Shown here in pieces: positions 1-35,934 of a stretch of 35,934 bases of DNA. The translations under genes and the position numbers were made by a program. Within the stretch, counting starts at the first letter, position 1. Every line of letters starts with the position of its first letter. Below the pieces are notes generated by a model that had not been told where the DNA came from, searched no databases, and saw only the letters and a list, made by a program, of their open reading frames with translations. Source of the stretch: Phycisphaerae bacterium (GTDB lineage: Bacteria; Planctomycetota; Phycisphaerae; Phycisphaerales; UBA1924); contig JAEUIV010000034.1 of the NCBI GenBank assembly GCA_016795005.1, positions 1 through 35,934 of the forward strand, given 5' to 3'.

Positions 1-578
1 TGTTCAGCGTGCCGCTGGCGATCGTGGGCGGGTTCGCGGCACTGCGCGGGGTTCACGAGTGGACGCTTTCGATTCCCACGATCGCGCCGCAGCAACTCGA
101 CGTGCTGACGATGATCGGCTTCGTGATTCTCATCGGGACGGTGGTGAACAACGCGATCCTGCTGGTCGAGCAGTCGCTGCACTTCATGCATCCGGGTCGG
201 ATCGAGGGCTTCGAGGACCAGGAGCCGCTGCCGCCGATCCTGGCGATCGCGGCGTCGGTGCGCTCGCGGATCCGTCCGATCTTCATGACGACCCTGACGA
301 CGCTCGGCGGCGGCCTTCCGCTGGTGATCGCCCCCGGCGCGGGGTCGGAGATGTACCGCGGGCTGGGGGCGGTGGTGATCGGCGGCATGCTGGTGTCCAC
401 GATCTTCACGCTGATCCTTGTGCCGCTGCTCTTCAGCGTGGTGCTCCAGATGCGTCAGGGGGTGACGGCGACGCTGTTCGGCGCGGCGGAGGATGGCCCG
501 CCGGACCGGGGCGGAATCGCCGCCTCGGCCGAGCCGAAGTCGGCGCGTCGCGATGAGGTGGCGCTCGAAACAGCGTGA
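1..578 (+). CDS. RND-family efflux transporter, C-terminal fragment
   Basis: This is the last 192 or so codons of an inner-membrane resistance-nodulation-division transporter. The frame is open to the left edge (first full codon at 3), so the GTG at 9 is internal. It shows the classic distal transmembrane region: a helix containing GTVVNNAILLVEQ, a cytoplasmic turn with RIRPIFMTTLTTLGG, and a final helix near VSTIFTLILVPLLFS. These match the late helices of AcrB/HAE1-type pumps, which exchange protons for drugs, metals or lipids with a periplasmic adaptor and an outer-membrane channel. Substrate cannot be judged from this end. The tail after the last helix is short, charged and probably cytoplasmic. 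It ends 11 bases before the convergent gene at 590. Confidence 0.93.
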   Translation, partial: FSVPLAIVGGFAALRGVHEWTLSIPTIAPQQLDVLTMIGFVILIGTVVNNAILLVEQSLHFMHPGRIEGFEDQEPLPPILAIAASVRSRIRPIFMTTLTTLGGGLPLVIAPGAGSEMYRGLGAVVIGGMLVSTIFTLILVPLLFSVVLQMRQGVTATLFGAAEDGPPDRGGIAASAEPKSARRDEVALETA

Positions 579-589
579 TTGTGTTCGGT

Positions 590-1807
590 TCAGTTCAGTT
601 CGGTGCAGTACCACTCCGCCCCGACCGTTGCGAGCAGGTGGACGCGGACGTCGGCGTCGAGCAGGTGCCGGATCGACTTGGGTTCGCTTGTGAACAGGTG
701 CATCGCCGGCGGATGGCTGAAATCCGCGCCGAGACCGGCGGCGGAGAGGAGTGCCGCGTGCTTGACGGCCCATGCCGAGACGCTGACGAGTCGTTCGACG
801 GCACGTCCATCGTTGTCCTGGCGCAGGAGGTGAAGCCGGTCGCCTTTGTCGACGGCGAGTTCCACCGTTGGATCATCGGGGCAGCGCGCGTTGATCGCTT
901 TCAGACCCGGGATGAATCGGCTCAGGTGGTCGGGCGAGCCGGGCGCGCTTGGTGTCGGGAGGTCTCGTGATGGAACGGGGCGTCGCGCGGCGGGACGGCT
1001 GTGCGGAGCGCCTTCGGCGGGTGCCGTGTTCGTGAGAAGGTCGAGCAAGCGTCCCGGCCCCATCTGGCACTCGCCTCGGAAGAGCGGGACGGCGCCGGTC
1101 GGCCCGATCTTCCCCACGGTTCCCGCGTGCGCGAGCGGGCGGTCGAGGAAGACGGCCGAGGCGCGTCGGAGTCGTTCGAGCGCGTCGCGGTCGGCGCCCT
1201 CCTCCGTGGTCACGAACGCCACCTGAAGGTCCGTCGGGGGTTCGTCGCCTTCCGCGGCGGGCGTGAAGACGCCGGAGAGTCCCTTCAACGTGCGGTAGGT
1301 GGCGACGACCGCGGCTTCGTTGGCCCCGCCCAGCACGGTGACGGAGGCGACACGGGGATCGCCCGCGAAGGCCGCCTGATGCACCTCGTCGAGTTGGACG
1401 ATCACGTGTTTGGCGATTCGGGCGGCGTTGGTGACGGCGAGCGCCGCGTCCGCGTCATCGCGGAACTCCTCCGACTCCGAGCCGAAGATCTCGACGGAGA
1501 GGTTCCCGCCGGTCAATCGCACGAGCGCTACGGGCGCCTGGGTTGTCGTGGCGCGGAGCCTGGCGTACTGCGATGCCCACGGCGCGGCACGCACGGGCAG
1601 GTGTCCTTGCACCAGGAGTTCCAGCGCCGGTGCTGCCGGCGATTTCGCGGAGCGGGAGCGGGCGGGAGGCGTGTCCTCGTCCACGAACGGCTCACGGGTC
1701 TCGTCTTCACCCAGGAAGAGGTCGGCGAGCGCGTCGAACTCATCCGCGGAGCGCGGGCCGACGTGCTCATTGTTCTCGCGATTGGTCCGGGCGGGAGTCG
1801 TCGGCAT
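590..1807 (-). CDS. Unknown protein downstream of ParA; possible P-loop-less MinD/ParA-like fold
   Basis: A 405-residue protein with no family I recognise firmly. The ATG at 1807 is chosen because CTGGAGGATCC precedes it; the frame stays open upstream but overlaps parA. Residues 1-60 are acidic and disordered-looking. A central block (about 65-240) has the strand/helix rhythm of the second half of MinD/FlhG proteins, for example VTVLGGANEAAVVATYRTLK and a segment ending SAVFLDRPLAHAGTVG. No Walker A motif is present. A proline-rich linker follows, then a C-terminal domain of about 110 residues. It starts 17 bases after the ParA stop, so the two are probably co-transcribed. A role as ParA partner or regulator is inference from position. 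Confidence 0.8.
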   Translation of the reverse strand: MPTTPARTNRENNEHVGPRSADEFDALADLFLGEDETREPFVDEDTPPARSRSAKSPAAPALELLVQGHLPVRAAPWASQYARLRATTTQAPVALVRLTGGNLSVEIFGSESEEFRDDADAALAVTNAARIAKHVIVQLDEVHQAAFAGDPRVASVTVLGGANEAAVVATYRTLKGLSGVFTPAAEGDEPPTDLQVAFVTTEEGADRDALERLRRASAVFLDRPLAHAGTVGKIGPTGAVPLFRGECQMGPGRLLDLLTNTAPAEGAPHSRPAARRPVPSRDLPTPSAPGSPDHLSRFIPGLKAINARCPDDPTVELAVDKGDRLHLLRQDNDGRAVERLVSVSAWAVKHAALLSAAGLGADFSHPPAMHLFTSEPKSIRHLLDADVRVHLLATVGAEWYCTELN

Positions 1808-1824
1808 GGATCCTCCAGGCCTCT

Positions 1825-3252
1825 CTAGGCTGAGATCGCCGCGGTGGATGGGGGAACGCCCATCGGTTCGGCGTCGGCGATCGCCGGCACGTGCAGGGTA
1901 CTCCAACCCTTCTCGGCGGCATCGGATTCGGGCGTCGGATTCACCGGCTCCGAGTCGAGGTGGATGCGGTAGCGCGTGGTTCCGGCGGGGAGGGGCCGGA
2001 GCGCCTCGTGCATCCCCGTCTCTCGATTGAACTTGAGCGGTTCGCGCCCGGCCGGCTGACCTTCGCTCTCGATCTCCACTTCGACGACGGCGTCCGGCGG
2101 AGCGTCCGCAAGGAAGAGCACGCCGCGCGAGGTGATCCGCGCGCCCGCGAGCGGTCGGATGGAGGCCAGGCGGTCACCCGGTCCGTCGAGATGTGGCTCG
2201 CGCTCGCGGAGGACGCGCGCGACCTGGGGGTCGCTCTCGATGCGTTGGTTGATCTCCTGGCTGCGGAGGGAGAGTTGACGCGCCCGGGCGGCCAGTTCCG
2301 CGGCGCGGCTGGCGACGCCTGAGAACCTGGGCAGGGGTGCTTCCGCGCGCACCAGCGTCAGCGGAGTCGCCGGCGCGACGGCGGATTCGGTTCGCGCCGA
2401 TTCTTCGGTGGGAGCCGTCGCGAGAGCGACGGTCTCGACCACCACCGGCTCGGCCTGGAGGCGCGGCGCAGACTCGAAGAACTGCGCCAGCGCCGTGTAG
2501 TCCTGTGCCCCGACACTCGCCGGGTCGAACTGGTGGACGGAAACGCCCGCGGAGACCGATTCCTTCAGTTTCGGGTCGTAGCGGATGGCGGTCGGGATGA
2601 GTTGACCTTCGAAGCGTCGTTCCAGTTCGCCCAGGATCTCGCACGCGAGCGCGCTGGCGGGATCGTGAAGCGTCGGGAGGATGCGGTAGGGGGTGAGCAC
2701 GCCGGCCTTTCGCCCGAGCGCGCGGATGGTGTTGACCTGCTTCACGGCGCCCTGGAGTGCGAAGAACCCTGTTTCGACGGGGATCAGCACCTCGTCCGCG
2801 GCGCGGAGGGCGTTGAAGGTGAGCAGGCCGATGAAGGGCGGACAGTCGATGAAGCACCAGTCATACCCCGGCGCGAGGTGATCCAAGGCCATCGTGAGCC
2901 GACGATCGCGGTCGATTCTCTCGGCGAGGCCGCCTCGGGGCGCTTCAAGGCCGGCGAGGCGCGTGGTGCTCGGGATGAGGTCAAGCCCCTTGGCGGCTTC
3001 CCAGACCAGGCGCGAACGCTCCGGCGGGCGGTGATCGGCGGCGAGCATCGCGTCGGCGATGGTGAGATCGATCTGTGATTCCGGGACGGCGAGGCCCAGG
3101 GCGCAGTGCGACTGGGGATCGACATCCACGAGGAGGACACGTCGGCCGAGGCGCGCGAGTCCCGCCGCGAGATTGATCGCGGTCGTCGTTTTCCCGCTTC
3201 CGCCCTTCTGGTTGATGATGGCGATGGTGCGCACGCCGCGGCCTGGTTCCAA
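1825..3252 (-). CDS. ParA/MinD-family ATPase with C-terminal E-set-like domain
   Basis: A cytoplasmic ParA-type ATPase of 475 residues. Residues 8-260 are the canonical domain: deviant Walker A KGGSGKTT at 16-23, switch I DVDPQSH, and Walker B-type WCFIDCPP. This family dimerises on ATP and positions DNA or protein cargo. It is much longer than a typical ParA (about 260). After a helical region (about 310-360) comes a beta-rich block at about 365-440 that includes ETGMHEALRPLPAGTTRYRI, a pattern resembling CBM48/E-set domains. The start is TTG at 3252 or GTG at 3234; neither has a strong ribosome site. No ParB is adjacent, so chromosome segregation is less likely than positioning of another cargo, possibly through the 405-residue downstream neighbour. 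Confidence 0.92.
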   Translation of the reverse strand: MEPGRGVRTIAIINQKGGSGKTTTAINLAAGLARLGRRVLLVDVDPQSHCALGLAVPESQIDLTIADAMLAADHRPPERSRLVWEAAKGLDLIPSTTRLAGLEAPRGGLAERIDRDRRLTMALDHLAPGYDWCFIDCPPFIGLLTFNALRAADEVLIPVETGFFALQGAVKQVNTIRALGRKAGVLTPYRILPTLHDPASALACEILGELERRFEGQLIPTAIRYDPKLKESVSAGVSVHQFDPASVGAQDYTALAQFFESAPRLQAEPVVVETVALATAPTEESARTESAVAPATPLTLVRAEAPLPRFSGVASRAAELAARARQLSLRSQEINQRIESDPQVARVLREREPHLDGPGDRLASIRPLAGARITSRGVLFLADAPPDAVVEVEIESEGQPAGREPLKFNRETGMHEALRPLPAGTTRYRIHLDSEPVNPTPESDAAEKGWSTLHVPAIADAEPMGVPPSTAAISA

Positions 3253-3388
3253 TGCCCCAATCCTTCGGGATCAACCGCAACCGCGCGAGAGAGGGGGCGC
3301 TCCGCGCCGTCCGTCGGTCCATCATCGGCTTGGCGTTGCTCGGGGCTTGAAGGCAATGCAACGAGGGACGCCGCGGCCGGTGCGGCGT

Positions 3389-4552
3389 TCATCCCCTGAT
3401 CGCGCGCAAACCCGCCAGCACAGCGTCCATCGGCGGTTCCACCACGACCTCGGCGCGGCTGCCCGCCACGGGGAGGATGAGGCGGAGCCTTCCCGACGAG
3501 ACTTTCTTGTCGTGCATCATGATCGAGAGGAGGGCCTGCGGCTCGGGCAGGCCTTGGACCTTTGTCGGAAGGCTCGCGGCCTCGACCGCCCGGCGGACCT
3601 GCTCGACCTGACTCAACGTGAGTCGATTCATGGACAGGGAGGTGTGCGCCGCGGCGAGCAATCCCAGGGCGACCGCTTCGCCGTGGTGCAGGGGGCGGTC
3701 GTCCGCTCGGCCGGTTGGCGAGAGGTGCGGGAGGGTCTCGATGGCGTGGGCGAAGGTGTGGCCCAGATTCAGGAGGGCGCGTCCGCCCTCGGCTGAGGGC
3801 TTCTCCTCACGTTCGTCGTCCGTGACGAACGACGCCTTCACGCGGATGTTTCGGGCGATGAGTTCGGTGAGCACCGGTGAGCGGCGCGCGATGATGTCGG
3901 GGAGTCGCTCGAGCGTCCAATCGAAGAGCGTGGGGTCGGTCGCGTGCGAGATCAGGGCGTGCTTCAGGCACTCCGCCAGGCCGGAGCGGAGGTGCCGTTC
4001 GGGGAGTGAGCCGAGCGTGTCGGTGTCCGCGAGGACGAGCACCGGCTGCCAGAAGGCGCCGACCATGTTTTTCTTCAGCGACCCCTCGGCGTCGATGTTG
4101 ACACCCGTCTTGCCGCCGACGGAGGCGTCGACCATCGAGAGCAGGGTGGTCGGGCACTGCACGACGGGCACACCCCGGCGATAGGTGGCGGCGACGAAGC
4201 CGGCCAGATCGCCGACGATGCCTCCGCCGAGCGAGATGATGGGGTCGTTGCGCTCGTGCCTCGTCGAGGCCAGACGGGTCATGAGCGCGCCGAAGGTGGA
4301 GAGTGATTTGTCGGCCTCCGATGCGTGGACTCCGAGGTGGGTTGGCTTAAACCCGGCCTGTTTCAGCGCATGAGCGGCCGCGTCGATGGTCGCGGGCGGG
4401 AGGCAATCGTCCGAGATCAGGCATGCCCGTCGTGACGAGTCGGGCAGCATCGTGGCCAGGCACGAGCCGAGGGTCGAGAGAACCCCGGGTCCGACGACCA
4501 CTTCGTATGAGCGACTCGGCGCGGCGGCGAAGTTGATCGTGAGTGTGGTCAT
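3389..4552 (-). CDS. aroB: 3-dehydroquinate synthase
   Basis: Converts DAHP to 3-dehydroquinate, the second step of the shikimate pathway, using NAD+ and a divalent metal in the cytoplasm. The 387-residue length is normal for the family. Visible signatures are the nucleotide-binding stretch SLGGGIVGDLAGF, the substrate loop TTLLSMVDASVGGKTGVN, and the three metal ligands: Glu in LAECLKHAL, His in LNLGHTFAHAIE and His in LHHGEAVALG. The ATG at 4552 fits the family N-terminus. It is the first gene of a minus-strand run, with parA starting 137 bases downstream of its stop. No other aromatic amino-acid gene is adjacent. Confidence 0.98.
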   Translation of the reverse strand: MTTLTINFAAAPSRSYEVVVGPGVLSTLGSCLATMLPDSSRRACLISDDCLPPATIDAAAHALKQAGFKPTHLGVHASEADKSLSTFGALMTRLASTRHERNDPIISLGGGIVGDLAGFVAATYRRGVPVVQCPTTLLSMVDASVGGKTGVNIDAEGSLKKNMVGAFWQPVLVLADTDTLGSLPERHLRSGLAECLKHALISHATDPTLFDWTLERLPDIIARRSPVLTELIARNIRVKASFVTDDEREEKPSAEGGRALLNLGHTFAHAIETLPHLSPTGRADDRPLHHGEAVALGLLAAAHTSLSMNRLTLSQVEQVRRAVEAASLPTKVQGLPEPQALLSIMMHDKKVSSGRLRLILPVAGSRAEVVVEPPMDAVLAGLRAIRG

Positions 4553-5058
4553 CTGTTCCTGAACTTGGCGTGCGCGTCGGGCCGACTTGCGCGCGTCCGC
4601 GAAGGGTCGGCATCACCCTAGCAGCGGGTATTGGGTTCATCGGACGCGAGAGGCTCGCACGAGGCTTGTGCCAGTCAATTTGAGTGGCGACGGGGCAAAT
4701 GGATGGTATTTGTTTGGGTGCGGGCGGAAGGCGACTTATGTGTCCAATGATTTCTTGCAGTAAATCGTTCGTGGTCTGAGCGGCGAGTTCTGTGTGGTGT
4801 CGAAGCGGAGTTGATCGCGCGCCTCCCGCAGCATTCAGCGCATATCCTGCGCGGTTGGCGGATGCTTTCTTATGAAGTCGAATGCTCCGAGTCGGGCCGA
4901 GGTTCTCCGAACTTTCCCCTAGACATCGCCGACAATCGGAGTACGCTGATATTGGTTTCCGCGGCGCGGCGTTGCCCACCGTCGCCCCGCCCACACGCAG
5001 GAGCCGCCCGCCCCGGTCCTGGATCGCGTCGGACGGACTTCCGAAAAGGAGCGCTGCC
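4553..5058. other. Divergent intergenic region, about 500 bases
   Basis: This gap separates the start of aroB (minus) from the methyltransferase start (plus). It is less GC-rich than its surroundings, especially 4670-4800, and must contain the promoters for both genes. I see no tRNA, no recognised riboswitch and no convincing terminator. Open frames crossing it lack plausible codon use and ribosome sites. Confidence 0.5.
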
Positions 5059-5775
5059 ATGGCGAGCGCCACTCTGTCGGATAGCACGATTGTCGGAACC
5101 CTTCTCGAATCAAAGGCCGGAGTGGCCGTCCCGCCTGGTGCCGGCGACTGGTTGTCCCGCTTCGACCAGGTGTACCGGGAAGCCGATGGCCAACTTGAGA
5201 AGGTTCCCTGGGCGCACACGAAGCCTTGCCCGTCGATGATTTCGTGGTTGAACGCGGAGGCGCCCTCGCTGGTGCGATGCGGCGCGCGGGCGGCGGTGGT
5301 CGGATGCGGTCTTGGAGAGGATGCGGCGGCGCTGGTTGAGCGCGGGTACGACGCGGTGGCGTTTGACTGCTCACCCACGGCGGTGTCGTGGGCGAAACGA
5401 CGCCACCCGGAGCACGCCGAGATCTTCGTCCAAGGCGACCTGTTCAATCTTCCGTCGAGGCTTCGTCATCGCTTTGACCTGGTGATCGAGGTTCACACGT
5501 TGCAGTCGTTGCCGCCGGCGTATCGGCCGGCGCTGGCCGCGGGGATGGCGTCGCTCCTGTCGCCTCGGGGCGGGATCCTGCTCGCGGTGACTCGTGGGCG
5601 TGATCCGGGTGTTTCACTGGATTCGATTGATGGTCCGCCGTTCCCCTTCACCGCTTCGGAACTTTCCGCATTGATGGAAGCCAACGAGCTCGCGCCGGTG
5701 CGGCCTCTCGACGAGTTCCTGGACGATTCCGAGTCGCCGGTGCGTCGCATTCGCGGCGCGTTCAAGCGGTTCTGA
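5059..5775 (+). CDS. Class I SAM-dependent methyltransferase, TPMT-like
   Basis: A 238-residue cytoplasmic methyltransferase. The ATG at 5059 follows AAAGGAG at good spacing; the frame is open upstream but lacks coding character there. Motif I is VVGCGLGEDAAAL (about residue 84), followed by the acidic end of strand 2 in VAFDCSPTAV, the QGDLFNLP segment and FDLVIEVHTLQSL as the motif IV region. The Trp-Pro-rich N-terminal segment with VPWAHTKPCPSM resembles the thiopurine/thiol methyltransferase branch, which methylates small molecules. The substrate cannot be read from the sequence. It is convergent with the next gene, with only 15 bases between the stops. Confidence 0.9.
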   Translation: MASATLSDSTIVGTLLESKAGVAVPPGAGDWLSRFDQVYREADGQLEKVPWAHTKPCPSMISWLNAEAPSLVRCGARAAVVGCGLGEDAAALVERGYDAVAFDCSPTAVSWAKRRHPEHAEIFVQGDLFNLPSRLRHRFDLVIEVHTLQSLPPAYRPALAAGMASLLSPRGGILLAVTRGRDPGVSLDSIDGPPFPFTASELSALMEANELAPVRPLDEFLDDSESPVRRIRGAFKRF

Positions 5776-5790
5776 CTCCGGGCGTGGCGC

Positions 5791-7086
5791 TCACTTTTTC
5801 CTTGGTCGAGGGTCCACGCCTCCCTTGCGGGGCGTTTCGTAGGCCCAGAGTTTGACCTCGGCGTCGCAGGACGGATTCACCGGGGTCGGCCTCCATCCCC
5901 AGATTCCCGGTGGTCCGCTGTTGGTGCAGTCTTCGGGGGGCAGCCAGTGGAACGCGATCGGGACGACGAAGTCGAACTCCTCGTTGTGGCCGAAGTATTC
6001 CCAGCGCTGTGACGGCGGCGGCGCGCGAGAGGAGAACTCCCACTGTCGGAAGATGTCCACCGGGATCCACTCGCCGTCGTTCGAAGTGATGGCCGCGGCC
6101 GCACCCGTCGCGGTCGGGGCCGGCTCGCGCGCGAGAAAGAACTCCGTCCACGATCGCAGGACGGTGCCCTGTCGTTCTTCGCTGCGCTTGACGTCGAGGC
6201 CGATGACAAGCCTTGCGGGAAGCCCGGCGGAGCGATAGGCGGCGGTGAGCAGGCACGCGAGGTCGAACTCTGATCCCTTCTTTTCACGCGCGACGGCGGC
6301 GGCGCCGTGGACGACGAATCCTTCGAGGAGGACGGCGCTCGCGTGGCCGACTTCCACGCCGCGGGAGCGTGCCGCGGTGGGTGGATCGGTGACGCGCATG
6401 TGCTCGATGACCCCGGCGGCGATGGTCTTTGCCAGGTCGTAGGGTCTCGCGGCGCGGGGGTCGCCCTTGGCCCATTTCTTGACCAGGGCGGCGACGGCTT
6501 CATCCTTTGATTCGACGAACAGCTGCGGCTCGAGGCACAGCGCCATCTCGGCGGACCACGGCGCGGCGGGCCACCGGTATTGCCTCGCGATGGTTTCGTC
6601 GATGCGGGTCTCCCAGCAGGTCATCGGGATCTCGGCGATGAAGGTGAGGTGGTGCGTCTTCATCGCCCCGGCTTTCCACACGCCGATGGAGGAGAGGGAT
6701 TGGTATCCCCCGCGGATCTCCGGCTCCTTGTCCACCGGGATGGTGTCGATTCGGAACTCGCTGGTCATGCGCGAGGGGTAGACCTCGTGCATGGCGCTCG
6801 AATCGAGGATCGGGTAGAGAAACTCGACGCCGCTCAGGATGAACTGCGGGGTGGCGGGCAGATTCCTCGGGTCCGTCCCGCGGATTTGAGTGGAATGGAG
6901 CCTGACCTCGGCGTGAAGAGTCCAGTCGCGCGCGTTTGCGTTGTCGCGTCGGAGAGCGGGCTTCTGTTCGACGGGGGGGCGCGCGGCGGTTGGCCTCTGC
7001 TGCGCCGCGAGGGGGGAGGCGAGGAGGGACGCCGCGAGGATCGCCGCGAGTTGTGCCGTGCGCATGGTGGATGGTATGGTGGTCAT
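5791..7086 (-). CDS. Secreted transglutaminase-fold protein, probably catalytically inactive
   Basis: About 431 residues. An N-terminal signal peptide ends near LLASPLAAQ, so it is exported. The region around GSEFDLACLLTAAYRSAGLP, followed by ARLVIG, then RSWTEFFL and GEWIPVD, aligns with the transglutaminase-like core (PF01841), whose catalytic triad is Cys-His-Asp. By this alignment the Cys position is Glu (GSEF for GDC-x) and the His position is Arg (RSW for HAW); only the Asp of IPVD remains. It is therefore likely a pseudoenzyme, perhaps a binding or scaffold domain. Start choices are ATG 7086, ATG 7065 or GTG 7137; none has a clear ribosome site. The 5' end lies immediately next to the divergent cobalamin riboswitch, so the promoter of that riboswitch probably lies inside this gene. 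Confidence 0.88.
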   Translation of the reverse strand: MTTIPSTMRTAQLAAILAASLLASPLAAQQRPTAARPPVEQKPALRRDNANARDWTLHAEVRLHSTQIRGTDPRNLPATPQFILSGVEFLYPILDSSAMHEVYPSRMTSEFRIDTIPVDKEPEIRGGYQSLSSIGVWKAGAMKTHHLTFIAEIPMTCWETRIDETIARQYRWPAAPWSAEMALCLEPQLFVESKDEAVAALVKKWAKGDPRAARPYDLAKTIAAGVIEHMRVTDPPTAARSRGVEVGHASAVLLEGFVVHGAAAVAREKKGSEFDLACLLTAAYRSAGLPARLVIGLDVKRSEERQGTVLRSWTEFFLAREPAPTATGAAAAITSNDGEWIPVDIFRQWEFSSRAPPPSQRWEYFGHNEEFDFVVPIAFHWLPPEDCTNSGPPGIWGWRPTPVNPSCDAEVKLWAYETPRKGGVDPRPRKK

Positions 7087-7097
7087 GTCGATGGTGT

Positions 7098-7300
7098 CCG
7101 TCGGCGTATGGACGCGCGAGCGGTCCTTGCGTTGCACGGATGAAAAGGGAAGTGCGGTTCAACTCCGCCGCGGACGCGCCGCCGTGAAGGGCCAGCGCGA
7201 GTCTCGATGCCACTGTTCGGCTTCAAGCCGGGCGGGAAGGCGAGGCTCGCCCCACTCGCAAGGAGTGGAGGCTCAAAGCCGGAAGACCTGCCACCGACGG
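7098..7300 (+). promoter_or_regulatory. Cobalamin (adenosylcobalamin-class) riboswitch
   Basis: The conserved B12-element core is present in order: GATGAAAAGGGAA at 7139-7151, the long CTCCGCCGCGGACGCGC-type segment ending in GCCGTGAA, GCCACTG at 7209-7215, GGGAAGGC at 7234-7241 and the B12 box GGAAGACCTGCC at 7281-7292. A perfect seven-base P1 helix pairs CCGTCGG (7098-7104) with CCGACGG (7294-7300) and sets the boundaries. In this family, corrinoid binding represses the downstream gene. The next gene on the same strand starts at 7454. Confidence 0.97.
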
Positions 7301-7310
7301 AAGTCTGGGC

Positions 7311-7394
7311 GCCCTCGCGCAACGGGGCGTCGGCAGGAAGGCCGCGCGCTCCCCGCGACGGATTCCACCGGCGCATGACCACCGGCGCGAGGGC
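7311..7394 (+). promoter_or_regulatory. Candidate expression platform of the cobalamin riboswitch
   Basis: Just after the aptamer, GCCCTCGCGC (7311-7320) is perfectly complementary to GCGCGAGGGC (7385-7394), which would close a long hairpin between aptamer and coding region. No T-tract follows, and the ribosome site ACGGAGG is near 7437-7443. Control of translation initiation or Rho-dependent termination is therefore more likely than an intrinsic terminator. This is inferred from base pairing only. Confidence 0.45.
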
Positions 7395-7453
7395 CACACC
7401 ATCCTTGGGAGCCGCTCCGCGCGAATCGGGGTGAAACGGAGGTTGGTTTCGTC

Positions 7454-8539
7454 ATGGTCACTCGCATCGGCGTTGCGCTTGTCTCGGCCTTCTCGTGCCT
7501 GGTTCCCTGTCTCGCGGGCGTGCCTCCCTACACGCTCGTCGGCACCGTCGAACTTCCCGTCGGGAGCGCTTCATACGACACGCTCCCCGACGGACGCCTG
7601 CTTTCGATTGTCGGAACCGATCTCTACCGGCAGGATTCGGTGAACGGTTCGGCGTGGACGCGGATCGGTTCGCTTCCCGACGGATCCATTTCTTCGTTCG
7701 GCGCGTCGTTCGTCCGTGTCAGCCCGGACGGGTCGATGATCGCGGTCGGGGACAACAACTTCGGCCCCGGCGCCACGGTCTACACCTTTGCGCTTGCATC
7801 GCTCGACCCGGGTGCGCCGACGACACCCGAGGCGTGGCCCGCATCGAACCTGGACGCGCACTGGGCCGATCCGAACACGCTGTACGTGGCGGGGGCGTCG
7901 GCCGGGGGGGAGGTCCGCGAGATCAAGATCGGCTCGGCGACCTCGCGCATCGTGCTGAACAACATCGGCCTCTCCGCGGGCGGCGTGTACACCGATGGGG
8001 TGCGGCTCTACGCGGGCAACGGTTTCGACCTCGTCCCCGGCGGATCGGAGACCGGCGATGTCCGCGCGTTCGAGCTGGCGTCCATCACATCCGCCGTCAC
8101 GCCGATCGACTTTGAGTCCTCCGGGATCACGGTGGCGCGTGCGCTGTCCGGCGCGTCGCTCGGCTTTGACCCGCTCGGCAACCTGCTCATCGGCGGAGGA
8201 GACCTGTTCGGCGGCTCGAACGACTACGGTTACGCCGCGATCGTGGACTCGGACGCGGTCGCCGCGGCGCTGATGGGCGGGCCGGTCGCCCCCGACTCGT
8301 CCGAACTGCGCGTGGCGCCGAGCCTGGAGACACACTCGTACTTCCCGCGATTCAACGCGGGGGCGAACGAACTGCTGATCTCGTTCTTCGATAACTCCAC
8401 CTTCGCTTCGGGGACGACTCTCTTCCGTTACGCGGTCCCCGCACCCGCGCCGGTTGTGATCGTGGCGTTCGTGTTGGCGCGGGGCCGGGGGTCCAGGGCG
8501 GCCTCGATGAAGACCGGGGGACGTGGAGGGACGACATGA
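7454..8539 (+). CDS. Exported beta-propeller-like protein under B12 riboswitch control
   Basis: A 361-residue protein with a signal peptide (first 20 residues, ending LVPCLAG). The mature part has repeated blade-like strands such as SPDGSMIAVGDNN, NTLYVAGASAGGEVREI and GVRLYAGNGF, consistent with a YVTN/SMP-type beta-propeller. The C-terminus carries VPAPAPVVIVAFVLARGRGS, which looks like a degenerate PEP-CTERM-type sorting tail: Pro-rich motif, hydrophobic stretch, basic end. Its position as first gene after a cobalamin riboswitch suggests a corrinoid-capture role, comparable to BtuG (a surface propeller that binds B12 in Bacteroides). That link is by context, not by recognised homology. The stop overlaps the next start by four bases (ATGA), implying translational coupling. 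Confidence 0.88.
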   Translation: MVTRIGVALVSAFSCLVPCLAGVPPYTLVGTVELPVGSASYDTLPDGRLLSIVGTDLYRQDSVNGSAWTRIGSLPDGSISSFGASFVRVSPDGSMIAVGDNNFGPGATVYTFALASLDPGAPTTPEAWPASNLDAHWADPNTLYVAGASAGGEVREIKIGSATSRIVLNNIGLSAGGVYTDGVRLYAGNGFDLVPGGSETGDVRAFELASITSAVTPIDFESSGITVARALSGASLGFDPLGNLLIGGGDLFGGSNDYGYAAIVDSDAVAAALMGGPVAPDSSELRVAPSLETHSYFPRFNAGANELLISFFDNSTFASGTTLFRYAVPAPAPVVIVAFVLARGRGSRAASMKTGGRGGTT

Positions 8540-9681
8540 AGAGTCCCGCACGCTCGGCCGTTCCGGCATCCACGCCGTGGCTTGCGCCACTTTGTGTTCT
8601 CACCCACTGGCATCTCGCGTTCCAACCCGTTTCCGCCGGTGACTTTGCCGACGAGGTCGTCTCCTATTCCCCGGCGCCGGGTCAGTTCGTGAACAACCCG
8701 CTCTACAACAACCCGGCGCGTGCGCTCGGCCCTCCCGCGGCCGGCGGAACACTCGCGGGGGACAACAGCAAGGCGGTGACCCTCGGCGGCTTCGGCGGCT
8801 CGATCGTGCTCCGGTTCGCCGAGACGGTCCGCGACGATCCGTGCAACCCGTTCGGCCTGGACGCGATCGTGTTCGGGAACGCGTTCTGGGTCGCGGGCAA
8901 CGGGAACCGCCGGTGGGCCGAGCCGGCGGTGATCGAGATCAGCCTCGACGCGAATCACAACGGAATCGCGGATGATGCCTGGTATGTGATCCCCGGTTCG
9001 CACGGGCCGCTGCCGATCGAATCGCAGGCGTGGGACAACAACGCGGGGACGAGCACGCCGCCCGCGAATCTCGCGTGGTATCCGGTCGGCGCGCCGGGCA
9101 TGATCGTGACGTCAACGTTCGCGCTCCCCGCGCTCTTTGACACGCTGGTGCTCCAGAACCCGAACGGGCTGGGCGCTCTGATCGAAGGGGTCTGGGGTTA
9201 CGCCGAGTGCTCGCCGACGCTCCTGCTGGGCGATACGAACGCCGACAATGTGGTCGATTCGCCGTCGCTTTCGGCGGCGGAGTTCTACACATCGCCGGAC
9301 AATCCCTTTGCGGTGGGCGTCACGCCTTCGTCCGGTGGCGGCGATTCGTTCGACATCGCGTGGGCGATCGACGCGCAGACGCTTCAGCCGGCGCGGCTTC
9401 CGGGGTTTGATTTCATCCGGCTTTCGAGCGCGGTGAACTTCATCGCGGGTTCGCTGGGTGAGATTTCGGCGGAGATTTCCGCGGTCTCGGATGTCCGGGC
9501 GCGCGAGGCTTTCTTTGATCGGACCGGAGACGCGCTCGCGGATATCGAGGACCTGTATTCCTGGCACGCGCTGCGGCAGGCGGGCAGCCCCGCGGCGGAC
9601 GTGAACGGTGATTCGGCTGTCACCGATGTCGATCGCGCCATGATGCAGCGCGCCGTGAGAAAGGATCGGGTCGGCGAGTGA
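8536..9681 (+). CDS. Exported surface protein, 'SPAPGQFVN' type, with dockerin-like C-terminus
   Basis: A 381-residue exported protein whose signal peptide has a hydrophobic core around residues 15-35. The mature N-terminus has [15 protein letters not shown], then [24 protein letters not shown] and a Glu-rich strand with [19 protein letters not shown] recall this arrangement in 'cell surface protein' families, including ones near BtuB/BtuG loci in Bacteroidota; that recollection needs a search. The C-terminus has two dockerin/EF-hand-like segments, [14 protein letters not shown] and [16 protein letters not shown], which would bind calcium. A good ribosome site (GGAGG) precedes the ATG. It overlaps the preceding gene (ATGA) and the following one (GTGA), so all three are probably made together. 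Confidence 0.9.
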
Positions 9682-10547
9682 AGCGGGCATCGTCCAACTC
9701 GGGTGAGTGCGAAGGCGTTGCGCGATCCGGACGAGCGGCACGCGCGGCCGGAGGCGCGTTCACCCTTGTGGAACTGCTCGTCGTCATCGCGGTGATCGCG
9801 CTGCTCGTCGGCATCCTGTTGCCCGCTCTGGGGAAGGCCCGGCGCGCGGCGCTGGCTACCGAGTGCGCCTCGAACATCCGCCAACTCCAGTTGGCGAACG
9901 ACCTGTATTCGAGCGACCACGACGAGCGGTTCATGCCCGGCGCGGCGTCGATCGAAACCGCCAACCTTCACCGCTGGCACGGCACGCGAGCCGGATTGGG
10001 CGAGGCGTTTTCCCCGGAGCGGGCGCCGATGACGCTCTACCTCGACGACGCGGGCAGCCGCGGGGTCCGCGCGTGCCCGGTGTTCGTTTCGACGATCGAG
10101 TCGCTCGCGGCGCGGTCGCTCGGATTCGAGCGCGGGTGCGGCGGGTACGGATACAACAATGCGTACGCCGGCACGGACCGGGCGCCGGCGGCGCACGATC
10201 CCGATCTCCTCGAGGTTGTCACCGACCGGGCCGGCGCTCGGCGGACGCGGTTCACGGCACCGTCGCGCAGCGTTGGCTTTGCCGACGCGGCGCTCGCGGC
10301 GGACGAGACGATCGAGTATTCGTTCATCGAGCCTCCGTTCTGGCCTCATCTGCCGCGGTATCGGCCCGACCCTTCCGCTCACTTCCGTCACGACGGCGGC
10401 GCGTCGGTCGTGTGGCTCGATGGGCACGTCTCGGCGGAGAGGATGACGCACTCGGAATCGTCCGGGCTGTATCCGCTCGATCCGCGAGGGGTCGGGATCG
10501 GGTGGTTCGGCGATGCGGAATCCAATACACTCTTTGACTACCGCTGA
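9678..10547 (+). CDS. Type II/IV pseudopilin-like protein with H-X9-DG C-terminus
   Basis: A 289-residue prepilin-type protein. Residues 26-50 hold the cleavage/methylation signal [20 protein letters not shown], with Phe at +1 and Glu at +5, as required by prepilin peptidase. The C-terminal H-X9-DG motif starts at His238 ([15 protein letters not shown]), typical of the large planctomycete pseudopilin group. Such proteins assemble into short periplasmic pili, as in type II secretion, or act as exported anchored proteins. The start is GTG at 9678, overlapping the previous stop (GTGA), so translation is coupled to the riboswitch-controlled genes. Its presence in a cobalamin-regulated operon is unusual. 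No pilus assembly ATPase or secretin is in the window. Confidence 0.93.
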
Positions 10548-10569
10548 CGCTCGGCCGAGAGGGTGATCC

Positions 10570-10806
10570 ATGGTTGATCGGTGCGTATGCGTTGACGTGA
10601 CCTTTGCGGCGCTCAAGCGGCTGCACCGCGAGGAGGCGCTCGATTTCCAAGGGCTGGTTGACCGGACCGGGTGCTGCACGGGGTGCGCCGGGTGTGAGCC
10701 GTACATCCGTCTGACGTTGAAGACGGGTCGGACATGCTTCCCGGTGCTCACGGCGACCGAGGCCGCGGCGGCGATGCGCCCCCCCGGCCGGCGTCCGCGC
10801 CGCTAG
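10570..10806 (+). CDS. BFD-like [2Fe-2S]-binding protein
   Basis: A 78-residue protein with a C-x-C pair near the N-terminus (DRCVCVDVTF) and a distal C-x2-C pair within GCCTGCAGCEPYI. This spacing and the short helical layout match the bacterioferritin-associated ferredoxin (BFD) fold, which holds a [2Fe-2S] cluster and passes electrons to a partner such as a ferritin or a reductase. Several extra cysteines surround the second pair. A GAGAGGG site precedes the ATG. It begins 22 bases after the pseudopilin gene, so it may be transcribed from the riboswitch operon. The phosphatase gene starts 11 bases after its stop. The partner is unknown. Confidence 0.85.
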   Translation: MVDRCVCVDVTFAALKRLHREEALDFQGLVDRTGCCTGCAGCEPYIRLTLKTGRTCFPVLTATEAAAAMRPPGRRPRR

Positions 10807-10817
10807 ACTCTGTCACC

Positions 10818-12143
10818 ATGTCCTCGGCCTCGCCCACAGGTCGCAGCACGTCGGCGATCGACCGCGCGCTCTTCGAGCAGATCCTCGACTGCGCGCGTCG
10901 GCTCGCATCGTCCACGGACCTCCACGAGGTCCTGGGGATGATCATCGATACGCTGCGCGATTTTCTGCACGCCGACCGGGTCAGCGTGTTTCAGTATGAC
11001 GCGCGGACGCACGAGTTGTTCGCCACGCAGTCGCACGGGTTGTCACGCTCGCTCCGGCTGCCCGCGGACCTCGGGATCATCGGGGAGGCGGCGCGGACCA
11101 AGAACATCGTGAATATCCCGGACGCCTACGCCGATCCTCGGTTCAACCCCGCGGTGGACAAGGCCACGGGGTACCGGACAAGGTGCATGCTGACGATTCC
11201 CATGCTCGACTTCGAGGGGCAGCTGGTGGGGGTGGCGCAGTTGCTGAACAAGTCCGCGGCGCACGGGGGAACGTTCACCGCCGATGACGAGCAGATCGCG
11301 ATGCACCTGGCGGACCAGGCGGCGACGGCGCTCAAGCGCGCGGCGCTGATCGAGGCCCGCCGCATCAAGGAGAAGCTCGAGGCGGACATCGACGTCGCGC
11401 GCAAGATCCAGTTGGCGAGCCTGCCCAGTTCACTCCCCTCGATCCCGCGGTACGAGTTCGGGGGCCACTTCCAGCCCGCCGACGAGACCGCGGGGGATGC
11501 GTACGACGTGATCGATCTTCGTGCGGCGGCCGACGCGGCGGGGACGTGGCGCGCCAGCGCCGACGCGATGATCTTCATGGCGGACGCGACGGGGCACGGC
11601 ATCGGCCCCGCGCTCTCGGTGGCGCAGGTGCTGGCGATGGTGCGGATGGGCTCCCGCCTGGGGGTCGAGGCGGACGTCATCGCACGGTCGATCAACCTCC
11701 AGTTGTGCAAGGACCTGCCCATGGGCCGGTTCGTGACGGCGTTCATCGGCCAACTCAACCTCGACACGGACGAACTGTCGTATGCGTCGGCCGGGCAGGC
11801 GCCGCTCGTGTTCCTCAAGGCGGCGGGCCGGACCGAAGAGGATGAGCGGAACGCGAACGCGATGCCCTTCGGAATCGACGAGGATTTTCAGCCGGATGTC
11901 GTCGCCCCGTACCACTTCGAAAAGGGCGATGTGTTTGTGCTGCTGAGCGACGGGTACTACGAGGCGGCGAACCCGCAGGACGAACTCTTCGGCGTGGAAC
12001 GCGCGATCCAGGCGATCCGTGCGAGCATGGAGAAAAGCCCGGTCGAGATCATCAAGGACCTGCGCAAGGCGCTGGCGGATTACTGCCAGGGCCGCCCCGC
12101 GGACGACGATCAGACGGCGCTGATCGTGAAGCGGGTGGAGTGA
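10818..12143 (+). CDS. GAF domain-PP2C (SpoIIE/RsbU-type) serine phosphatase
   Basis: A 441-residue cytoplasmic signalling phosphatase. Residues 15-180 form a GAF sensor domain (ADRVSVFQYDARTHELFA, then LNKSAAHGGTFTADDEQIA). A short coiled linker (RRIKEKLEADIDVARKIQLA) leads to the PP2C domain, with metal-binding acidic positions in DETAGDAYDVIDL, FMADATGHGIGPAL, LLSDGYYEA and DDDQTALIVK. Family members dephosphorylate anti-sigma-factor antagonists in partner-switching pathways, turned on by ligand or redox input to the GAF domain. The start at ATG 10818 is chosen because the open frame upstream overlaps the BFD-like gene. No anti-sigma factor or antagonist is adjacent. Confidence 0.94.
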   Translation: MSSASPTGRSTSAIDRALFEQILDCARRLASSTDLHEVLGMIIDTLRDFLHADRVSVFQYDARTHELFATQSHGLSRSLRLPADLGIIGEAARTKNIVNIPDAYADPRFNPAVDKATGYRTRCMLTIPMLDFEGQLVGVAQLLNKSAAHGGTFTADDEQIAMHLADQAATALKRAALIEARRIKEKLEADIDVARKIQLASLPSSLPSIPRYEFGGHFQPADETAGDAYDVIDLRAAADAAGTWRASADAMIFMADATGHGIGPALSVAQVLAMVRMGSRLGVEADVIARSINLQLCKDLPMGRFVTAFIGQLNLDTDELSYASAGQAPLVFLKAAGRTEEDERNANAMPFGIDEDFQPDVVAPYHFEKGDVFVLLSDGYYEAANPQDELFGVERAIQAIRASMEKSPVEIIKDLRKALADYCQGRPADDDQTALIVKRVE

Positions 12144-12214
12144 GACGCGGGCTTGCAGATTCAGGCGGCGACTCGGAGGAGGCGAAGATCGCCGGGCATC
12201 ATGGCGCATCGCGC

Positions 12215-12877
12215 TCAAAGTCGTGCCTCGAACTTGATCCGATCGACAAGCAGGTCGCCGATCTCTTCCAGATCAAGCATGTACTTCACGGGCCTGGGCT
12301 TTCCGTTCGAGTTTCGGCCCTGTTTCATTTCTGAAAGTGTCCTCGCGGCCATGCGGTCGATACGCAGAAACAGAACCTCTCGAAGCACGGCCCGCGTCTT
12401 GCGGTAGCGAGACACCTCGGTGCGTGCTCGTCGTTCCTTCTCGTACGCCGAGAGGCCGCCCTTGAGTCGGCTGTGCCATTTCTGAAAGGTCCGATTGATA
12501 TCGTTGTATTCGACGTCGCATAACGCGATCATCACGCCGTGTTCCGCGTATTTTGAAATACTCGCGTCGGTCGCTGTCCTATCGTTGAGGATACATGAGT
12601 GTTGATCGGACTTGATCGCTTTGGCCTTGAGATCCCAGTTCACACCACCTTTGAGATCAAAACGCACCGTTCCGAAAGTCTCACCGGGTATCTCAAATGT
12701 CTCGGAAAGCCGCTGACGGCAAAGATGTTCAAAGAAAAAGGCCCACCATTCCATCTGACGCCAATTGTAGTTCGCCTCCTTGAGCGCGAGCACTGATTTC
12801 CTTCCATCCCAATCGCACGGCAACGACGCCAATGCCGCCTTCGCATTGCGCACATCTCTAGAAAAGGCGGGCGTCAT
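12215..12877 (-). CDS. Putative type II restriction endonuclease (PD-(D/E)XK)
   Basis: A 220-residue protein starting at ATG 12877 behind a strong GAGGAGG site, inside the last 20 bases of the methyltransferase gene. I do not recognise a named family. The segment FDLKGGVNWDLKAKAI (about residues 73-88) fits a PD-(D/E)XK nuclease core, with Asp74 and then Asp82-x-Lys84. The rest is helical and basic. Overlap with a beta-class DNA methyltransferase is the main argument for a restriction enzyme, which would cut unmethylated target sites. GC content and third-position bias are clearly lower than in flanking genes, indicating recent acquisition. The recognition sequence cannot be inferred. Confidence 0.78.
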   Translation of the reverse strand: MTPAFSRDVRNAKAALASLPCDWDGRKSVLALKEANYNWRQMEWWAFFFEHLCRQRLSETFEIPGETFGTVRFDLKGGVNWDLKAKAIKSDQHSCILNDRTATDASISKYAEHGVMIALCDVEYNDINRTFQKWHSRLKGGLSAYEKERRARTEVSRYRKTRAVLREVLFLRIDRMAARTLSEMKQGRNSNGKPRPVKYMLDLEEIGDLLVDRIKFEARL

Positions 12878-13721
12878 TCCGAACCTCCTCGTCCATGCGC
12901 CGCACAGCGAGGCTGTGGTATTCGCCACTAATCTCCATGCCGAGAAAGCGCCGCTTTGATTTTGCGGCCATAACACAGGTTGTGCCGCTTCCGCACATTG
13001 GGTCGAGTACCAAGTCTCCGGGCTTTGAAAAGCATTGGATAAGATCATCCGCAAGGCGATCGGGAAACGTCGCCGGATGTTCGAGTTTGGTTCGATTCCC
13101 CTCTGTGTTACTCGTTGAGTATTCCCAGAGCGTGCCGCGACACTTCCGCTCATTCACGGGCTTGGGTTCAATCTTCTTGAAGCCACCATTTGTGAGTCGA
13201 TCTGTCCCAGAATAGATCTTGCCTGCGTGCTTTGATGGGATCATGAGAGAAGACTTATCGAAGTGCCGCGGGCGATCGCCGCGGAAAAAGATCAAGATGT
13301 ATTCGTGGTCCACACGAAATCGCTGCGTCCACCACGCGCCCGGGTTCCCGTGTCGGGAATAGATGCAACATTCAAAGAGCCGCCAGCCGATACGATCCAC
13401 CCAATCAACCGCCCACCGGAATGTGGTCAATGATTTTGCGAAGTCCTTTGTGCCATCTCCGATGACAACGGCACAAACGCCACCATCTGTCGTCGCACGA
13501 TATATCTCTGACCCAAGCGACTTGTAGTCGAAAGTCCAGTTCTTCCCGTAGTCTCGGATCCCGTCATATGGCGGGCTGAACACCGTGAGATCGACGTGCC
13601 CGGCCGGAAGCGTCGGGAGCAGTTTGAGCGCGTCCCCGTGAATGATTGAATCAACGGGAGGCGCAATCGTGCCGGTTGTTCCGGCCGATGCGGGTGCTCC
13701 TTCGGCCTGGGCGTGGGGCAT
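12858..13721 (-). CDS. Site-specific DNA methyltransferase (beta class)
   Basis: A 287-residue adenine-N6 or cytosine-N4 DNA methyltransferase. Motif IV FSPPYDGIRDYG (catalytic S-P-P-Y at 49-52) lies near the N-terminus, and motif I DPMCGSGTT (240-248, SAM binding) near the C-terminus: the beta-class order. SPPY is common among N4-cytosine enzymes but does not exclude N6-adenine. The ATG at 13721 has GAGGT eight bases upstream; a TTG at 13739 is possible. It overlaps the nuclease gene by 20 bases, forming a compact modification-first pair that protects host DNA before cutting begins. It lies 48 bases downstream of the tRNA-Arg gene on the same strand and has the same low GC as its partner. 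Confidence 0.93.
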   Translation of the reverse strand: MPHAQAEGAPASAGTTGTIAPPVDSIIHGDALKLLPTLPAGHVDLTVFSPPYDGIRDYGKNWTFDYKSLGSEIYRATTDGGVCAVVIGDGTKDFAKSLTTFRWAVDWVDRIGWRLFECCIYSRHGNPGAWWTQRFRVDHEYILIFFRGDRPRHFDKSSLMIPSKHAGKIYSGTDRLTNGGFKKIEPKPVNERKCRGTLWEYSTSNTEGNRTKLEHPATFPDRLADDLIQCFSKPGDLVLDPMCGSGTTCVMAAKSKRRFLGMEISGEYHSLAVRRMDEEVRNDARLF

Positions 13722-13768
13722 TGATCGGTACCTCGTCAAACGGCCTTGTTCGGGGGGAGCCGCAAAGC

Positions 13769-13841
13769 GTGCCCGGAAGGAGTCGAACCTTCAACCTTCG
13801 GCTTCGGAGGCCGACGCTCTATCCAGTTGAGCTACGGGCAC
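13769..13841 (-). tRNA. tRNA-Arg (anticodon CCG)
   Basis: Read on the minus strand this 73-base gene folds into a full cloverleaf. The acceptor is GTGCCCG paired with CGGGCAC, the D arm GCTC/GAGC, the anticodon stem TCGGC/GCCGA around loop CTCCGAA, and the T arm contains GGTTCGACTCC. The anticodon CCG reads the Arg codon CGG, frequent in this GC-rich genome. The CCA end is not encoded. A lower-GC restriction-modification pair lies directly on its 3' side. Confidence 0.97.
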
Positions 13842-13930
13842 AAGTGCTCGATGTCCGCCGGAGGCCGGGGGATCGGGCCACCCATGCTACGATCCGGGCC
13901 GCACGTAATCAAAGTGCGGAACAGGGCGGC

Positions 13931-15199
13931 ATGACGAGCGTTCTCAGCGAAACCCGGACTTCCGCCGTCGCCGGGCTTTCACGCTCCCCCCTGTGGGCGA
14001 CCGCCTCGGTGACGTGGATCGACAACCTCGGGGCGTCCACGGCGCTGATCGGCGTGTACTTTGTCGCGAAGCGCGCGTACGAGTTCACGCCCACTTCGCT
14101 GCTTCTCCTGGGCCTGCTGCAGGGGGTGACGTACATCGTCGCGGCGTTGGCCGCGGGGCCGCTGACGCGCGCGCTCGCCGGGCGCGGGCGCGCGCTCTCC
14201 ACCCGCGGCCTGCTCTCGCTGCTGCACGTGGTCTTGGCGGTTGTCTGCGCGCTCCCGATCCTCATCCGCTCGCCGATCGCGATGTGGCTGGTTGTCGGGC
14301 TGTACGCGCCGCTGACGGGGGTGCTGTGGCCCACCATCGAGTCGTTCCTCTCCGCGGGACGGATGGGCGATGATCTCCGGCGGTCGTCGGGCATCTTCAA
14401 TCTCTCGTGGGCCTCGTGCCAGGTGGTGACCTTCTGGTCCATCGCGGCGTTCATGACGGAGCCGGGCACGGCGCTCTGGGCGATCCCCGTGATGGGGCTT
14501 TCGCATCTTGTGGCGATCCCGATCATCGCGCGCTTTCAGCGCGAGCCGGCGGCGCACGGCGAGGCGTCACATGCCCACTCGCCGGGCGAGGCGGCGCTCT
14601 TCAAGCGGCTGCTGGCCTGCCATCGGCTGCTCCTGATCCTCTCGTACGTGGTGTTCGCGGCGTTGAATCCCCTGCTGCCCTCGATCATGGATGATCGGCT
14701 TCGGATCGCCGCGGTCTGGGCGACGCCGATCACCTCGGCGTGGATGATCAGCCGAGTCGCCTCGTTCTGGTTCATGGGAACATGGGGCGGGTGGCACGGC
14801 CGATTCACGACGCTGATCTGGCCGCCGATCCTGCTCCTCACGGGCATGGGCGCGGCGCTCCTTGCCCCGAATGCGTGGGCACTGACGATCGGGCTGGCTC
14901 TCTTCGGCCTGGGAATGGGCGCGATCTACGCCTCCGCGTTTTACTATGCGATGGAGGTCGGCTCGGCCGGTGTTGACGCGGGGGGACGCCACGAAGCGCT
15001 CATCGGCGTTGGATACGCGATCGGACCGATCCTCGGCACCGCGGCCGGGATGCTTTCAGGAGGCTCCTCCGATCCCGAACGAAGTCCGGCCGTATTCACG
15101 TTCGGGTTGGTGCTCTTGTGCAGCCTTACCTTCGCCGCTCTCATGCGGCGGTGGGCGAAGCCACGCCCCGACCCGCACAGATTCCAAAATGAATCGTGA
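13931..15199 (+). CDS. Major facilitator superfamily (MFS) transporter
   Basis: A 422-residue integral membrane protein with about 12 hydrophobic helices arranged in two halves around a charged loop near [19 protein letters not shown]. Recognisable MFS features are a helix 2-3 loop rich in Gly/Arg ([11 protein letters not shown]) and small-residue-rich helices such as [20 protein letters not shown]. The substrate is not evident. The ATG at 13931 is used because the frame upstream runs through the antisense tRNA; the ribosome site there is weak. It lies alone on the plus strand, convergent with the metalloprotease lipoprotein. Ten bases after its stop is a hairpin whose T-tract is oriented for the opposite strand. 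Confidence 0.9.
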
Positions 15200-15238
15200 C
15201 AAAAACAACCCCAGGCTTGCATGGCTGCAAGCCCGGGG
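15200..15238 (-). terminator. Rho-independent terminator (minus strand)
   Basis: A 13-base-pair stem with one mismatch (15209-15221 with 15226-15238, loop TGGC) is followed on the minus strand by TTGTTTTT (15208-15201). On the plus strand no T-tract follows. It would stop transcripts from the metalloprotease gene, which ends 315 bases upstream, or from an unannotated RNA between them. Confidence 0.8.
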
Positions 15239-15553
15239 CGTTGAGTAAGAGGGAAGCCAAGGTTGGGTCCGCGGCCAATCGACCGCACGACGGCCCCTGC
15301 CGTTGTGTTTTCGGCAGGGTTCAGAACAGAGAGACATCTTGACAAATCGACGCGAAGCCCCTCCAGTTCGTATGGATCATACATTTCGCCCAGACGTTGG
15401 GCAAGAAATCCTCCCACAAGAAGTGCGTGTTTCTTCACCGTTTCCGCCGTGCGATACGCAGCCTTTTTGCCCGCGGTTCTGAAAACCCGGCAAAACAGCC
15501 GCTATGGGACCAAGACTTTCCGTCTTGGCGGTCGCTTGTTTCCCAACTTCTCG
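15239..15553 (-). ncRNA. Possible non-coding RNA or long 3' UTR ahead of a minus-strand terminator
   Basis: This 315-base stretch between convergent genes has lower GC than its surroundings and contains several hairpins: CCAAGAC/GTCTTGG (15510-15528) and CCTGCCG/CGGCAGG (about 15295-15325). On the minus strand it ends at the strong terminator at 15200-15238. It matches none of RNase P RNA, tmRNA, SRP RNA or 6S RNA that I could recognise. A minus-strand open frame crosses it but has no good start and no GC-rich third positions. It could simply be the 3' UTR of the lipoprotein gene. Confidence 0.3.
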
Positions 15554-16675
15554 TTATTGGCCACTCTTGACGAAGGGCGAGGCCCCCTCGACCACAGGCC
15601 CGCGCGCGCCGGTTTGCGTCAACTGATCAAGAAACTGCGCGAACTCCGTCCCGGCGGCACCGACATCGGAGTTGAAATAGGCAAGGAAGACGCCCGGCCC
15701 GTTTCGCGTGGCCATCATTGACCCCGCCCGTTCTCCGAGGCGGGACGACATGGTCTCGGACAATCGACCCAGCGCGGCGTCGGAGACGGCCTCGCGCAGC
15801 CCGGCGGCGTACTTGCCCCCTTGGCCTTCGTTCAGGAAGTGGGTCAGCGCCCACAACTGGGCGTAAAAAGTCAGGACACGGTCGTCGGTCACGTCGAGGA
15901 AGTCCTGCGGCCGCGAGCCGAGCAGTTCATCGAGGCTCATGAGTTGTCCGGCGTTCTTGGCCTTGCGCAACTGATCGAAGCGCTGGACGTTGGCCCAGGG
16001 GCGGAAGGTGGGCACGTTCTGTTCCCAGCGGTGGCCTTCCATGTAAGTGGCGAGGCCTTCTTCGAGCCACGCGGGGAGCGATTCCTTGAACGATTTCTGC
16101 GTGAACTGGTGCCAGCCCTCGTGGCCCGCGATGGCGAGCGTGTCGAAGAGTCCGATGTCGTAGAACACGCCGAAGCCGCGCGACGCGTACCCGCCGCGCG
16201 GGATCTTCAGGAGCGACTCCGCCTGCTGGCCCATCAACTGCTTGGTGATGCGCTCCCATTGTGGACGGTTGTTCATGAGGTAGGTATCGAGCTTTGTCTC
16301 CGGCTCGGGGAGCGGCGTGATGGCGCTGCGATAGTGGGCGAGCGCGTGCTCGAGAAAGAGCGCGAGGCGGACACGGATCACCTTGTCCTTTGTCGTCGTG
16401 AAGATGCGGTAGTGAGTGGTGCGGATGATCTCCCCTTCGGCGGTGGTGTAGCGCCAATCTTCGCGGGAGAGGATCGCCGGGTTGATGGTGTTCGACGCGG
16501 CGCCGTCGATCGGGGTGGAAGCGGTCGAATCAACGCCGGGGCGGTAGGTCGAGGTCGCCTGGCCATCGGTCCGCGGCCTGGGTGGGGTGCAGCCGAGCGG
16601 CGCGGCGGCGATCCACGCCCCGAGCAACCACGCGGCGCACGCACAACGTCCAACGCTCATCGTCTGGTGTTTCAT
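15554..16675 (-). CDS. DUF1570-like lipoprotein with HExxH metalloprotease motif
   Basis: A 373-residue predicted lipoprotein. A signal peptide ends in APLGC, giving a lipidated Cys near residue 29. The central domain has HEGWHQF, the zinc-binding HExxH helix, followed about 20 residues later by LPAWLEEGLATYMEG, which supplies the third glutamate ligand of gluzincin-type proteases. This pattern fits the DUF1570 group, common in planctomycetes and of unknown substrate. The ATG at 16675 is preceded by GAGGAA at good spacing. It stands just downstream of valS on the same strand (37 bases) and may be co-transcribed with it. Its transcript probably ends at the terminator at 15200. Confidence 0.88.
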   Translation of the reverse strand: MKHQTMSVGRCACAAWLLGAWIAAAPLGCTPPRPRTDGQATSTYRPGVDSTASTPIDGAASNTINPAILSREDWRYTTAEGEIIRTTHYRIFTTTKDKVIRVRLALFLEHALAHYRSAITPLPEPETKLDTYLMNNRPQWERITKQLMGQQAESLLKIPRGGYASRGFGVFYDIGLFDTLAIAGHEGWHQFTQKSFKESLPAWLEEGLATYMEGHRWEQNVPTFRPWANVQRFDQLRKAKNAGQLMSLDELLGSRPQDFLDVTDDRVLTFYAQLWALTHFLNEGQGGKYAAGLREAVSDAALGRLSETMSSRLGERAGSMMATRNGPGVFLAYFNSDVGAAGTEFAQFLDQLTQTGARGPVVEGASPFVKSGQ

Positions 16676-16712
16676 CGGTGGTTCCTCGTCTGCGTTCCCA
16701 TTCTGAATGCGC

Positions 16713-19700
16713 CTATCCCAGGTCCGCCAGACGGGCGCGCATCGCGTCCCGCTCGGCCTGCTTTTTCGAGAGTGACTGCCTGGTTTCTTCGACCAGATGG
16801 GGCGGCGCCTTGGCCGCGTACCCGGGGTTATTGAGCCGTCCTTCGATCACGCCGATGTCCTTTTCGAGCCGTGCGAGAGCCTCCGTGAGCCGGGCCTTCT
16901 CGTCGGACGGCTCGGCGGCGTCCACCAGGTTGGACAGCGCGCACCCGCGACCCTCGAAGAGGAACGGCGCGTCCATCGCGCCGGCGGCCTCAACGGACAC
17001 CTTCTCGATTCCCGCCAGCGCCTCGACGATGCCGCGCCATCCCGCGACCGCCTGCGCGGTTTGTGCGTCGGCGTGCAGCGTGACCTTGCGTCTCGGCTCG
17101 ACGCTCTTGGCGGAACGCACCTGGCGCACCTGCTCGACCAGCGCCTGGAGCCTGGCGAACTCGCGCTCCGCCGCCTCGTCAAGGAGCGCCCCGTCCGCTT
17201 CGGGCCAGCCCGCGAGGCAGAGGAGTTCGTGATCCCGCAGGGTCAGCCCCGGCACGTCCCCGCGGCCGAGCGGGCGGAGCGCGCCGTGCAGCACTTCGGT
17301 TACGAACGGGGTGATGGGGTGCAGTAGACGGAGGATCGAATCGAGCACGCGGTGGAGCACCACGCGCTGCGCGGGAACGGATTTCACGGTGGGCTTGATG
17401 GCTTCGAGGTACCAATCGCAGAAGTCCCGCCAGAAGAGGTCGTACATCAGTTCGGCGTAGCGCGAGAACTGGTACTCGGCGAGGGCCGCGTTGACCTGCT
17501 CGACCGTGCGGGACAGGCGCGAGAGCATCCAGCGATCGGGGAGAGAGAGCGAAGAAGAAGACGCGAGCGGGACGCCCGCGCCATGAGTGCCCGCGGGCAG
17601 AGGTGAAGCATCGGCGCCTTCCAGATTCATCATGGCGAAGCGTGCGGCGTTCCAGAGTTTGGTGCAGAAGTTTCGGCCGACATCGAAGCGCGTGGAGCAG
17701 TTGCGCGCCTGGGGTGCGTCGGGGGTGGCCTTGACGTTGCCCGTGGCGACGCCGTAGGCGCTGACCATTTTCTTCTTGCACGCGGGGCAGGTCTGGTTGG
17801 GGGAGGCGACCTTGTACCCGGCGGGGCTGGTCATCCACACCGGCTCGAAGGCGTGTTCGCAGTGGGGGCACATGAGGTCGACGCCGAGGCGGACATCCTG
17901 TGTCCCGGTGGTGATCTGGCAGAGGACGTGCCGGAGCGCGTCCGTCCCGTGGGAGTGAACGATGTCGAGCGGGTCCACGCCGTTGCCGAGGCTCTTGGAC
18001 ATGCGCTGCCCGTGGCCGTCCTGGACGACGGGGTTGATGTAGACGTGATGGAAGGGGACGGGGCCGCTCCCCTGCCCGTTCTTCGAAAGATCTCCGCCCG
18101 CAAACGACCATCCCTGCGGCATCAGGTACCGGTTGAACATCGTCATCCGCGACACCCACAGCGTGATGATCTCGCGCGCCGTCGCAAGAACCGCCGAGGG
18201 ATTGAAGGCTTCCAGCAGCCCCTTCATCTCGGACTTCGGCTCGGGCCAGCCGAGGGTGGACATGGGCCAGAGCGCGGACGAGAACCATGTGTCGAGGACG
18301 TCAGAGTCTTGATTGAAGTTCCACTTCGACTCAAGTTCGGCTCGAAGCTTGTCGTCGGCTCCAAACGGGTCACGAATCGCGACGAAGAATGGATAGTCGA
18401 CCAAATCACTCGCGGCAATACCTTGCGTCTGTAAGGGGTTCAAAACTTTTGCGCGCCCGCTGGTCTCGTAAGGCGTCGTCAATTTTTCAAACTCACCCAT
18501 CGCAGCACTGCCAGTCGCGCTGACCGGCACGCCTCTCCACACCGGAATCCGATGCCCCCACCACAGCTGCCGCGAGATGCACCAATCGCGCAGGTTCTCG
18601 TGCCACGACTCGTACATCTTGGCGTAACGCTCGGGGAAGAATGTCAGCGCACCATCGCCGCTGGGTATCGCACTTTCTACCCCCCTCTCGGTGGGACGGA
18701 TTTGCAATCCGTCTCTACCCCCTCTACCGCCTTTGGTCTTTCTCGGCGTACGGCTGGCTCGGCCGGCCCAACGCCCGTCCGGCTCGTCATCATGGCGTTC
18801 GGGGGAGTAAGTAAACCGATAGTCCTGTGGAGTTTTGACCAGCCCCGCTTTCACGGGGTTGAAAACCATGTAGTTCCACTTCTCTGCAAACTCATCCGCG
18901 TCGCGGACAATGCGGTCGAAATACTCCTCCTGCCAAAGCGTGCCTTCCACGCCGCGCGACTTGTCGATCTCGCGGGCGCTGTGCCGCTTGATGCTCTGCA
19001 CGAGTTCGGGCAGCGGCTCCCACATCCCGTCCGGTCGCTTCAGCGGCGTGATCAACAGGTGAACATGATCCGGCATCACGGTGACCAGGTGAACCGCGGC
19101 CCGCTCGCCGTGCCAGAATGAGCAGGCGTCAAGAACGATCAGCCGCTCGGCATCGGAGAGTGTCCCACTCTTGATTCTGAATGTGACAAAGTAAACACTG
19201 CCTCCCATCTGCCAATGGGGAAGGTGCCTGCGGTGAATGGTCAGGGCCTCTGAAATACCTGCGGAAGAAGCAGGATCAGTAGAGGGGGTAGAGACGGATT
19301 GCAAATCCGTCCCACCAAGAGAAGGTAGGGAGGCGGCTGACGCGCTCCTCTGCCCCCCCGCCATCGCCCGCAGCGCACTCCCGCGCAACCGGTCATCCGT
19401 CACCTTGCAGTACCACTGATCGCTCAGGTACGGCTCCACCGGCACATGTGACCGGTAGGAATGCCCCACCGAGTGCCGGTACGGCGTCACCCTCTCCAGC
19501 AGCCCAAGGCGCTTGAACTCCTCGAGCACTTTCTCCCGCGCCTTCTCGCGCGAAAGCCCCAGGAACATCGACGCGCCGCCCACATCCGTCCAGCCGTGCC
19601 GGTCGCTGATCGAAGCATCCGGCGCCATCACGTTGATGATGCCCAGGTTGTGCCGCCGCCCGAGTTCGTAGTCGTTCGTGTCGTGCGCCGGGGTCACCTT

Positions 19701-20660
19701 CAGGAATCCTGTTGCGAACTTCGCCTTCGGGTCCACACCCTCGGCCTTCGGATCAGCCGCGGGCATCACCACGTAATCGTCCTGCACAATCGGGATCATT
19801 CGCCCCACCAGCGGCAGCTCGCACATCAACCCATTCAGCGCCACCGCACGCGGGTCCTTCGGGTTCACCCCCACCGCCGTATCACCCAGATAGGTCTCCG
19901 GCCGCGTCGTCGCCACCGTCACCCACGCCTGCTGATCAGCAGGATTCCCCGATGCGCCGGGATACCCACGCTTCGCCAGCATCCCCCAACTCACCGGTGT
20001 CTTCTTCTCATCCACCAGTGGATACCGCAGGTAATAGAAGAAGCCATCCACCTCTTCCATTTCCACTTCGTCATCCGCCAGCGCCGTCTGCGAGACGGGG
20101 TCCCAGTTCACCAGTCGCTTGCCGCGGTAGATCAGCCCGTCCCGAAACAGGATGAAGAACGCCTCGCGCACGGCTCGGGCGCAGACCTCGTCCATCGTGA
20201 AGCGCTGGCGCTGCCAGTCGCAGGAGCAACCGATGGCCTTCAGTTGATCGGTGATGACCCGCTCGTACTCATCCTTCCAAGACTGGACGCGGGCGACGAA
20301 CTCGTCGCGTGCGAAATCCGTCCGGCGCTTGCCTTCCTCTTTCAGGATGCGCTGCTCGACGACGGTCTGCGTAGCGATGCCGGCGTGGTCGGTGCCGGGC
20401 ATCCACAGGACTTCGTAGCCGCGCATGCGGTGGACGCGGCAGAGGATGTCCTGGAGGGTGTTGTTGAGAGCGTGCCCGAGGTGCAGTCGAGCCGTGACGT
20501 TGGGCGGCGGGATGAAGATGGCATACGGCGGCTTCTCCCCGGACAGCACCCGATCCGGGTCGGCGTGAAACGCCCCCGACGCCTCCCAGCGCGACCGCAC
20601 CGCCGATTCGTGGTCGGCGGGCCTGTATTTCGCGGGGAGTGATGAGGTCGGCTCGGGCAT
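16713..20660 (-). CDS. valS: Valyl-tRNA synthetase with an in-frame RAYT transposase insertion
   Basis: Attaches valine to tRNA-Val. All class Ia landmarks are present: HLGH at 60-63 (HIGH motif), a CP1 editing domain with TTRPETYLGDTAV, the WCISRQLWWGHRIPVW core, RMSKS at 886-890 and a C-terminal coiled coil (DEKARLTEALARLEKDI onward). The 1315 residues exceed the usual 900-950. The excess is mainly an insertion at about residues 435-667, between SDQWYCKV...RAMA and GDGALTFFPERYAKMY, which encodes a complete REP-associated tyrosine transposase in the same frame with no stop. A second extra piece carries CPHC (931-934) and CPAC (958-961), a likely zinc ribbon. ATG 20660 is chosen by family alignment; the upstream extension overlaps rpsR. 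Confidence 0.96.
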   Translation of the reverse strand: MPEPTSSLPAKYRPADHESAVRSRWEASGAFHADPDRVLSGEKPPYAIFIPPPNVTARLHLGHALNNTLQDILCRVHRMRGYEVLWMPGTDHAGIATQTVVEQRILKEEGKRRTDFARDEFVARVQSWKDEYERVITDQLKAIGCSCDWQRQRFTMDEVCARAVREAFFILFRDGLIYRGKRLVNWDPVSQTALADDEVEMEEVDGFFYYLRYPLVDEKKTPVSWGMLAKRGYPGASGNPADQQAWVTVATTRPETYLGDTAVGVNPKDPRAVALNGLMCELPLVGRMIPIVQDDYVVMPAADPKAEGVDPKAKFATGFLKVTPAHDTNDYELGRRHNLGIINVMAPDASISDRHGWTDVGGASMFLGLSREKAREKVLEEFKRLGLLERVTPYRHSVGHSYRSHVPVEPYLSDQWYCKVTDDRLRGSALRAMAGGQRSASAASLPSLGGTDLQSVSTPSTDPASSAGISEALTIHRRHLPHWQMGGSVYFVTFRIKSGTLSDAERLIVLDACSFWHGERAAVHLVTVMPDHVHLLITPLKRPDGMWEPLPELVQSIKRHSAREIDKSRGVEGTLWQEEYFDRIVRDADEFAEKWNYMVFNPVKAGLVKTPQDYRFTYSPERHDDEPDGRWAGRASRTPRKTKGGRGGRDGLQIRPTERGVESAIPSGDGALTFFPERYAKMYESWHENLRDWCISRQLWWGHRIPVWRGVPVSATGSAAMGEFEKLTTPYETSGRAKVLNPLQTQGIAASDLVDYPFFVAIRDPFGADDKLRAELESKWNFNQDSDVLDTWFSSALWPMSTLGWPEPKSEMKGLLEAFNPSAVLATAREIITLWVSRMTMFNRYLMPQGWSFAGGDLSKNGQGSGPVPFHHVYINPVVQDGHGQRMSKSLGNGVDPLDIVHSHGTDALRHVLCQITTGTQDVRLGVDLMCPHCEHAFEPVWMTSPAGYKVASPNQTCPACKKKMVSAYGVATGNVKATPDAPQARNCSTRFDVGRNFCTKLWNAARFAMMNLEGADASPLPAGTHGAGVPLASSSSLSLPDRWMLSRLSRTVEQVNAALAEYQFSRYAELMYDLFWRDFCDWYLEAIKPTVKSVPAQRVVLHRVLDSILRLLHPITPFVTEVLHGALRPLGRGDVPGLTLRDHELLCLAGWPEADGALLDEAAEREFARLQALVEQVRQVRSAKSVEPRRKVTLHADAQTAQAVAGWRGIVEALAGIEKVSVEAAGAMDAPFLFEGRGCALSNLVDAAEPSDEKARLTEALARLEKDIGVIEGRLNNPGYAAKAPPHLVEETRQSLSKKQAERDAMRARLADLG
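18690..18727 (+). repeat. REP palindrome, left copy
   Basis: A 38-base repeat containing GACGGATTTGCAATCCGTC, an 8-base-pair hairpin with loop TGC, preceded by GGTGG and followed by TCTACCCCCTCTAC. It is an exact inverted copy of 19279-19316. In the ValS frame it reads as DGLQIRPT. A diverged extension (CTACCCCCCTCTC) lies just outside it. Confidence 0.95.
19279..19316 (-). repeat. REP palindrome, right copy
   Basis: Exact inverted copy of 18690-18727, with the same 19-base hairpin core. In the ValS frame it reads GGTDLQSVSTPS. The two copies bracket the transposase coding region, the arrangement expected for a RAYT acting on its own REP sequences. No third copy was seen in the window. Confidence 0.95.
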
Positions 20661-20796
20661 CGCGGGGTGAGTGTAACGCAGGATTTCCCAGCGGAATCGC
20701 GGCGTGGTATAGTTTCCGCCCCCCGTCGCCCGGCGGGTCGGGTGGGTCTTGACCATCGAGCCGGGCCGCGTAGTCCACGACGAGGAACAAGTTCCC

Positions 20797-21036
20797 ATGA
20801 CGCAGTTCAATCGCTTCGCCGGTCCCAAGCCCAAGATCACCAAGGCCTCCGCCTCGGGAGTCGATTACGTCGACTACAAGGACATCGAGAACCTCCGCCG
20901 GATGATGAGCCCCAACGGGAAGATCTTCACGCGGAAGCGTCTCTCCAGCACCGCACGCGAGCAGCGCCTGTTGGCGCAGGCGATCAAGCGCGCGCGGTTC
21001 ATGGGGCTGCTGCCCTACACCAGCGCCACGCTCTGA
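20797..21036 (+). CDS. rpsR: Small ribosomal subunit protein bS18
   Basis: A 79-residue ribosomal protein that binds 16S rRNA with bS6 in the platform of the small subunit. The family core is unmistakable: VDYVDYKDIENLRRMMS, GKIFTRKRLSSTAREQR and LAQAIKRARFMGLLPY. The start is ATG 20797 with GAGGAA upstream; an open extension to 20749 is not family-like. Unlike the common rpsF-ssb-rpsR-rplI cluster, it stands alone, divergent from valS and followed four bases later by a methionine sulfoxide reductase gene. The valS-rpsR intergenic region of 136 bases must hold both promoters. Confidence 0.98.
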   Translation: MTQFNRFAGPKPKITKASASGVDYVDYKDIENLRRMMSPNGKIFTRKRLSSTAREQRLLAQAIKRARFMGLLPYTSATL

Positions 21037-21040
21037 GGCG

Positions 21041-21532
21041 ATGGCCGGCCCGCGCGATTATTCGAGCATCGTGATCCCGAGGAGCGGCACGCGCGGCGAG
21101 CGGATGCAATCGCTCGTGGATTCCTTCTGGCGCGCCCTCTCGCCGCAGGGGCTCTCATGGATCGGGTTCTACTTCGGGCCGGGAGGGCGCTTGGACGACG
21201 GGCGCACCGTCGGCCCCGAGGAAATGCTCCTCGGCCCGTGCCGCGACAAGCCGGCGTGCTCGCCCATCGGCCTGCACGGCGCTTGCGGCCAGTGCTGGCG
21301 CGGCCGCGAAAGCCTTGTCGTCCACGATGTCAAGGACCTGGGCGCCAACTATGTCGCCTGCGATCCGCGCGATCGGAGCGAAGTCGTCGTCCCGTTGTTC
21401 GATGACTCGGGCGCGTGCTACGGGGTGCTCGATGCCGATTCGTTCGACGTCGGCGCGTTCACGGAGCACGATGCGATCGAACTCGCGCGGATCCTCCTCG
21501 AAGCGGGGCTGACCCGCCCGCGCGGCTTGTGA
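21041..21532 (+). CDS. msrC: Free methionine-(R)-sulfoxide reductase (GAF-type)
   Basis: A 163-residue GAF-fold enzyme that reduces free methionine-(R)-sulfoxide to methionine in the cytoplasm, using thioredoxin. Family features: SWIGFYF at the N-terminus, LLGPCRDKPACSPIGLHGACG and VACDPRDRSEVVVPL, then GVLDADSFDVGAF. Three cysteines, in KPAC, GACG and VACD, match the conserved catalytic and resolving positions of the fRMsr group; an extra Cys follows GPC and another the GACG motif. It starts four bases after rpsR, so the two are almost certainly co-transcribed. This links oxidised-methionine recovery with translation genes. Confidence 0.9.
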   Translation: MAGPRDYSSIVIPRSGTRGERMQSLVDSFWRALSPQGLSWIGFYFGPGGRLDDGRTVGPEEMLLGPCRDKPACSPIGLHGACGQCWRGRESLVVHDVKDLGANYVACDPRDRSEVVVPLFDDSGACYGVLDADSFDVGAFTEHDAIELARILLEAGLTRPRGL

Positions 21533-21577
21533 ACAGGCCCGCCCTACACTGACCGCCCCGATCGAGAGACGCTTCAA

Positions 21578-22798
21578 ATGAACACGACCACCCAGACGTT
21601 CACATCCCGCGCACGCTCCATCCTCGACGGCCTCCGCGAGCGAGGCGAGTTCAAGTTTCTCCAGACCGTGGACGGGCCGATGGACGCGACCGTGCGGCTG
21701 CGATCCCCCGACGGCACGTCGCGCGAGGCCCTCTGCTTCTGCTCCAACAACTACCTCGGCCTCGCGAATCACCCCGAGGTGATCGAGGCCGGCGTCAAGG
21801 GGCTGCGAGATTACGGCGGGGGGACCGCGAGCGTGCGTTTCATCTGCGGCACGTTCACCCCGCACCACGAGATCGAAGAACGCATCGCCCGATTCCTGGG
21901 CGTCGAGGCGTCGTACACCTTTGTCAGCGCGTGGACCGCGAACGAAGCGGTGTTTCCCACCCTCTGCGAGCCGCAGGACGCGATCATCAGCGATGCGCTC
22001 AACCATGCGTGCATCATCGATTCCATCCGATTGGCGAGTGTCATCAAGAAGGGCGTCTCCCGCTTTGTCTACAAGAACAACGACCTCGCGGAGCTCGAAG
22101 CGAAACTGGAAGAGGCGAAAAAGGCAACCGCACCCGGCAACGGCGTCATCTGGGTCGTCACCGACGGCGTCTTCTCCATGGAAGGCTCCATCGCCGATCT
22201 CCCGAAGATGCGGACGCTCTGCGATCGCTTCGGCGCAATGCTCGTCGTCGACGACTCCCACGGCACGGGCGTCATGGGCCGCACCGGTCGCGGCACGCAC
22301 GAGCACTACGACATGCCCGGCAAGAGCGTGGACATCTACACCGGCACCCTCGGCAAAGCCCTCGGCGGCGCGGCGGGCGGCTACGTCGCCGGTTCGCGCG
22401 AGGTCATCGACCTCCTCATCCAGCGCGGCCGGCCGACACTCTTCAGCAACGCCCTCCCCGTCACCGTCGCGTGCAGCGCCAGTAAGGCGATCGAGATCCT
22501 CGACCGCGAGCCGCAGCGCGTGCAGAAACTCCGCGACAACGTCGCCTACGCCCGGAAGATAATTCGCGCGGCGGGATTCGACGTCCTCGAATCACCCACC
22601 GCCATCTGCCCCATCATCGTCCACGAGACCGCCAAGGCGATCGCCATGAGCAAGCGCCTGCTCGACCTCGGCGTGTACGTCATCGGCTTCGGCTACCCGG
22701 TCGTGCCGGAGGGGCACGCCCGGCTGCGCGTGCAGATCTCCGCCGCGCATGAGCCGTCGCATATCGACGGGCTGGTCGCGGCGCTGCGAAGGCTGTAG
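21578..22798 (+). CDS. kbl: Glycine C-acetyltransferase / alpha-oxoamine synthase (PLP-dependent)
   Basis: A 406-residue PLP enzyme of the alpha-oxoamine synthase group. The best match is 2-amino-3-ketobutyrate CoA ligase, which cleaves the threonine-derived ketobutyrate to glycine and acetyl-CoA. Visible features: FCSNNYLGLANHPEV, GGGTASVRFICGT, VVDDSHGTGVMGRTGRGT and the PLP-lysine region TGTLGKALGGAAGGYVAG. The C-terminal substrate motif VPEGHARLRVQISAAH is typical of Kbl. BioF or serine palmitoyltransferase activity cannot be excluded without a tree. No threonine dehydrogenase gene is adjacent. It follows the fRMsr gene by 45 bases on the same strand. Confidence 0.92.
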   Translation: MNTTTQTFTSRARSILDGLRERGEFKFLQTVDGPMDATVRLRSPDGTSREALCFCSNNYLGLANHPEVIEAGVKGLRDYGGGTASVRFICGTFTPHHEIEERIARFLGVEASYTFVSAWTANEAVFPTLCEPQDAIISDALNHACIIDSIRLASVIKKGVSRFVYKNNDLAELEAKLEEAKKATAPGNGVIWVVTDGVFSMEGSIADLPKMRTLCDRFGAMLVVDDSHGTGVMGRTGRGTHEHYDMPGKSVDIYTGTLGKALGGAAGGYVAGSREVIDLLIQRGRPTLFSNALPVTVACSASKAIEILDREPQRVQKLRDNVAYARKIIRAAGFDVLESPTAICPIIVHETAKAIAMSKRLLDLGVYVIGFGYPVVPEGHARLRVQISAAHEPSHIDGLVAALRRL

Positions 22799-22823
22799 GC
22801 GATCGACCCCGGAACCGCCGCGA

Positions 22824-23111
22824 TCAGGCCGCCTTCGGCACCGCCAGCCGCGACACCCATTCCCCCAGTTGATTGAGCCGGACACCGTGGGCCGCGTAGT
22901 CGGTCATCCAGGAGTTTCCGTCGATGCGATACTGGAAGTCGTGGTCGCCCGGCGTCACGGCGGCCCGGGCGGTCCACCACCCGCCGCCCTCGTTCCTCAT
23001 GGCGACCGGGCGCTCGGACCAGCCGGTGAACGAGCCGAGCACCTCGACGGAGGCCGCGTTGGGAGCAAAGACCTTGAACTCCAGTTCACCCGAAGGAAGC
23101 GGTGTCACCAT
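22824..23111 (-). CDS. Small CBM48/AMPK-type glycogen-binding domain protein
   Basis: A 95-residue single-domain protein. The sequence EFKVFAPNAASVEVLGSFTGW, then GGWWTARAAVTPGDHDFQYRIDG, is the E-set/CBM48 pattern that binds alpha-glucans in branching enzymes and AMPK beta subunits. There is no signal peptide, so it is cytoplasmic. Free-standing CBM48 domains are seen in diverse bacteria; their role is unclear, perhaps glycogen-associated regulation. Its ATG (23111-23109) overlaps the divergent ATG of the next gene (23110) by two bases in CCATGG. Both starts cannot easily be used by abundant transcripts with separate ribosome sites, so one of the two may start elsewhere. Confidence 0.88.
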   Translation of the reverse strand: MVTPLPSGELEFKVFAPNAASVEVLGSFTGWSERPVAMRNEGGGWWTARAAVTPGDHDFQYRIDGNSWMTDYAAHGVRLNQLGEWVSRLAVPKAA

Positions 23112-24957
23112 GGGAGAAACTCCGTTCGATCCCGGACTTCGATGCCGTGCGCGACGGTGGCGTTGCGGAGATTCATCGGCGGCGGACGCGACCGACTTGG
23201 GCGCGGCACGCCGGATCGTCCGTCATCCTCGGGAAAGCCCGGTCGCGCCGGCACTCTGGGCGCTCCTGGCGTGCATCGGCTTCGGCTCCTGCGCCCCGAA
23301 GCGCGTGGCCGCGCCGGTCCAGGCAGCGGACACACCCGTGGACGTGTCGAACGCGGCTCGGATCAGTCGGGTTCGTTCGGCTGAGCCGGTGGTCTTTGCC
23401 CTCGCGGGCCGGAGCGTGGTGATCCCGATTGTCCCGGAGGAAGGAGCGGCCGGCGCATGGATTCCGGCGACCGCCCCCGAAGTCACATTTGTGACCGGCG
23501 AGCGCGTGCCGTCGGAAACATGGTGGATCAGCGGGTCTCCGGCCTCCGCCCCCGCCACGTGGGAGTGGTTGCCCCCGACGGCCGAGTGGCGCGCGTTCAC
23601 GCTCGCGGAGGTTGACACGGAGCGTCAGTCCGGCGTGGACCCCCTGACGACTCCGGGATTCTGGGCGGTGCTGGCGCGCCCGCCCGCGCGGGCGTCCGGG
23701 CGTGAGCTAAGGCTCGACGGGCGCGCGATGCCGGTGCGGTGGCTCGCGGACCCTCCCAGGGCGACGGACGTGGGCCGCGCGCCGCAGCCTCGGGCGTCGG
23801 CGGAGGCGCTCCGCGCGCTCGGCGCCCTGCTGCGCGAGGAGGCGCGCGATCCGCTCCGTCGATGGCGCGTCGGCCTGATGCTTGACCGCTGGAGCGCCGG
23901 CCGGCTCTGGAGGGACTCGACACCCCCGCCCGTGCTGGAGCCGGAAGCGCTCGAAGCACTCGCGGCACAGAATGAATGGCGCTGGCGCGCCGCGCTGGCG
24001 GCATTGGGCCGAGCCGGCCCGGACACCGCCGCGGACGTCCTTGCTCGGCTGACCGCGGTCGTCCTCTCACCCGATGGCGTGCTGCTGCCGGCATGGCCCC
24101 TGGACGACGCGGGCGTGGCGCGGCTGAGGACCACGCTCCTCCGCGCGGACACGGAGGATGACGATCGACTGAACGAGGCGCAGGCGTGGCTGGCGTCGCT
24201 GCCCCCGGCCGTCGCCTGGGTGGTCGATGACGGACCCGTGGTCCCGTCGGGAGTGAGTGAGAAAGACGGCGCCTCGGCGCGACGGGTGCGCACGGCGGTT
24301 TCGGAACTGACCGGAAAGCGCGCGCGAGTCAGCATCACCCCCGAGGGGATCACCCCCGACGATTCACGGATGGTCGAGGAGCATGAATCGATCGTCATGA
24401 TGACGGAGGCCGCGGTCGGCACTCGCGCGATCGAGCCGCTGAGGGTGCAGGTCGGTCGATGGAACGGGCGCGTTGCGTTCCGCGCGACCCCGGTGCCGGT
24501 CTCGCCTCCGGGCCTGACGATCGGCCCGTTGCTGCCTCAATGGCGCATGGCAGGATGGGCCATCGGCACCCCCGGCGCCGCGGACCCCGAGTGGACGACC
24601 GCCGGGCTGCTGCACAAGTCCGCCGACGGAAATGGGTGGGAGGTCTACGTGGAGTGCCGCATCTCCCCGGAGGCGGAGAGTCTGACCGGCGACGTGGTGC
24701 GCTTTTATTGGGGCGCGGAGGGTTCCGCCGAGCGAGCGGTCGAGGTGAAAGCCCCGACACGCGCCGAGGCCCAGAGAGATCGGTGGACGGCGGTCGTGCC
24801 GGTGCCGCCCCGGGCGGTGGAGAGCGACGGGACGATGCGCGTGAGCATCGAGCGCGTGGACGCCCGCGGCGCACGCTCGTCGTGGCCGCGACCCATGATG
24901 CCGGGAGAGAGGGAGCCATCGCGGGCGCTCGTCAACCTCAACGCATGGGGCGAGTGA
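23110..24957 (+). CDS. Predicted lipoprotein of unknown function
   Basis: A protein of up to 615 residues that I do not recognise. A hydrophobic segment ALWALLACIGFGSC about 60 residues in resembles a lipoprotein signal, which suggests that the true start is the in-frame TTG at 23197, giving a normal short basic n-region. The ATG at 23110 overlaps the divergent CBM48 start. The mature part begins with beta-rich sequence (VVFALAGRSVVIPIVPE). It then has an Ala/Leu/Arg-rich helical middle (about 240-360) and a C-terminal beta region with FYWGAEGSAERAVEVKAP. It is convergent with the GH13-like gene (24 bases apart), and both are exported. Function unknown. Confidence 0.8.
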   Translation: MGETPFDPGLRCRARRWRCGDSSAADATDLGAARRIVRHPRESPVAPALWALLACIGFGSCAPKRVAAPVQAADTPVDVSNAARISRVRSAEPVVFALAGRSVVIPIVPEEGAAGAWIPATAPEVTFVTGERVPSETWWISGSPASAPATWEWLPPTAEWRAFTLAEVDTERQSGVDPLTTPGFWAVLARPPARASGRELRLDGRAMPVRWLADPPRATDVGRAPQPRASAEALRALGALLREEARDPLRRWRVGLMLDRWSAGRLWRDSTPPPVLEPEALEALAAQNEWRWRAALAALGRAGPDTAADVLARLTAVVLSPDGVLLPAWPLDDAGVARLRTTLLRADTEDDDRLNEAQAWLASLPPAVAWVVDDGPVVPSGVSEKDGASARRVRTAVSELTGKRARVSITPEGITPDDSRMVEEHESIVMMTEAAVGTRAIEPLRVQVGRWNGRVAFRATPVPVSPPGLTIGPLLPQWRMAGWAIGTPGAADPEWTTAGLLHKSADGNGWEVYVECRISPEAESLTGDVVRFYWGAEGSAERAVEVKAPTRAEAQRDRWTAVVPVPPRAVESDGTMRVSIERVDARGARSSWPRPMMPGEREPSRALVNLNAWGE

Positions 24958-24981
24958 ACACGCTGAATCGCCTCCGCGCGA

Positions 24982-27939
24982 TCACTTCGGCGTGACGATC
25001 CACCACGCGGAGGACCACGGCTCGATCGTGCTCGGCGCGCCGGGCGCCGAACCGCGGAAGGCCGCGGTGGGAAAGGGTCGATCCTGTCGATTGACCGCGC
25101 CGACGACGCGCAGGCCGTTGAGCGACCGCTCGAAGGCGAACACGTTGGAATCGCCGCTGTCGATGGATCGGGTCGCACCGTACCGCAGGACCGGCGCGAG
25201 CGATGGCTGAGTGCGGAGCCGCAGCCAGCGCGCGTGCTCGGCCCGCGCATCGGCATCGGCGCGGCCGTTCCACTTGATCAGGGTCGGGACGCCGGGATTG
25301 CCCCCTCCCCATGCGCCGATCTCCTCTCCCGCGGCGATGGTCGGCGCGCCGGCGTAGAGGCATCTCAGGGCAAGCCCCATGAGCACGGAACGCCGGGCCG
25401 CCGGAGTCGGCTCCTTTCCGTCTGAGACGCTCTCCAGCATGTTTGGACTGGCCAGGATGGCGCCCGCGGCGTCGTTGAACACGGGGAGCAGCGCCGCTTC
25501 GAGCGCTCGCGCGGTCATCCCGGGGCGTCGGCCGACCCAGTCCGTCACAGCCGACGCGAACGGTGCGTTTGTGTGCCCGTCGAAGCAATCGTCCTCAACT
25601 CGGAATGGCCCGGGATCCCGCAGGTCCGCGACGACAACGGCCTCGGGATTGATGGATCGGACCAGCGCCCGCCACTCACGCCAGAACTCTCCAGAAAGGT
25701 TGCGCGGCGAGAGCACGCGCCAGCCGTCGATCCCGTCGGAGGGGTTTCCGTCGCCGTTGGGGTCCATCCACCTCCGCGTGACCGCGAACACGAACTCGCG
25801 CGTCGGCGGAGCCAGCCCGCCGCGCGGTTCGCGGCGGAAACGGGGCAGCGCGGGGTTCTGATCCGCCGCGCCCCACGACGCGAGCCGGCCGTCTTCGCCG
25901 AACACCAAGGAGAACCAGCCGGCGTACGGACTCTCTCGCCCGTGGAGCGCGACATCTCGGAACGCGAAGTTGTCAGCGGTCGTCTGTCCGAAGTCGGCAT
26001 CGAGCACGACACGAAGTCCAGCCGCCCTCGCCGCCGGAAGAAACTCATCGATGAAAGAGCGGTCGGCCGCGCTCCAGCCCCACGTCTTCGGGTCGCCCGT
26101 CCCGTCGATCGCCTCCGCGGCCGAGGCGTTCGGCGCGGCGAGCGACGGGTCGATGTGCCGATGATCCCGCGTGTCCCGCTTGTGCCAGGACGGCGACTCA
26201 AAGATCGGACTGAGGCAGAGCGTCCCGACGCCGAGGTCGCGGAGTTCGCCGAACGCCTGCGCCAGCCCCTGGAGATCACCGCCGGGTGAATCGGGCGCGG
26301 CGGGGTCATTGAGCGCGTTGCCGTTCCGAAAGCGGCTGACGGGCACCTCGTACCAGACCGATCCCAGCGCCCAGGCCGGTCGGTCCGTGTCCGGTTCGAT
26401 GCTCGCCGAGTAGGGGGGAGTCGTGTATGAGTCCGTACCGTCGGTCAACGTGAAGGAGTAGAGCGCCTGAGGCTCCCCCGTCATCACGCGGGCCGACCAC
26501 CGATCAAAGCCGCCGGCGTTGGTGCCGCGGGTCAGCGGAACCTGCACGCGCTCGCGCCCCGAGGCGGCCGCCGTTTCGACGGTCATCACCACGCCCGTGA
26601 CATCGCCCGGGAGCGTGGAGAGGCCGATGTCCGCCAGACCCAGCGCGCGGGAGATCGGGACAAAGTCAAGCCCCGACCCGGGGTCGTGCCGCACGGCGGC
26701 GCGGTCGATCGAGTTGGGCTTGGCGTCGGGGAACTCCTTCGCGGACGGGCCGACCTGCATGACGCTCGCGGGCGATCCTCCCGGTCCGATCGCCGCCGAG
26801 CGCGCGGCGGGGTCGATCGCTTCGATCGAGTGATTGATGAGAAAGCGGTAACGCTGCTCACCCGCCGGCGGGTTGATGATCGTGAAGAACGACCCGTCCG
26901 CTCGCGCGGCGAGTTCCACCGCTCCCGGTCGGCCCGGGCGCGCCCAACGGTTGAAGTCGCCCACCAGGTGAACGGTCTCCGCCGGCTCGCTCGGGGTGAA
27001 CGCGAAGGACCGCCAGTTGCCGGGGATGAGCATGAGGGGCAGCGACGGATCGCGCTGCGTGACGACCGAACCGTCGCGCAGTTCGACGGCGTAGGTGCCC
27101 GCGGGCACCCGCACGTTCTGCGTGCCGACCGTTTCGCCCTCGCCCGCGCTCACCTCGGCGGCGAACAGCTCGGTGTCCCGCGCGAACGCCACCACGGCCC
27201 GGCGAACCCCGGGCGAGACCGGCTGGAGCGCGACCGTCCGCGTGTTGTGCCGGTCCTCCGCGGTCGCGTAGCGGAAGAGCGCCTCGGCCTCAATGTTCAG
27301 GTCCAGCTTCTTCTCGATCACCTGCCCCGCGTCCGAGAGCCTGATCGTGAGCGGGAGCGGACCTCGACCGTTGAGGACGATCTGAACGCGCCGCCCGTAC
27401 CGGTCGAGGGCGCGCTGCGCCCCGAGCCGCTCGCTCGGCGCTTCGAAGGAGATCATCCCGCGGTCCCAGCGGTCAACCGTGAGCGTTCGAGAGAAATCGA
27501 TCAGAATCGATCGCCCCTCGATCAGCGGCCCGAAAAGCCGGGCATCGAACACGGTCCGCTCCGCCTTGACACACAAAAACGTCCATGTCCGCTCCGGCGC
27601 GTTCAGGATGAGGCGAAAGACCCCGTCTCCGGGGACAAAGAGGGTCAGGTTCTCTCCCCGCTCGTCGAGCGAGTCCGCCTTTGCTCCCCGGCCGAACGAT
27701 TCACGCGCATCATCGTCCTGCCGGATGAGCCGGAACTCGTAGTCGCCGGCGGAAAAGGGCCGCTCGATTACGAGCCGGGACGAGCCTTCCTGTTGCGGCG
27801 TCAACCTCCACGAATCGTCGCCCGGGTTCCAGTCGTTGAATGTCCCGACCGCTCGCCACGTCTCGCCCGCGCGGACGCCGCCGGTCACCGTGAGCAACGA
27901 GAGCAGAAACGCGAGCAGAATGTGGCGGCGGTTGAACAT
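24982..27939 (-). CDS. Secreted multi-domain GH13-like protein, probably catalytically inactive
   Basis: A 985-residue exported protein (signal peptide ending GGVRAG). N-terminal and mid regions contain CBM48/E-set-like modules: ETWRAVGTFNDWNPGDDSW near residue 25 and VHLVGDFNRWARPG near 325. The rest is a GH13 barrel of the neopullulanase/cyclomaltodextrinase type, for example LSPIFESPSWHKRDTRDHRH. The catalytic signatures are altered. Region I reads LDADFGQTT instead of D-x-x-x-N-H. The nucleophile position after DGWR is Leu743. The acid/base position in VVADLRD is Asp772 instead of Glu. No H-D pair is seen in the last motif. It is likely a glucan-binding pseudoenzyme. Start ATG 27939; tmk ends 29 bases upstream. 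Confidence 0.92.
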   Translation of the reverse strand: MFNRRHILLAFLLSLLTVTGGVRAGETWRAVGTFNDWNPGDDSWRLTPQQEGSSRLVIERPFSAGDYEFRLIRQDDDARESFGRGAKADSLDERGENLTLFVPGDGVFRLILNAPERTWTFLCVKAERTVFDARLFGPLIEGRSILIDFSRTLTVDRWDRGMISFEAPSERLGAQRALDRYGRRVQIVLNGRGPLPLTIRLSDAGQVIEKKLDLNIEAEALFRYATAEDRHNTRTVALQPVSPGVRRAVVAFARDTELFAAEVSAGEGETVGTQNVRVPAGTYAVELRDGSVVTQRDPSLPLMLIPGNWRSFAFTPSEPAETVHLVGDFNRWARPGRPGAVELAARADGSFFTIINPPAGEQRYRFLINHSIEAIDPAARSAAIGPGGSPASVMQVGPSAKEFPDAKPNSIDRAAVRHDPGSGLDFVPISRALGLADIGLSTLPGDVTGVVMTVETAAASGRERVQVPLTRGTNAGGFDRWSARVMTGEPQALYSFTLTDGTDSYTTPPYSASIEPDTDRPAWALGSVWYEVPVSRFRNGNALNDPAAPDSPGGDLQGLAQAFGELRDLGVGTLCLSPIFESPSWHKRDTRDHRHIDPSLAAPNASAAEAIDGTGDPKTWGWSAADRSFIDEFLPAARAAGLRVVLDADFGQTTADNFAFRDVALHGRESPYAGWFSLVFGEDGRLASWGAADQNPALPRFRREPRGGLAPPTREFVFAVTRRWMDPNGDGNPSDGIDGWRVLSPRNLSGEFWREWRALVRSINPEAVVVADLRDPGPFRVEDDCFDGHTNAPFASAVTDWVGRRPGMTARALEAALLPVFNDAAGAILASPNMLESVSDGKEPTPAARRSVLMGLALRCLYAGAPTIAAGEEIGAWGGGNPGVPTLIKWNGRADADARAEHARWLRLRTQPSLAPVLRYGATRSIDSGDSNVFAFERSLNGLRVVGAVNRQDRPFPTAAFRGSAPGAPSTIEPWSSAWWIVTPK

Positions 27940-27968
27940 GCCGAAGAGGATACGCGCCCGCGGGACGA

Positions 27969-28649
27969 TCAGGCGAAGCGGGCGGCGCGGCCTTCCAGCG
28001 CGCGGAGCATGTCGGCGGTCACGCGATCCGGGTCGCGCCGCGCGTCGATCACCGCGTAGTGCTCGGGATCGCGCGAAGCCTGATCGAGGTACCCGGACCG
28101 GACCTTCCGATGAAACTCGGCCCCCTTCTGCTCCATCCGGTCGAGCAGCGGATTCAGCCGCGACTGCGCCGTCTGCTCATCGACATCAAAGACCAGCACC
28201 AGGTCAGGCCAGCACGCCCCCGGCGTGCCCGGCGTGCCGCAGGCGGCGCACGCGACCGCCATGATCTCGTCAGCGGGCAGCCCCCCCGCCGCCCCCTGGT
28301 ACGCGAACGTGGATGAAACGAAACGGTCGGCGAGCACCAGTTCCCCGCGCGCCAGCGCCGGGCGGATGCGCTGCTCGACCAGTTGCGCCCGGCTGGCCAT
28401 ATACAGCATCATCTCGCACCGCAGCGCCATCTCGGTATGGATGGGATCGAGCAGGATGTCGCGGATGCGCTCGCCGACCTCGGTGCCGCCCGGCTCGCGC
28501 ACCTCGCACACCGTCATCCCGGCCTCCCGCGCCGCATCCATCAATCGGCGGAACTGCGTGGACTTCCCGCTCCCGTCCGGACCGTCAAACACGATGAACC
28601 GCCCGGCGTAGGCGCGGAGGAAGGAAGTTTCGGCGAGTCCGTTCGGCAC
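27969..28649 (-). CDS. tmk: Thymidylate kinase
   Basis: Phosphorylates dTMP to dTDP in the cytoplasm. The P-loop FDGPDGSGKST lies near the N-terminus, the dTMP-binding REPGGTEVGERIRDILL follows, and DRFVSSTFAYQGAAGG is the conserved DR-Y/S-S motif. The lid region near SRLNPLLDRMEQKG lacks an extra Arg-rich stretch. The GTG at 28649 puts the P-loop at the usual distance (about 20 residues); an ATG at 28706 would add 19 residues starting just after cysS. Neither has a clear ribosome site. It lies in a minus-strand run after cysS and before the GH13-like gene. Confidence 0.95.
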   Translation of the reverse strand: MPNGLAETSFLRAYAGRFIVFDGPDGSGKSTQFRRLMDAAREAGMTVCEVREPGGTEVGERIRDILLDPIHTEMALRCEMMLYMASRAQLVEQRIRPALARGELVLADRFVSSTFAYQGAAGGLPADEIMAVACAACGTPGTPGACWPDLVLVFDVDEQTAQSRLNPLLDRMEQKGAEFHRKVRSGYLDQASRDPEHYAVIDARRDPDRVTADMLRALEGRAARFA

Positions 28650-28713
28650 GCGGCGGATTGTAGTGACGCACGAAACCCGCGTGTGCTCCGATGATCCACC
28701 CAGCATCGCGGCG

Positions 28714-30300
28714 CTACAGCCCGACCTTCCGCGACCAGGTCGGACCCTGCGGCGTGTCCGTCACCACGACGCGCAGCGCATCCAGTTCCTTTCGAAGTCG
28801 GTCGGCCTCGGGCCAGTCCTTGGCGGCGCGGGCCGCGGTGCGCGCGGCGACGAGCGCGTCGATCCGCGCGGACTCATCCGTGTCCCCCGAGGCGACGGCA
28901 ACGGGCGCGCCCGCGAGAGAAAGCACGCCCAGCACGTCATCGAATGTCCGCATGAGCGCCGCATCGTCGGCCGAGGGAGCGGGGACACCGTTGATGAAAA
29001 TATTGATCGCCGCGATCGCCCCGGCAACATTGAGGTCGTCGTTCAGCGCGTCCGTGAAGGCCTGACGCGCCTCCTCGCGTGCGGCGGATGGTTCTCCCGT
29101 CGGCTCGCTCCCGGCCGACGAGGCGTTCATGAACCGCCGCCATCGCTCGATCATGCGCTGAGAGTCCTTCAGCCCCTGCTCGGTGAAGTTCGAGTTGCTC
29201 CGGTAGTGCGTCTTGATGAGTTCGAGGCGGATGGCCCCCGGCTCGAACCCCTTTCCCAGCAGGTCGCGCAGGGTGTAGAAGTTCCCCTTGCTCTTGCTCA
29301 TCTTCGCCCCCTCGACCATCAGGAACCGCGTGTGGAACCAGACGCGGGCGAACTGCTCCGTGCCGTGGGCGCAGCAGGACTGCGCGATCTCGCACTCGTG
29401 ATGGGGAAAGATGTTGTCCTCGCCCCCGGAGTGCAGGTCGATGACGTTGCCGAGGAGTTGTTCGGCCATGACGGAGCACTCGATATGCCAGCCGGGATAG
29501 CCTTCTTTCAACGGCGAGGGGCGACCAAGCACCTGCGATGGGTTCCAGCGCATCAGGTGAGACGGGTCCGGCTTCCAGAGCATGAAGTCGGCGGGATGCT
29601 TCTTGATCTGCTGCGTCGAGTCCGAGACTCGGCCGCCGGCGCCGGAGCGGATTTTTTCGATCGTGTTGCCGGAGAGCCGGCCGTAGTCGGGGAACGACTG
29701 TGTGTTGAAGTAGGCGACGCCGTCAGAAGCGATATAGGCGTGGCCGCGTTCGATCAGCGTCTCGATCATTTCGAGCATGGGGCGGATGTATCGCGTGGGA
29801 CGGGGCATGCACGAGGGATCGCGGTCGAAGTCGTCGATGATGCGGAGGCCGAGGGTGCGCGCATCCCTGATGAAGGCGTCGGCGTAGAAGTCGGCGATGG
29901 CGTAGGGATCCGATGGATCGATGTTCGCGTCGGCGGGGAGGGCGCCGGATTTTTTCTGTTCGAGGAGGCGCTTGCGCGCCACCTCCATGCGGTCTTCGCC
30001 CGCGCCGTCCGCCGCGTCACCGCCCGCGTCGGGGTCGGTCATGTGGCCGACATCGGTGATATTCATGACCTGCCGGACGCGGTGCCCGCCATGGCAGAGC
30101 GGCGATTCGATCCAGCGGCGGAGCAGGTCGGCATTGAGGAATGATCGGAAGTTCCCGATGTGGGCGTAGTCGTAGACCGTCGGGCCGCAGGAATAGAAGG
30201 TGATGGTGGGTGTGAAGGGGAGCGAAGCCGCGGCGGCGGTCCGGCCCGGGAAGAAGGGCTCGACGGCGTTCGTCAGCGTGTTGTAGAGCCGCAGCGGCAT
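28714..30300 (-). CDS. cysS: Cysteinyl-tRNA synthetase
   Basis: Attaches cysteine to tRNA-Cys. The HIGH motif appears as AHIGN within SCGPTVYDYAHIGNFRSF, and KMSKS as EGAKMSKSKGNFYTLRDLL. The zinc ligands are visible: Cys in FYSCGPTVYD, Cys in WHIECSVMA and His/Glu in IFPHHECEIA. The length (528 residues) exceeds the usual 460-480, mainly through an acidic insertion soon after the HIGH region (TDPDAGGDAADGAGEDRMEV) and a serine-rich linker near SSAGSEPTGEPSAAREEA. ATG 30300 begins the family sequence LRLYNTLTN; the open extension beyond it overlaps the neighbouring secreted-protein gene. It is probably co-transcribed with tmk. Confidence 0.98.
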   Translation of the reverse strand: MPLRLYNTLTNAVEPFFPGRTAAAASLPFTPTITFYSCGPTVYDYAHIGNFRSFLNADLLRRWIESPLCHGGHRVRQVMNITDVGHMTDPDAGGDAADGAGEDRMEVARKRLLEQKKSGALPADANIDPSDPYAIADFYADAFIRDARTLGLRIIDDFDRDPSCMPRPTRYIRPMLEMIETLIERGHAYIASDGVAYFNTQSFPDYGRLSGNTIEKIRSGAGGRVSDSTQQIKKHPADFMLWKPDPSHLMRWNPSQVLGRPSPLKEGYPGWHIECSVMAEQLLGNVIDLHSGGEDNIFPHHECEIAQSCCAHGTEQFARVWFHTRFLMVEGAKMSKSKGNFYTLRDLLGKGFEPGAIRLELIKTHYRSNSNFTEQGLKDSQRMIERWRRFMNASSAGSEPTGEPSAAREEARQAFTDALNDDLNVAGAIAAINIFINGVPAPSADDAALMRTFDDVLGVLSLAGAPVAVASGDTDESARIDALVAARTAARAAKDWPEADRLRKELDALRVVVTDTPQGPTWSRKVGL

Positions 30301-30320
30301 GCCGCCAGTGTACGGCGGGT

Positions 30321-31328
30321 TCAAGGCGTGCAGGTCGCGTTCCAGGAGGTGAGGACGGCGGTGATGTCGGCGAAGTTGACGGTGTTGTTTCGATCGGCGT
30401 CGCCGTATTGCTGGCACTGCGGGTTCGCGGGGCTGGCGAGGTAGACGTCGTCGATCTGGATGTGGGCGGGGGCGTCAAATGCGCCGAATCGGAGTTCGGA
30501 CGTAGCGCCGGCGGCGACGAGAACCAAGGTGAAGTGCGCCCACCCCCCGCCGCTGGCCGGCGCGGGCTGGGCGGTGTAGACGGGCTGGCCGTTCCAGAGG
30601 ACTCTGAGTCGATCGCCGCTGTACCCGGCGTTGTAGGCCCAGAACTGGAGGACATAGACGCTGCCGGGCTGGGTCGGGACGGTCTGCCAGATCTGATCGT
30701 CCTGACCATTGAGAGCACCGAAATAGGCGCCGTAGGTGCCCGTGTGCGCTTCGGTCGTGACGCTGAACAGCGTTCCGGTCGGGGCGGGCATGGTGTTCCA
30801 TCCGGAGAAATCGCCGGATTCAAAGGATGGGTTCACGATGAGGTTGTCAGGCTCGACGGAGACATCGTCGAGCAGAATCGATGCCGGGCCGTCGAACGCG
30901 CGGAAGCGAAGAAAGGTTGAGGGCGCGGTGCCGGTGACGGCGAACGTGACTCTGGTCCAGGCGCCGGGATAGGTCACGGGAGCCTGGTAGACGAGGAACT
31001 CGGTGCCCCATTCGACGGTAAAGCCGTCGTTGCCGATGCCGCTGTTGAAGATCCAGAAGGAGAGTGTGTAGCGGCTTCCGGCCGCCGTGGGGATGTACTG
31101 CCAGATCGAGTCGAACTGCCCCCCGGTGGCGCCGAACGACACGCCGTAGGTTCCGCTGTGCGGCACGAAGGCGACGCTGAAGAGGGATCCTGATGGGGCG
31201 GGGGCGGTGCTCCATCCTGAGAAGTTTCCGGTCTCGAACCCGCCGTTGACGACGAGGTTCGCGGCCTGCGCGGACAGGCACGAGACGGCAAGCACGAGGC
31301 CGGCCACGATCGAACGAACACAGGCCAT
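30321..31328 (-). CDS. Secreted protein with two carbohydrate-binding-like repeats and a dockerin-like tail
   Basis: A 335-residue exported protein (signal peptide ending SCLSAQA). It has two tandem beta-sandwich repeats of about 130 residues, each starting with a variant of LVVNGGFETGNFSGWS / LIVNPSFESGDFSGWN and ending in a LLDDVSVEP / IDDVYLASP strand. This is the layout of CBM4/9-like or DUF642-like domains. The C-terminus is a single dockerin/EF-hand-like segment, GDADRNNTVNFADITAVL, common in Phycisphaerae exported proteins. Start ATG 31328 with GAGAGGAG upstream. The substrate is unknown. It ends 20 bases before cysS. Confidence 0.9.
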   Translation of the reverse strand: MACVRSIVAGLVLAVSCLSAQAANLVVNGGFETGNFSGWSTAPAPSGSLFSVAFVPHSGTYGVSFGATGGQFDSIWQYIPTAAGSRYTLSFWIFNSGIGNDGFTVEWGTEFLVYQAPVTYPGAWTRVTFAVTGTAPSTFLRFRAFDGPASILLDDVSVEPDNLIVNPSFESGDFSGWNTMPAPTGTLFSVTTEAHTGTYGAYFGALNGQDDQIWQTVPTQPGSVYVLQFWAYNAGYSGDRLRVLWNGQPVYTAQPAPASGGGWAHFTLVLVAAGATSELRFGAFDAPAHIQIDDVYLASPANPQCQQYGDADRNNTVNFADITAVLTSWNATCTP

Positions 31329-31542
31329 GACAGCATCGCTCCTCTCTTCGGCGCACGCCGATCGCTCCCGGCGGGCCTTGCGCCATGGGAAACCCGCCGC
31401 ATGATCATAAGGCGTCCGCGACGCGCCGGACCAAGCCGTTCCGCGACGTCCATCGCTTGGAGGTGGAGCCTGCATGATCCGCCCGCGCCTCGGAGATCGA
31501 GCGCAAGGCGTCCGATAAACCGGCGGCGTGAGACCGATCGGT

Positions 31543-32928
31543 TCAGGCGGGATGAGATTCCGTCGTGGCTCGGCTTGTGGGCTGCTGGTCGGCGATCGGC
31601 GGGTGGGCCTCATCCGAGGCGTCTTCCGCGGGGAGTTCGACGGCGGCGACACGGACCCTGAGAATTCGCGTCGGCTCGGCCTTGAGAACGGTGACGCGGA
31701 ACTCGTCGGTCTCCAGCGTCTCACCGGCGACGGGGATATGCCCGAACCGTGAGAGCGCGAACCCGCCGACCGTGTCGTAGTCCTCGCCCTCGGGGATCGA
31801 GATGTTCAGCGGCTCGAGTTGCTCGTTGGCGTCGATGATGTAGGCCCGCGCGTCGATGTCCGCTGAGCGGTCGGCGTGGTTGACATCGATCGCAGGAACG
31901 GTGTCGGTGTTCGGCTCGTACTCATCCTGGATCTCCCCGACGATCTCTTCGAGCAGGTCCTCGAACGTCACGAGGCCCGTCGTACCGCCGTACTCGTCGA
32001 GGACGATCGCCAGGTGGACCTTGCGGACCCGAAGTTCGTACAGCAGGTCGGTCAGCGGCTTGGTCTCGGGCACCCACACCGGCCGCCGAAGGACGGGCTT
32101 CAACCGGAACGTCGTGGGGTCCGATCCGAGGTACTTGATCAGGTCCTTCGCGTACAGAACCCCCGCGATGTGATCGAGGTCTCCCTGATACACCGGGATG
32201 CGGCTGTGACCTCGCTCCTCGATGAACTTCTGGATGCTCGCCAGGTCGTCCGTCAGTTCGAGCGCCTCGATCTCCGTGCGAGGCGTCATGATCTCCTCGA
32301 CCGTGCGGTCCTTGAACCCGACGATGGATTCGATCATGTCCCGTTCGTTCTCGTCGAGTTGTCCCCCGCGTTCCCCCTCGGCGACCGCCGAGATGATCTC
32401 CTCCTGGATCTGCTCTTCCTTCGTCAGGTGTTCGGCCCCGACGAGCCGCTTCACCGCGCTGTCCACGAACGAGATCGCCCGCAACGGCCACGCCAGCGCG
32501 TGGACCAGCCTCAGCAGGGCCGCAAACGCGCAGAGCAGGCGCTCGCCCGCATGTTCCGCGATGCTCATGGGCAGCACGATGCCGAAGAAATACACGATGA
32601 TGCACGCGAAGACCGTCCCCGCCAGCAGCGACGGCGCGTTCAGCGCCACGCCGGAGGCCTCGCCCCGCTGCACGACGCGGAACACGTTGAAGAGCAGCAC
32701 CGCCGAGACCGTGGTCGCCACGTTGCAGACCGATCGGAGGAACCCCGTCGCCAGCACGTGCCCCGGCACATCCGCAAGGATCCCCTCGATCAGCGATGAT
32801 CGGCCCCGCGCCTCCACGATCGCCTGCAGCCGGACCACGCTGTAATCCTGCAGCGCATAGTGCAGCGCCGAGAGAAGAGTCCCCAGCGGCGCCGCGACGA
32901 GCAACACCCACAACGCGGGAGCGGTCAC
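31543..32928 (-). CDS. HlyC/CorC-family transporter (CNNM-CBS-CorC)
   Basis: A 461-residue inner-membrane protein. Four hydrophobic segments at the N-terminus (for example LWVLLVAAPLGTLLSAL and FACIIVYFFGIVLPMSI) form the CNNM domain. A paired CBS domain follows (VEEIMTPRTEIEALEL, then VHLAIVLDEYGGTTGLVTFEDLLEEIVGEI). The C-terminal CorC_HlyC domain includes DYDTVGGFALSRFGHIP. Family members export magnesium or cobalt ions and respond to nucleotide binding at the CBS pair. The GTG start at 32928 overlaps the ybeY stop (GTGA) and is preceded by GGTGGAG, so translation is coupled to ybeY. The ybeY-corC order is typical of many bacteria. Confidence 0.94.
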   Translation of the reverse strand: MTAPALWVLLVAAPLGTLLSALHYALQDYSVVRLQAIVEARGRSSLIEGILADVPGHVLATGFLRSVCNVATTVSAVLLFNVFRVVQRGEASGVALNAPSLLAGTVFACIIVYFFGIVLPMSIAEHAGERLLCAFAALLRLVHALAWPLRAISFVDSAVKRLVGAEHLTKEEQIQEEIISAVAEGERGGQLDENERDMIESIVGFKDRTVEEIMTPRTEIEALELTDDLASIQKFIEERGHSRIPVYQGDLDHIAGVLYAKDLIKYLGSDPTTFRLKPVLRRPVWVPETKPLTDLLYELRVRKVHLAIVLDEYGGTTGLVTFEDLLEEIVGEIQDEYEPNTDTVPAIDVNHADRSADIDARAYIIDANEQLEPLNISIPEGEDYDTVGGFALSRFGHIPVAGETLETDEFRVTVLKAEPTRILRVRVAAVELPAEDASDEAHPPIADQQPTSRATTESHPA

Positions 32929-33509
32929 GAGACTCCACCCCCCGGCGCGCCGGCGGGACGCTTGAAGACCGGCCCGACGCCGATCGCCGTCAGGATGTCG
33001 TCTTCCAGCGCGTGCATCGACGCCGACCGGGCGTCGTCGTGGTCGTCGTGCCCGAGGCAGTGCAGGAGGCCGTGGACCATGTAGAGGAGAAGTTCGTGCT
33101 CGACCGGAACGCCGGTCGCGGCGTGCTGGCGCTCCGCTTCGTCGAGGCACACAAGCAGGTCAACATCCAGAAAAAGCGACGACCCCGCGTCGCTCGGATC
33201 GGACAGGTCGAAGGTGATCACGTCGGTCGTCCCGTCCACGCCGAGGTGGTCCTTGTGGGCCGTCGCCATCTCTCCATCCGCGACGATCCGTATCCGGCAC
33301 TCCCCCCCCACCCCGAGGTGGTCCACCACGCGCCGCAGGCTCCGGTCGAGCCACGACTTCAACTCGGGAGACAAACGACCGGTCCCGTCCGCGATGCCGA
33401 CGGCCGCCATCGACATGCCGGGCGTGGCCGAGTCCACCCTTCGGACGCCCGGCGCGCGGTCGGCCGGGGTCGGAACGGAAGTTTTTGGGTCGATTTCGGG
33501 TCCAGCCAT
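32925..33509 (-). CDS. ybeY: Endoribonuclease YbeY
   Basis: A 194-residue zinc-dependent single-strand RNase that takes part in 16S rRNA 3'-end maturation and ribosome quality control. The signature HGLLHCLGHDDHDD is the H-G-x-L-H-x-x-G-x-D-H metal site. Upstream is the substrate-fold strand TDVITFDLSDP. The first 40 residues form an extra, low-complexity extension; a start further inside, for example at Met32, is possible. The ATG at 33509 has only a weak ribosome site. It overlaps the corC gene by four bases. Confidence 0.95.
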   Translation of the reverse strand: MAGPEIDPKTSVPTPADRAPGVRRVDSATPGMSMAAVGIADGTGRLSPELKSWLDRSLRRVVDHLGVGGECRIRIVADGEMATAHKDHLGVDGTTDVITFDLSDPSDAGSSLFLDVDLLVCLDEAERQHAATGVPVEHELLLYMVHGLLHCLGHDDHDDARSASMHALEDDILTAIGVGPVFKRPAGAPGGGVS

Positions 33510-33592
33510 AAGAACTCAGCCCCCAGTCTGGGCACATTCTAGGTCGGCCGATCCGGGCCAATGGAATCGCCGAAGAAGGTGTTTGTTTGGGG

Positions 33593-33642
33593 CAAAAACA
33601 CCGCATCCCGTCCGAATCTCGTCGAGATTGGGGCGGGATGCG
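33593..33642 (-). terminator. Rho-independent terminator of the GH56 gene
   Basis: On the minus strand a long stem (outer arms CGCATCCCG and CGGGATGCG, inner AATCTCG/CGAGATT) is followed by GTGTTTTTG. It lies about 40 bases past the stop of the hyaluronidase-like gene and separates it from ybeY. Confidence 0.85.
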
Positions 33643-33680
33643 TTGAACTGGTCTGTTGGATTGTCGAATCGTGGGTCGGC

Positions 33681-34856
33681 TCAGCGGCCCGGAGGGACAT
33701 CGACCGCGGTCAGCACCTTGGGCGGGAGCGACTTCAACAACTTCGCGGTGACGGGGTTCGAACGGATGGTGGTGTTCGACGTGATCGGCGGCGGAGCCGC
33801 GGAAGCAGCCGCAGGAGGCGGCGGGGGCGGTGGGTTGATCTCGTTCAGCATCGCCCGGATCGTGGCGCCGCCCCGGCCGGCGAAGAAGGAGTTGTACCCG
33901 TCGCGGATCGCCGGATCACGGAAGACATCCCAGAACACGAATCCCTGCGCGCCGGCCCGGGCCGAGTAACGGAACATCGAGATGAGGTCGAGTTCGTTCA
34001 CGAACTGGCCGGTGTAGATCGGGTTGTTCTCGGAATAGCGCATCCAGATGACCGCGTAGACCGGCTTTCCCATCGACCACGTCTTGGCCAGTTCGATCTT
34101 GCTCGCCACGCCGTTGGAATAGTTTGTGATGACACGCTGACCCGGCGACGCGGCCTGCCCGACCGGGATGCTGTAGTCCACGGCGTACACATCCGGGAAG
34201 AATGCGTCCATCTCGGCAAAGAGCGGGCGGAAATCCTCCTGCTGCGACTGCGGATAGAAATAGGGGAAACCGTAGTAGCCCCAGGTCGCGCGGGGGCGGA
34301 GCGCCTTGCACTCGCGGATCGTCCCGACCATGAAGTCCATCGCCGCGGCCTCGAACTCCTCGTGCGCCCGCTGTTCCACCTGCGCCGCGGTCAACGTCGG
34401 GAACCGCGCCCGGACCCAGTCACGAGACATCGCCTTCATCCGTTCGTTCGAGAACAACTCCCAGTTGGGGTGCCACGACTCGAAGTCGAGGATCCCCATC
34501 CCGTCCCACTCCGGATCGGGGAGCGCGCGGATGACGTCCGCCCGGACCTTGGCGATGTGCGCCGCCCAGTTGGTCTTCTGGGGGATGCCCTCGTTGTCGA
34601 CCCACACCCGGCCCGTCGCGGGGTCGGTTCGAATACGCGGGTATTTGCCGATCAGGTGCTCATAGAACATGTAGCACTTGTCGCGCTGGATCGGCAGGCC
34701 CGAGAAGTTGACGTTGGCGTCCTCCGGCCCGGTCGGGTTCCAGATCAGCGGGACGCCGGTGCCGCCCGAGGGGGGAGAGGATTGGGCCTGCGCAAACACG
34801 CCGCAGGCCGCAAGGGTTCCGACCGCACAGGTTGTCATCAGTACTCGTAGCGTCAT
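33681..34856 (-). CDS. GH56 hyaluronidase-like secreted protein
   Basis: A 391-residue exported protein. Features match glycoside hydrolase family 56: CYMFYEHLIGKYPRI, then MGILDFESWHPNW with Asp124 and Glu126 in the positions of the catalytic D-x-E of animal hyaluronidases, then AMDFMVGTIRECKALRP and TWGYYGFPYFY. Family enzymes cleave hyaluronan or chondroitin by a substrate-assisted retaining mechanism. GH56 is known mainly from animals, so a bacterial copy is notable. The signal region contains LAAC, allowing a lipoprotein, or cleavage after FAQAQ. The C-terminus is Pro/Ala-rich. ATG 34856 is chosen because GGAGG lies seven bases upstream, ahead of another ATG at 34862 that is too close. 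Confidence 0.9.
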   Translation of the reverse strand: MTLRVLMTTCAVGTLAACGVFAQAQSSPPSGGTGVPLIWNPTGPEDANVNFSGLPIQRDKCYMFYEHLIGKYPRIRTDPATGRVWVDNEGIPQKTNWAAHIAKVRADVIRALPDPEWDGMGILDFESWHPNWELFSNERMKAMSRDWVRARFPTLTAAQVEQRAHEEFEAAAMDFMVGTIRECKALRPRATWGYYGFPYFYPQSQQEDFRPLFAEMDAFFPDVYAVDYSIPVGQAASPGQRVITNYSNGVASKIELAKTWSMGKPVYAVIWMRYSENNPIYTGQFVNELDLISMFRYSARAGAQGFVFWDVFRDPAIRDGYNSFFAGRGGATIRAMLNEINPPPPPPPAAASAAPPPITSNTTIRSNPVTAKLLKSLPPKVLTAVDVPPGR

Positions 34857-35077
34857 CAGCATTCCTCCGATAAGCGAGGGGAGAGAGCCGCTCTCTTTGT
34901 TGACCTCGTTGCGGAGTATCCGATTCGAGTCACGCACCGGCGAGCCGTCGCCGGCGATGAAAGTTGAATCGAGGGTGTCTGGAGCGCGCGGGCAACACAT
35001 CCGGTTGGCGCGGTTGGTGACGTGCGTGACGACAAACACCATGATGACGCCTCGTTCGGGGATGGATAATCGCCGCG

Positions 35078-35934
35078 CTAGTTCAGCCCGGCCTTCAGAC
35101 GGAGCCAGTCGCCGACCATTTCAAGAGCCGCCGGGTTGATCGTCTCCTCGATCGCCGCGTACTCATCCATGCCTCCCGTCGTGCAGGCCTGGAGAAGATG
35201 GTTCAGCCCCGGCAGCGTGGCGATCGTCACATCATTATTCCCCGCCTCTTCGAGGGCCGCGCGGATGCCGGGAAGAGCATCGGCGTGCGGAACCTGAAGA
35301 TCGCGCTCACCAACGATCGCCAGCACGGGCACGCGCACACGCTTCAACGATTCGGACGGATCAAACGAGAGGAACGATCGGAACCAGGGGGTCAGAAGCG
35401 TGGAATACTGCTGGCCCGCCTGGAGCCGCAGTTCGTCCTCCCCCATCTCCGTCCCGTTCGCGGCCAACTGAACCCGGATGAGTTCCGCAAGCGCTCGGAT
35501 GCCCTCCTCGTGCGGCGCGTCGTTCATCACCGCTTCCATCGCGGCGCGATGAGCCGCCGCGACGCGGGCCAGCGCCTCCTCGTCCTGGATCCCCCCGCCG
35601 CGCATGATGGCCAGGTTCTGTATCCGGAGAAGTTCGCTGCCTCGCATCGCGTAGCCCGCGAGCATGACGACGAATCGCACGCCGTCCGCCTTCACCGCCA
35701 CGAGGGGGGCGATGGCCCCTCCCTCGCTGTGCCCCATCACGCCGACTCGTTCCGGGTCGATCCCGGGCTGGGTTCTCACGAACGCGACCCCGGCCGCGGC
35801 GTCCGCCGCGAGGTCCTCCTCCTTCGCCAGCAGGCTGTTCCCCCCCGAGCCGCCGATGCCGCGATCGTCGGTCCGCAGCACCGCGATGCCGCGGCGAGTC
35901 AGGTAATCCGCCCAGACCATGAACGGCTTGTGCC
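35078..35934 (-). CDS. Alpha/beta-hydrolase family protein, N-terminally truncated by window edge
   Basis: The C-terminal 285 or so residues of an alpha/beta hydrolase that continues past the right edge (the frame stays open, HKPFMVWADYL). The catalytic triad is visible: nucleophile Ser in MGHSEGG, Asp in VGERDLQVP and His in PGLNHLLQ. The DDRGIGGSGG segment is the typical strand-4 turn. Close relatives are exported or cytoplasmic esterases/peptidases of broad specificity; the missing N-terminus decides which. It lies upstream of the GH56 gene on the same strand with 221 bases between, enough for a separate promoter. Confidence 0.93.
   Translation of the reverse strand, partial: HKPFMVWADYLTRRGIAVLRTDDRGIGGSGGNSLLAKEEDLAADAAAGVAFVRTQPGIDPERVGVMGHSEGGAIAPLVAVKADGVRFVVMLAGYAMRGSELLRIQNLAIMRGGGIQDEEALARVAAAHRAAMEAVMNDAPHEEGIRALAELIRVQLAANGTEMGEDELRLQAGQQYSTLLTPWFRSFLSFDPSESLKRVRVPVLAIVGERDLQVPHADALPGIRAALEEAGNNDVTIATLPGLNHLLQACTTGGMDEYAAIEETINPAALEMVGDWLRLKAGLN

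Follow-up and report, generated by a model that had tools for sequence, protein, structure and literature searches.

The minus strand of contig JAEUIV010000034.1 of a Phycisphaerae bacterium (assembly GCA_016795005.1) carries a large gene for a putatively exported protein that resembles the amylases of family GH13. It was analysed within positions 1 to 35,934 of the contig (referred to as the window, 35,934 nucleotides). A first-pass annotation, made from the sequence alone, had described the protein as lacking its catalytic residues and had proposed a sugar-binding pseudoenzyme with a structural or sensing role. The locus therefore raises three questions: whether the barrel is catalytically dead, whether the loss is shared by related proteins, and whether the gene is decaying or kept for another function.

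Gene and domain organization

The open reading frame encodes 985 amino acids and contains no internal stop codon (Table 1). In a sequence search, the closest GH13 match of the C-terminal half was TVAII/neopullulanase (E 1e-35), and the 985-aa protein scored 34.6 bits with the Pfam Alpha-amylase profile (cut-off 22). An AlphaFold model was computed from an alignment of 40 sequences (the window's own protein plus fetched loci) and reached a mean pLDDT of 88. The barrel and C domain of the model were overlaid on 6a0j, a cyclic maltosyl-maltose hydrolase, with Z 42.0 and an rmsd of 2.2 Å over 417 residues; matches to the barrel made up most of the output of the structure searches. Residues 411-984 were overlaid on TVAII (1g1y_A) with Z 41.2 over 520 residues, the rmsd of 6.9 pointing to a domain shift between the model and TVAII. 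The (beta/alpha)8 barrel and the GH13 conserved regions were thus found by sequence, Pfam profile and structure overlay, and the barrel recognised in the first-pass annotation was confirmed. An N-terminal E-set domain stands immediately before the barrel (overlay from residue 411), as in GH13_20 neopullulanases.

Architecture (N domain, barrel and C domain) and fold are those of the GH13_20-type neopullulanase/cyclomaltodextrinase/TVAII enzymes, with which the structural motifs GIDGWR and HK.DT.DH are also shared. In contrast to TVAII-type enzymes, the 985-aa protein has additional N-terminal X25-like, linker and CBM48-like modules and is putatively secreted. The X25 profile and both CBM48-type profiles (PF02922, 17.0 bits versus 22.4; PF16561, 21.0 versus 26.8) scored below their curated cut-offs, so these modules are labelled "-like" and not treated as formal members. 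The label "CBM34-like" was given because the module overlays the N domain of TVAII/neopullulanase.

Table 1. Positions of the features of the 985-aa gene and its upstream neighbour in the window
Feature	Position	Strand	Remark
Whole gene, 985-aa putatively secreted GH13-like pseudoenzyme	24982..27939	-	stop codon included
Signal peptide, aa 1-24 (MFNRRHILLAFLLSLLTVTGGVRA)	27868..27939	-	putative, by sequence inspection
X25-like E-set module, aa 25-125	27565..27867	-	GDW..GH loop lost; Pfam PF22058 E 0.006, below cut-off
Beta-rich linker region, aa 126-300	27040..27564	-	fast-evolving across all relatives
CBM48/AMPK1-CBM-like E-set module, aa 301-395	26755..27039	-	PF16561 E 4e-4, PF02922 E 0.007, both below cut-off
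N-domain (CBM34-like) E-set module, aa 396-520	26380..26754	-	overlay with TVAII/neopullulanase N domain
(beta/alpha)8 barrel, aa 521-880	25300..26379	-	catalytic residues and loops lost; strongly accelerated
C-terminal beta domain, aa 881-985	24985..25299	-	accelerated when tested with the closest outgroups
Site of deleted catalytic-face loop	26284..26295	-	about 48 aa versus congeneric homologue
Region I, G651-Q652	25984..25989	-	relatives carry Asn and His (one Tyr)
Leu743	25711..25713	-	position of nucleophile Asp (TVAII D325); no GH13 catalytic residue
Asp772	25624..25626	-	position of acid/base Glu (TVAII E354); no GH13 catalytic residue
Ser839 (TVAII D421 position), then Asp840	25420..25425	-	transition-state stabiliser Asp absent
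tmk	27969..28706	-	29 bases upstream of the 985-aa gene, same strand

Catalytic residues and active-site loops

Alignment with TVAII placed Leu743 on the nucleophile and Asp772 on the acid/base, and both residues are those named by the first-pass annotation. The altered region I that it reported was found as well, with TVAII N243/H244 replaced by Gly651/Gln652; Asp239 and Arg323 of TVAII are kept as Asp647 and Arg741. Region IV, LDSHDTER, reads LESVSDGK. TVAII H420 and D421 fall on V838 and S839 in an ungapped alignment, and MAFFT leaves both unaligned; the final His-Asp pair is absent as had been stated, though one Asp, D840, adjoins, one residue from the D421 position. In the model, L743 and D772 stand at the ends of strands beta-4 and beta-5, respectively, and S837-D840 come after beta-7, so the losses sit at the expected structural positions. 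The annotation had also considered that Asp and Glu could be supplied to the active site from other segments; the strand positions of the model show none, nearby D840 excepted.

The changes extend beyond the triad. Catalytic-face loops that the congeneric homologue possesses are missing: three deletions, each in frame, took out about 48, 28 and 15 residues. Among 87 columns conserved at 95% or more in 106 homologues, 27 are lost in the 985-aa protein, including those of TVAII Y204, N243, H244, D325, E354, W356, Y374, H420, D421, D465 and R469. Y204, W356, Y374, D465 and R469 are sugar contacts in TVAII-ligand structures. The columns kept include structural Gly, Pro and Trp positions and R323. 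The congeneric homologue lost 1/87 of these columns, and the worst other sequence, L057 from a truncated contig, lost 17/87.

With the triad, many pocket residues and the loops lost, the canonical retaining mechanism is unavailable. As judged from alignment and model, hydrolysis or transfer of glucans by this mechanism is shown to be no longer possible, and the protein is almost certainly dead by the GH13 mechanism. Continued hydrolysis of alpha-glucans with a non-canonical triad has a precedent in the GH13_45 alpha-amylase BmaN1, whose triad is likewise aberrant and which works with a His replacing the second Asp (PMC5347038); here D772 remains acidic, and D840 could stand in for D421. BmaN1, however, keeps two of the three catalytic residues, the nucleophile Asp and the Glu (PMC5347038), whereas the 985-aa protein has a Leu for the nucleophile and has also lost most of the conserved pocket residues, and we regard this reading as extremely improbable.

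Distribution of the losses among homologues

The homologue set comprised 106 distinct sequences, drawn from Planctomycetota and from a small number of further phyla. Every one of them (106/106, the congeneric one included) has the nucleophile Asp and the acid/base Glu, and the second Asp is kept in each of the 103 that can be aligned there. The congeneric homologue (L004 = L033), which is sister to the 985-aa protein, has a complete active site. The sequences examined, a partly fetched set of the matching genomes, yielded no further dead barrel. The loss is thus peculiar to one genome and no conserved subfamily trait; a conservation of the losses among close homologues, which the first-pass annotation had suggested examining, was not borne out. 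A conserved pseudoenzyme family likewise found no support in this set, and the event is lineage-specific. The pseudoenzyme reading itself is well supported, since the triad is lost while 106 homologues keep it: the protein descends from enzymes whose activity is predicted from their residues, has lost the catalytic residues and has an intact frame.

Restriction to a single genome, a draft of 225 contigs that is 87% complete, would also be expected of a chimera, a binning artefact or a sequencing error. The 985-codon frame is open, third-position G+C is uniform along the gene (83-87%), and the sister relation to the congeneric homologue is well supported in both the barrel tree (SH-aLRT 96) and the N-domain tree (99); an artefact is considered very unlikely.

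Rates of evolution and selection

Relative rates were compared by Tajima's test with the sister L004 and the outgroup L031. The comparison within the genus covers the N domain, the barrel and the C domain; the congeneric amylase lacks its N-terminus at a contig end, in a genome that is 64% complete. Unique substitutions in the barrel numbered 126 in the 985-aa protein versus 10 in the sister (P 1e-26), those in the CBM34-like N domain 7 versus 8 (P 1), and those in the C domain 29 versus 5. The acceleration of the barrel held with all seven outgroups, that of the C domain with four of seven at P < 0.05. Terminal branches in the barrel tree were 1.65 for the 985-aa protein and 0.013 for the sister, and in the N-domain tree 0.22 for both.

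Between the two congeneric genomes, synonymous substitutions have reached saturation, with dS estimates at their bounds; absolute dN/dS was set aside for this reason, and only relative rates and dN were used. Identity with the sister at four-fold sites was 0.42-0.53, and other genes common to both genomes gave similar values (dnaA 0.49, MarR 0.49, pirin 0.52, MBL 0.69). The acceleration of the barrel thus reflects a change of constraint and not age, and so much change implies relaxed catalytic constraint on the barrel during a large part of the time over which it accumulated.

The fast change of the barrel may have been adaptive if the domain was re-purposed for another catalytic or ligand-specific activity. 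This would agree with a barrel branch of 1.65 next to a module with 0.22, with a new acidic residue, D649, near the end of strand 3 and with D772 and D840 near the pocket. The pocket-forming loops, however, were deleted and not replaced, and a single sequence cannot reveal a conserved new pocket; we consider re-purposing improbable.

A decaying gene, in which catalysis became useless and which under weak or no selection is simply not yet broken, would be found in one genome only, as here; it would fit the acceleration of barrel, C domain and X25-like module alike and a gene position that differs from that of the congeneric copy. On the other hand, the adjacent N domain evolves as fast as in the sister, whose active site is intact. 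Simulated neutral drift to equal divergence gave a mean of 12 stop-creating mutations and a minimum of 3 (300 runs), as against 0 observed, and every indel is in frame. Neutral omega = 1 was rejected for the barrel (2dlnL 75-91), omega being relative only with synonymous sites saturated. The normal N-domain rate together with zero stops versus about 12 expected is hard to square with a freely decaying gene, and decay is rated as rather unlikely. The data argue that catalysis was lost in one domain while selection still acts on the protein, and not that the gene is dying. We think it quite probable that it is retained as a protein; its occurrence in one genome only counts against long-term conservation.

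N-terminal modules and possible binding

The first-pass annotation had stated that the N-terminal E-set modules are kept. This holds for the CBM48-like module, with 11 of 12 family-invariant positions and the FN.W motif, and for the CBM34-like module, with 6/6, the middle modules offering few conserved positions for such scoring. It does not hold for the X25-like module, which keeps 15 of 24 invariant positions, has lost the conserved Trp/His loop (GDW..GH) and is accelerated; not all binding capacity was therefore kept. In genome G022, a 466-aa secreted protein (L023, 1498-2898, minus strand) consists of X25-like, linker and CBM48-like modules and has no GH13 barrel. The N-terminal modules can thus exist on their own; this protein likewise lacks the X25 Trp.

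The N domain of GH13_20 enzymes also makes dimer contacts, and a role in binding a partner is therefore just as reasonable as one in binding glucan. A sugar-binding, structural or sensing role, as first proposed, is plausible, its sugar-binding part being only partly supported by the conserved positions. The role that we consider foremost is the binding of a glucan or a partner, and a binding or scaffold role would be likely if the protein is indeed retained.

Genomic context

The genes cysS, tmk and the 985-aa gene lie on one strand, tmk 7 bases downstream of cysS. The order cysS-tmk is conserved in relatives, and the amylase is not found behind tmk there; the congeneric amylase adjoins pirin-MarR-gatC-dnaA. 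The corresponding block of the genome studied here (80% nucleotide identity) contains no amylase. From the differing positions, the 985-aa gene was either relocated or is a paralogue. In the first case it may be the orthologue at a new site; in the second, its active counterpart may have been lost or may belong to the 13% of the genome that the assembly lacks. A second, catalytic copy was not found in the 87%-complete assembly with both proteins and PF00128 as queries. No partner enzyme was identified in this assembly either, where the only other GH13 protein found is pullulanase-like, with catalytic motifs that look intact by eye.

Several neighbours in the window were recorded. A 677-aa open reading frame (22924-24957, plus strand) is convergent with the 985-aa gene, has no Pfam or NCBIfam match and was not found in the 64%-complete congeneric genome. 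A possible second glycan-binding protein with two CBM_4_9 stretches (PF02018) is encoded at 30321-31724 (minus strand), the 3' end of its gene overlapping the annotated start of cysS. The product of 33681-35042 (minus strand) matches GH56 hyaluronidase (PF01630, E 1.9e-41), and its stretch LDFESWHPNW contains a candidate D-x-E motif; such a protein is, to our knowledge, unusual for a bacterium.

The valS gene (16713-20843, minus strand, 1376 aa) carries an in-frame insert at about aa 500-740. The insert contains a Y1/HUH transposase domain of the IS200-like, REP-associated type (PF01797, 23.5 bits versus cut-off 23), flanked by the stretches GGTDLQSV and DGLQIRPT, which resemble inverted REP-type ends. 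Most of it is matched, within open frames of 1261-1517 aa, in the congeneric genome (71%) as well as in G039, G017, G016, G051 and G004; for most of the remaining relatives, matches are confined to the valS parts on either side of it. A transposase thus stands in frame inside an essential tRNA synthetase, recurrently across relatives.

Proposed history and relation to known proteins

The ancestor would have been an active secreted GH13 enzyme of the neopullulanase/cyclomaltodextrinase type. On its own lineage, the barrel would have been stripped of all three catalytic residues (nucleophile, acid/base and second Asp), of its active-site loops and of most of its subsite residues. The reading frame stayed open, the putative signal peptide and the fold of the barrel persisted, and both the CBM48-like and the CBM34-like module were preserved. 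The protein would then most likely be non-catalytic outside the cytoplasm, its middle modules possibly binding an alpha-glucan or a partner and its barrel perhaps serving as scaffold. It is probably kept for such a non-catalytic job, e.g. binding of glucans or partner proteins. The account as a whole, a lineage-specific dead GH13 barrel in a protein kept for binding or as scaffold, is favoured with some reserve.

Non-catalytic glucan binding outside the cytoplasm is carried out by starch-binding proteins of the SusE/SusF type, a possible functional analogue; their fold is unrelated, and no homology is claimed. The protein 4F2hc (SLC3A2) is a membrane-anchored animal transporter subunit without CBM-like modules, unlike the 985-aa protein. 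Its ectodomain, an ancillary subunit, resembles the 985-aa protein in having the alpha-amylase fold without a conserved active site (PMC8537225). Plant isoamylase ISA2 is a catalytically dead GH13 paralog kept by selection in a glucan context, and thus shares the loss of the catalytic residues (PMC12510319). ISA2 pairs with the active ISA1 and is conserved across Chloroplastida, whereas the 985-aa protein is bacterial, putatively secreted, of the neopullulanase type and confined to a single genome. The non-catalytic GH13 proteins known so far come mainly from animals (4F2hc, PMC8537225) and plants (ISA2, PMC12510319), and a limited search of open-licence literature found no described bacterial case of the neopullulanase type. 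The conversion of a secreted GH13 enzyme into a non-catalytic glucan- or partner-binding protein within one genus, as a bacterial counterpart of plant ISA2, is put forward tentatively.

Within one genus, the dead barrel can be compared directly with a sister whose active site is intact. Which parts of the protein are still needed is shown by the differing rates of its modules. Automatic annotation would call the protein an alpha-amylase and so credit the organism with an activity that is probably absent.
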